Assembly: GCA_022835595.1 (NCBI GenBank)
Contig: BQUP01000001.1
Span: forward strand, 2,728,001-2,792,000
DNA from: Cystobasidium ongulense
Lineage: Eukaryota > Basidiomycota > Cystobasidiomycetes > Cystobasidiales > Cystobasidiaceae
Direction of reading: 5' to 3'
Length of the DNA: 64,000 nucleotides
Shown: positions 1 through 64,000 of the stretch, in pieces
Numbering within the stretch: the first letter of the stretch is position 1
How the letters are laid out: every line of letters begins with the position of its first letter
The notes under the pieces: model-generated
What the model was told of the DNA's origin: nothing
The model's database searches: none
What the model saw: the letters and a program-made list of their open reading frames with translations, nothing else
Translations under genes and position numbers: made by a program

Positions 1-395
1 AGACCCTCGAATAGCCATCCAACAAAGCAAGGCTAACCTCCTTTTATGTGCATCCTCAGGCTATCGTACCTCAAATGGCACTCAATGTTATTGACCGAGC
101 CATGCAGATGTTTGGAGCTGAGGGCATGTCCCAGCATACTCCACTCGCCAACATGTGGACTCACATCAGAACCCTCCGATATGCTGATGGCCCCGACGAG
201 GTTCACATTCAACAGATTGGCAAAAAGTGCGTCAACAGAGACTAGTTCGGGAATCGCCAGCACATGCTAACACCACCCCTCTTTGTATTTTACAGCGAGC
301 TTAAGCGTGCTGCTGAGCTTCGAAAGATCCTCGAGGCACAGGCAAAGAAGCAAGCCGAGCTCTTCAAGACTAATAACGTTAAAGCACATCTCTAA
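1..395 (+). CDS. Acyl-CoA dehydrogenase family protein, C-terminal end (5' truncated)
   Basis: Only the last two exons lie in the window. An intron ends with AG at 58-59; coding resumes at 60, pauses for an intron at 227-295 (branch-like ctaac near 266), and stops with TAA at 393-395. The peptide contains IVPQMALNVIDRAMQMFG followed by a stretch ending RYADGPDEVHIQQIGK, the usual last helices and C-terminal signature of acyl-CoA dehydrogenases of the ACAD10/11 type, which oxidise acyl-CoA with FAD in mitochondria or peroxisomes. The tail ELKRAAELRKILEAQAKKQ is a charged helix. Family is clear, substrate class is not. The missing N-terminal part lies left of the window. Confidence 0.85.
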
Positions 396-609
396 AATGA
401 CATTCAAACGCTGGCTTGTACAGACATAGTATTTCGTGAGGCATGCAGATGAGTGTACAAATGCTTACTTCTTTATGGCATATACGTATAGGCAGACTTT
501 GCGTTATATAAAAGACGAAGGTCGAGAAACGACTAACTGACATGAGAGCATACGGTCAGCTCGCTTAGAGGGTCCTGAACTCGCATAACTAAGCTTACCT
601 CTGTTGAAG

Positions 610-981
610 TCAGTACACTCCCATGGGCATTCCATACCCATAAGCCGCGCCACCCATACCCGGGTATCCGCCCATTCCTCTTGCGAGATAAGCAGTAGTC
701 ATAGGGTCTGCAAAGCCACCCATGCCCATACCGCCGAGCCCCAGGCCCATGCTGCCCATTCCTAGGCCCATGCTGCCCAATCCCAGGCCCATACCGCCCA
801 TTCCCAGATAGGAAGCAGGATAGCCCATCATAGATGCCGCAAGACCTGCTCCCCCAAGACCGTAGGCGCCTGCGCCCAATCGTGGACCATACATCGAATA
901 TGGCGAGTACGGATATCTGCTGATATACAAATTACTATTGTGCTATAGCTTGTATGGATCAACAGCTTACAAGCCAAACAT
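610..981 (-). CDS. Small Gly/Met/Tyr-rich low-complexity protein (105 aa)
   Basis: Two exons: a first coding exon of only 11 nt (971-981, ATG at 979-981) and a second at 610-916, separated by a 54-nt intron with a GTAAGC donor; phases add up to 105 codons plus stop. The protein starts MFGLYPYSPYSMYGPRLG and then consists of Gly-Met-Gly-Leu/Ser repeats (about five units of roughly eight residues, residues 38-70) and ends GYGMPMGVY. No signal peptide, membrane helix or known domain is visible. Such composition suggests an aggregation- or condensate-prone or structural protein, but that is inference. A palindromic TATA element lies about 60 nt upstream. I do not recognise a family. Confidence 0.6.
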
Positions 982-1041
982 TTCGTGGTAACGTGGGGCT
1001 TATTGATCTGGCGTTGAGGTATTGAGGTCTATCTCGTTGTC

Positions 1042-1049
1042 TTTATAAA
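1042..1049 (-). promoter_or_regulatory. Palindromic TATA element upstream of the Gly/Met-rich gene
   Basis: TTTATAAA sits 61 nt upstream of the ATG at 981 on the minus strand, followed in the upstream direction by a GA tract. Position fits a core promoter; function is inferred. Confidence 0.4.
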
Positions 1050-1059
1050 GAGGAAGACG

Positions 1060-1079
1060 AAGAGAGAGAGAGAGAGAGC
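1060..1079. repeat. (AG)n microsatellite
   Basis: Ten uninterrupted AG dinucleotides, preceded by GAAGACGA, in the upstream region of the Gly/Met-rich gene. The 982-1342 stretch holds this tract, the TATA element and otherwise nothing I can identify. Confidence 0.9.
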
Positions 1080-1342
1080 AAAAGATAGTCGAGATCAGTC
1101 CGCAACATAATCTACCCTTTGTATTGTAGTTGATCGCCGAAAGTGGCAAGCGCCCGATGAAGCGTGACAGCCGGGAATCGAATCAAAAGGGCATTTGCAT
1201 TGCATCAATACGTATAGACAGTTTGCAAGGGATAAATGACTGCATCTCGCATCTTATGCGGTGACCAGCTCGCGATCATTGTTATTCAGTGGGACCCTTG
1301 CTTATTCCTGAATTGGTATGCCCTCAAACTTCCATCATCTCG

Positions 1343-4300
1343 TCAAAGGTAGTTTCGATGCCAGAATCCACGCAATGGCTGAAGCTGCGCAGGACTGGAC
1401 GTTTGAGGAACGTGACTGTATAGATCTGTCCGACCCCTTTGGAAAGGAGCCGGATCTTCTATGTACGGAACGGAATCGGGCTCTTGGTAATAGATGGGTG
1501 GTCTCTGTCCGATGATGGACTCCTGGAAAGGGAGATGGGAGCTGCCTGGCCAGACCTGTGGTGTTGTGGGATGATGTTTAGGTACCTCAACAAGCTCCCA
1601 GCGGTAATGGAGTGGGGGAACAGTGTTGTCAGGATCATGCGCTGCATGCTGGGTTTGCATGACGAAGCCGTCATCAGCGCAAGCACCTTCATAGTGAAGC
1701 ATCCCGGGATCATAATATGGCACAGGCTCTTGTGACCTGTCTTGTGGGCAATTTGCTGAGAGATGAGTTGGCTGCACTTGTAATGAAGGGTAATGCGGAC
1801 TACTCGCTGTTAAAGCGTAATCAGGAATCCGATCCGCAGCTTGGCTAAAGTAGTTCGGACTCTGAGGTTGCAAGTCATGCGGTTGAGCGCAAGTGTCCCT
1901 GCTGATTGTATGACGTGACGGAGTCGCTTGCAGTTGAAAGTTACGATTGATGGAATCTGTGGCGAAACTTTCATTGCTCGCGAACCAATCCGGAGAACGA
2001 TTGACGGGATGTGAGTTTGGCGTCGAGCCCGGGTGATACTTTGCAGGAGATGGCACGGGAGCTCGATGTTTCTGCTCGGGTCTCGGGATATCTGGGATAG
2101 GTCCCGAAGCTCTGGGCGCAATGGTCGCAGAGCCATACTTGGCAGATGGCCCATGAATGTGCGGTGCGATGTTCTCCAAAGATCTGAATGCGCGAAGTTC
2201 TCTCTGCAGCGCCTCGCCAGCAGAGCGTGGCTCGAGCGGTTCAGCAACTCTGTCCATTCGGCGTAGCAGACGACGCCTGGCGAGCGACCCGGCAGATAGA
2301 CCAGTCAGAGAGGACAATTGTTGGCCACTTTCGGCGACGGTCGAAAGGATGCGCGAAGATCTGGAAGTCGCGTCACCCGTTGCTTGCCGGGAGTGACTGA
2401 CGGCGGGTGAGGAGTTTATGTCGCGCGACTCGAGCGACAGACCTTGCATTCGATGTACTGGCCGGTTGTCAATGCCAGTCTGTTCTTTTGAGGGCGGATC
2501 GGAGAGCTTTTTGTTTGACGACAGCGGGATTCGGGCGGATTTTCCGGGAGCCGGAGCAACGAAAGTCTTCACGTTCACTTGTTTTGGGCTCTTTGGCCTT
2601 TTGTGTAAGACAGCAGATGTCGATGGTACTTCACGCCTGTTACTTAAATGGCTAGCTGTAGAGGACGGCAGGCTCTGTAGGGGCGGTGCGTCTTCTACCG
2701 GAGCTTCGCTAATCCCCTGGACAGCGCGATGCCGCGCAACAGTATTTCGCGAGGGATAAGCACCTGATGCTGTATCGCGAAACAGTCTCGATGTGCCAAC
2801 GTCAATTGCAGGTTGGTTTAGGAAAGGCAGCTCGCAGAAGGCTAGATCGGTCACTACGAAAGCATGTGAGTTTCAACCTGGCCATAAATCGTAACACATA
2901 ATCTCGCTCACACTTCCTAGGAGGCTGTCTCTGCTGAATGGCATGTTTTGTAGAAGCCTGTCCATGGTTGTATATGCCCGTCTTGGCTTTGAGCTAGAAA
3001 TGCGATATCAGCGATGTAATGCACTGACTTGGGGAAATGAACGCACAGTCACACGACCAGCTGGTAAGATGTTAGCTGCGCGTTCGAGCGGATCGTGTCT
3101 CTTCCGTTTGCTACTCTGGCGTCTACTCTTGGACGCCTCTTTCAGAGCAGCCATATTACGTTGGACATCGGTAGTCCGTTTCTTGCTAGTTATCTGGTAT
3201 GTAATGTGATTCTCGTCGAGATCTCCCGCAGACACAACGCTAGGCGGTTTGGACTGCTGGCGACCTCGACTTTCTTTGCTTCTCCGCTTGAATGTGCTCT
3301 TGTCTTCTGATGCTTCATCAATCTTACGATACTTGCTGGAATCTTGTAGGTTAGGCGTTTTCGAGGCCTTCTTATTGGCTTTGACTATGTTGTCGCTAGG
3401 AGCTGTTAATTTTGATCTGTCCTTAAAAATGACTGCCTTTGCACGACGGCGCTCTTTACGCTGGTCGAGCACTGGATGGGAAGAGCAAGAAGTCAGCACC
3501 AGCATCCGAAAACGGACATGTGCCTTTCGTGTTACTCACACTTTCGATGTTCGTCTTTTTCTGCAAAGCCTTCCGCTGCATGCAGCTTCTCCTCAGAGCC
3601 TGCAGTATGCGAGCTTGGCCTTTTCGTGTGCTTGTGCCTGAATTCTTTCCGGTGTCTGTCACCGCTGCCCGTATCTGAAAGCTTTCTCTTCTCCTGGGAC
3701 TTCTCTGTTTGCTTGATCCGTATATGCGGATCTACTATGAGTTCTTCCGACTCAGCTCGACGGCTTCTTGCGCTTTCCTTGGCTCCTTTCTGTTGATGCA
3801 ATTCGCGAGTCGAGGAGTGGTTCGAGTGCCTAGAGGTCGGGGCAGGATCGTTAGGAGGATCGATAGAATGCGCACGAGAAACCTGATTTCCTTGCTCATT
3901 CTTTGATTTCATAGATGCTACCAATGCCTTGCGTGCCTCTATTAAGTTCGTCCGAGTTAGGGCAGGCGTCGTTGCTGGGAGTGGCGATGGCAGACTAGTC
4001 TCGGAGACGACTGAGTGACCTTGAGCAGCAAAGGCGTGAATGTAATTGTCATCACCGATTTTGATATAGCCTTGATCTGCGACCTGTTTCGGCAATTTAT
4101 AGTGCTTGTCGGCTTGCAGTGACCCTTTCCCTAATCGCCTCTGTGAATCAATGTTACCCGCTCCAAAGCCTGGCTGCAAGCCTTGCAGATACCACGCAAC
4201 GGTATCTCGAGCATCAGGTGGATAGAGTTTTGTGTGTCTGTCGAGATTGCTTTTCGTCAATGATTGAGTGCCGTCGAAATGTCCAGCAGTTATAGTCGCT

Positions 4301-4371
4301 TTCGATGTGCATTGCCCAGGTCCCAGTCCGTCAGCAGCACTGTCGAGCCGGTGTCGAGGGTCATCCTGCAT
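1343..4371 (-). CDS. Hypothetical disordered protein, 949 aa, four exons
   Basis: Exons 3540-4371, 3047-3471, 2912-2993 and 1343-2853 join with consistent phases (1,0,1) and standard GT-AG introns of 58-68 nt, giving 949 residues. The start is the ATG at 4371; other frames are open upstream, so a further 5' exon is possible. The N-terminal 150 residues are the most ordered-looking part, with LYPPDARDTVAWYLQGLQPG and IKIGDDNYIHAFAAQGHSV. The middle is Lys/Arg/Ser-rich with many basic clusters (KERRRAK, RQSSKRKRHD) that could act as nuclear signals. The last 500 residues are Pro/Ser/Gln-rich and disordered. I recognise no domain; a nuclear scaffold or regulator is only a guess. It is divergently arranged with the bL12m gene. 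Confidence 0.6.
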
Positions 4372-4701
4372 CGTGAATACTTGGCATAGCGTAGAAGAGC
4401 TTGTTCAGCGTCTCTGATGGGTGGTTCGTACAGTTCCAAGAAGTTGACTGGGCGGTTTGGAGCTGAGAAGAAGCAAAAGGTGCAGGAGTAGGAAATTGGA
4501 TGATTTGGGTCCGCTCCAATCGCAAACCATCGACACTTTGCAATCATGGTAAGCATTGGGCGATAGTGAGCTCCACAAGACTATTGCTGACGTGCTCGGA
4601 GCTGCTTCGTTTCCTTCCTGGCGGCTTTTACATGCTTCCAGGCTTCGAGATCGGTCGCGCGCACTCTTCAAAATGCATTATCTACAAGCAGAAGCAGAAG
4701 C
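4372..4701. other. Divergent intergenic region, 330 bp
   Basis: It lies between the minus-strand 949-aa gene and the plus-strand bL12m gene and must hold both promoters. Several minus-strand frames are open here but none links by phase to the downstream exon. I see no convincing TATA element. Confidence 0.5.
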
Positions 4702-5470
4702 ATGAGAGCTTCCTGCGCTTCGTGAGTGGACTTGGGCTGAACCGTCAATGACGGCGATAATCTCGTGCTGACGATGCATCGGTCTACTTTGTAACGTTTG
4801 CTTCAAATATCCAGGTGCCGATTTTATGCGACACCAGCAGCTGCTTCAACGAGCTCAGCAGCAACTCCAGCGCAAGACACATCATCAAGTGCTGCTGTCT
4901 CGCCCAAGATCAGTCAGATCGTCGACCAGATCTCCACTTTGAGCCTCCTCGAGGCCGCTGAATTAGTTTCAACGCTGAAGGTGGGCTTTTTTGCTGGGTG
5001 TCGGATTCCGAAGCAATTTCACGACACGCCATCTTAGACATTGACTGTTCACTGCTGACTGTATTCTATTTTTCAGACTCGTCTCAACATTGCTGACATC
5101 GCGGTAGCAGCACCGGTATCTGCAGCACCAGCAGGTGGTGCAGCAGCCGGCGGTGAAGCAGCAGCAGAAGCAGAGAAGCCAAAGGAGAAGACAGTCTTTA
5201 CAGTCACTTTGACAAAGATTGACGCTGCTCAAAAAGCAAAGGTCATCAAGGAAGTCAAGCAAATCATGCCAAACATGAATCTAGTCGAGGTGGGTAGATG
5301 TGGCATCTCTTTGCGTTGCTTAGACTGACGATCATTCTTTATGATCTACTCAGGCAAAGAAGTTCGTCGAGAATCTGCCTCAAACACTCAAGGAGAATGC
5401 GCCCAAGGACGATATCGAGAAGCTCAAGAAGGCCCTCGAGGCAGTCGGTGCAAGCGTTGAAATCTCATAG
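4702..5470 (+). CDS. MRPL12: Mitochondrial large ribosomal subunit protein bL12m
   Basis: Four exons (4702-4721, 4815-4980, 5077-5289, 5354-5470) with phases 2,0,0 encode 171 aa. The 20-nt first exon gives MRASCAS, and the joined N-terminus MRASCASCRFYATPAAAST looks like a mitochondrial presequence with cleavage near FYA. The N-terminal dimerisation/stalk-binding segment is ISQIVDQISTLSLLEAAELV, followed by an Ala/Gly hinge and the C-terminal factor-binding domain (FTVTLTKIDAAQKAKVIKEV ... LKKALEAVGASVEI), the canonical L7/L12 fold that recruits translation factors to the stalk. Length is normal for the family. Very confident. Confidence 0.95.
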
Positions 5471-5662
5471 ATGCACATTTGTTTGCAGTCAGCGATGCAG
5501 TAATGCACCATGTCACTTGGAATTAAATACATTTGCATTGCATTGCATATGGAACTTACTGCATCCAATGCATACTTACGTGCTACTTCTATTGCGGCAT
5601 AACAGCCTCTAATCCAAAAACCAAATAGGTATACTGTGCAACCCGTGCGCCGTCTTAATTGC

Positions 5663-8600
5663 TTACTTCCGAATCTTGGCATGCATAGCTTTTCTAGCCA
5701 ACATCGAGACACCATGACCATCAGACTCTCGTTTCCTGGGCTTTTTGCCTTGAATTTTCTTGTTAACCCTTTCTTGTTCCAGCTGTCTCTTCATTTTCAT
5801 AGTCGCTTCCTGCGTAAATCTAGACTGCGCAGAAAATTTACTATTTGTTACGCTATGTACGAATCTTTGGTGCATTTCTCGCTCTTCTCTAGAACTTAAG
5901 CGAGTTTCGCATATAATGCCTGTTCTCGTGTCCGAATATCCGCACACGTAAGTAGCTGGAGCCGCCACGGAGGTCGATGTCGTCTCTTCGTCCGAAGAAT
6001 CTACTACGTCGTCATGGAATATTTGCTTGGAAAGAGGATGCGTACCATTCGTTCTTGCTTTGATCGCGCTGCCTACTTTACGTGGCAATGCAACTTCCTC
6101 CAACTCGGGGGAAGGTTCTTTATGAGTTATATCATCATCTTCTTCTTGTTCTTCTACTATGCTTGGTAAAGGAGGCTCGTCTGTTGAGGGTTGTGGCTGA
6201 ACGAATACCATCTTTACTGATTCGTGAATGTAGGCCGTTCGGCGATTCCACCTGTCAAGCCAAGTGCTGGTCAGCTTGAGAAGAGCTGTCAAGGAGTGAT
6301 TCGCTTATCATTTACTTCTCTGCGCGCTCTCGATAGAAAGTATCGATATCTTTCAGGTCTCGAAGCGCTTGCTTGTATTCCAGCATCATCGCTTCTCCGC
6401 TGCTGGGACGAAGATTGAGAGAGTTCACCACTTCAGAAGAGGTCGCAGAAGGTGGTCGGTCATCGTCAATAGCTAAGCCAAGTGAGTTCGCGATGTTCGC
6501 TTCGAGGAGTTTCTCCTGGTACGGTATTGGTGTCCATTCGAATTTGACCTTCCGCTCTCGTGGATCTATCGAAGGATCCACCATCCAGAAATTTTGGTTT
6601 TTTTGGCTGTTGCTCTCGCGTACGCGGAAGAAACAAGGGTTCTTGTGCAAGCCAGAACTGTAAAAAGAGACTGGCAATTGTCAGAGGGAAGGGATGGTCT
6701 GGTACGAATGAGGGGTCCACCTACGCTACCGACTGCTGAAGCTTCTTCATAGAATCCGGTTCCTCTGGCGGAGTAAGTCGTCTGTTGGCAACCAATGCAT
6801 CTATATCAGTCAAAGACGGACCAAAGCGTATTTTAAAGAAGCCTGTGCAAGCGCAGGCGCTTACGGAAATTTCCAGACCAAGTCTTTGAGCAATGCCTGT
6901 AACTTGAGCTTCCGGAACGGAGAACCCAATATCGCAGCTCTAACAGGTACCCAGAGGTCATATGGTATTCGCTTTCTTAGCTGAGCCATATGACCTCCTT
7001 TAAGCTTGGAGATCTTCACATCGTCCTTCCCATCCACAGTAGCGGACTTTTCCTTTGGCACAGGGGGTTCATCCTCGACAGGAGTTGCGTTCTGAAGGTG
7101 CTGAAGGTGTGTTGCAAAGATCTCCAGATCAGCTTGTGGTAGTCTATCTGGCGGTACTGCTACGTATTCCGGCTTTGGTGGTGGTGTTGGTGGTAAAAGT
7201 GCTGCCTTGATTGCCACTACGGACTGCACAGGGTTTCGACTAGAGCCTGCTTGAGATCCCTTCCCTGTCCACTCTACGCCCGAGATGGGTGACCCAGATT
7301 CATTTTTGGTTTCGGCTCTCCTAGTAGCTGGCGGTCTTTTCAAAATGGGGTTCACGCGTTTATCGACACCGTACCAAGCAATTCCGCGTTGCTCTCTGGT
7401 AATTGTAAAGCATAGCTTCTGTTGCATAGCGGCTTTAAGGGCACCTTCGAGCCTGATTCGCTCTTCTGATCCAGATTCATTCGCAAGAAAATGATAGTAT
7501 GGATATCGTTCGCATATGCGCGAAAGTATACCCTCAAGTGTAAGTTTATCAATTCGACTGCCCAGGATGGCACATCGTGCCAGAACCCAGAAAGCATAGG
7601 CAGGGCGAACGTCGTCTTCAAAATTGCCTAGTTGTTCCAGGGAATGGAACTCGGCTTCTAGAGGAAAAGGTTTAGGCTTTTGAATAGATTTGATGGGAGC
7701 TTTGACTGGCTCCACTGCTTTGCCCTTGCCTTTAATGTCGACCTTGTGTTCAAGCTTTCTTGGTGAAGCGGCATGCGAGGGTTCAGGTAATTCAGGGCTC
7801 GCCTCTCTAGCTCGCGAGTCACTGTTGCTATCATGACCGTCACTGTCACTATCACTATTACTATCATCTAATTCGATAACGATGGGAGCCTTGCTCGACG
7901 AAGCTTTTGGACTTGGGCGAGACGCCGTCGTATTCTGTTTACCAGCAATAGTAGGGGAAGGCTTGTTGCTTGAAGCCGATGCTACAGGCCGATGGATTTT
8001 GGCCGGTCTGCCAGAAATATATGGTGCAACTTCTAGTTCTAGGGATTCATCGCCTTCTTCGCCTTCCACCTCTTCGCGCTTTCGCTTGCTTGGCCGAGTA
8101 GGACCACAACCAGAGGTTGTGCCGTTCCTAAGGGCGATAGACAAAGATGCTTTGGTGGGTGCCGCTTGTATCGGTTTAGGTGGTCTTGCCGTCTGATATT
8201 GATAATTATCATCGAACCGCGCCCTCTTGGGTGGTGAAGGAGGACTGCAAGGACATGACGCGCCTCAGAGAGGAGCACAAGTCGTATTCAACGAGATCGA
8301 CATACACTTCGACCTCCTGGCGCTGAACAGGAGATCCAGGCAACTTTCTTGACGATTGGTGCGACTTTCCGGAGCCATTCCTTCCAAGAATAAACGATGT
8401 CAGCTACCATATCGGTAGCAACAGAATGTGCGCCTGCTTACACGTGCGTGTTCCTTGAGACGCTTTGTGGAGTAGCACTCCGGTCCGAAGTAGGTGATCT
8501 AGTACTGCGTGTAGGTGTCCTACTTCCAGAGGACGAAGACTTCTTGGAAGGAACCACAAGCTCGAATCCGGAGGCTGACGTACGTCTGCTCGAGGATGGA

Positions 8601-8689
8601 GTTGGAGTAGACCTTTCAGAGGCTAAGTTTGAGAGATTGCCCTTGCTTTTGCTTGAGCTGAGGCGCTTGAAGAGGCCGTCGAGCAGCAT
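5663..8689 (-). CDS. Protein with two forkhead-like winged-helix domains (about 900 aa)
   Basis: Exons 8444-8689, 8306-8403, 6865-8244, 6725-6781, 6316-6657 and 5663-6251 join with phases 0,2,2,2,2 and give about 903 residues. A first winged-helix domain (around residues 320-420) contains RPAYAFWVLARCAILGS and LTLEGILSRICERYPYYHFL. A second (around 535-640) contains YDLWVPVRAAILGSPF, LVWKFP, and after two introns SGLHKNPCFFRV ... QNFWMVDPS, which matches the recognition-helix-to-strand end of forkhead domains. Between them are acidic and Pro-rich linkers. A possible Cys2His2-like element (CGYSDTRTG...HQRFVH) lies near the C-terminus, then a basic tail. Probably a nuclear DNA-binding regulator. 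The first two exons (through a 40-nt intron) are less certain; an alternative start is ATG 8378. Confidence 0.75.
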
Positions 8690-9283
8690 TATGGACGATG
8701 CTCGTGGCACTCCCCAGATTTCAGCCGATACTTTGCGTGCGTGACGGGCGTTGGCATGGTCTTGGGCCGTCAGTACAAGTGGTGGTGGATCATAGACGTC
8801 GACTCGTCGTTGCTGCTGTGCTGCAGTATCAGACGAGAGCAAAGGCAGCCGGATGGCGGTCCATCAACACACACTGAATCCGATCACTTCATAGACGCGC
8901 TTTCCACAAGCCAGATGGCAGATGGCGTGTATGACAGCTGCATCCAAGTCAGCTAGCTTACGCGATGCCAGAAGCCAGACATGTGGACTCGCTGCTCAAA
9001 GCATGTGCATTTCCCTTCGGTTTCTTTCGTCCGTCAAGCTAACCTGTCGGACTTTGATGGCGCTGACGCTGCTCGTGCGAGTTGACTTCTGACCAGCTGC
9101 TGGACTCGCACCGACACTGGACCAGCCGGCACACTCAGGCTTCGAGTGTGCATCTTTTCGAAGCACCATCAATCGACAGCTCGCTCGCGCGTGTCCATCA
9201 AGCACAAAGCCACCTCGGCCGCACCTCTAGAAGTTAGCCGACGGACGACAGCTACCGTGCTGGCTGTCCTCAAGTTACCGTGA
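8690..9283. other. Divergent intergenic region between forkhead and acyltransferase genes
   Basis: About 590 bp containing the promoters of both genes. The frame of the forkhead gene stays open without an ATG to about 8842, so a short untranslated or further coding exon may lie here. No repeat or RNA gene is visible. Confidence 0.45.
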
Positions 9284-10407
9284 ATGATCTGGCAGTGGGC
9301 CCTCTACCTATTCCTTGTACTCTATATGCCTATCAATTGGCTCTCAACCTCCTCTCAGTCTCGGATCACCGCCCTCTCCGCCTTGCTTCCTCTGGCTTTT
9401 CCACTGTACCTCGCTTCCAGAATGAACTCGACCTTGAGGTACTACTACCGCCTGACACTATATACGACCACTCTGGGTCTCAGCTCGGCATGGGCTTTCC
9501 TCATCTCGATAGCTCTTGCGCTCGTTGGACAAAGTCGCTCGACGCAATACTACGCAGGGAGGAGCTTCTACTACTTTGCTGCTCCCCTGATGGGCTGGAA
9601 AATTAAGCTTGAAGGGGAAGAGAATTTGAAAAATGAAGAGCCTACTGTATATGTGGGCAATCACCAGTCGTCAGTGTATTCATTTACACAATTACATACG
9701 ACATTGCGCTGAAATGACCCATCTTCTGCCTAGCATGATCGACATTTTATATTTGGGTCGGACTTTCCCAAAGAGATGCGCAGTAACAGCAAAGCGAGAG
9801 CTCAAATGGGTTCCTTTTCTGGGTCAATTGTGAGCATTCTGCATCGACACCTAGTCTTTGGCCGATTGAGAGTCTCACGTGCTTTGTATACAATGGCAGC
9901 ATGTGGCTATCAAACGCAATCTTCATTAATCGTACAAATCGAGCAGATGCACTCAAGACTTTCCAGAAAGCAGCAACAGACATGAAAGCGGCAAACATGT
10001 CGATATTCATATTTGCAGAAGGTACAAGAACAAATTCTGCCGATATTGGCATGTTACCTTTCAAGAAAGGTGCTTTCCATCTAGCCGTTCAAGGTGGTTT
10101 CCCCATAGTTCCTATCGTTTGTGAGAATTACTACGAGCTCTATGCGTCCGGTATAAAGAGATTTGAAACTGGTGAATTGGTGGTCAGAGGTATGCCTGCC
10201 TTTTACACCGTCTCCTTCGTTACTTCGACTGACAGATCCATGTGCATGAATAACCCAGCCCTCCCAGCGGTGTCAACAGCAGGATATACCTCATCCAGCG
10301 AAGACATTGCCAAGCTCAGTGACAAGGTGCGGACATCAATGTTAGAGGCTTTGGAGGAACTAGCAGAACGGAGAAAGTCCTCGACGACACAAAAGCGGAT
10401 AGGCTAG
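9284..10407 (+). CDS. SLC1: 1-acyl-sn-glycerol-3-phosphate acyltransferase (LPA acyltransferase)
   Basis: Exons 9284-9669, 9734-9829, 9900-10189 and 10259-10407 (phases 2,2,1) encode 306 aa. It makes phosphatidic acid from lysophosphatidic acid at the ER membrane. The N-terminal 95 residues hold two or three hydrophobic segments (WALYLFLVLYMPINWL; LSSAWAFLISIALALVG). The catalytic block I spans the first intron as NHQSMIDILYLG (HX4D), followed by KRELKWVPFLGQFMWLS, FINR, and block III FIFAEGTRTNSAD (EGTR). Block IV is GFPIVPIVCENYY. The last intron (10190-10258) is 69 nt and contains no stop in frame, so it can also be read through; removing it restores the family-like VVRALPAVSTAGYT. Confident. 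Confidence 0.92.
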
Positions 10408-10744
10408 AAAATTAGATGCTCGAGCAAGATGCGCTATAGCTAGTGTCAATACGATGTCTTCTTGCTGAGTGGTATCATCACCAGTCACAGCCAGACAGAG
10501 TTGATTATGGACACGCCAACCACGAGCTCCGGCGAAAACTTCTTGCTAATCTCACTTCAAGTGAGGTGTATCAAAATTACGGTTGTTATATGGGTAGACG
10601 ACAACGCAGGGATAGCTGCGGAACTTAATGAAGCATGCTTTTATGCGATTAGGCGAAAATTAACTGGCTACTAAAACTTATTAATGCAACTTTTCTTGCT
10701 ATACTGCTCCGTCTCTATTCGCCTCTTATTACTTTGATATTCTT
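10408..10744. other. Convergent 3' intergenic region
   Basis: About 340 AT-rich bases between the 3' ends of the acyltransferase and RasGAP genes. Only chance open frames are present. Confidence 0.5.
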
Positions 10745-13700
10745 TCATTTCTTCCTGAAGAGTTTTCGTTTTGTTGGTGATATTATAGCTGAAGGGGATA
10801 AAGCAGGGTCGTTTCTTGGGCTCGGCATTACCCCGATGCCAGAAGCAGGATTGTCAAATGCTGACATTGTGAACGTCTCCTGCAGTTCTCTTAAATTCTC
10901 TCTCTGTTCTTGTGTAAAGGTTGGTGCCCGGGGCGTTTTACCTCCAGGTACTGGTTGACGATGTGGCTGCGCAGTCGACTCGAGGTCGAGTGGACGAGGA
11001 GCGATAATTGTTAGTCGGCGAGGATTTGATTCTTTCATTGGCTGACTAGGCGATGATGAGGCCGAAGCTGGGTTCTTTATTTCCAGGATATCGTCCATAG
11101 CATCTGCTTCTTCAGCAGGTGGTGGTGGAAGAGGTCGACTGTACAAGGAGCTGCTGGCCAATGTCGGCGAAGTGCCTAAGTGCGACACGGCTGGCGAAGC
11201 TGAGACGGTGTAAGAGCGTCGCTTCGGCCGAACGGGAGATGGGGAAAGCTGGCTCTCGCTTGATGAGTCCATTGAGGGCGAAGTTGAAGCAGAAAGGTCT
11301 GCGAGACGAAGACCGCCGCCGCCTGACGTTGTTGAAGCAGGACTAGAAGCGAAAAGAGCAGCCCGAGTTTCTTCGGTACTGCCCGCTGGAGAGGACTTGG
11401 ACAAGATAGCAGTTCTGTCTGGACTTGGCGTCGACATTGCCTTGGAGACGGTGCTACCCCTGACTCTAGTCGACAGACGTACTTGCTCTGTCCTAGCTAA
11501 CATTCGGCGGGTATGTTCTCCTCCTGGGGCGGACAGATCACCAGACCGTGCCAAAGCTCGCACTCTTGATCGTGCTTGACCATGCAAAGTCTGACATATC
11601 CTGAGAAGTTCGTTAGGCAGAGCTTCGTCGGCTATGACTTCTGCTGCAACAGAATCACTAGTTCGAGATTGTGATCTCATCGGTTCTGCGGTAGCCACGA
11701 GTGTTGCAAAAGCCGCATAGTCCTTCGGTAGGTCATTGAGGAACGGCAATTCCGGTACTCCTTCCCTGACTATATCGGGAGTGAGAGTCATCCTCTTCAG
11801 AATAGGTATTTTATACGGCTCAAAGTCCTTTTCGGTCCAATCACTTTTGGCGCCCTCTTCTTTTGAGCATAGGTATGTAATAAAATCCTGATAAGAAGAC
11901 GAGTTTCTTTGCAGAAATGGATTCATAGCTGCCATCCACGGTTCTTTGCTTCCAAACGTTTGCATGTTTGCCATGCCCATCAAGACTTTCGCGACCAATG
12001 TAAGGGTTCTTGACGTTTTCGCATCTGGAGGATGACTTGGACAAAGACGGAAGAGGTTCGGACGCAGTATCGCTGGACAAAAGAGGCGGAGTGAAATGAA
12101 AGCTGAAACGCTCGTGAAGCGAGCTCTGCTCCTATCTTCTTCAGTGAGGCGCCCGCCTTCCATTTCGATTGCACAGTGCCGGTCGACTATTTGCCGAATC
12201 TTTCGCAAGCCACGACGTACTTCGCTATAAGGTGTAAAATTGCTTTAGTGAATCAGCAAAGCAGCACAGTAGGAGAATCTTTGTTGCGAAGGTGACTCAC
12301 ATTGGACAGCTATGCCGAGAATTGTAGATAGAAGTCCACACGGCTTCAGACCATTCCTCCAGAGCTAGAATGTTATCTTGCAAGTCATGCTTGTGATCCA
12401 ATCGACTGGGATCAATGTCTATCGCGACTCTTTCCTCGCATATCCTCCGCAATACCTGTCCGACGCTACTATCCAGATAGTCTGAACCGACTAAACGCAT
12501 ATGCATCTCGACGGTTTTCGTTAACAGGGTATTTCCCCTGAAAAGCGTAGCGATGTTATCGTTGCTTTCTACTTCCTTTTCGCAAAGCGACATTATACGC
12601 TGTAGAACTCTTCGATGTGCAGTATCTATCCGTAATAAAAGGTGTGCGAAATGATCTAGCTCGATTTGCAATGTATCCAATAACCTTAAGATGGCTTCCG
12701 ATCCCGTGTCTTCGGCAAGTGTCTGAAAAGAGAAAGGATAGTAGCATTAGTCAAGTATGCTCGAAACAACAGGAAGTATGTTGAGCCTTACTGAGCCAAG
12801 GAATGAGTACGCTTTGTACGGCAATGCGACATCTTCCTTCACAAGTACTCGTAAGTTGAGCTCGCCTAGGGCGTCGAGATGCCCTTTTTTCATCGCATGT
12901 TCAGGTGGCTGCATTTCAAACCATCCTTCTATCGGCTTGTTTCGCTGTACAGTGGGCAAAGCAAGCGTCACTTTTCCGGCCAACTGAACATGCTGTTTAC
13001 GTATCGTAAAGACGTGTATATCGAGAGTGTGGGTGTATGGTCCAAGATTACTGGATGAGAAAGGATAATTTACTGTCAGCCTCTTTCCAGATCACCCAGT
13101 TCATAATAGCAAAAACAGACATACCTAAAGTGAAAGAGCTCTTCCCAGATTGTCTTTGTTCCAAGATGTCTAACACCAGTTCTACCAAGTATCTCACCAT
13201 CAAGCCAAATTTCACAGAATAAATCTACACGTTCGTCCTTTCTACTTTCCTTTGAATTGTGCTCCGTTTTCTTCGCTACTACAGGGACAGAGGTATTTTG
13301 GTGCGTTGCTGTCGTCGGTCTAACACTTTGTGATGGTAGTATTGTCCCGCTTGTAAATTCAGGCTGGCTATTGGCATCAGCACTACTAGCCGTTTCAGTA
13401 GTGACGAGAGAAGTTATACTACCGCTTCGTTTCTGTATGTGCCCCAAATCAGGTGATATAGGAGTGGAAGGAATGCTACTCATCGCCAAAGCAGCTAAAG
13501 ATTGACCGAGTGAAGGGTTTTGATGTTCTCTGCTGCATCGAGCTTGAATGATTTGTAATGAAACACTTCGGTACATGCGTATCGGACAGTCTGAGCTTGA
13601 TTCTGTTTGCCCGTCTTGACGCCAGCTGCTTTGCTGTGTACAGTGAGGACGTGCATTTGGAGATTTGGGTAACAAGTCGTCCTTTTTATCTGCTTCTTCC

Positions 13701-16700
13701 TCTGACGCCTCTGAAGATACTTCCTCTTCCGCGAAACTGACATGTGGCTTTGAAGCTGCTGATTTTGGCCATACTTCCGGTTGAGCATGACACAATAAAG
13801 ACGCAATCCCTGGCGTAAAGCAAACACGACAAGGATACAATCAGTCCTATGTCAAGCAAGCGTGGCTCATGATCTAAGCTTATTTGAATGCACTCACAAG
13901 CATGCTGCAAAGCAGTAGTAGGAAAAGCCAAAAATAAAGTTTGTCCACCTTGATTAACAGATATTGGATCTTCCAAAAAGCCCGCATTAGACGATGATCT
14001 GATTGAGTGGGATGATGAAGAAGTTGAGAAGCTAAAAAAGTCAGGAGCTGAAGGTGAAATTGGGAAATTTGATGATGATGAGGATGGTGTCCTTTTCTCG
14101 TACATCGGACTATAAGCTGGAGGTTGTATATGAGGACCATTCTTGATATGAAGTGAAATGCATCTTTGTCTTCCTAATAAAGAAGGATCTACTGGACGTA
14201 TATCGGTACGCTGAAGTGTAGTAAGCTGAACTGAAGCCAAGCAGACCATCTAACGATTACAAGTGAAAATATGGAAAAATTTCAGCTAAAAGGCAAATAA
14301 ACGAGAAAACATTCGTGATAAAGTAAAGAAACTGGAACTCACTCCACTAGAAATAACAAGCTGGCCATTCGCTTTGAGAACAGCTTCACCTTTCCTCCAT
14401 TGTCCCGAAGGTAACAATATCAAAGCTTTCTTATCTTTCCCTTTATTCTTATTCTTCTCTTTATCCTTTCTCTCATCCCCACCGTAGTGATGATGCGAAG
14501 GTTTGTGTTCGGTATGATGATGTTCGTCTTCTCCTGCTACATTATCCGAGAATAGTAATTGTGTACTTTCCCTTCGGACTAATTTCTTACGTGCATTTGC
14601 GATCGGTACATTTGAAAAGAAAGTATTGCTCAATAATCCTTTTGCAGCTAAAGGAATATAATTATGATTTGGATGTTGGGTTGAGGATCTTGATATTGAA
14701 GAAACTCCAGCGTATGAAGATGAATGGTAGCTCAAGTTAGATCCAGTACTTTCGTCCATTGGTATCCAGAGTAGAACATTCTGTTTCAGTTCAGGGATGT
14801 GTCTAGCTAATTCTGTTGGATCATAGCCAGTCAAAGGTATTGAAGAAGCAGCCAACGTAGCTTCTGTCATTCGACTATCGTATGAATATGATCGCATGAG
14901 TGGGGGAGCTAATGATATTCTATGATTAGCAGAAGCTAACAAAGCGCGCCTATCGTCTTTAGAACGTTGGAACGATGGAGAAATAGATGAGATACTAGCA
15001 GGACGTCGATTGAGAGGTTGTTCATCTTCTATATCATCATCATTTGCGTCATCCTTGTTATCTTCATTCGCTGGTTTACCGCCACTTCCTCCTGCCAATT
15101 GGATTGAAGAAGCAGATCTCGCAGATGTAAGGCGAGGTCTTATTCTATCTCTAGAAGACGAAACGAATCGTTCATCGCGAGCGATAAGCTTAGGTAGATG
15201 TGTTGCAATAGTAGTTGTAGTAGTAGGACCGGAGCCACTTTGTTTTGGTTGTTGAGGTGAAGGATGAGATTGAGGATGTCTATTTGGATTACGAGCGAAG
15301 ATATTTAAATAAGGTAATGAATTAGAAGTAGAGGAAGTTTTTGAATCGCTTGATTCTCTTCTATTATGACTTTCATGATTGTTTAAAGAAGAAGAACCTA
15401 TTATACTTCCTCTTACAGAATCAATGGATGAAGTGAATGAACTCTTGCTCAATTTCTTCGCTCGCGATATAGGTCCAATACTTGAACCAGAGAGTTTCTC
15501 TTCACCAACTTCTGATTGGGCATGCTTTCGTATTTCACCTTCATTTCCCAAACTTCTCATCTCTTCATTAGCAACTTCGTCTTCCTCATCAGATAAATCA
15601 CTTCCTCTCTGTAAGGGGAACCTCGTTCTACCTTTTCTCTTAGATAATGTAGTGCTAGGAGAAGCAAGTGGGCTTCTAGGTTGTAACTTCTTACTACTAT
15701 TACTACCACTAACTCCGACTTGATTACCGCCTGAAGAAGTTGTCGAGAATGAATTTACAGATCTTGATGATGAAATTGTAGAGGTAGGGTTGAAAGCTTC
15801 CGATAATGAGGAAGACATTGTTTCGGGTGACTCTTCTTCGACGGATACTTGGCTGTTTAGACCAGAGGGATCAAGCAAGGTACCTTGCTGTTTTGATCTT
15901 AGGTCACTGGAAGAAGCATTTAGAGAAATGATATGTTCGAGTCCTGAATGGATGGACCCTTGTATTGGCGTGGATGATCTCGCCCGTGATCCAACTTCGC
16001 AATCGTGGTTCTCTTCGATAAAATCTAGAAAACCTTGGGCAGACTTAGATACAGACTCGACCTCGTCGGCACGAGCAGTACCACTCTCGTCGTCAACGCG
16101 TGACTCGCACTCGCCCTCTCCAGACTCGGCTACTTCAGTAAGTAAGATATAGCTCCCATCTGATTCTTCACGGTAGCGCTTTTCTTCAATTTCGAAATCC
16201 AGATTATGTCCTGGCACTCTGCTTTCTTTGTCTCGAAGAGGATTGTCTCTGGATGTGAAGGTGGCGGCCCGTGTGGACTCTGCTGGCAGTGGTACTGTCC
16301 CGAGTTGGGCGAGTGCAGAAGGGCGGAGCGATAGCGCTTCAGGTTGTGAGCTTGTTCTAGGAGATGGAGATATACCACCTGTATCGCTTTCTATTGCGAG
16401 ATGTGTGCCTGTGCTTGTAGTGGGCCTCGAACAATGCTGATCGAGGTGGTCGGACAAGGTCTGGCTGGCGGTGGTGCTCGCAAGAAGAGCAAGCGAGCGT
16501 CGCCTGTGTTGAGGTGTACTAGATGGAGTGCTGTATCCAGTGCTTGTTCCTGCGCGATTATTAAAGCTCCAGCTGTCCTGCTGCGGCGAACAAGCCGAGC
16601 GTGCGATTGATGATGATGGAGGAGCAGCAGCAGCAGGCAGGCTTTCCTTCAACGGCAATGTTCCCTCCAATCTATGCAGACGAGCGAACCATGAATCAAT

Positions 16701-16841
16701 CTCGTCCACTTCTTGCAGGCTGAATCTTCGCGAGGACGATGTGGATGCTGCTGATGCCAGACTAGCCGATGCGGTGTTCGAGTGTCGCAGCTGTTGGAGC
16801 CATGATGAGGAGGATGAGGAGCAAGAGGATGGACGAGTCAT
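10745..16841 (-). CDS. PH-C2-RasGAP protein, Ras-family GTPase-activating protein (1,898 aa)
   Basis: Six exons (14343-16841, 13898-14249, 13125-13809, 12792-13050, 12301-12722, 10745-12224) with phases 0,1,2,0,2 give 1,898 residues. The first 800 are Ser-rich and disordered. A split PH-like domain runs about 805-960 (KANGQLVISSG, LLGRQRCISLHIK, closing Trp helix HAWIASLLCHAQPEVW). A C2 domain at about 1140-1262 has LFCEIWLDGEILGRTGVRH and TLDIHVFTIRK. The RasGAP domain (about 1290-1560) has NIATLFRGNTL, with the arginine finger near residue 1327, and FISLRLFCPAILRPNLF. The catalytic Arg is present, so it should stimulate GTP hydrolysis on a Ras-type GTPase. Domain order matches Bud2/SynGAP-type proteins. 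The C-terminal 350 residues are disordered. Target GTPase unknown. Confidence 0.9.
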
Positions 16842-17592
16842 ATTCGCCAGTAGGTAGCAGGCAGTAATGCAAGTATCATCAGCATATTGCAGCAAGAGAA
16901 GCTCCCAACTCTGTCTGTTCCACCACTTTACCGCAACGCAACGGCAGACGCGCAACGACACGCTCGAGCCATGGATGGGAAAGCAGGCAGACTCACTTTG
17001 ATAACCACTGGACGATGTGCGAAAAGTGCGAAGAAGCAGACTCGACTCGCAGCCTCACCTCACCTCGGCTCACTCGAACACGACCACCTGCGACTCGTGT
17101 TCCCGCAGCTCATCGCCGCCGCACCTTTACGACGACCAAGCTTTGGTGCCAGACTTCACAGGAGCTTTGTTCAGCGCTCAGACCGCTCATGTCAGACTTG
17201 ACCGTTGCGACGATCCGGCACCCACATAAACACGGACTTGGCGAGGCCATCGGAGCTGAGAAAGAGAAACAAGATGCGACAGTGTACCGTATACTGGCAG
17301 ACTCCATTACTATTTCGCAACCTGTCTTTGACCACTCCTTACTCCCGACTGAACAAACACACGTCGCAATACTGTACTTCCGGTGTAAGATCCGGACGAA
17401 CAGACCCTTTGCTCTTTTCTGAACTCCTAGCCGCGTGTCGGGAATATGCTTCGTCCGGACGAGAGTGTCTCATATGAAACATGATAGCCCAAAGGAGAAC
17501 TACAATACGGAAACCGAATCTTTTGTGCGCATCTACCTGTTCTACGATTTATAGAAATGTCCTCCGCTCCTTGAAACTTTCTGTCGCTCCAA
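16842..17592. other. Upstream region of the RasGAP gene, 750 bp
   Basis: It lies between the RasGAP start and the 3' end of the next minus-strand gene. Short open frames occur on both strands but none has splice-site or codon support. I see no RNA gene. Confidence 0.45.
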
Positions 17593-19175
17593 TCAAACAA
17601 TTCTTCCTCTATTCGACAATCTGATCTTCTCATCCACAGCAGCGCCAAGTCCATTCGTAACAGTAGGAGAAGTAGCCATTTTATTCTTACCCGAGTATTC
17701 AACATAGGAATAAAATGCTCCTCCTGCTATTGTCAAGGCTATTCCAAGGAAATTGATAAAGTTGATATGGAGATCAAAGACAAAGACCGCTCTGTAGGAG
17801 GCATGCAGAGATGTCAGCTGTGTTATCGACCTGTATAACTATAGTAACAAACTGGATAAAGGCACGCACAATACAATGGTCAAGACCTGCTTGACGTTCG
17901 CAGCGACATCCATAGTCAAAGCACCAGCTTTCTTGTTTGCCGTAAAGCTAACTACGTTCAATCCAAATGCAACAGCGCCATTGAAGAGTATTGTAGTCCA
18001 TACGTTCTTGTCGAGAACTCCGGTGTTGACAGTAGCGTCGTAAATTTGTGTCATTTCCCCTGAGATAAGAGAGAATACCAGGCATTGAGCGAAGGAGAGG
18101 GCTGTTCCAAAACGGCATGAAATCAGAAAAGAATTGCAGGTATGATGTATCTCGATGTTTCATTGGATGTGTACTTACGGCTCATCCGCATCAGGAACTC
18201 GAGAGGGTGGAACTTCAAGCTTCCGACTAGGATTCTGTTCGTTGTAATTCCCTTGATTGATGCCAGTAAAGCTGAAAGTACAGTGAGGCAGAAGCCTAAA
18301 GTCGTACACGAATAGTCCCCGTGTCTGAAGTACCACAATGAAGAGGTATATGAGCAGGTTAGCATTATGAATATGCTATAGCAGTAGGGAGTAGGGACTC
18401 ACGTAGCTAAAGCAATACCCAGAATAACTGGAATCAAAGATAGATAAGTTTGAAACTTGAAGCTTTTCTTGAAGAAGATTAAAGAGATAGCAATAGTAAA
18501 TAAAGGAGTTAAAGATCTAATAACTTGATGTAAAGGAACAGAAACTAAATTAAGTGAAACGTTTGAAATTGCAATATTTATAGTATATAAAGTTGAAAAA
18601 CCAAATAAAATTAAATTTTCTTTTGAACCTAATTTTACGCTTGTTTTGAAATATCCTCTTTTTTCTGCTAGATAACATCCTATTGCTGCACATAACGAAT
18701 GTATTGCTGTTAATGACCATGGATATGGAAAGACGTTTAATGCTATTTTATTGTATAATGTTAAAGCGAGATTAAAGCTGAAGTATAAAGCTCTATTGTG
18801 ACATTACGATTCATCAGTGACTTTCAAACACGAAATCACAGTAAGAGAGGGAAAGACTCACATCCAGACAGGCTCGCTATCCCAGATGGAAGGAGGAGCA
18901 TTATACAAGCTCTCCCTCCTACTAGCTGGATTCGACGAGCTAGGAGCTCTCGAGTGACCGTTTGAAGCCATTCCAACAGACGAAAATGGGGTAGAAGAAG
19001 TAGACTGAGCGAGATTATTCAAAGCTTGACTTGAAGAAAGACTTCCTAGTCTATCAATACGGTGCACGCTCTGTCTTTTTAAAGAGGAAGAAGGTCGGCG
19101 GGAGTCAGGGAGCGGTATAGCGCTCGATGAAATGCCGGTTGATGATAGATTATCGACGTCTACTCTTGTTTCCAT
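17593..19175 (-). CDS. Triose-phosphate/nucleotide-sugar transporter family (TPT/EamA) membrane protein
   Basis: Five exons (18862-19175, 18403-18792, 18179-18324, 17870-18101, 17593-17791) with phases 2,2,1,2 encode 426 aa. The first 100 residues are cytosolic and Ser-rich. The remainder is a multi-pass membrane domain: ALYFSFNLALTLYNKIALNV (with the family N-K pair), FPYPWSLTAIHSLCAAIG, FSTLYTINIAISNVSLNLV, QVIRSLTPLFTIAISLIFF, YLSLIPVILGIALAT, GFCLTVLSALLASIKGITT, VVSFTANKKAGALTMDVAAN and INFLGIALTIAGGAFYSYVE. These match the TPT family that exchanges phosphorylated sugars or nucleotide sugars across ER/Golgi membranes (Sly41-like). The substrate cannot be read from the sequence. Exon 2 is strikingly AT-rich in third positions. 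Confidence 0.88.
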
Positions 19176-19889
19176 GGATATTCTTAATGTAAAATCAAAG
19201 CGTTTGTTGTAGGCTGGAGTTATGGCGTTCGAATATTGGTGGTAATACCCGAGAGAACGTGGGCTTCACTTGATAGAGCCAAGGGAAAGCTGAAGATGGT
19301 CTGCCAGTCTAGGTGTGCTACGTAGCCAATATCTGTAGTATTTCTTACGAAGATGTACTAGCGATGAGTGGTGCTCTTTGACGCGTCTTCTCGTCTATTG
19401 CATGCTCTCTCGAACTGAGAGCTGTCGTCGGGAAGTGACACCTTCAGGGCGGGCGCGGGCCTTGTTCAGGAGTATCCTCGGCAAAGAGACGTGAGAGCGG
19501 ACAAGCTATGTCGCTGTTCTAGTCTATCAGTGTCGAGTGCTTGTGGTTTCGCTTGCTGTGTCTTGTCGTTGGTGGTGAAGAAGAGATATCCACCGAGATA
19601 AAGCCAGAGCGTTCAAGACGTTGATGATCGGGCGCACTTTTATCATATCAGATGAGATCTTGCATCTTGTCGCTGCGAGGGCGTACTGGAGTCGTACATC
19701 ATCAAGCTGACCTATACGATTTCCCGCTAGGGTCCTCTGTTGGCTATCTTGCAGCAGGTTGCTTCCTCGAAGTCACGAGCTTTGAATCGGAAATCAGTCG
19801 CCTCTTCTTCAAGCCGACCGCGTGGATGGCAGCGAGACACCTCTGCATGCATCGACTTACCCGCCAGCATCGTCAATGATGCTACCGTC
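19176..19889. other. Divergent promoter region, 714 bp
   Basis: It separates the transporter and RAD57-like genes. An open frame in phase with the RAD57-like start extends from 19740, so an earlier start there cannot be ruled out. Nothing else is recognisable. Confidence 0.45.
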
Positions 19890-21823
19890 ATGGAGCAACC
19901 ATCCAGCAGACCACGAGAGGCCGCCGTCGCGCTCGGTGGACCTTCACTCGCACCTCCAGAGGCACAGGCAAAGCTACCCCAGCTTCCTACATCGTCAACA
20001 CCATCCGGAGAAGCGCTGTCATCGCCTACAGTAGCTATCGTAAACAAACAGAATGCAAGTACTGTCCCTACTACGAAGGACAATCAGGGTATACTCGCAA
20101 AAGAATCGACATCAAGTCTGGACGTGACTGATCTGAAGGGACTACGCGGAATATCAAATAAACATCGCGCGTTTCTGCTCAGAGGTCGGTTTCATTTAGA
20201 CTGCTTTTGGTGCTCAATACATTATGATGGTACTGATAAAACATTCGTATCGCCATAGCTGGATTCACAACCACTACAGAAGTCCTCTTCACACCTCTGA
20301 AGCCACTAAGCGATCGTCTGAAGCTATCAGAAACAGAATGTCGAGGCCTTGTACAAGCGATAGTCGATGAACGGAAGAAACGATGGATACAAGACGGAAA
20401 GAGCATTAGTGTAGCTCAAAAGCTGCGTGCACTCAAAGACGCTGCTAGTGAAAATGAAGAGATGGGTTTATCGGCTGAACCACCCTGCCTACAATTCGGG
20501 GGCGAGGGCTTTCAAAACTTGCTAGGTGGAGGTCTCATCCCGGGAACATTGACAGAGGTAGCAGGAGAAGCGTGAGTTCCATTTTCTTGGACGTAGCCAC
20601 TTTCAATACCATACTGAATGTAACGTTCCAACAGGTCAAGCGGCAAGACTGCCTTCTCCCTCCAGCTATCCCTACGCGTTCAGCTGGAAATTCAGCATGG
20701 TGGACTAGCGGGATCATGTGCATATCTATCATCAGAAGGCAATTTCCCAAGTACTCGGTTGCGTGATATGGCTTTCAAGTTATCAGAGGGTTCTGCGGAA
20801 GGCATCAAGAAATTTATGGATAATGTTCATCTGGTTCATTGTCCAGAAGTGGATGAATTGCTTCATGTTGTGCGCTATAGCCTTCCAGCTATGGTCGAGC
20901 AATCACAGTCTACATACACACCACCTGAGAACGGTATCAAAGTTTTCTCAAAGCCCGTCAAACTCGTAGTCGTCGATTCAATAGCAGCTCCATTTCGAGG
21001 ATCCGAAGGTGGAAATAGCGGAAATGATAAAGGAGCTGTCACTGAAGATGATATTAACAAGAGTGCAAATACATCTTTAGCAGAACGTAATGCTGCATTA
21101 CAAGAGATTTCCTTTCGACTTCGTAAACTATCACGACAATACTCTATTGTCATTCTTATCGTAAATCAAGTTTCAGATGTTTTTCATAAAGATAATGATA
21201 GATATTCGGGAAGTCAAGCTCATCCATCAAGTCAAGCTGGAGGTGTAACCCATGAAAATGGGGGAATTCCATTGGATTATCGAAACTATAAGCATGCATC
21301 AAAATTCTTTACAGGGGAAGAAGCAGGAGATAGAACCAACTCAAAGAATTCAAAAATAGCAGTTTTCGGTCTAAGTTGGTCTAATTGTATTGATTCAAGA
21401 ATAATGTTATCACGTACTGGTAGAAGAAGAAGAAAAGACAATGGTACAGAAATTGGGATGCAAATTGTTATCAAAGATGATCAGGGAATGGAAATTGAAG
21501 ATCCTCTTTACGCTTTAGAAACTGAAGAAATTAGAAGAGCTAGTTTGATATTCTCTCCTTTTGTTGAAAAAGGTTATGTTGATTATGCTTTACGTCAAGA
21601 AGGACTTGTTAATGTGGCTCAATATCATTCTACTCCTCGAGGACCAGTGCCTGGTAAGAAGTCAAAACGCAAGACTCTAGCTGTTCAAATGGCTAAGAGC
21701 AAGGGAATTATAATGCCGCTGGAGGCAAGTACTCTAAATGAAGATGAAGATGATTCAGAAGATGAGGAAGAAGCTCTCTGGGCTGACATGCCTCTAGATG
21801 ACGCGACTCTTTCCCAGCTTTGA
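19890..21823 (+). CDS. RAD57: RAD51 paralogue, RAD57-like recombination mediator
   Basis: Exons 19890-20184, 20259-20571 and 20635-21823 (phases 1,2) encode 598 aa. After a 65-residue Ser/Pro N-terminus comes a helix-hairpin-like segment (LKGLRGISNKHRAFLLRA). The RecA-type core begins at LQFGGEGFQNLLGGG, with Walker A GEASSGKT across the second intron, CAYLSSEGNFPSTRLRDM (the EG-PxxRL pattern favouring RAD57 over XRCC3), Walker B KLVVVDSIAAPFRG, and ILIVNQVSDVF. RAD57 acts with RAD55 to help RAD51 load on single-stranded DNA. It is longer than the yeast protein because of acidic and basic insertions (about 20-30 residues after Walker B) and an acidic C-terminus. The start could be upstream in frame. 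Confidence 0.82.
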
Positions 21824-22397
21824 GAGGGGCGGACAGAAGTAGTGTATCAATATCAAGAGCGGGGAGACAAGGAAAAGTGCTCACGCTCATGCTGTAGCTC
21901 TATGCATAAAAAGGGTATCAGTTCGCCACAATGCGCTCTGTACAAGTAGCCATCAGTACCTACAATGCACTTGTCAGTTGGGAGGAGTAATCAGTAATAT
22001 TCTATTACATCTCTTCACTCGTTAATGCGCATGAACAGCACTATCTGCGGACTGCAAGTGCTCGACTATTTGGTGGCGTTGATTTGTACTCCAGGAAGAT
22101 GTGAAAGTAATGCTGACGAAAGGCGCAGCGGTCGTTGGGTGTTAATAACAATGCCCGAGAATGTAGAGTATCACTGAAAGACATCCCATGCCCGTTACGC
22201 ACCATCTGCTTATTGTGATGCACCTTTTACAAACCGACGCCGACATGCAAGTCCATCAGCCAAAAGTTTTGAAAGTGATGCGCCAATCTTGACGACTTCG
22301 CTCTTGCTGCATTCGATTTACGACTTGTTCATCTGAGGAGCAGCATCGCCTAGTGTAGTGGATCTTCTGGACTACAGCAGCTCCTGCTTCATTCGCG
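21824..22397. other. Intergenic region upstream of SUP35
   Basis: About 570 bp with no supported gene. It must contain the SUP35 promoter and the 3' end of the RAD57-like transcript. Confidence 0.45.
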
Positions 22398-25062
22398 ATG
22401 AACCCCAACGCCAACAGCTTCAGCTTCAACAGCACCGCGGGCAACTTTGTCCCACGAGGTGGTGCGCCTGGACAAGGACAGCAGCAGCCAGGCTACGACC
22501 AGCAGGGCGCCTACCAAGGGCAGCAGCAGGGACAAGGATACGCTGCTCCACCGGGTGGTGCTGGATACTACCAGCAGTACCAGCAGCAACAGCCGTACGG
22601 CCAGGCCCAAGGCGGACCACCAGGCGGCGGCAACTATTACCAGCAGTACAATCAGCAACCACAGCAGCAGCAATACTATGGAGGCTATCAACAGCAACAG
22701 CCTCAGCAGGCCGCCTACAGGCCACCACAGCACCGCAATGCACCACCCTCGACCGAGGCACCTATAGTTCCTGCCTCTGCTTCTCCCTCTGCCAATCTCT
22801 CTTCAGAGCCAGGTGCTGGAGTCCAAGACAACTGGGACGACGAAGAACCCGTAGCTCCTGCTCCTACACCAAGGGCGCCTGTTCAAGGGAAGACCTTCTC
22901 GCTCGGCGCTTCCAAGCCTGCAGCACCAGCCGCGGCAGAACAGCCAAAAGCAGCATCGACCATCTCAATTTCAATTGGTGGTAAAAAGGTGCAAGAGCCA
23001 AAAGCTGAAGAGCCCAAGGCGAAGGACACTCCTGCGCCTGCTGCATCTACTTCTTCAGCTGCCAAATCAGCTACTTCTACCCCTTCAAAAGCCTCTCCAT
23101 CCGCCACTCCTGCACCAGCTGCGTCCTCCTCCTCATCAGCAGCGAGGAAGCCGGCAGCTAAGGAAACGCCAGCTGCAAGCGTAAAGACTGCAGATGAGAT
23201 TGCAGAGCAAATCAACAGTGCTGCTGCTGAAGATGAATTGAAGGATTTATTCGGAGCCGAGGGCAAAGATGGCAAGGAACATATCAACGTCGTCTTCATC
23301 GGTCACGTTGATGCTGGAAAATCTACTATGGGCGGTCAGATTCTAGTTCAGAGTGGCATGGTCGTAAGTTGTTCTACAATCGACAATGCTTGAACACGAG
23401 TAGGCTAATTCTCCGCTTTCACCCTGTTTCCTCTCACTTACTACTACAGGACAAGCGCACGCTGGAGAAGTTCGAGAAAGACGCCAAAGAAGTAGGAAGA
23501 GATTCTTGGTACCTTTCATACGCCCTTGATAGTACACCACAAGAACGAAATCAAGGCAAAACAGTCGAAGTAGGAAGAGCATACTTTGAGACCGATAAAA
23601 GAAAATATACAATTTTAGATGCACCAGGACATAAATCTTTCGTACCTTCAATGATTTCAGGAGCAGCTCAAGCAGATGTTGCTATTCTTGTCATTTCAGC
23701 TAGAAAAGGTGAATTTGAAGCTGGTTTTGATAAAGGTGGTCAAACTCGTGAACATATCGTACTTGTTAAGACTGCTGGTGTATCGCGGTTGATTATTGCT
23801 ATCAATAAGATGGATGAACCTACTGTACAGTGGGATAAAGCGAGGTCAGTCTTCATTTGCATTCGTCGCGTCTATACTTCCATGCGGTTGTCCTGACGCT
23901 TAGCATTTTCTGCACTCTAGATACGATGAAATTGTCAGCAAATTGACGCCGTTCCTCAAAGGAATTGGATATAACCCAAAGACCGATGTCACTTTTATGC
24001 CAGTCTCAGGACAGACAGGCCTTGGTATCAAAGATAGAATCGAATCAAAGATCTGCCCATGGTACAAGTAGGTTCAGCTTCAATTTGAAAAGAAAGCTTA
24101 AATATCTGGAATGTTCACTTGACTTACTGGCCCTTGTATCAATCTCTAGCGGTCCATCTCTCCTCGAACACCTCGATGGCATGGCAATGGCACATCGAAA
24201 CCTCAATGCACCCTTCATGATGCCCATTTCTGAGAAATACAAGGATATGGGAGCTATTGTCGTCGGCAAGATTGAATCAGGACGAGTCAAGAGAGGTGAT
24301 ACTCTAGTTATAATGCCAAACAAGAATCAGGTTGAAGTTACAGCTATTTATGCTGAAAGTGAAGAAGAAGTACCAAGTGCAATGTGTGGTGATAATGTTA
24401 GATTCCGTCTAAGAGGTATAGATGATGAAGATATACAAGTCGGATTCGTCCTTTCCGAAGCTAAGAAACCAGTTCATGCTGTTCAACTTTTCGAAGCTCA
24501 ACTCATCATCCTTGAACATAAGAACATCATCTGTGCGGGATATAGCGCTGTTATGCATGTGCATACAGCTTCTGAGGAGGTTACCTTATCGGTAAGTGAA
24601 CCTGCATTTCTTGACTGAGTTTGGGTCAACAAGAAAAAGGTTTTGCTAACTTTTCGAGCCTACAGGCACTTCTCCACTACTACGACAAGAAGACAGGGCG
24701 CAAGTCGAAGCGGCCGCCTCAGTTCGCTAAGAAGGGTAAGTTACTTTTAATAGCAAAATCCTCTCGTGATATATTGGAAACAGTATCTGATCTGTTACAC
24801 GAATCATCCCAATATTCTTTCTATCTCAACAGGCCAAAAGATTATTGCACTAATCGAAGCAGCAGGACCAGTCTGCATAGAAAAGTACGACGATTATGCG
24901 CAATTAGGTAGATTTACATTAAGAGATGAAGGAAGAACAATCGCAATTGGTAAAGTTACAAAACTAATTGAAAAATCAGACGATATGCCAAATGTCGCTG
25001 GATTAACTTTGGGTGGTATAGCTGCTGCTGTCGCTGCTACTCCTTCTTCAAATGGTGCTTAA
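22398..25062 (+). CDS. SUP35: Eukaryotic release factor eRF3 with prion-like N domain
   Basis: Six exons (22398-23363, 23450-23844, 23921-24067, 24150-24591, 24666-24735, 24833-25062; phases 0,2,2,0,1) encode 749 aa. It is the GTPase partner of eRF1 in translation termination. Residues 1-115 are an N-type domain rich in Gln, Tyr, Gly and Asn with units such as YYQQYQQQQPYG and NYYQQYNQQPQQQQYYGGY. Residues 115-280 are a charged Ala/Pro/Lys middle region. The GTPase core has GHVDAGKST (G1), DAPGHKSFVPSM (G3) and NKMDEP (G4). The EF1A-like barrels end with RFTLRDEGRTIAIGKV. Length and order match fungal Sup35. Codon use shifts sharply from GC-rich in exon 1 to AT-rich in exons 2-4. Confidence 0.96.
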
Positions 25063-25565
25063 GCAAAGATCAAGATCAAGGGAATAAAGCTACAAGAACG
25101 CTTGAACGATCAATTGTAACTTAGCATATCTTCACCCTTTAGCTCATTTGCTCTTTCCTTCCCCTTTCACTTCCCCTTTATCCATTTTTCGTCACTTTCT
25201 CCAGCTTGACTATTGATCCCGAACCTTGCCTTTTGTGCGATCGATACGACAGCTTTTACACTTGGCAATTGCAACGAGCTATGCATATTGCAACCAACGA
25301 AGTCTGCTCGTACTCGAATATGTCGCACAAGAATGAAACCGTGACTGGTGTGTTATTATAGGAATGCGTGTGATTGATCGGTTATGTCCAAACTATAGGA
25401 TACATGCATGTTTTGAAATGAATTGCTAGATGATACAAGATGATTCAGCAGACAGAACTGCATCGGATCTAAGCTTCGTGAATTTTGGTTTCGAAAGAAA
25501 AGACGTTATGTAATTTCCAGTGAGAATGTCCAGTGTCCGTCCCCATTTTCACGATCAAAATGGGG
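25063..25565. other. Convergent intergenic region
   Basis: About 500 bp between the ends of SUP35 and the 926-aa gene, with a pyrimidine-rich stretch at about 25130-25205. No gene seen. Confidence 0.5.
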
Positions 25566-28423
25566 TTATAGTCTACTTTCTGTGCCACTCATTATGAAAT
25601 CCCTAAAATCTTCATGTGAAGGTTCAACATCTTCCAATGCTCTTCCCACAAGTTCAGTATCATTATATCCAACGATATGACCATCGAATTCAGCTGTTGT
25701 TCCTGGCATTTTCCTCAATTTCTCTTGACGTGGATTACCAGCTACTTTTAATAATTTCTCAATACCTTGTTTACCTCCTTCGCTTGTGAACGTAGTCGAA
25801 GAAGAAGTAGAAGTACTGTTACCATTCGCTCCGTTAACATCAAGGAGGTTCTTATAACCTTTATAGCTATCGCTTTTTCCAGTTTCGTGAATTACCATTC
25901 CAACCATAGCTTTATTCAACAATTCTAATCTTTGAGATTCTTCATATTCTCTTTGTTTGACAGCACATTCCGAGCAATTTGGTTCTTGACACCAAATAGT
26001 AGTAATAGTTTCTTGAATGATAGGAGCTCTAACAATAGTAGTAGTAGTAATAGTTTCAATCAACTCAGAAGCAGGATGTTTTCTGCCATTGAATATCTTT
26101 TCAATTAAGCCATTTTCAGCTGCATATTTGACAATTTCTCTATTCTTGAGACATTCTTCACATTTGCATTGTTCTTTGCCTTCTTTATTGTATGATGATG
26201 AATTTCCTAGGATCGATACTGTATCGGTATAAGATTCTCTTCCAGTCTTACGAGTATTAGGATCATTGCTCTCCATTTCCTTTTCTTCTTGTGGATCAGA
26301 ATAAGTATATCTCCATTTCTCACCACCATGAGTCAGAGACCACATTTTTTGTTCAGAAGCTACACATTCTTGACAGATAGAAGCAGTGTAATTAACAAAC
26401 ATGTAATAAGGAATAGGTTGTGCAATATTTGAGAATAAATCTTGAATATGAGGATGATTAGGAGCAGGATGTGAGATATTTGGAACAGGATGTTCAATAA
26501 ATCGTTGAGTTTTACTAGAGATGACTTTTGGCTCTGACACATGGGTAGTCTGATAAGCAGGACCCTGAGTGGCTATTCTTCTCGTTTCTTGCTTTCCTTG
26601 TGTAGGGAGGCGGCGTGGAGACGAGGAGGACATAGTATTGGTAGGTGGGTCAGAAATACCAATAACACGAGCAGCATTTCTAGGTTCTTCTCTAGCACCT
26701 TGATCAGCATAAGCGTTTTGTAATTCTCTCTGCCTAGCTATTTCAGAAGCTGGTAGATCTTCTCCCATTCGTTCAGGTAAAATTCCAGAAGTGCCTTCTT
26801 TATCACCTGTCATACGTTCTCTTGCTTCTCTAACTTGAGTAGCGGGTAACATGTCGCCTCTGGTATACGAAGAGAGACCTTCTCCTGCGGATGCATCACC
26901 TTCCTGTCGGTAAGGAAGGGAAGATTGACCAAGACCACCAGCATCTGCACCTCTATTCTTGTTTCTCAAAGAATCACCACGACTAGGTCCAGTACTTGCT
27001 AGTGTGGAGCTTAACATTCCCAATTCAGGACCTCTATTAACATCTTCTGATCTCCTTCCTACTACATTCATATTTTCCATGAATCGACCTTGATTGTCTG
27101 GTGTTCCTGTTGTAGGTCCTGTGCCGAGTGGTATAGGTGAGAACGCTCCAGTACCTACGGCAGCTGCCCCAGAAGGATGCATCTGGTTCGTAGATGAAAG
27201 GCCTTGGTGTTGAGATTGCAGAGGAGAAGCTGGAATTCGATCTCTTGATATGTTTCGCCTGTGTTGTGCACTTTCTGCTGCGTGGGTGACAGCAGCTGGC
27301 AACTCGCCTTGTTCACTGTAAGAGTGACCTCTTGCTTCTCGATTTGCGGTTCCTGTTGGGATGGCTGACTGCTTAAGCCCGTGCTGGTGATCTTTTCCAC
27401 CTATAGATGCTTTGTTCAAAGCTGTAGCCTCTGCAGAGTCATCTAATAGCTGAGAGCGTAGACCAGAGATTGATTGTACATATTCCGGACTAACTGGCCT
27501 TCTGGGTAGGTCTCTCTGTTGTCCTGGAATAGCGGTGTTGCCGGTGGCAGATGACCTCATCGTACCCGATTTGTCCAGCCCAGTAGCGTCGTATAGTGAA
27601 CCATATTGGTTTGCCTTGGACCCCTGTCCTGGAATACCAGAGCGAGATAGATTATCTGGAGGAGGGGATTGAATGACGGCTGGGAGGACACCTGTGGTCA
27701 TGTACCAGCCTGCATTCACGCCACCTCCAGCACCACCAGCTTGGGTGGAAGCACCTAATGAAGATGTTCTGTTGTGTCCCTTGACTGCTTGTTCAGCGGG
27801 TGAATAGATAGATTGACCATCGTAGCCATACGATCCAGCCGCCGATCCAGAGGAAGGACCGGATGCGTGACGTGAGCGATACGGCGAGGTGGTAGAGCTA
27901 GGAGGGGAAGAAGTTCTCAATGCTCTTTCTTGTGCTTCTTGTTTGAGTTTAATGTGGAGTAGGGTAGCATCGTCAGTCGGAGTCTGCTCTATTCCGCCCA
28001 TGTTAAGCGAAGGTGAGGGGATGTTGGTATTCAAAGTATGGGAAGCATCTTGATGGCCGGCGTGACCGTGTCTGAAGAATGAGCGTGCTTTGGATGGGGA
28101 CTTTGTAGGTGACGAGTACGCATTTGCCAGCTGAGAAGGTGGAGCTACGACGGTGGGATGGTTCTGGTCTGCTCGGACTGCGGATGGCGAGGTGCCTTGC
28201 GACATGCCTTGGAGCGGGGCCATGGTCGGCGAGCTGCTGGCTTGGACTGGCGAGGATGATTCGAATGCTTCAGAGGCAGATGTGATGGGACTTGCGCCTG
28301 CATGTAGGAATGGCAGGTGTCAATGTCTGATTAGGTGGGAATAGCCATGAATGGAGAAAAGAGAGAGCACCCACCGATGGATCGTCGTTGACCTTTCTTG
28401 AGCTTGTTGTCTCCCCAGTGCAT
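25566..28423 (-). CDS. Hypothetical 926-aa protein with paired-cysteine C-terminal region
   Basis: Two exons: 28375-28423 (49 nt) and 25566-28297, phase 1. The N-terminus MHWGDNKLKKGQRRSIG is basic. Residues 20-600 are Ser/Gly/Pro/Gln-rich and disordered. The C-terminal 300 residues look more ordered: YYMFVNYTASICQECVASEQ, then KCEECLKNREIVKYAAENG, then a Thr/Ile stretch and WCQEPNCSECAVKQREYEE. These give four short Cys pairs (CQEC, CKCEEC, CxxxxCSEC) that could bind metal. The conserved-looking end has MVGMVIHETGKSDSYKGYKN. No named family is recognised. A zinc-coordinating domain is inferred from Cys spacing only. Confidence 0.7.
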
Positions 28424-29412
28424 GCTTGTTAGCTACCAGAAGTAGGAAGAGGAGTAGTATAACAGCAGACCTAGTAAATGTTGATGATTGAAATACTAAT
28501 TAAGTAATGATGATGGTGATGATGCGGAAACGGGATCGCCGACTTTGTGCTTTCCTGGTGATGTGACGGATGGATGGATGACGACCGAAACGAGTCTCCG
28601 GGACAGGCGGGCGGGAAGAGCTGAAAGTAGCCAGGCTGGAATGAAGCTTGACTTAGAGCACAAGGCAGAGACCCAACGACCACATGCAATGCAACGCTAC
28701 TCTGCTTCTATCATAAAACTGGATGCTGCCTGCCTTCCTTTTTACTACGTCACTCTGCCATGATGGCCAGCCTTGATCGAGTTGCATACTTGATGCATAT
28801 ATGAATCAGTTACCAGGCGGGCTGGACACTTTCCAAATCACAAAGAGCAGGCACTGTGTTGAAAAGCAAGGATAGTCGCCATGGACGCATATATGCAACA
28901 GTCTTTACAGCCGGTCTAACAGGATTCAATCTTCAAGGAATGATCTGCTCGGCATCCGGTGACCGTTGAAATTGTAGGCGTGCATATGTATTGTCGAATG
29001 TCAAGCTTCCAAGCTGCAACTGTAGTCTGGAGAGATCTCCCCAGAGTGCAAACGACATGACATTTCAGACTTCTATGAACGGACAAAGAACAAGATATGT
29101 CAAGCTTTTGTTTCGAAAGTATGTGCAATGCAGAACAAACATGTAATTCGATAGAAACTAAGCAAAAGAAGAACGCTGCGAGAGAGTAGAGTAGAACGCA
29201 ATAGGAAAGTAAAAAACAACGAGGCGCAGAGAGGTGTAGAACAGAGCTTGAATGAGTGAAAAAAGTGTAGAGAGTTTTACGAGAAGGATAAGAAAGCAAG
29301 ACCTTTTCGCCCGAAAGACGACACCTCTCCCACCAAATAGCAGACTGCGTAGGATATGCAGGATGCAAAGAGGAAATAAGTTCGAAAGGCGTTTGAAAGC
29401 ATTGATAGTTGT
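28424..29412. other. Intergenic region, about 990 bp
   Basis: It lies upstream of the 926-aa gene and downstream of the small 122-aa gene. Only chance open frames are seen. Confidence 0.45.
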
Positions 29413-29919
29413 CTACCATGAAGAACATAAAGGTACATGGTAATTTTGAAACTGCCATTGATTTCTTGTGTTCAGACGCGCTTGCTTGCCTTTCAAAAAT
29501 GGAATATCAAGATACGATGCTTCGTGTGGTTCAGATAGCAAGCCCTGTGCCTTTCAGAAAGGTTCTCGTCAGGAAAAAGGGCAAAGCAATACGCATCGAT
29601 GCATCAAGTGTTCGGTATCACACTTACTTTTGCCCAAGATTTCAGGCCTTGTATGTTGTCGTAGTCAATGCTTTCATAGTGGATCTCTCTTTTGCCCATG
29701 CTCTCACATCCACGCAGAGGCTTGAGCTCTGTTCGAAGAAAAGCTTGTATTGTACCCCTCTCCCCCCCCCCCCTTTTCACAAACCGCCCAGACGCTGAAG
29801 AGACCTCGTGAGTGAAACTCCTCGAAGCCTGCGATGTACTCTGAACAGATACATTAGTGTGAAATCTCCCGACACCCACATGGTATTGTCTAAACACTCA
29901 CATTGAATAGGTTAGACAT
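29413..29919 (-). CDS. Small spliced hypothetical protein (122 aa)
   Basis: Exons 29902-29919 (18 nt), 29628-29840 and 29413-29550 are joined by GTGAGT and GTAAGT donors with phase 0 at both junctions, giving 122 residues. The protein begins MSNLFN and includes SGRFVKRGGGERGTIQAF, ESIDYDNIQGLKSWAK and AQGLLSEPHEASYLDIPF. A CT-rich stretch on this strand (about 30010-30040) lies 90-120 nt upstream of the ATG, as at other starts here. A run of twelve G (coding strand) encodes the RGGG. No domain recognised. The gene model is mine; the last exon boundary and 3' end are the least certain. Confidence 0.5.
29762..29773. repeat. Homopolymer C12/G12 tract inside a predicted exon
   Basis: Twelve consecutive C on the plus strand, preceded by a CT stretch. 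It lies within exon 2 of the 122-aa gene, so length changes would shift its frame. Confidence 0.9.
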
Positions 29920-30997
29920 GGTTTATCTTCAGGCTTTGAGGCTCTGAAGAAATTGAGATTTGGAGAGGCACCGGCTTGTAACAGTAATGTAGCTGAACGG
30001 AGTGGAATGGAGAGAAGAGAGGAAGAGAGAGAGAGTAGGAGATGGTGAGCTCCAGTAAACCTCCTTGACGCAGCTTGGTCATGCTAGTGAACAGCCATGG
30101 CTAGGTTGTGTAGCCATACACAACAAGTCACAGACCATGCCTTGTGGAGCCAAGTCCGATTCTGGCCTAGACCATGCACAGCAGACGGTGCTGTGTAGAA
30201 AAACCTGTTACGGGCTATGTCAAGGTCAGCTGGTCGTGTAGGTCATGCCTAGCACTGCTTTGACGAAAGAAAGATGAGCATGAAAACACGCATCGAGTTT
30301 TCAGTTTTTGTAGCAGGTCGAGGAGGATGCTCCAACTGGGACAGGATTCAGTAATATGATAGTTTTGTCTTGAATTCAGTCGTTCTTGGAAAGCTGGGAT
30401 GGATTGTAGGGAAGCGCTGTAGCTGGGACCACTGCTACCTTTTCGCTTCATTTTGCTCGCTGGTTGACGAAAGCGCAACCTTGCGGCATGAGACATGATT
30501 ATAGCATGAGCTGTCTTCGAGATGGGCGTTTGTATGCTCAGCGTGTTCTGCTGTTGCATGTTGTCGTCTTTACCGAGCCATATTGATTGACTGTGAGCCA
30601 AAGAGCGTGGTCGGCTCTAAAGGCTTTCACGACGGCTATGATATTCCAACTTTGGACCAAGAGCACGATGCCAGCAGTCTTTAGGAAGAGCATGCTCTCA
30701 CAGCTGGTACTGTCACTACATACACTTTACTGTACTTCACTCTCTCTCTCTCTAATCGCTCTTCACATCCGAGTTGTTCGCCGTTGCTGTCACCGCACTG
30801 CTTTGGTGGCGGCGTTGCATGTGAAGAAAAGCAGCAGGTTTGACGCTTGGATGGACATTTGCAGGCAGGCACAAGGAACGCTGTTGAAGTCGTACACCTC
30901 GTCAGCATCAGCATCAGTGTCACTCTAACCTTGAGTCCACAGCTGCTCGCTGCACATCCAAGTCGCCCGCTGGACCGGGCACGAGCACGAGCAAGGC
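29920..30997. other. Divergent region with GA/CT tracts
   Basis: About 1.08 kb between the small minus-strand gene and the Pho80-like cyclin. It contains a GA-rich run at about 30010-30040 and a CT run at about 30740-30754. A minus-strand open frame at 30215-30601 has no ATG at its head and no splice support, so I do not call it. Confidence 0.5.
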
Positions 30998-33900
30998 ATG
31001 CAGCAGCGGGAGAGGACGAGGACATCTCTCACTCGAGCCACAACAGCGTCGACGATGATGACGATGAGCAGCGGTGGACGAGGGAGCAGCAGCAGTAGTC
31101 GACCGTCGTCGGGCGGGCATCATGGCGTCCTGCACAAGAGTGCGCCCTCTTCGTTGTCGTCCTCTGGGAGGAATCACCCCAGCAATAGCGAAGCTACAAT
31201 GGCCAGCAGCAAGCAGCAGCAACAGCAGCAACACCGGTCAACCCAGCCTGCAATCACAACACTAGCATCACCTACTTCCTCGGCGTCATCCTCAATCTGC
31301 TCCTCGCCCCCGTCATGCAGCTCGTGTTCATCCTCCTGCTCGGACTGCGACGACGAAGCACAAGCATCCACATCCTTATTGCTCCAAGTGAGCGGTGGAC
31401 AACCGCAAAGACAGCCACGCAATAGTACTTCTAACGGACCACGACACTCTTCCACATGTCGGCATCGGCACCGTCATGCTGCTCGTCACCAGCACATCTC
31501 GCACTCTTCGACCGCCAGCACCGGCCAACTAGCCCACAATCACCATCACCTAGATCAACAGCTATTCTCCCCAATCACCAGCAATGGATCTGTCATTTCC
31601 TCAGAAAGCAGCTCAAAGTCTAGACCTGGCTCACCCCTCAAGTCGTCCATTGGCAGTATTCTTCCACCTGCTGAGCACCCTCATGCTCAACCTCCAGCTT
31701 CAGCAGCCAACGTGGTCAAGCGCTCGCCGCTGTCAGTGTCGAAAGATCGCGAAACGGACGGCGCAGACTGCATGACGGAAGCCACACAAGGACAGGAGGA
31801 ACACCCTACGCATTCCATGTCGTCGACAATAGCACAAGACGATGTAGATATGCATACAGACAACAAGCTCATCACAGGTCCGTCGCTTACTGAAACAAGC
31901 CAGGCAGAAGAAGCAGTTGAAAGAACCCAGAGCAACCCTCGTAAATCAGCTCGTAGGCATTCGGGGAATGGAATGAAGACTCCAGATGAAGCTTTGTACA
32001 CTACTTTATCGTCAACGCAGCTACCCTTTTCATCGAGCACATCCTCCTCTTCTACTCCTCTGCCATCATCAACCTCTTCGAATCAAGCTAAAGAAGAAGC
32101 ATTCGTTGCTCCTTCCATGTATTCGCGTACCTCTTCCACTCCAGTGTCAGCGCACTATCAACATCCTGGAACACCAGCATTGACAGCGGGTACATCAACG
32201 ACAATGCCTCCTATTCCAATGGGAATGAGAAATCCAGGTGAGAGAAGGATACCAAACGAAGAAACGAGACCTGCTAGACGTAAAGTACATCGAATCGATA
32301 CCACCCCATCTAATACCACTACTGCTCCTCATAGATCGGTTAGAGATAGTTTAGGACAATCAAGAAGCTTCTCTACACCTGCATTATCGAGGAAAGTCAA
32401 TAACGATCATAACGTGCTCAATGCCAGCAGAGACGTTGAAACCACGTTCCAGAGACCCACGCCACATGGTGATTCGTACTTTCCTCAATCACGAACAGCA
32501 CAAATACAGAGTAGGAGTAGGCCCACCTCTTCAAATAGTCATAATAACAGTACTGCAGGAAAAAGGGTCAGTAGTGTGTCTGATACGTCGAATCGAGGTA
32601 CAGACGATGCTTTCATGTCGCCCGATCATCATCTTGCCCAGCAACATCCAGCGCAAGCACATCCGCAATCACTACAACAGAGGCAGCAAAGGCATAATGA
32701 GGACAAGAGACGTCAGAAACTTGAAAAATTGAAAGAAAGGGAAAGTAAAATGGATCATATGGATATTGCTTCTTTCCCTACCAATAATCTACTTCAATTA
32801 CTGGCCGCTTTACTTGGGAAGATTACGGTTAAGAATGATAGTATCAGAGATGGATTACTCGATCCTTCTTCTTCCTCTACTGCTGATACGGAATCGGCAT
32901 TGTCATCTGCGAATGAGGCGGGCACGTCGAGTTCAAGTGGAGATGCAAAGAAAGAGGGAGGTGATAGTCAAGACGAAGAGATGGAGGGTGATACACAGTC
33001 CGACGAGCCACAGAAGCCTTCAGGGCGAAGAAAGGCACCAGGAACAATCACTCCACCTCCTCAATTTTCTTCACATTCTAGAAAGTCGTCAAATGAACCT
33101 GTTACCCCTGCTGTTCCATTCCCTTCACCTGCTCTCAGTAGAGATCCCTCATACATTTCAAGTGTGAATGGGCGTGAAAACGGTGGTGATACTCATCCGA
33201 AAGAAAGAGATGCCTTTGAACATGATTCTAGACTGACTATCTCGCCGCCTGTCACGAACGCTCTGGAAGGAGACAACGCCAAGCAGGCCGTTGATTCGAA
33301 GGGACAAACAGACGAGGAGAAAGAGGATAGCTCCCTACAGCCTAGATACAATTTCTATCGACCTTCAATTTCTCCTTCATCGTATGGAATTTCACCCAAA
33401 ACAAGTATCTCACAAGGAGGAAGCAAGTCACTTCTAAGCTCAAATACACATACAATACTCACTTCCGCTGCTCAAGCTTTAGCTACACCCAATGCTACTT
33501 TATGCTTTCATGCTAGAAATATACCTAGTATTTCAATTGAAGCTTATTTAATTAGAATATCAAAATGTGAGTTTCTCCCTTTCCCCTCCCACCTTTGTTT
33601 CTTCTACTTTATTTGCGGCGGACTAAATTGATTTCTTTTTCGGCCACTTGTAGATTGTCCTACAACAAATGAAGTTTTCATCTCGCTCTTAGTTTACTTT
33701 GATAGAATGTCAAGACTTCCTAATCTTTCAAACCTTACTTCGTCATTACCTTCAAGTTCAGCTGTGCAAGTCAGTAATAGTAGTAGTGATAGCAGTTCTG
33801 CATTAAGTTCCAACACAATTGTCGGCGACAATCAAGCAAACACAGATTCAGCACCTCCATCGTCACTATCTACATCGTCCAATCCTACTTCTCATCTTCG

Positions 33901-35313
33901 TACACGATCCTCTTCAAATCCAGCAGAATCAACGAACACAATTCAACATTCCCCTCATTCTACTTTTGCAGTAGACTCTTTCAATATTCATAGACTTTTG
34001 ATTGCTGGTGTTACCGTCGCTTCTAAGTTCTTTTCGGACGTTTTTTATACAAATTCTCGTTATGCAAAGGTCAGTACTAAAGCGCGCTCGCATACACTCT
34101 TCGAAGAGTTCCATTTCAAAGAATATGTAGCTGACCACTCCGTTTAACGTCATCACAGGTCGGAGGTCTTCCTTTAGCTGAGCTAAATGCACTTGAACTC
34201 CAATTCCTTCTCCTTAATGGATTCGATTTAATAGTATCGCCTGAAGAACTACAGCGATATGCGGATTATCTTCTCATTGGCACACTTCCACCTCTGGCAT
34301 CGGAATCATCAGACCGATTCGGGTCTAGGCCTTCTACTGCTCTTGGTACAGCCAGTAGCACACCCATCGGTACACCACCGACTTCGAGAATGAACACGCC
34401 ATCCAGGACACCTTCGGCATCGACTGGACGTGGACTGTTTGGACCGTCTCCCGCGCAGAACAAGATGCAACACGGGCAGCAAGTCGTGTCTGGCCCGTAT
34501 GCGGCTCATAGTAGTACACCAATGACGAGCGCAGTCATGGGGCACTACCCAGACCCTTCCCAGATTCAGCCTGCTTCTACCCTACGCTCGGCTATAATGG
34601 ATGGTGCTACGAGACCCAAAACTTCTACTCGATCTGCAAGTGAAAGCTCAACGAGCGCAAGTGAAGCTTCAACTGTCGTACCTAGCGAAAGTAGTGTTGA
34701 TACCGAAAGAGGAGAGGTGGATCATTCTACTGCAGATGAAGATACCGGCGTAGAAGATGAGGAAGAAGAGGATGCTGACAGCAGAATGACGGACGTTTCG
34801 AATGCTCCCTCTCCCGCTCCTGCTTCGCAGCCTTTAGCTTTCGCTCAATTCCAGACTGTACATCCTCCACCTCAAGAAAAGCAAAAACAGAAGGAAATCC
34901 TACCTGTTAATGCTACACTTGGTGCGGATAGAGATGGATTTGCTATTCCTGCTAGACCTCGACCTCCTCTTTCGCGTACCTCTTCAGGAAGTAATGGCCA
35001 GCGGCATCCCCTTCTAGCCACTTCTTCTGGATCTAAATTACCTTCCAATGGAGGTTCGCCAGGTGGTCATTCAGCTGGTCATTCTAGCGGAGGTAAAACA
35101 AACGCAGCAGTAGCGAGTCAAACTATGCATAGTCATATTTCAAAAGGAAGTGCTGGTAAAGCGAGTTCCAATAAAGGGACTACATCAATGCATAGAAGAG
35201 ACAATTCTCGTACGCGACAATGGACATTGCAACAACAGCAACAGATGCACTCGCTCGGAGCAGCAGTGACAGCCTCAGCGGATGAAGATGCCGAAATGGC
35301 AGATGAAGAATAA
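30998..35313 (+). CDS. Very large Pho80-like cyclin (Pho85-type cyclin, about 1,379 aa)
   Basis: Exons 30998-33566, 33654-34069 and 34159-35313 (phases 1,0) encode up to 1,379 aa; several in-frame ATGs near the start make the exact N-terminus uncertain. The cyclin box lies at about 840-1035: FHARNIPSISIEAYLIRISK, CPTTNEVFISLLVYFDRMSRL, then an unusual 80-residue Ser-rich insertion, then DSFNIHRLLIAGVTVASKFF, SDVFYTNSRYAKVGG and LNALELQFLLLNGFDLIVSP. The last blocks match Pho80/Pcl7-type cyclins closely. Such cyclins activate Pho85-like kinases in phosphate and nutrient signalling. Yeast Pho80 is about 290 aa, so the 840-residue Ser/Gln/His-rich N-terminus and 340-residue C-terminus are large extensions, likely regulatory. 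Confidence 0.88.
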
Positions 35314-37047
35314 CGTGACGATGCGGAAGACCAATTGTCCAAGAATGTACCCGGGACTTGAATTTTGCTATGATCAGGCAATCTTCTACAGGACATTGCA
35401 TCCCCGTCTGCACACCTCATATACAACAGCGATATGTCAAGCTATAGCGGCGAAAGGCGCTGCCTCTTTTCAGGTTGAACGAACGCGGTCGACTCAAGAA
35501 GTCACAAGACGATTCAGCGTGTAGCATATCGAAAAGACACCAAGCTATACCCAACCACAATATTCTATCGAGATACGCCCCGTCTTTCGCTTTCTCTTTG
35601 TGGATTATGTAGCAAGACCAATTCCCATTTGGATATATATGGATGGCTTTTCCAAATGTACGGATTCTTTTCCTCATCCTCATAGAGTGTACTAATAACG
35701 TTATGCCTTTTAGGAAAGCTTTATAATGTCGTTGACAACCATTACGAGGACAGAAATGAAGTATAGCAGTCGAGTTTCAGGGCTACCGCGACTTCCATGA
35801 CGTTCTTCGCGCTGATGCAAGCTTTGGAATCGCTTTGGGCTGGAGCACCCACATTTCTCGATACCAGCATGCAACTAACTTGGATATGTAGACACGTTAC
35901 AGGTACATAGTGGCTATGCTCTCCTTTCTCCTAATCGTGTCAGGAACCATTTCAGCAATTCGAAAGACGAGTCACTGTTTTCATGCGAAGAACGCGATCG
36001 ACCATTCTCAGGCAGACAAGTCTGTTACATGCTCAGTGACGTCTATATGCATTGCAAAGTCCTCTCTTTCCGGATGAGCAGTCCGTCAAGTCTCATGAGA
36101 CCGATCTATGTCCCAAAGCTTGTGCTTCGTTACATTTTCAGGATCTATACTGGTCTAGGTTAACATGCGATGGAGCTGCTGCAATTGCAATAGCAATGTA
36201 CGATAGTTGCCTGAACTATCTGACTAGCAGCTTTACTGCACTGCCTGACATTCCCTTGGCAGGCGAGAATTCGAAGAGTACCGCCTTCTACCTTACGTAC
36301 CGTTTGCGGTGATTCCAGTCTGGACTGGAGTCTTTCGGACGCGACTTTGTCTGACGCGTAGAAAGACTGAAAGTGGACTGTAAGGGTGTTGGCAGCGATG
36401 TAGATGACCCTCGAGGGGATTGGAAGGATTCTCATGCAGTATAAATGGGTCAAGAAAGGCTACCAAGCATTTCAAATTGGTGTCCAGGACCAAGGGGGCG
36501 GTCCTAGAACGCGTAGAGTAATGTGCCCTAATTCTTTGACTGGCTCTGGCATGTCTGCTGCGCTACGCTTCGATGCAGCCTCCCTCAAGGCTGGTCACGC
36601 CACCCAGCACGAACATGGCCAAAGCGCCCTTGCAGCGGGAGGAGGCTTGCCTATGAACGGACTGCGATGTGGATGGCCCGATAGGCTACAGCAGTCTCAT
36701 CATTATCCAATACTCGCATGCAGGTGATGCTGTACCGCCCACATCGTCTGCACAATTGCTGTCGATGGTGATGCGGCTGCACTTGCATGATCGCAACCGG
36801 CCTCGAGGAAGACCTCGCAAGAAGTGGGCAGCAAGGGCAATGTCAAGCCTAGGAATATCACCAAGTCATCGGCAAGAGCAAATATTAGCTGAACATGGTG
36901 CTCGTGTCGCAAAGCTACAATGCTGACTGCTGAAAGCTGCAAAGCTGATCAGCCGCCGCCGTCGCGCTTGCTCTGGCAAAGCAGTGTACCCCGTCTATCT
37001 ACAAGCCTCAGCACAGTAGGCACTTCTCTGACCTCTTATAAAGACCA
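35314..37047. other. Gene-poor region, part 1
   Basis: About 1.7 kb without a supported gene. Short frames at 36052-36312, 36404-36727 and 36669-36926 lack ATG or splice support. The last one encodes an AT-hook-like RPRGRPRKKW. No transposon ends or coding remnants are recognisable. Confidence 0.45.
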
Positions 37048-37349
37048 ATGGATAGGAAAATGGATACTCTAGTCGAATATCTCGACAGGTTTTTCATCAG
37101 GTAAGCACAATCTTTGGGCTCTCATCATTTGTGTTCATATGCTGAGCCGATCATGCTTCTGTCTTCTCGACTTCACCACTCCGCCCTCCAACTAGCATCC
37201 AGATAGCTTTTCTCACTGAATCTAATAATTATCTGTCGGTCAAAGTCGGTATAAGTCATCCTCGCGAAGACCTGATTCTCTACCGACTTGCCTCTATATC
37301 GTTTCGAATTATGCAATTATCACCATCGACCGTCAGCAAGATCCGCTGA
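37048..37349 (+). CDS. Possible small two-exon gene (68 aa)
   Basis: ATG at 37048 opens a 53-nt exon ending at a GTAAGC donor (37101). After a 95-nt intron ending AG at 37195, a 154-nt exon continues in phase to TGA at 37347-37349. The peptide reads MDRKMDTLVEYLDRFFIS then IQIAFLTESNNYLSVKVGIS and ends in KIR. A TTATAAAG sequence sits just 5' of the ATG, too close for a normal promoter. No family recognised. It rests only on consistent splicing and could be chance. Confidence 0.25.
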
Positions 37350-38773
37350 GAAAGCTTTCGTCCAGCTAATGCAGTGCAATATCATGCTCTTGACTCGTCA
37401 ACCTCTCTCCATACTGTCCTCGCCTTCCTGTGCGAAGTCAATTCGATATGCTCCTGCTGGCTCGAATCCCCAGACCCTCCATAATGAACGAGCTGCTCTA
37501 TGCTAAATAATAGAGGGAGCGCTACCAAGCTTATAGTGATACCTTCCTAGCGTCGAGCTTCGTTATTGTTTCGCCTTGAGGCATCCCCCCTTACGCTAAT
37601 GACTGCACCTTCACCGTCCAGAGCCAGATTTCGCGAAAATAGTATGCAGGCCTTGTCCAGTAGGTGCAACATATTGGCATTAAAGAACTAGTGTCACCAA
37701 TCTCTATCGATACTGGCTCTTGCTGTCTACGTGAGCTTAGGTCAGCTGGCATCTTTCCAATCCGTCGGTAAGCAACTGCATCTCCTCAGTACCTAAGCGC
37801 AAGTCAATTAGCTGACACCTTCTTATCGTCTAGTTAGCTCATCCACTTTACTACCTGAACACCTCTATCATAGTCAGAAGCGCTTCTCGTCACGTCGCCT
37901 GTCTAGCATGGCAAGGATATAAAGCGAACATGTGAGCGACCGTGATGTATGTTGCGTACTTGTTACCCAAAGCTGACATCCTGATGCTTCCCTAGCTACA
38001 CATACATGAGAGCCATGTCGAAGTTTTCTTTTCTGTTCATCAACGATGCTTGATACAGCTGTCCGCCCTTCCTGCCTGTCTACAGCACACATCCATACAC
38101 ACATCTCACTTCAGTTGGTACACTTGATGTCCTTCTGTCCCTTTAACGCGTGTCCCTCTTCATTCTCGCCGTCGATGCTTTACGCGTCGCTGTCACGTCC
38201 TGCAGCTCATTCTCATTCTTTCCCCTCGCCATCGATGGCAGGTGTGGACTCGCCGATGCACACTCTAGAACAGTATTCCAAGCATTGCTAACCCTTTTTG
38301 AATCATAATCCTTCCTGCTCAAGCCAGGAGAAAGGTATATGCAAGCCATTCTCCATGCGTTTTCGACATTCTCTACGGCCAAAACGGCACATTCTTCACT
38401 GCTTTGCACCCAGGAGGCCTGCAATGCTGAATGGCGTGATGTTGGGAAATGGGAGTCTGGGAGCGTATTTAAGCAGGCTCAATTTCTCTCTCTCTTTCTT
38501 CTCTTCTCTTCATCTCATCTTCACTCTCGTCTAAGACACTTAGCCTATAGCACTTTCAAGGTAAGTTTGATCGCAACACGTGCTTCGTCCATGGGTAGCC
38601 TCCACCGCCATTCCTTCTGGGCTTGCAGGGAGCAGCCAGAAGATACGAAGTGACGAGTGCAATACAGCTGATACATCTACTCTGTTACATCACTCCTCGT
38701 CCCACCTCTCTCGTGCATTTAGCCTCTAACACTCGCACTCTTCATTTCACCCCTTTCAAGCGGTCCTCACAAA
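37350..38773. other. Gene-poor region, part 2, with the 5' region of the first family gene
   Basis: No supported coding sequence up to about 38440. From there a TATA-like TATTTAAG (38466-38473), a pyrimidine-rich run (38481-38520) and a likely 5'-UTR intron (donor GTAAGT at 38561, plausible acceptor near 38629) lead to the ATG at 38774. Confidence 0.45.
38750..38761 (+). promoter_or_regulatory. Shared 12-nt box upstream of family gene 1
   Basis: CCCCTTTCAAGC ends exactly 12 nt before the ATG at 38774. The same 12 nt ends exactly 12 nt before the ATG of family gene 2. It may be a retained piece of duplicated 5' UTR or a translation/processing signal. Confidence 0.5.
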
Positions 38774-39494
38774 ATGGATTCTCAGAACAACAGCAGGTGT
38801 GTCGTTGTAGTCCCTTTGACATGTCGTGAAGTACCTGCCTAATGATCTTCCGTCAGATCTTGCCTTTCCCTCCTACGCAAGGGCTCCGCCCCCATAGCGC
38901 TTGTCTTTGGTGGCAAAACCAAAGCGTCGGCAGCTTTGCCAATGTGAGTCCTTATTGTCAACACTTATTCATCTCTGGTACTCATTACTTTGGTCGTTCA
39001 GACTCACTCTTGTAACGACCTCCACCGTTGCTGTCGAAAGCCGCCTCAAACTATCTCACAATTACCCAAACGTTGGCTGCTTCCAAGCGCCCGATCATCA
39101 CCAAACCTATCTAGAGGAAGTGAACTTCGCTCAGCACTCCACAGCAAAGCTCGATGTTTGCTCCAGTGACTACGGTCTCACAATACCTGCCTGTCCTCGT
39201 ATTGTGGATTGCAAGGTTTTTGCAAGCAACGACTGGGCTGAAGATAGTGAGCCGGTCACTACCTATGGACTGCGTCGGCAACGACGATGCACCAATCTCG
39301 CGGCCTTGGCTCAGAAACCTGCATTGGTCGGTGACTCCGGTGACCAGAGATCACCGAACTCTGGCTCCTGCCTCTCCAGCCCTCGACTCTATCCATTCGA
39401 GGATACCGCATCTGAATATGAAGGCAACGGAAGCGGAAGTCGGGATTCTGACTTTATTGCAAGTCCACAGAACACCACAAAATTCTTCTTGTGA
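38774..39494 (+). CDS. Tandem family member 1: unrecognised small acidic Cys-Pro-Arg protein (200 aa)
   Basis: Exons 38774-38796, 38857-38943 (87 nt) and 39002-39494, phases 2 and 2, encode 200 aa. The N-terminus MDSQNNSRSCLSLLRKGSAP is followed by an ALPILT motif at the second splice junction. The core is CPRIVDCKVFASNDWAED, then LRRQRRCTNLAALAQ, then an acidic Ser/Gly tail ending TTKFFL. The same order, splice phases and exon-2 length recur in the next gene. There is no clear signal peptide or membrane helix. I recognise no known family. Conserved exon structure and mostly synonymous differences within matching blocks argue that this frame is the coding one. Confidence 0.7.
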
Positions 39495-39730
39495 ATAGCT
39501 TGGTGTACGAGTCTTGATGATTAGTTATTCGTGCGGTTTGTGAGATATCTTAAGACTGTCCTGCATCATCTTCTGTTCTTTAAGTGCTTAAAATACGGCT
39601 AGAAATGTATGATTAGGTTCGAATACCTATGCTAAGATACGTTACGACTTTTATTCCGGTTTATGGATATGGAATCAAGAATTATTGGTTGCACTGTGTC
39701 AACAACTGCGGTACATTTTCCTTGCGTCAT
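39475..39730 (+). repeat. 3' flank duplicated with the 3' flank of family gene 3
   Basis: From the last codons of gene 1 onward, the sequence resembles 42274-42520 (diverged, with blocks such as the final TTCTTCTTGTGAATAGCTTG identical and GATGATTAGGTT shared). This marks the family as a segmental duplication that includes 3' non-coding sequence. Confidence 0.65.
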
Positions 39731-40574
39731 CTTCACAGACTGTTCTTTGATGAATAGGCCGCCCACAGATGTTCTTCGCTCCGTCGAGCTGTCCTGCAAA
39801 GCGACCGCAAGTCTTGAACGACTACTTTGCGGTCTGGTCCGCAGGAAATTACGCCTGATGCATGTCGCTGTTTGCTGGTGCAAAATTACCTGGTCAAACT
39901 CAGATGGCAGCGCTCTCGCGTCGTGCTCGGCTCGATCGTGGCAATGAAAGAGATGGAGCATGGGCCGGCGCTGCTTTTCTTCCGCATACAGTCCTTCACT
40001 ACAGAGTCCACCATCACATCAGCAACTGGCTGCCTCAGATACATGCGACGTGACCTGAGGTTCTGACAAGGCCTTTCCTCTGGCGAGAACAGCCAGCTTG
40101 GATCTCGCTTCGACCTTGACTTACGGTAATGATATGTCTGGACTTGCAGGAAGCTGCCTAGAGAGCAGCAGCAGCTAGCAACTGCAGTCGTGCTTCAATA
40201 CCACGTGCAATGCCAAGACGTTCACGCGACGTTCACGCTGAATCTAGTTGATGACGTCCACCTTCGCAACGCATAAAGCAGTGAAAGAAGTCGTCCTTTT
40301 GCAAATGGACGCCTACGCAAGCACAGTCATTGCATGGAGACTTGGAGACTCAACGACTACTGGCAAAGGATGCCTGAAGATTTGCCTTTATTAGCACTTT
40401 CCTGATCTTTCCTTGTCCAGCATCAATCCAGTAATCTCCGAGGAAGCATCCTGCCAGTAGAAGAGAAGTGCATAAGAGTGTCAGCTATCCGCCAACATGG
40501 AAGCCTTCTAGCTCCGCTTCGGACTCTTCCATTATTAGTAAGTAGTCTGCCTTCCAAGCTTCCAATTTTTGCAA

Positions 40575-40580
40575 TATAAA
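40575..40580 (+). promoter_or_regulatory. TATA box of family gene 2
   Basis: TATAAA within a TATATAAAAAG-like context, 25-30 nt before a CTT-rich initiator-like stretch. It lies 575 nt before the ATG of gene 2, so a 5'-UTR intron is likely. Confidence 0.4.
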
Positions 40581-41131
40581 AAGCCCTCGTTCTCGTCTGG
40601 CTCTCTTTCTTCTTCTTCTTCTTCTCAACTAATTGCGACACCAGGCCTGGTGCCGGGTCCCTCGGTGAAGATTCCAATAAAGCATGTTGACCTTCTCATT
40701 CGCTGGTATACTGGATACTGCCTCTGGTCACTACTACAGGCGAAACTGCAACTTCAACCGTCGCACACATTGGCCATCACCAAGAGCAAAACAACCTTCA
40801 TTAAAAGCTTGCAAGACACGCTCACATGGCGGTCCGCTGGTGAAATTCCGGTCTATCAGATAGTAGGACTGCTACTTTCTGCACGAGCTTTTAGAACGTA
40901 CGCAATCTTGCTACCTACGGACTGGCCCGCAGCTACGGCACTTACAACTGGCGGCAAACTCAAAAGGTTCTGCAGCTAGGATAATGACAATGTTAGTGCG
41001 CGTGGATGACGAAAGCCCGTTCTTAGACTAATTGCTTCCGCTTTAACAGCCCTAATTTCGACTCGCCGAGCGATGCCTTGGGCAAGAGCGGTCTAGAGGC
41101 ACCAAAACTCCACTTTCCACACTTCAGTCCG

Positions 41132-41143
41132 CCCCTTTCAAGC
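41132..41143 (+). promoter_or_regulatory. Shared 12-nt box upstream of family gene 2
   Basis: Identical 12-mer CCCCTTTCAAGC at the same 12-nt distance from the ATG as in family gene 1. Confidence 0.5.
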
Positions 41144-41155
41144 AATAAAATTAAG

Positions 41156-41896
41156 ATGGCTTCCCAACTTAACGTCGTTAGGTGAGTCCTTAGATGGCTT
41201 ATAATAGGTCTGAAGCACCCTTCTAATGCTCTCCTCACAGATATACGCTCTTGCTATTGAGGCCAACCTCCGCAACTGCGGCTCCTGTTTCTGGTGGCGT
41301 TACCAAAAGCTCTTTGGCTTTGCCTATGTAAGTTGCTTGACAAGCGACAAATACTTCTCCTCAGGCTGATTACTTCTCATTCGTACAGTTTGACACCCAT
41401 CTCGACCTGCGATGACTTCATCAGAAGCGGTCTCCAGGCTTCCCCCAACAGCCCTATTGCTGCCTCCTTCCGAACGTTCGCTAACGAAGACATCAATGGC
41501 GTCGCTGGCCAGCTCGCGGACAAGCTCGAGCTTTGCGCAAGCATCTGTCCTCCAGCGACACCTTGCTGCCCTCGCATTGAAGACTGCCAGGTCTTCGCAA
41601 GCAAGCCTTGGGCTTACGACGAGTCTGATAGTGACTATCAGCTCGCTATTTCCAGCAAGCTTCGCCGGCAGACCCGAAGCGTCGATCTTGCTGCCTTGGC
41701 TCGGGCAGCTGTCTACAAAGATGCTAAGTCTGGCACATTGCCCAGCGACGAGCTGGAAGACACACCCTCCTCATTCTCATGCCACTCTATCCCTCGATTT
41801 GACGACACCGAATCGGATGATGATGGCAACGGAACGGGAAGTGGAGACTCTCATCTTATTGGAAGCCTACGAAAAGCAACAAAATTATTCTTATGA
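41156..41896 (+). CDS. Tandem family member 2: unrecognised small acidic Cys-Pro-Arg protein (206 aa)
   Basis: Exons 41156-41181, 41241-41327 (again 87 nt) and 41389-41896, phases 2 and 2 as in member 1. The N-terminus MASQLNVVRYTLLLLRPTSA is more hydrophobic than that of member 1 and could be a weak targeting signal. The ALPILT junction motif is conserved. The core reads CCPRIEDCQVFASKPWAYDE, then SKLRRQTRSVDLAALARAA, and the acidic tail (FDDTESDDDGNGTGSGDS) ends ATKLFL. Family function is unknown. The stop is followed directly by member 3 with no spacer. The frame one base downstream is open throughout this exon. Confidence 0.7.
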
Positions 41897-42293
41897 TAAA
41901 TTGGAAGGATCTTCTCCTCCTAATACTCCTACCCTTGGCTGCTTTGAAACATGCGCAGCTTTCTCCCCACCTCCATGCCCTCGTAGCGAAGACTGCATTA
42001 TTTTCCCAAACAATAATTGGGATGACGACAAGTCTGACCACGACTCTGAGGTCAACATCACCAGCAAGCTCCGCCGCCAGGTGCGAAGCATCAATCTCGC
42101 TGCCTTGGCTCAGAACGCTGCCGAGGTCGGTGACTCCGATGACCAGAGATCACCTTCCTCTGGCTCCTGCCTCTCCATCCCTCTACTCTATCCATTCGAA
42201 GATAGCGAAATAGAGCTTGAATGCAACCGAATTGAAAGTGGAGAGTCGGATATGCCTGAAAGTCCACGAAAGTCTACAAAGTTCTTCTTGTGA
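41897..42293 (+). CDS. Tandem family member 3: 5'-incomplete copy fused behind member 2
   Basis: The sequence right after the stop of member 2 encodes, in the next frame, the family core CPRSEDCIIFPNNNWDDDK, SKLRRQVRSINLAALAQ and the tail ending STKFFL with the stop at 42291-42293. Matching exons 1 and 2 are absent. The frame is open leftward into member 2, where an ATG at 41817 would give a 158-aa product overlapping the end of member 2 by 80 nt. So this may be a partial tandem duplicate, an overlapping gene, or a 3' part expressed from the upstream transcript. The downstream flank resembles that of member 1. Confidence 0.55.
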
Positions 42294-42520
42294 ATAGCTT
42301 GAAGGAGAACTTTGATGGTCAGTTAGTCGTGGCGCCTATGAAGTATATTGAGATTATTCTGCCATTCTAGATCTCTTCCTGAAACTGTTGAAATAGTGTT
42401 AGGAGTGGATGATTAGGTTTGAATAGCTATGTTAGAATATGATCCGGCTTTCACTATATGACGTGAGTATGGTATAAATGAATCATTGGTCAAACTGTTA
42501 CAACAACATTATTGCATTTT
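42274..42520 (+). repeat. 3' flank duplicated with the 3' flank of family gene 1
   Basis: Counterpart of the repeat at 39475-39730: identical around the stop codon, then diverged with short shared blocks down to a common GCATTTT/TACATTTT end. Shows that members 1 and 3 share an ancestral 3' end. Confidence 0.65.
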
Positions 42521-42563
42521 GATTGTTGCTACCGAGTGGCCAATTCGCCTCGAATGCACGTCT

Positions 42564-43892
42564 TCATGGTATATCCACCATCGCGCGTACTTCAGCTTTG
42601 GTCAATGGTAGATCCAACTGTGCTGCCTTTCTCCAGATAGATAGCCTCTCTGTCAAACGTTTGTGATTCTCTGTCTCGCCGTTCTCTGTCTGAGTATCCA
42701 ACAGCCATTCTGTGCTCCCTGTCCATGTGAGATACAGATCTAGCAATACTTTGCATGCTTGCCATATGTCTTCTTCAGTAGCGACGTCAAATAGTGTGAA
42801 CCAAGGCGCTGGTTCCATTGGGAGAACAACTCTTGGTGAAGAGGTAAGCACCGCTAAGTAGACGCATGATACTGAGATGAGATGAGGCGGATGAGTTGCG
42901 AGGAGAGGTGTGAGAAGGCTAAGGACGGGGATAAAGGTAAGTAGGCTAGCTACCAGGCGTTGGTGCAGGGCTTGGGCTTGAACAGACTTACAAATCATTC
43001 GCAAAGGACCACGCTCGCTGTGTGATTTCGGGATGATCTGTTAAGCTAAGTACCTGCAGGTAGTTGACAATGCTTCCATATGGGTTTTGTACTACTGTGT
43101 TGAAGCCGAGTCGCTGTGGTCATGAGCGTGTGTTTCAGTTTCGTGCATTTCCAGTGCGCGCTTGGTGTACAATGACCAAGCTGCGCAAGCAGACAAATGA
43201 CTAACCTTGAGAATCTGTGATTCGGCAATGACGACATCATCCTTCCAGTCATAATACTCCTTTGCGAAATAGTCCATCGGTTTATAGTTGAACTTTTGAA
43301 CACTGCTCGAGGCCAAAGGTGTGCCGCTTATACGTTCCAGTTCAAGCTGTTGCGCTTCGAAGTCGACGAGCTTTATTAGGTAGTCGAAGCAATTGATGAG
43401 GTCACGTATGCGTATTGGATGTTCTTCCAGCTTGCTAGCCAGGAACAGAGCAGCAGCAGCTATGTCCTGTTGTTCATGCGCGTTTACGGCGAAACACGAA
43501 AATGTTAAGGATCGCACTACAACATTGGAGCTTCTCAATGTTCGATTTTTGAGAGGATAAATGTATTGAGCGCACCTTCATACTGAAGCTTCGCATGCTT
43601 GAAACGTAAAAGAAACGCTGGAACAATACTGAAGCGGTCGTCATGAGTACTTGAGGAGCTTTGAGATGTATGCCTGCCTGCTCTATCAGGAGGCAGCCAT
43701 CTGGAGGCAAGTAATGCAGAATCAACCTCAGACACATTCAAATAGCATGTGTGTATCAATGCCAACAAGCTCACACGTCCGCATGTCTGTCTCGAGCTGT
43801 CTTGATAGGCCATCCTGCCGTGAGGGCGTGTTTTTGATCTGCTCTTCCGAGGCCAGTGGATTCAGCAGATGCCTGGCGCCTGCGGAAGTCAT
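42564..43892 (-). CDS. Cyclin L-like transcription/splicing cyclin (335 aa)
   Basis: Exons 43775-43892, 43576-43700, 43206-43466, 42992-43113 and 42564-42945 (phases 1,0,0,2) give 335 aa. The first cyclin box reads LLIEQAGIHLKAPQVLMTTA, VLFQRFFYVSS, DIAAAALFLASKLEEHPIRI, then RLGFNTVVQNPYGSIVNYLQ and VLSLTDHPEITQRAWSFAND. The second box holds THPPHLISVSCVYLA and PWFTLFDVATEEDIWQACKV. This pattern fits cyclin L (partner of CDK11-type kinases in splicing and transcription), with cyclin K/T as the alternative. The final intron (42946-42991) is only 46 nt and is the least certain junction. It is divergent from the WLM protease gene, 200 bp away. Confidence 0.8.
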
Positions 43893-43930
43893 GTCGGAGT
43901 CCAGCCACTACGCTACTGACTGCTCTCTTC

Positions 43931-43936
43931 TATAAA
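43931..43936 (+). promoter_or_regulatory. TATA box in the cyclin L / WLM divergent promoter
   Basis: TATAAA within the 200-bp divergent gap, 75 nt upstream of the first in-frame ATG (44006) of the WLM gene. Assignment to that gene is inferred from orientation. Confidence 0.4.
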
Positions 43937-44092
43937 GGCATTGGTGAATCTTGTAGAACTCGTTCGAAGGAAAGCTTGGTCAGCAGCAGACAAGCAAGTT
44001 GAAAGATGCTGATCACGCTTTCGAAAAGCACGTCTCTTGACCAGCCTACGACCTTCATCACAACATCATCTTCGAGCAGTGTATACATCGCC

Positions 44093-45241
44093 ATGGACTC
44101 CATCTCTCCTGAAGCTAGTACTTCCAACATGCTCGAGCTGACCATCTCACATGGCGGCCAGCAATATCACATATCCGTAGCTGCGTCAGCGACTGTCGCC
44201 GAACTGCAAGAAGTTCTCTCTCGGGAAACAGGAGTAGCCCCAACCTCGCAGAAGCTGGTATTCAAAGGGAAACCACTCATAACACCGTCCAACCTCGCAG
44301 TCTCACTTGCTGCACTCAATATTCCCAATGGCTCGAAACTGCTGCTAATCGGCGCGAAGATCGCCACAGTCTCTGCATTCGTGAAGCAAGCGCATGATCT
44401 ACAGAAACGTTATGAAGTTAGCAAGTCTAGACCTACCGTGAAACCTAGAACGACAGCAGCTGGAGGCAAGATGGTCATGGATCTGAATGACCTTAGGCGC
44501 AGTGGCGTTAATGCGTATGGTCGAATAGAAGTACTCCCGAATTGTCCGCATGAAGACCTTAGGCGTGAGAGGCTTGTTCGACTGAGCAAAGATGAGGCCG
44601 TTTTAGGTGAGGTTACGCGTAGCTATTATTATCCAAGAGTTTAGCTGACGATTACTGGTATAGACTGTATGAAAACACGAGAGTGGACAGTCGGTCTTCT
44701 TTCAGAACTACATCCACAACGAGATCCTACACTATTGGGGCTGAACAAGAATGCAGGAGAAGCAATTTATCTTCGCATAATGACCGATGACTTATCTGGA
44801 CTGCGACCTGTGAGTAGCGTCAGCTTCCTTCCTTCCTCGCGGTGGAAATAGACTGAATGTAATGCTGGACAGTACTTTCACACACGAATGGTCCTACTGC
44901 ACGAGCTTACCCATAACAAGCACGGAGATCACGATGAGAAATTCAAGACACTCAATTCACTTCTAAACAAAGAAGTCAAAACGTACGAAGCAGCCAAAAA
45001 AGCTGGTGCACATCGACTAGGTGGCGATGTTGGGGATCACTATGAACCTGAGGAAGTGTTAGAGGAAATGTGCGGAAGTGCTGGACCTGGTCATACAACA
45101 AGCGGCTCACACACTCCCTCTACACCTCGGAGTCGGACACCAAGTAGAATGGTCGAAGATGAGAATGGCGCTTGGGAAATGGAACAAAGACGCTTGGCTA
45201 TCCTTCGAGCTGCCGAACAAAGATCAAAGAAACCTACTTGA
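44093..45241 (+). CDS. Ubiquitin-like/WLM-domain metalloprotease (Wss1 superfamily)
   Basis: Exons 44093-44606, 44664-44809 and 44873-45241 (phases 1,0) encode 342 aa; an in-frame ATG at 44006 would add 29 residues. An N-terminal ubiquitin-like domain (LELTISHGGQQYHISVAASA ... LVFKGKPLI ... LNIPNGSKLLLIG, residues 14-90) precedes a WLM domain with RREWTV-type entry (MKTREWTVGLLSELHP), LNKNAGEAIYLRI and the zinc-binding active site HELTHNKHGDHDEKF (HExxHxxxGxHD). WLM proteases related to Wss1/SPRTN cut proteins crosslinked to DNA and bind ubiquitin/SUMO pathways; the fused Ub-like form is known in fungi and plants. All zinc ligands are present. Likely nuclear. Confidence 0.9.
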
Positions 45242-46364
45242 GATGTTGAGACGTCAGTTCGGTCATCTTCATCAATTATCGAGAAGGCTGCTTGGAGTCC
45301 ATTATCAAAAGACCAGCTTCTCGCCTCGTGCATACAATATCAAGCCAACTTGACAAATAACCTTCATCTCGGTTGTCTCGACGAGGCTCATACTTGTCAA
45401 GTATGAGCCTCTTATAGCACTCTCCATCCACTTGGAATATTGTCATAGAATATCAATCCAGCGAGTTTCCTGTATCTCTTTGAGAATCGCGCACCTGTCG
45501 GGGGCAGAAGAACTTTATGAACAGGCATTCCAATCAAATGTCAAATACGAACATGGTTATCATCAGCCAGCAAAAATCCCTCGCAGCTGTCGCGCTTCGA
45601 CAGAGCAACTTTACTAGCTCCCTCAACTGCCTTATACCAGATCTTCCTTCATGCACACCTGCAATTTAAAACTGGGTATGCAGTGTAGCCAGCCGTAAGC
45701 GAAGGTCACCGCTTCTATGGTTAAATAAAAGAGTTCAAACAGGATACTGCTTTGTGGACTGTGCTTTCCTAGTATGCCCAATTTGAGAGGGTACGTTGAT
45801 ACCCAGGCTAGCCAGGATCGTGCCTATTTCATACCACTTGTAGGAACCTCGCAGCTCCATCCGACGGTGGTGAAGGTGCTTTGCTTTTCATAGTGTATCT
45901 TCCTCATCAAGGCGCGCGCCCTCCAAGACTGCCATCAACGAGAGGTCTTGCTCTGCTTCTCTTATGAAGCTTGACTCCGCAGATTGCCCAACTGACCCTG
46001 TCGTATTTAATCTTTTGTCCGGATGGATGGGCACGTGATCGTGCACGAGCATGCTCAACCTTTTTAGCAGAATACTATCTCGTCACAACAGGTGACAGGA
46101 CAGCTGTCACGTTAGAGGGTACTCGTCATTTGCCTCACAAGCTTGTAAGTAAGTGCATTTGTCAAGGAATAATGTAAAAGCCTCGCTAGATCTAATGTCT
46201 CCTCATCTCCGAAGGGCTTCTTTCTAATCGCCGATGTTCCCGTTCTTGCTCGCTCAGCCACTCTATCTCTCACGACGCTGGAGGACTCTTTGCAGCTTAA
46301 CCAACTACTTTCACATTGACCTTCCAACCCAACAACACCCACCTATTAATCTGGCACTACAGTC
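45242..46364. other. Intergenic region, 1.1 kb
   Basis: It lies between the WLM protease and aldo-keto reductase genes. It contains a perfect inverted repeat at 45383-45411. Short frames (45432-45617, 45971-46177) have no support. Confidence 0.45.
45383..45411. repeat. Perfect 13-bp inverted repeat with 3-nt loop
   Basis: Arms GAGGCTCATACTT (45383-45395) and AAGTATGAGCCTC (45399-45411) flank GTC. It lies about 140 nt downstream of the WLM protease stop and could fold as an RNA hairpin in the 3' UTR or be the footprint of an excised element. Confidence 0.85.
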
Positions 46365-47897
46365 ATGTCCTTCGCACCTGCACCCGAACCTCCGACTGCC
46401 CTTGGGCGACGCCGCGTTCTCTCCCCCACATGCGGACTGCGTGTCTCTCCTCTGGCTCTAGGTGCAATGAGCATCGGTGATGCGTGGAAAGACATGATGG
46501 GTTCCATGGACAAAAAGACCTCCTTCGAACTACTTGATGCCTTCGTCGCAGCTGGTGGCAACTTCATCGGTATATTGTCGAAGCTCTCCTCTGATGCTGT
46601 AACCTTGAACCTCTTGACTGACATGAAGTGTGCTTTCAAGATACCGCCAACAACTATCAGGTACGCTCTCGTGAATAAGAGGCTGTTCACCTCTCTCCCC
46701 AAGGCTTACTATCGCCTCTGCCCCGCTCTACAGAATCAACAATCCGAGACATGGATGGGTGAATGGATGGCCGAGCGCAAGAACAGAGACGAGATGGTCA
46801 TTGCTACCAAGTTTACCACAATGTACGACTTTGACGGGAAAGACAGATCCAACAAGTGGGGAAACTCCTACAAGAGCATGTCCGTCTCGTTGGAAGCATC
46901 CTTGAAGAAGTTGCAGACGCACTATGTCGACATTCTCTACCTTCACTGGTAGGTGCAGCAGTAATTCACTTAGCCAACTGTAATGGAAGCTAATTGAAAT
47001 TTGCAGGTGGGACTACACAACCTCCATTGAGGAGATCATGCAAGGCTTGAACAATTTGGTCAAGTCCGGCAAAGTTCTCTACCTTGGTATCTCTGGTAGG
47101 GAACAGTACTTTTCACCCGAAAGAAAATAAGACACTAATTTGGTTCCGGCTTTGTATAGATACGCCTGCTTGGATCGTCTCCTCAGCGAATCGATATGCT
47201 AGGGATCACGGTCTAGCTCAATTTGTTGTTTACCAGGGTAGATGGAATGTTATTCAAAGAGATTTTGAGCGAGATATTCTCGACATGGTTCGTCACGAGG
47301 GCATGGCTCTTACACCATGGAATGTCCTGGGGGGCGGAAAGTTCCAGACAAAGGCCCAGGTCGAAGAGCGCAAGAAGCAAGGTGAAGGCCTGAGAAACAT
47401 GATGGGAAATTCAGGACAGTCTGAAAATGAAGTCAAGATCTCTGAAGCTCTTGAAAAGGTCCGAGCAGAGGTCGGTGGCACGTCCATTACCGCTGTTGCT
47501 TTGGCCTACTGCATGCAGAAGCAGCCATACGTCTTCCCGGTGAGCTCAAAAACGTCTTGTAGTTCCTGCATATGCTGAAGTTCCACTGCTGCAGCTCGTT
47601 GGCGGACGTAAGGTTTCGCATTTGAAGGACAACATTGGAGCTCTCGACATCCACCTCAGCGATGATCAGGTCAATTATCTTGAGTCTATCGTGCCATTTG
47701 ACGTCGGGTAAGCCAGTTAACGCCTTCATCGGCAACGAGAGAGTTGTACTCACAAATGCGGTTGCAGATTCCCGAAAGACTTCGTGGGATACAATCCTGC
47801 TGATACCGGGAGCAAGATCAACTTTCTGGCTGCACAGGCTGGCAAGCTTGACTTTGTACCATCCGCTGGAGCTATCGGAAAGGTCGAGCAACAGTAG
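46365..47897 (+). CDS. Aldo-keto reductase, aryl-alcohol dehydrogenase/norsolorinic reductase type
   Basis: Seven exons (46365-46569, 46641-46660, 46734-46948, 47007-47095, 47160-47539, 47595-47707, 47768-47897; phases 1,0,2,1,0,2) encode 383 aa. Exon 2 is a 20-nt microexon that restores the family sequence [17 protein letters not shown], supplying catalytic Asp and Tyr. The catalytic Lys is in MVIATKF and the His in LYLHWWDY. Other family blocks are [32 protein letters not shown] and [16 protein letters not shown]. It should reduce aldehydes or ketones with NADPH in the cytosol; the natural substrate is unknown. Length fits the fungal AAD family. Confidence 0.92.
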
Positions 47898-48358
47898 ACT
47901 TGAATGCAGCTTCGTCTTGTGCCTTTGGCGAAAGTATACTTTGAATCTCGCGGTTGTTTCTATGGACGAAGTGTAAAGCCCGATGTACCGTGTAGCCTGC
48001 TTGACGCATCGAATTACGCCCCTCTCAAGTGCACAGGCTACAGTACGACGGTGCTTAGCCAGCTTTTGACCCTTGCAGTGGAGTCTGGTAGTTTGCAAAG
48101 AGCGCGCCACTCACTGCCAGCCGTTTTCCCGCAAAACATCTACGCGTCGGTCTTTCAGTCGAAGCTTTTCTTCTGAACGGATTCGAGTGCTCGTAGTCAG
48201 TTGTGCGCCAAGGGACTTGACAGCTCGCTACACAGCGTGTACCTGTTGCTATCGACCAGCTCTACTCGTCCTCCGTATCGAGACGCCTGGCCGCACACGC
48301 AAAGGTGGAAGGTAGCAAGAAGAAGAACCACCCAACAGAACAGACTTAGAGTGCAAGG
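47898..48358. other. Intergenic region upstream of SPT16
   Basis: About 460 bp holding the reductase 3' end and the SPT16 promoter. No feature stands out. Confidence 0.45.
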
Positions 48359-52242
<3,884 letters not shown>

Positions 52243-52824
52243 ATAGGACTTGCTACGATAATTACTAGGCAGTCAGCAAGCGATTCTATGTTGTAAAGTT
52301 CTCAATTTTGCTGACTACGTTTCATCTGCTTCTCGAGCAAAGTAATTGAAAAGTCATATTATGGAGACTCGGCTAGATTGACATTGCTTTGATCAACTAC
52401 AGTCAAATATATATAAAGGAAGCAATTGCAGCCGTATGTATATAAAGATCTGCATTACTTTGTCTCGTAGGCTAACCTCGGCTAGTATACATGGCCTTCG
52501 TGGTATCTAAGCTTTACAGCAAGAAAGGGAAAACACGGTCTTGAACTACCTCTCTGAACATAATGTTACACGGGGAGTTGTCGTTCATCTTCCTGCATGG
52601 ATGTGATGGATGAAATGCTTCCTATATATAAAGACACGAGAAAGGGGACACCCTAATATGACCTGTTTTTGTAACTACTACATGGTGAGATTTTTGACTT
52701 CTGTTCTTGCATAAGCCAGTGCGCTGAAAAATTGACGTGCAAAGGGAATAGTTCTTTAATTCGGAAAACAGAATGATTCTGATAGGGCGGTATATTGGAA
52801 AGTACACTTGCGGGCCAGTCAGAA
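52243..52824. other. Convergent intergenic region with three TATATAAAG-like motifs
   Basis: About 580 bp between the ends of SPT16 and the eIF4A-like gene. TATATAAAG-type sequences occur at about 52408-52418, 52439-52447 and 52624-52633, all on the plus strand, in a place where neither neighbour needs a promoter. Confidence 0.5.
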
Positions 52825-55800
52825 TTATATTATATTTGATAGATTGGGTGGAAGTTCGTTGATCTTCAATCGATAATAAGACTCGATATTTCGAAGCATG
52901 TCGATGTCTGCACTGCTCGAGACGATGTTGACAGAGCTACCCGCGCGACCGTAGCCGGTTGATACAGCACAAGCAACTCTGAAAAGACATTATCGTTAAA
53001 CATAGTTCAGGACTGTCATCAGATTGAAAGAGCGCTCACCGATGGATGTAGTCCTCGACAGCTCGGGGAAGGTCGAAATTGACGACCATAGCAACTTGGT
53101 GGATATCCGACAGTGTTCTGCAGAGAGCATCGTAAACGACTAGTACCCTCTTAGCGGCCATTCCTCTGCCCTGTCCAACATTGCCAGATCTGAACTTGCT
53201 AACGATGGCGTGTCTAGCAGATGCGCCCATATCGCCATGAAGCGCGAGGGCGTCCAAATTGCGAGAGCTGAGCTTGTAAGCTACAGCTTCGACAGAGTCG
53301 ATTGAAGAACAATACACTACAGCTTGAGTGAAATCGGCATCAACACAAAGATCTGCAAGTGCTTCTAGCTTCCATTCTCGGCTTGAAGCAGTCTCTTGTC
53401 GACCTCCCATGGGACCTCTACCAGGCGCGGCACCGTTGCCGACTGCGAGATACAAGAACCAGTGCTTAACGCCACGAATGTTTGGGGTAGCGGAGACAGC
53501 ACTGCTTTCGTTGTTTCGGTCATTGGCATTGTTGTTGTTGCTGTTACTGTTGCTGCTGTTGTTGCTGTTGTTACTGTTATTATTGTTTTCCCTGCGCACA
53601 AGAACGCGCACAGGCTCTCGCAAATTAAGGGCAGAAGCGAAGTTTAATACTTCTTGAGGCCTGCAGTTGTTTGATGTCAGTCAGACGAGATACATTAGAT
53701 TCGGGGCGCAAAGACGGCTTACACAGTGCATGAGAAGATAGCAGTCTGTCTCTCGTGACTTCTGCCGGCCCCGCCTTGTTCAAAAGGCTTGAATCCACTG
53801 CCTGGACCATTGATAGCAGGTGATCTTTCGCGGCTGCTAGCAGCGCTCGACATAGGAGGTGGTAGTAGCTTAGCCAAGCTATTAACGTATTCAGACAGAT
53901 TTCTCGCAATAAGCTGATCCATTTCATCAATGACAAGCAGGGAGAGCTTGTCGACAGGTACTGTTCTCTGGCTGAGTAGATCTAGGAGCTTCTGAGGTGT
54001 TCCTACAAGAACGTGAGGTGGATTCTGAGCGAATGCAGCGGCTTCTTGGGAGATATCGCCATGTCCAACAACGAGGGAGGAGGTGATGCCGAGAGCTTGT
54101 CCAAGACCGAGACACATGCGTTGTGCTTGGCCTGCTTGATCAATGGTAGCAGTGAGAACAAGGGCTTGGACACCATGGTATGGTTGTTCGGTGCCGTCCC
54201 CGTTCATACTAGCTTGTTGCAAGTTATTATACACAACTTGCAGAGTAGGAATGACCTGTTTACATAGAAAGGGAGACAGAGAAGAAGCATTAGACAAATG
54301 AAAGCAAAATGCATCTCCAGCAGTTCTGTACTCACATAACATTGAATACGCTCTTGAATTGAGCTAGCCTGCGCGACGATATCCTGAGTGTTGAGAACGC
54401 AAGGAATAGCCTTCATCTGGATCTTGCTGGGGGGTCCAATGCCATACTTGACGATGGCACGAAGCATATCTCCAGCGACGCCTAGAGCTTCCCATTTTCC
54501 CAACAAGCTCTGGCTACCAAGAGCTGGACCGCCTGGGCCACCTGCACTACCAGGCAATCCCTCAGCTGCATTGTGCATGTTTTCGAGTACATCTGCCGAG
54601 CTTCGACGTGATCCCATACCAACCGGAGTGGGAGCCTGTAGGGTCAAATGACCTCGTTTATTGCGAGGCTCGCGCTCGTCACCGCCATACTGAGCGGCAG
54701 GGCCTCCTCTAGGAACGACTGGACCACGAGGAATATCGAAGCTAGCTCCACGAATGTTTTGCATTCCAGGTCGGCCCATACCACCATGGTGATGATTTCC
54801 GCCATGCATGGCGGGATGACCATGTGCACTGTGAGGAGTGATAGGACTATCGTATCCTGATGGTGCGCCGAGGGGAGTTTGCGGCATTTGTTGCTGCTGG
54901 GCCATGAGCTGGGCTACATTATTACCAAGAGCAGATAGCTGAACTGTAAGCTGTCGGATGACATCTCTATCTGCTGGTGCGTTCATACTTGGCGGTCCGT
55001 ACATGGGAGTAGACGGCTCGGTAGAAGCGTGCTGCATGGGTACTGATGGGGAGTGCAGCGAGGTAGAGATGGAAGCTGGGGAAGGAGCGTGGTTGGGGAT
55101 CAATAAACTTTGAGGTCTGTTGCCTGGCCCTCCTAGAGGTGCAGTGAGGTAGCTGGTTGTGGATCCGGCTACACTTGGAGAGCGTGTAGGGGTAGCATCG
55201 TAGTGGCCGTTCATCTGGCCTGACGCGTCTTGAGAGGCAAGCTGATGGACCTGAGCTTCAAGACGATTAATGCGATTTGAAAAATCCTGGAAGACTGAAC
55301 TACCACGGAGCATCGCATCGAAAGCAGATTCCAGTTCGGAAGGAGTGGAGGCGACACCATTTTGTGCAGCATTTGACATGCCATTGTGATTGAGCTGGTC
55401 CTGAGCAAGGAAGGAAGGGCCGTTGCGTAAAGTCTGCGATAGGGAAGTGTTGACTTGATGAGGATTGAAACTAGAAGGGCTGGTATTTACCGAAGGCGAT
55501 GTGGTGATCACTGATAGAGAAGGTGAGGCAGGTCTAGATGAGCGCACTGAATTTGCTTCGCTAACTTGACGGCGTCCAGAGCCGATACTGGCAATGCCAG
55601 AGGTAGAGATAGAACGATTCTGCATGCCTGGATGTGCTGCGTGCTGTGCTGGATTCTCGCTGCCCGACTGTTGCTGCTGTTGCTGCTGGTATTGTCCGAC
55701 TCTGCTGCGTTCAAAGCCAGGCGCGCTCTTGAGAGGCGAAAACCAGTCGCTCGAGGGTGCACCGCTACCGTTGAGATTAGCGTTCGAGGCAGTCGTACTG

Positions 55801-56147
55801 GTGCTTGCAGACCTTTCAGATCCAATTGCAGCTCCACCGAGACCTTTCCTCAATTGCTGCTGCTGCTGAGCACCCCAAGGACTGACGGCGGCGGCGTTTG
55901 TTGCAGGATTTGGCGTCGAAGGTTTGGACCCGATAGGACCGAGACCAGTGCCTGGTGCATTCGTGCTCACACTGGTATTGGGCGTGTTGCTTGCAGTGCT
56001 GCTCGTGTTGCCTGCATGGTGCGCTGCGCTGCTGGTGTTGAGCGTGTCGTCCTTTTGCGAGGAAGTGTACGACGTTGGACTCGAATTGACGCTGTTGTCC
56101 ATCTTTGGAGCGAAGTGGGGTGAGTCCAATGAGGACAGAGTATGCAA
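52825..56147 (-). CDS. Degenerate eIF4A-like DEAD-box protein lacking the P-loop (about 1,039 aa)
   Basis: Exons 54336-56147, 53723-54255, 53040-53660 and 52825-52978 (phases 0,2,2); ATG 56102 is an alternative start. The first 540 residues are Ser/Gln/Asn-rich. From about 547 it aligns along its whole length with eIF4A: WEALGVAGDMLRAIVKYGIG, PPSKIQMKAIPCVLN, LVGTPQKLLDLLSQ, LLVIDEMDQLIA, VVYCSS, ALHGDM, MVVNFDLPRAVEDYIHR, and the end IESYYRLKINELPPNL. The ATP-binding motif I is replaced by ASSIQERI, motif Ia by LTATIDQ, SAT by SCT, and motif VI HRIGR by HRVAC; DExD survives as DEMD. It is probably not an active ATPase and may act as an RNA- or eIF4G-binding regulator (inference). A poly-Asn linker (about 30 aa) joins the two lobes. 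Confidence 0.85.
53524..53590. repeat. AAC/AAT-type trinucleotide repeat encoding poly-Asn
   Basis: Imperfect GTT/ATT/GCT repeats on the plus strand encode an Asn/Ser run between the two RecA-like lobes of the eIF4A-like protein. Confidence 0.85.
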
Positions 56148-56749
56148 AGCTACAGATTCAGATTGGCTAGCTGTTCAAGGTCCTCGTTTTGCCCGTGTTG
56201 CAAATCCTCTGGTCACGCTCGCTCTTGATCTTTTGCCGCAATAATTTTGCTACCCAGAAGTTTGAGGGAGCCCTTCTCGATGACAGAATGAGAGGCGGGT
56301 TTGACAGATGCTTGGGGAGATTGTGTGTTCCTTGTAGGGTGCGACGGAACTCTGGCCTTACAGTTGCTTTTCAGGCTTTTGGTTTGACGGAAGGCAGCTC
56401 GTAGTAGTCGAGAGACAAGGAACTTTGAAGCCGGCGCAAAGAGGTCGGCAAAGGTAGTGTGTAGAAGTGACATCCCACACAGTCATTCTGGCAGGCAAGC
56501 ACAAGCAAGCATCCACATTACTGTGGTTGTGTGCGGCTCAGGAACGTAGGTCCTGCTTGTCGGGTCTTGCTTTTCCCTCTGCAGAATGCACTCTATAAAG
56601 CTGTCTACTACATACAACAGGAATTGCGAATGAGAACATTAATCACAGTTGGCAGTCACGCAGATTAAAATTACGACACATAAAGCGGTCATGCACTGAC
56701 ATACTGCTAATCAGCTGATCTTCACATCGTACAACACAGCGAAGGGTCG
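56148..56749. other. Intergenic region upstream of the eIF4A-like gene
   Basis: About 600 bp between the start of the eIF4A-like gene and the 3' end of GPN3. A 5'-UTR for the former is likely here. No other feature seen. Confidence 0.45.
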
Positions 56750-57875
56750 CTACGACTCGTCTTCAAAGTCACCGTGGTCGAGATCTTTAGGCTCTTTCGG
56801 TTCCTGTTATCCCCAAGGAGGTCAGCTACTTGATGAATAGAATACATTTTAAAGCTCGAAGAGATACGTACCTCAGCCTCTCCATACTGTATGCAATTGT
56901 CTATATGACTCAAGATGAGCCCGACACTTTCTTCGCTTGTCACGTCCAGGGGAAGGAATTGGACCATGTTAAAGTCTTCAATCTGTAATAGCGAGCCTCT
57001 CGTTAGTGACTTTTCCTTCTTATCCTTCATACTGAGATGCATTCAAAGCATGTCAAGGATGGTACAACTCACAAGCTGAACCAAGGCTGAATTCAAAGCT
57101 TGGAATTTAGGATTCGTTTCACTTTTTGCTTCTTCTTGCAGCAATAAAGGGTCACTCATCAAATATCTGTCGACCTCCTTCTTCAGCTTTGTGCTGCTGC
57201 CACTGTTATTCTTGACTAGATCCATCTTGCTTATGATGTTGATATGTGGTACTTCGAGATTAATCATACAAGACATCGCAGAGAGAACACCAGCGAAGAA
57301 TTTGTTCTTGTCTTCCATGAATTGCGAATCTAGTAAATATGTAGCACATGTACGTATGTTTGCTTGTGTGAGTGCTTGGATCAGACGTGGCATGATGGGA
57401 ATATGAGTGTATAGCTCGATTTGACCTGGACAGTCGATCAAGAGGTAGTCATCTTCATAGTCTCCCAGTGCTTCTTGGAGCCAGTCGATGTTCTCAAGCA
57501 GGTACCTGCAGGACAGAAGCATATGAAGCGTCAGTCAGGTATCCTATCAAGCTTTACGCCGCCCGAGCTCCCTCTAGCCAGCCCAGCCTGCGTAATCATC
57601 TAATCTGTCTTTCCTTACTCAAAGCAATACACCAGTCCACCATTAGGGCCAAGGCTCAAGTCCTCCATAACTTCATCCAAGCTAATCAAATCTCTAATAT
57701 CAATAGAAGGAGTAGTGACAGTTCCATCAGGTAATTCGAATCTTTCTGCTGCTGGATCCAGATTGAAAAGATGCATTGTTCGATTTGAAGCTGCTGCGTG
57801 TAGCATTAATGCTGAACAGAATGTAGTCTTGCCCGCTCCTGCTGGTCCACAGACCAGAATGGCATATCGTGCCAT
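56750..57875 (-). CDS. GPN3: GPN-loop GTPase 3
   Basis: Exons 57619-57875, 57073-57505, 56872-56982 and 56750-56803 (phases 2,0,0) encode 284 aa, the usual GPN3 length. The P-loop is [12 protein letters not shown]; switch-region [13 protein letters not shown] precedes the diagnostic Gly-Pro-Asn loop in [15 protein letters not shown]3 is [14 protein letters not shown]4-like [13 protein letters not shown] GTPases act as chaperones in assembly and nuclear import of RNA polymerase II. The C-terminal acidic tail ([18 protein letters not shown]) is spread over two small exons. Family certain; GPN3 is preferred over GPN2 by length and by the short acidic C-terminus. Confidence 0.9.
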
Positions 57876-58310
57876 TGCCTTGCTGCTCTTGACTGCTGAA
57901 TGTCTTGGTTGGAGATGGAAAGCCGTGTAACGCAGGAAAGTCGTCGACGCTCTGTAAAATCAGGTGGCAATATAAATGGCACGTGTGAAAAAGTGAGCAC
58001 CTCGGAGATGGTCAGCAGAGAGCTCCTCGTATTATTAGTATCTTTGCAAAATGTTTTCCAGTCAAGTGCTTCGCACCGCAAAGCTTACGTGGCACTTCAG
58101 ACTCGAAGGAAAGATTGTGTGCAAATGCACCTCGAAACAGGCTTACTGGAGAATACAATGCATAGGAGAAACTAAGATAAATTGGTCTAAGGTTTATAGC
58201 AGAGGTGCTAGGGCTTTTACAAACAGGGTCAAAGGGATCTCTCGAATAAAGGTGAAGTGGTTAATACATGAGTTGATGCTGACAGATGAGACTGGCCGAG
58301 GAGTACGCGT
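57876..58310. other. Intergenic region upstream of GPN3
   Basis: About 435 bp containing the GPN3 promoter and the 3' end of the next minus-strand gene. Nothing else recognised. Confidence 0.45.
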
Positions 58311-58826
58311 TTACCGCTTTACTGCATCTCTGTCGGGTACCTGATTGGAAGCATTGTTTGCCGTGTCGAGTATGATACAAGGCACTTGATTCCACTTAGA
58401 TTTGAGATGTACATCGTCTTCATCACTTTCATTGCGGTTCGAGCCAGATTCTCCATGATCCCCGGCAGCAGAACCATCTGACTGCCCTGCGGCTTCAGCG
58501 TGTGAGTGTTCACTGTTCAACTCCTCTCGTACAGCATCTAGGCGAGATGGATGAAAGTCCCAGTCCTCATATCGCCCACCAGTGTTGGGGATGACCTGGT
58601 CAGGAGGAGTAAACTGTACAAGCTCACTGCCGAAGAGAGTCTCAGATACTGATTTGATAGGACTTGACCGTGGGCTGACAGGACTTGAGCGTTGGCTCAT
58701 TGGTAAGATGATAGATCTGGCCTTGCGTTTGACACTGCTTCGGCTGCTGTCTCGGCTGGATTGTCTGCTAACCACAGTGCTACTAGTAGTAGTCATTTGA
58801 CGGAATACTTTAGAAGTAGCTGACAT
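58311..58826 (-). CDS. Hypothetical Ser-rich protein (171 aa)
   Basis: A single open frame with ATG at 58824-58826. The N-terminal third is Ser/Arg-rich (SRQSSRDSSRSSVKRKARS) followed by proline-directed serine sites (SQRSSPVSPRSSPIKS). The middle has the most ordered-looking stretch, GGRYEDWDFHPSRLDAVREE. The C-terminus is acidic (NESDEDDVHLKSKW) and ends VKR. The repeated SSP motifs suggest phosphorylation by proline-directed kinases, possibly in a nuclear protein. No domain recognised. A short CT/GA run lies upstream. Confidence 0.55.
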   Translation of the reverse strand: MSATSKVFRQMTTTSSTVVSRQSSRDSSRSSVKRKARSIILPMSQRSSPVSPRSSPIKSVSETLFGSELVQFTPPDQVIPNTGGRYEDWDFHPSRLDAVREELNSEHSHAEAAGQSDGSAAGDHGESGSNRNESDEDDVHLKSKWNQVPCIILDTANNASNQVPDRDAVKR

Positions 58827-59351
58827 GTGGAAGTGAAGGAAAGGAAAGGAGAAGAGAGAGGTAGCGTGTTTTTATTAGTATATCAGACCAGCGCTCTTGC
58901 TGTTCATGGACATCTGTAAAGCAGTGCACAAGTTCGACGGTCAAGCGGTTGCGGCGAGGTAGAAAATTGGCTAGTAGCCGCCGCTACATGTCCGTGGAAG
59001 TACAACATGGATAAGCAGCGATGGCAGTTATGCGATACACCAATTCGTGTCGAGCTTGTCACCGCCTGTCTCGTATTGTATCGATGCTGGAGGTCTGTCA
59101 TTATAGCGTTCTGTGTCCAGCGATAAGAGTCATCTCGCAGTGAACGTAAATTGCATTCTGTGCAATAAAACGGCGTACTCTCAATGTACTGCTGTAACAC
59201 TGATGTAATCAATATAAAGTGTGTATAGTATGGAGAGCAACAGAGATGCTTGCTATCATGATTAGCCGTCGTGGAGCTCTCTCGATTGCCCAAGCTGGCA
59301 GACAACTTTCTCTTCCACCTACACGTCGAGCCATCAAATTACAGCAGCAAT
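58827..59351. other. Divergent promoter region of the Ser-rich gene and PDX1
   Basis: About 525 bp. AATATAAAG with TATAAA at 59213-59218 lies 134 nt upstream of the PDX1 ATG and is a plausible TATA box. Confidence 0.5.
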
Positions 59352-60558
59352 ATGGCAGCACGCATGCGCAGTCTCGTCGGGTTGGCACGATGCATGCACA
59401 CCTCGTGCCGCGTCCAGGCGCTGTCCGAGTTCAAGATGCCCGCCATGAGCCCGACAATGTCCTCTGGCAAGATCTCGTCCTGGAAGGTACGCAGCGTCGG
59501 CTAGCGAAAAGCGTGCGATATCTGGAAGGGTATGAGGAGTAGGACTGACTCCCTGCCGTTTGTAATGCACGCATCTCATCATTTAACAGGTCAAAGCAGG
59601 CGACTCTTTCGTTGCTGGAGATGTCTTGTGCGCCATTGAGACCGACAAGGGTGAGTGAAGCTGCTGCTCGTATTTAAGCTGTATGGATAGTCACTCACAC
59701 ACACCACGTCGATAAACAGCCGAAGTGGACATTGAAGCTCAAGATGACGGTATCATGGGCAAGATCTTCCTGGATGAGAAAGAAGCATCTATCGATGTTG
59801 GAACTGTTATTGCCATGCTAGCTGAAGAAGGCGACGACATTTCAAGCATCCAAGCCCCTCAAGCTAGTACTTCGTCAACTTCAGAGAAAGATACTTCATC
59901 CTCTTCCTCATCTTCCTCAAAACCCTCCTCCTCTTCCACAGAAGACCTTTCAGACCACAAGGTCATTGAAGCGCATAAATCCTCAACGCACGTGTCTTCA
60001 TCACCTTCGACACCAGGAGCAGCGCAGATGCCTTCAGAAGGACAAACCCACGGTCACGGGGATCCAAAGCATTCCATGCCTCTAATGCCTTCAGTAATGC
60101 GCTTGTTAAAAGAAGCCAACATCTCAGATGCATCCGAAATCACCGCGACAGGTTACAAAGGTCGTCTGACAAAAGGTGATATACTAGCACATTTAGGTAA
60201 AATCAAAACTCCATTAGGATCAGCACAAAAACTAGAAGACATCAAAGCAAAGGGAGACGATAGACCTAAAGTAGCAGGATATGGAGCATCAGGTGCAAAG
60301 CAAGAAAAACAAGGTCCTCTAAAATCTCAAGAGATTGTTTCTGGTGCTGAATTTAGAAGGTGGATCTCCGCTGGTCTTGCAAAGACTGAAAAACAACAAC
60401 AAGCTACTACTACCTTAATTCAAACTCCTGTTCCTCTCGTTACATTTGAAGATGTTCTCGATGGTTATTTACCTAGATCAAACTCGGCTCCTAAGACGGC
60501 AGCTCCTCTCCCATCTGCACCAAAGTCAAACAGCTGGGACGATGTTCTGGAACTTTAG
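59352..60558 (+). CDS. PDX1: Pyruvate dehydrogenase complex protein X (E3-binding protein)
   Basis: Exons 59352-59486, 59590-59650 and 59720-60558 (phases 0,1) encode 344 aa. The N-terminus MAARMRSLVGLARCMHTSCR is a mitochondrial presequence. The lipoyl domain follows (FKMPAMSPTMSSGKISSWKV, GDVLCAIETDKAEVDIEAQD, with the lipoylated Lys in ETDKAEV). After a Ser-rich linker comes the peripheral subunit-binding domain at about 205-240: VMRLLKEANISDASEITATG, YKGRLTKGDILAHLG. There is no acyltransferase catalytic domain, no HxxxDG motif, as expected for protein X, which docks E3 in the mitochondrial complex. An E2 fragment is the only alternative, and the natural stop argues against it. Confidence 0.92.
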
Positions 60559-60653
60559 GTCTCATACCCGAGCCACTTAGACAGCATTGATTCTTTAGTA
60601 GTACCCTTCTCATATAATGTACTGTAGATCCCACACTCCTCGTACCCATAATT

Positions 60654-62561
60654 CTATTCTTCCTCGTTGAGTGGCATGCACTATGCGAAGGTTACATATC
60701 AGACTTCTTTGTTGCACACATATAGTAGTCTAAATAATTGACTCACCGTGAATTCAACAAACCCGGCACCAACAGCTTCGTTTCCTTTAGCTGCATTTGT
60801 ATTCATTATCATGAATTGCATGCTAAGAATCCCGCTAGAATCGGTTCTCAAGCTTGTTTTGGTGCTGTACGATAGCGCTTGACGAATGTAAGACAAGTGA
60901 GAGAATTTATAGCTGTGCCCAACAAATCGATTAGCTGCCTAATAATCACACTGATTTCCGTGTACATGATGTCGGTAGCGGAGACCTTACCTGTTTTTGA
61001 TTGTGCGGTCGCATTCGCACACTTCCAGTACTTCGCGAGTAAAAGGGTAGTCCATCTATTTCACATAGTGAGGTCATTTAGCTGTTTGCAGAAGAGTAAT
61101 ACAGAGAAACATGTGCTGAGTTTCATCTCACCTCGACCGAGCCTGTGTTCGACTTCGCCTCTAAGCTGAATGCAGCCTTCGAACTATTGTTCGTACTTAT
61201 GTCGCCATCTTCATCGTCTTCAAAAGTTGCTCCATTAGTTGTCTGTTGAGTCTGATAGCTTGTATCTGCCAATCGTGGTGGTCTGAACTTGAGTGTCACC
61301 CTCTCGCAAGAAGAATCTATTTCCGACAAGGCTTCGGAAAGCCAGGATGACTGTGCAGGGCGGAGCATACTTAGTATTTATGAACGGGTAGCAATAGTAG
61401 AATGCAACTTACATTCAGAATGAGCTTCTGAACACGCTCATCGTCATCGTAAGGTAGGTCGAATATCTCGCTGGCTTCGAAAGTTGTGATTTCGCATCTC
61501 GTTACGATGCCATTATCTTCTAGTCTGGATCGCCCTCGGCACAAAAATCAGTCAAGTCTCACTCATCACAGGCTGATGAAAGATTTGAGCCTACAGGAGA
61601 ACGAGTGGACAGCCTTCCTCTTGCCAAGAGAGTACCATTGCGATATTCGCCTTTTTCTTTGTCGGAGCAGCTGTACTTGCGCCTCTTGCGCTGTCCCGCT
61701 GAAAAAGGGCTTCATCCCTCAACTGAGGTCCATCATCTCCACCTTCATCATCGTCATCATCATCCCCACCGAATCTAGAGCTTCTCCTACCATATTGGGG
61801 ACGGTCTCCTCCTCCTCCTCCCCCATGATTTGCAGTATTTTTCTCCTTCCATTTATCGCGAGCTGCTTGCTGACGAGCTGTAATGGGTTTGACTGTTGTA
61901 TCGCCGAATATATTGAGGCAATTCAATAATGCCGATAGTGAGATTTCAAATGTCACCGCAAGCGGTTCGTCGTTAGTCCCTGCAGTAGCCCCGGTAATCT
62001 CTTCGTCGCTATCACCCTCAGTAGCGGAAGAATTGCCTCCTTGTTTCCTGCGTCCTGTTTTATCCCTCGGGTTCGACTTGACGGTATCTTTAGGTGGATT
62101 GTAAGCGTATGAACGGAAGTTCGTCTGGTAGTGCAGGTGAGCGCGTGCCAGGACCGTTTGACCAACTTCGACATTGAACGAGAGTCCGTCCGCTTGAACG
62201 GTGACAGTGGCTTTCTATACAAGCCAAAAAGGTCATCAGATTTCCTTTTCGGAAACAGCATGTTACTTTATCTGGTGCAGTGAGGACTGACAGTTTCATT
62301 ATGTATGTTGACAGTCTTCAGAATCGTGGCGATCTGTCGTATATCCGAGACTATCATTTCAAACTCGTCAATCAGCTCTCATCGTTATGTCGAAACACAA
62401 TGTCAGTTCGTAGCGTACCCTCAGCACGTAGAACCTGACGTTGAGAGCAAAGAAAACAGTTACCATCAGCCTGATGGTGCTTATGCATGTCACGCCAAAC
62501 GGACTCAGTCGCTCTTTACCTCGCGTGCTTTGCCCTTGTTCTTCGTACGTGGACGCGCCAT
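60654..62561 (-). CDS. REC1: 9-1-1 checkpoint clamp subunit Rad1/Rec1
   Basis: Nine predicted exons: 62520-62561, 62419-62434 (16 nt), 62292-62377, 61595-62214, 61413-61524, 61132-61350, 60991-61055, 60747-60912, 60654-60680, adding to 450 aa with consistent phases. The start is MARPRTKNKGKAREV. Rad1-family blocks are IVSDIRQIATILKTVNIHNE, ATVTVQADGLSFNVEVGQTV, VTFEISLSALLNCLNIFGDT, GIVTRCEITTFEASE, DYPFTREVLEVCECD, SYKFSHLSYIRQALSYSTKT, SLRTDSSGILSMQFMI and the end FVEFTCMPL. The PCNA-like clamp made with Rad9 and Hus1 signals DNA damage; Ustilago Rec1 is the named relative. A 65-residue Gly/Asp/Arg insertion follows CLNIFG. Exons 2-3, around a 41-nt intron, are the least certain. Confidence 0.88.
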
Positions 62562-63170
62562 AGCACACAGCCAGGCTATGGATCTCGCCTCTGTGCCCGT
62601 CTGTCGGTCTAGTTCTTCGACTGGTCAAGAAGGAAGGTGCATTAGCCGGACAATCCTGGCACTGAACGGTCACGCTTTTTGCGAGACGATCGGGCCGAAG
62701 TAGAACTCGAAACCATCCAAATTCAAGAGAGCAAGCAGCGCGGACTGATATTGATGCAATGTCTTTGCTCATGTAAAAGTAAAGAAACTATTTACCATAG
62801 TCAAAACAACGAAAACATTCTGGCCGAGACGAAAATAAAAGCACATGGTATGAAGTGACATCGGGGGGTATTCATTCAAAGCTAAATCGCGAGGAAACGA
62901 AACGGATTAAAGGTATTTTGTTTTTCTGTCTCTCCGTATGGTATCGTTGCTTTCTCCTTTCTATTTTACTAATACTTCTTTCACTACGTGAATGCCGATT
63001 GTTGTGCCTTGGAAACTAAATAAATCTACACTTCGTTTATCTCTCTTTAAAAAAGATACTGATACATGGTGTAATGGAATTTTGATGCAAACGATGGACC
63101 AGGTAATTTCTTCAAGTATCTGACCAGCAGATCAGCTGATCCTCTCTCCCAACGCGATAAATCCCCATCG
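62562..63170. other. Intergenic region upstream of REC1
   Basis: About 600 bp, AT-rich to the right. It holds the REC1 promoter and the 3' end of the last gene. No RNA gene or repeat seen. Confidence 0.45.
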
Positions 63171-64000
63171 TCAATCTGTCCGTTCATCAAATTCTCTAGC
63201 GACAGCAGCAGCCATTGCCAAACTATCGCTCGAATACCTTTCATCCCTACTCTTGGCTTGCACTGCTGTCGATGCATCATTTGCCATGGTCGACTCACGA
63301 AGATAAATACTCGGTAATTCAGGGACTGCTTCTTCTGCAACTCCACCCATCTGAATAGGCATACCAGCGAAAGCGCCATTCCACTCAGAAGCTAATGAAT
63401 AAGAGGTATCTCTTTTGTCATTTCCACCTCCGTGATGTGTAGAAGCAGATGCCATAGAATATGAAGTATCTCTCTTTCCATTGTCGGGAATGTGAGCAGA
63501 AGAAGAGGCGATGGAAGATCTATTATAAGTAACTGAGCTATCTCTAATATTTGCTAAATCTTCTCCTTCTCCACCATTTGACATTGCTATTGAGATACTT
63601 CTGCCAGGTAATGGAAATCCACTTCCAAAGTGGAAAGGAACGCTAACATGTGCACCCCCAAGAGCAGATCCGGCATCTGAAGCTTGGGAATTTCTAGCAT
63701 CATTACCTAGTGAAAGGTTGAAAGGAATGCCATCAAGGACAGATCCGTATCCCGATCTCATACTCAGCGCAGCAGAAGTATGTCTTGAGTCAGGGAATCC
63801 GCCCTCGTTATTATCCGATGACGAAGCAAAGGGTCGTTTAGGAGGTGAGAGAATAACTTCGTCTGCAGATTGTGACGATGTGGAATGGATAGATGGAGCC
63901 ATAGATTTACCAGAAGAAGCTGAATGTCCAGTCGTTCCAGCGAAAGAAGATGGTGAAGGAGCTCGCATTTGCTGTGTCGAATTCGCCGTCGACGAAGTGT
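63171..64000 (-). CDS. C-terminal part of a disordered Ser/Gly-rich protein (runs off the window)
   Basis: The minus-strand frame is open from the right window edge to a stop at 63171-63173, so only the last 275 residues are visible and the start lies outside. The sequence is Ser/Ala/Gly-rich with two copies of the unit KRDTSYS(M/L)AS, at about 63460-63480 and 63395-63415, and IRDSSVTYNRSSIASSS as a looser third. It ends AVAREFDERTD. No domain can be recognised in this part. The repeated RDTSYS/RDSS units look like basophilic kinase sites (inference). Confidence 0.65.
   Translation of the reverse strand, partial: TSSTANSTQQMRAPSPSSFAGTTGHSASSGKSMAPSIHSTSSQSADEVILSPPKRPFASSSDNNEGGFPDSRHTSAALSMRSGYGSVLDGIPFNLSLGNDARNSQASDAGSALGGAHVSVPFHFGSGFPLPGRSISIAMSNGGEGEDLANIRDSSVTYNRSSIASSSAHIPDNGKRDTSYSMASASTHHGGGNDKRDTSYSLASEWNGAFAGMPIQMGGVAEEAVPELPSIYLRESTMANDASTAVQAKSRDERYSSDSLAMAAAVAREFDERTD

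Follow-up and report, generated by a model that had tools for sequence, protein, structure and literature searches.

Small lineage-restricted gene families are common. Two classes of genes form the closest comparison for the locus described here. Tandem orphan-gene families encode small proteins without a recognised domain, as adjacent paralogs in the same orientation, with one degraded copy and in a gene-poor stretch; the locus is alike in each of these respects and differs in its motif set alone. Small secreted cysteine-rich fungal proteins are alike in size and in having several cysteines, but the proteins predicted here seem to differ in lacking a convincing signal peptide and in having only four cysteines common to the three copies. 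We analysed a window of 64,000 nucleotides of the basidiomycete Cystobasidium ongulense that holds three related copies, A, B, and C. In kind, they form an ordinary small tandem family, one copy of which appears degraded.

The preliminary description of this DNA had placed the family in the only gene-poor part of the window, which is about right. Stop-free frames of at least 150 codons cover 15% of the bases in the bin 36001-40000; across the fifteen remaining 4-kb bins, this share ranges from 38 to 83%. Neighbours in the window carry SPT16, RasGAP, Rad51, cyclin-type, and aldo/keto reductase domains, which together with the short GT..AG introns suggest a fungal source. RIP-type indices of the region containing the three copies are close to whole-window values. 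Searches of the window for tRNAs and Rfam families found nothing. Several other features were observed in the window: a 21-nt unit repeated perfectly in tandem, 3.2 copies (740-807); a 213-codon frame on the forward strand with a ubiquitin-type match (44003-44644, E 2e-9); and three frames that each run for about 900 codons without a stop, two on the reverse strand (14286-17054 and 25566-28319) and one on the forward strand (30935-33631), none of which matched Pfam-A with an E of 0.001 or less. Two reverse-strand frames at 42567-43577, converging on the end of C, show weak cyclin-type matches (Cyclin_N E 7e-5, slightly below the curated cut-off) and are possibly a divergent cyclin-like gene.

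The features of the locus, all on the forward strand, are as follows:

38736-38761, +, leader motif of gene A, a weak feature; the ATG lies 13 nt past its last base, and it is 85% identical to 41118-41143
38774-38796, +, gene A exon 1, 23 nt
38857-38943, +, gene A exon 2, 87 nt
39002-39494, +, gene A exon 3 including the stop, also backed by tblastn similarity and codon-model selection
39495-39706, +, flank downstream of A, homologous to the one behind C (blastn 39285-39706 against 42084-42507, 72.8%, E 4e-62)
41118-41143, +, leader motif of gene B, 26 nt, spaced from the ATG as in gene A
41156-41181, +, gene B exon 1, 26 nt
41241-41327, +, gene B exon 2, 87 nt
41389-41896, +, gene B exon 3 including the stop, also backed by tblastn similarity and codon-model selection
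41897-41915, +, junction of the 3' flank of B with the body of C (B-C blastn match to 41909, E 4e-5; weak resemblance of C to exon 3 of A from about 41916)
41916-42293, +, copy C, 5'-truncated exon 3 including the stop; firm homology from about 41946, frame open
42294-42507, +, downstream flank of C, homologous by blastn to that of A

Gene A (38774-39494) and gene B (41156-41896) each comprise three exons, with predicted proteins of 200 and 206 amino acids, respectively. All four introns are of the GT..AG type and 58-61 nt long, and the two lengths of exon 1 yield the same phase at both junctions in both genes. Our exon models thus agree with the two complete genes, with identical splice phases and an identical 87-nt exon 2, that had been proposed from the sequence. 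A and B are adjacent paralogs in one orientation with a common gene structure, as expected of members of a tandem family. Beyond the leader motif, identity between the full 60-nt leaders of A and B was not above that of shuffled sequence.

The motifs CPRxxDCxxF, W, LRRQxR(S/C)xxLAALA, and TKxFL are present in all three copies. ALPILT, which had been listed among the shared motifs at a splice junction, occurs in A and B and is missing from C. The three-copy alignment has 39 invariant columns, four of them cysteines; A and B contain seven cysteines each, and the four common to all copies are counted over three rows only. The proteins had also been called acidic, which holds for B (pI 4.9) and C (pI 4.3) but hardly for A (pI 6.4). 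By tblastn, protein similarity reached E 4e-23 for A against B, 8e-31 for A against C, and 5e-24 for C against B. As a control, the annotated frame outscored the other two forward frames in every pair (222/136/88, 277/199/168, and 223/159/118). The similarity among the predicted proteins is well above chance level. With E values up to 10 allowed, tblastn revealed no convincing further copy in the window; the best of the remaining matches had E 0.15.

We used codon models, fitted to the pairwise and three-copy alignments and compared by likelihood ratio with omega = 1, to ask how the frames have evolved. For A and B, omega was 0.381 over 192 codons (2dlnL 21.3 against omega = 1) and 0.31 in the 95 columns before CPR (2dlnL 11.3). 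The three-copy fit gave 0.463 (2dlnL 22.9), and Nei-Gojobori dN/dS was 0.38 for A-B, 0.45 for A-C, and 0.59 for B-C; with synonymous distances of 0.6-1.2 and three copies from this window only, all such values are rough. Third codon positions are the most divergent in all three pairs. These results show that A and B have been kept as proteins under purifying selection. The A-B fit (omega 0.38, 2dlnL 21.3 against omega = 1) likewise supports the prediction of two real paralogous genes. The preliminary description had named a dN/dS near 1 between copies as one outcome that would speak against the family, and had treated the identical splicing as strong evidence for real genes. The former was not found for A-B. 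The latter is a weak argument, since duplicates inherit their exons and introns, used or not, and identity between A and B is about equal in intron 2 (0.74) and exon 2 (0.72). The case for real genes stands more firmly on selection.

It is highly improbable that the frames are chance or decayed ones and that no member is a gene today. Nucleotide identity is the evidence in favor: when segments of the copies were compared under permissive gap scoring, which inflates the null, only one of twelve (A/C, CPR to stop) beat the best of 200 shuffles, the A/B segment from CPR equalled it, and several A/B segments fell within the shuffled range. Under the same scoring, exon 3 of A and B before CPR has an identity of 0.57, under the shuffled mean of 0.62. 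What supports the putative homology of the leader, exon 1, and early exon 3 is not this test but their order, their spacing, and the alignment of the proteins. Weighing against chance or decay are the A-B omega, including its low value in the columns before CPR, the top score of the annotated frame, and the four intact introns.

Searches of libraries gave no relatives. Neither A, B, nor the frame of C matched Pfam-A at E up to 10, and neither B, the frame of C, nor the three-row profile matched PDB sequences. Gene A had one PDB match, to a molybdate-binding protein (E 0.59), which was disregarded as chance, and one match to PHROGs from one of the three exon-3 segments (E 0.26) was also disregarded. 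Two scans of viral contigs returned 32 and 11 pattern matches, and two scans of prokaryote contigs returned 72 and 155, with no confirmed relatives among them; as these collections are viral and prokaryotic, misses there say little about fungi. The heptapeptide CPRIEDC was not found in a full-text literature search, which is a weak test, and none of the papers listed concerned the family by title or abstract start. With no Pfam-A match and no convincing PDB-sequence match, the claim of an unrecognised family is supported only against the libraries searched, none of which is a fungal proteome.

Copy C lies directly past the stop of B, in a different frame, with 131 codons open. By tblastn, it is firmly homologous at the protein level to B from about 41946 and to A from 41970, i.e., inside exon 3 and with no splice junction, and no homology to exons 1-2 was detected by tblastn at E up to 10. 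Its frame has no ATG between the stop of B and 42252, hence none before the core. Part of the gene is therefore missing from C, as in a truncated pseudogene. The match of B to the 3' end of C extends 13 nt beyond the stop of B, to 41909, after which the body of C begins. Because the B-C match ends at 41909 and the resemblance of C to A starts near 41916, the B-C joint is placed at about 41909-41916. A and C have 212 nt of downstream flank in common that B is without; this is expected if the flank of B and the 5' part of C were lost together.

Selection on C is separable neither from neutrality nor, significantly, from that on the other branches. Omega on the C branch was 0.89-0.96 in fits to 200 columns and 0.98-1.10 in fits to the 105 columns that start at CPR. 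Setting it to 1 carries no cost in likelihood, and a common omega is also not rejected (2dlnL 2.3, 1 df). Pairwise omega remains below 1 for A-C and B-C (2dlnL 8.4 and 4.3, respectively). The simplest reading is that C is a 5'-truncated relic in the presumed 3' UTR of B rather than a third gene. The third copy proposed in the preliminary description is thus a related partial copy, but better seen as such a relic.

We also observed that C is a mosaic over 41975-42507, B-like from CPR to LAALA and A-like from LAALA on, including the downstream flank. Between CPR and LAALA, C matches B at 22 sites and A at 10; from LAALA onward, the counts are 12 for B and 37 for A. A Fisher test of this contrast gave p 1.8e-4, with the breakpoint picked after inspection and the columns before CPR excluded. 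In those earlier columns, the B-like pattern of C is not continued (A=C 12, B=C 9, A=B 18). Conversion or crossover among the copies may possibly have caused the mosaic.

A 299-codon open frame (41394-42293, forward strand) overlaps exon 3 of B in the +1 frame and continues into C. It raises the possibility, which we consider improbable, that C is a working third product, made either by overlapping-frame translation from ATGs inside B or by alternative splicing to B. The frame of C is open back to 41394 and includes three consecutive ATGs (at 41817, 41820, and 41823), from which up to 158 amino acids could be translated; its 131 codons are still open, and pairwise omega of C with both A and B is below 1. 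Opposing this are the omega near 1 on the C branch and the ease with which long +1 runs arise: synonymous shuffles reached the longest +1 open run in exon 3 in 107 of 2000 cases for A, 140 of 2000 for B, and 409 of 2000 for C, counts that are not independent, the copies being homologous. Dual coding in the +1 frame is thus unsupported by the shuffles. As to splicing, a pattern scan of exon 3 of B gave two donor-like GT sites only, neither resembling GTRAGT. A bolder proposal, that a lineage-restricted fungal family of CPRxxDC / LRRQxRSxxLAALA / TKxFL proteins has a new fold or function and that a live dual-frame B-C locus gives a second protein, we regard as very far-fetched.

A tandem duplication in the fungus would have given rise to the small three-exon genes, of which A and B have stayed whole, their proteins kept by the purifying selection seen in the codon models. 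From the third unit, a deletion or unequal crossover would have removed the promoter, exons 1-2, and the beginning of exon 3. We infer this event from the present anatomy, in which the first nucleotides past the stop of B are fused to the middle of exon 3 of C. C would now sit as a decaying relic where the 3' UTR of B is expected, presumably within its transcript. This history of duplication, retention of A and B, and truncation of C is well supported.

What the proteins do is a more tentative matter. They may act inside the cell as small, largely unstructured binding proteins, a mechanism that we consider possible but doubtful. The N-terminus is nearly free of acidic residues, perhaps for organelle or membrane targeting: residues 1-45 of B contain no D/E, which 21 of 20000 shuffles equal, and residues 1-48 of A contain one, with 513 of 20000 shuffles as low, the stretch length having been taken from the data in both cases. 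The four common cysteines around CPRxxDC could bind a metal or pair up in disulfides. Behind LRRQxR, a short helix at LAALA might be a partner-binding site, and the tail is S/D/E-rich, ending in TKxFL. An AlphaFold model from the three exon-3 rows had a mean pLDDT of 39.4 and a pTM of 0.14, and only residues 100-108 had a pLDDT of at least 50, nine residues within a helix at 100-113 that starts at LAALA; three rows are too shallow for a verdict on the fold, and the model establishes neither disorder nor the helix.

That A and B instead encode small secreted cysteine-containing proteins is unlikely. Such a role would fit their small size, the seven cysteines in each, and their place in a small tandem family where genes are sparse. 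Against it, hydropathy is weak in both and pointed to no convincing signal peptide, and the three copies have only four cysteines in common. The 11-residue window of highest hydrophobicity has a mean of 2.0 in A (residues 31-41) and of 1.6 in B (residues 5-15), where an Arg breaks it. Because there is no clear signal peptide, a secreted protein would be less likely than an intracellular one.

Taken as a whole, the evolutionary and protein parts together form the best explanation of the locus, to which we give a probability of about 0.75; the evolutionary part by itself is held a little more firmly. Because small lineage-restricted families are common, general interest would be limited unless a function is found. 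If borne out, the finding would add one apparently undescribed family of small proteins, and would provide a readable case of tandem-copy decay, in which a junction has placed a truncated copy behind the stop codon of its neighbour.
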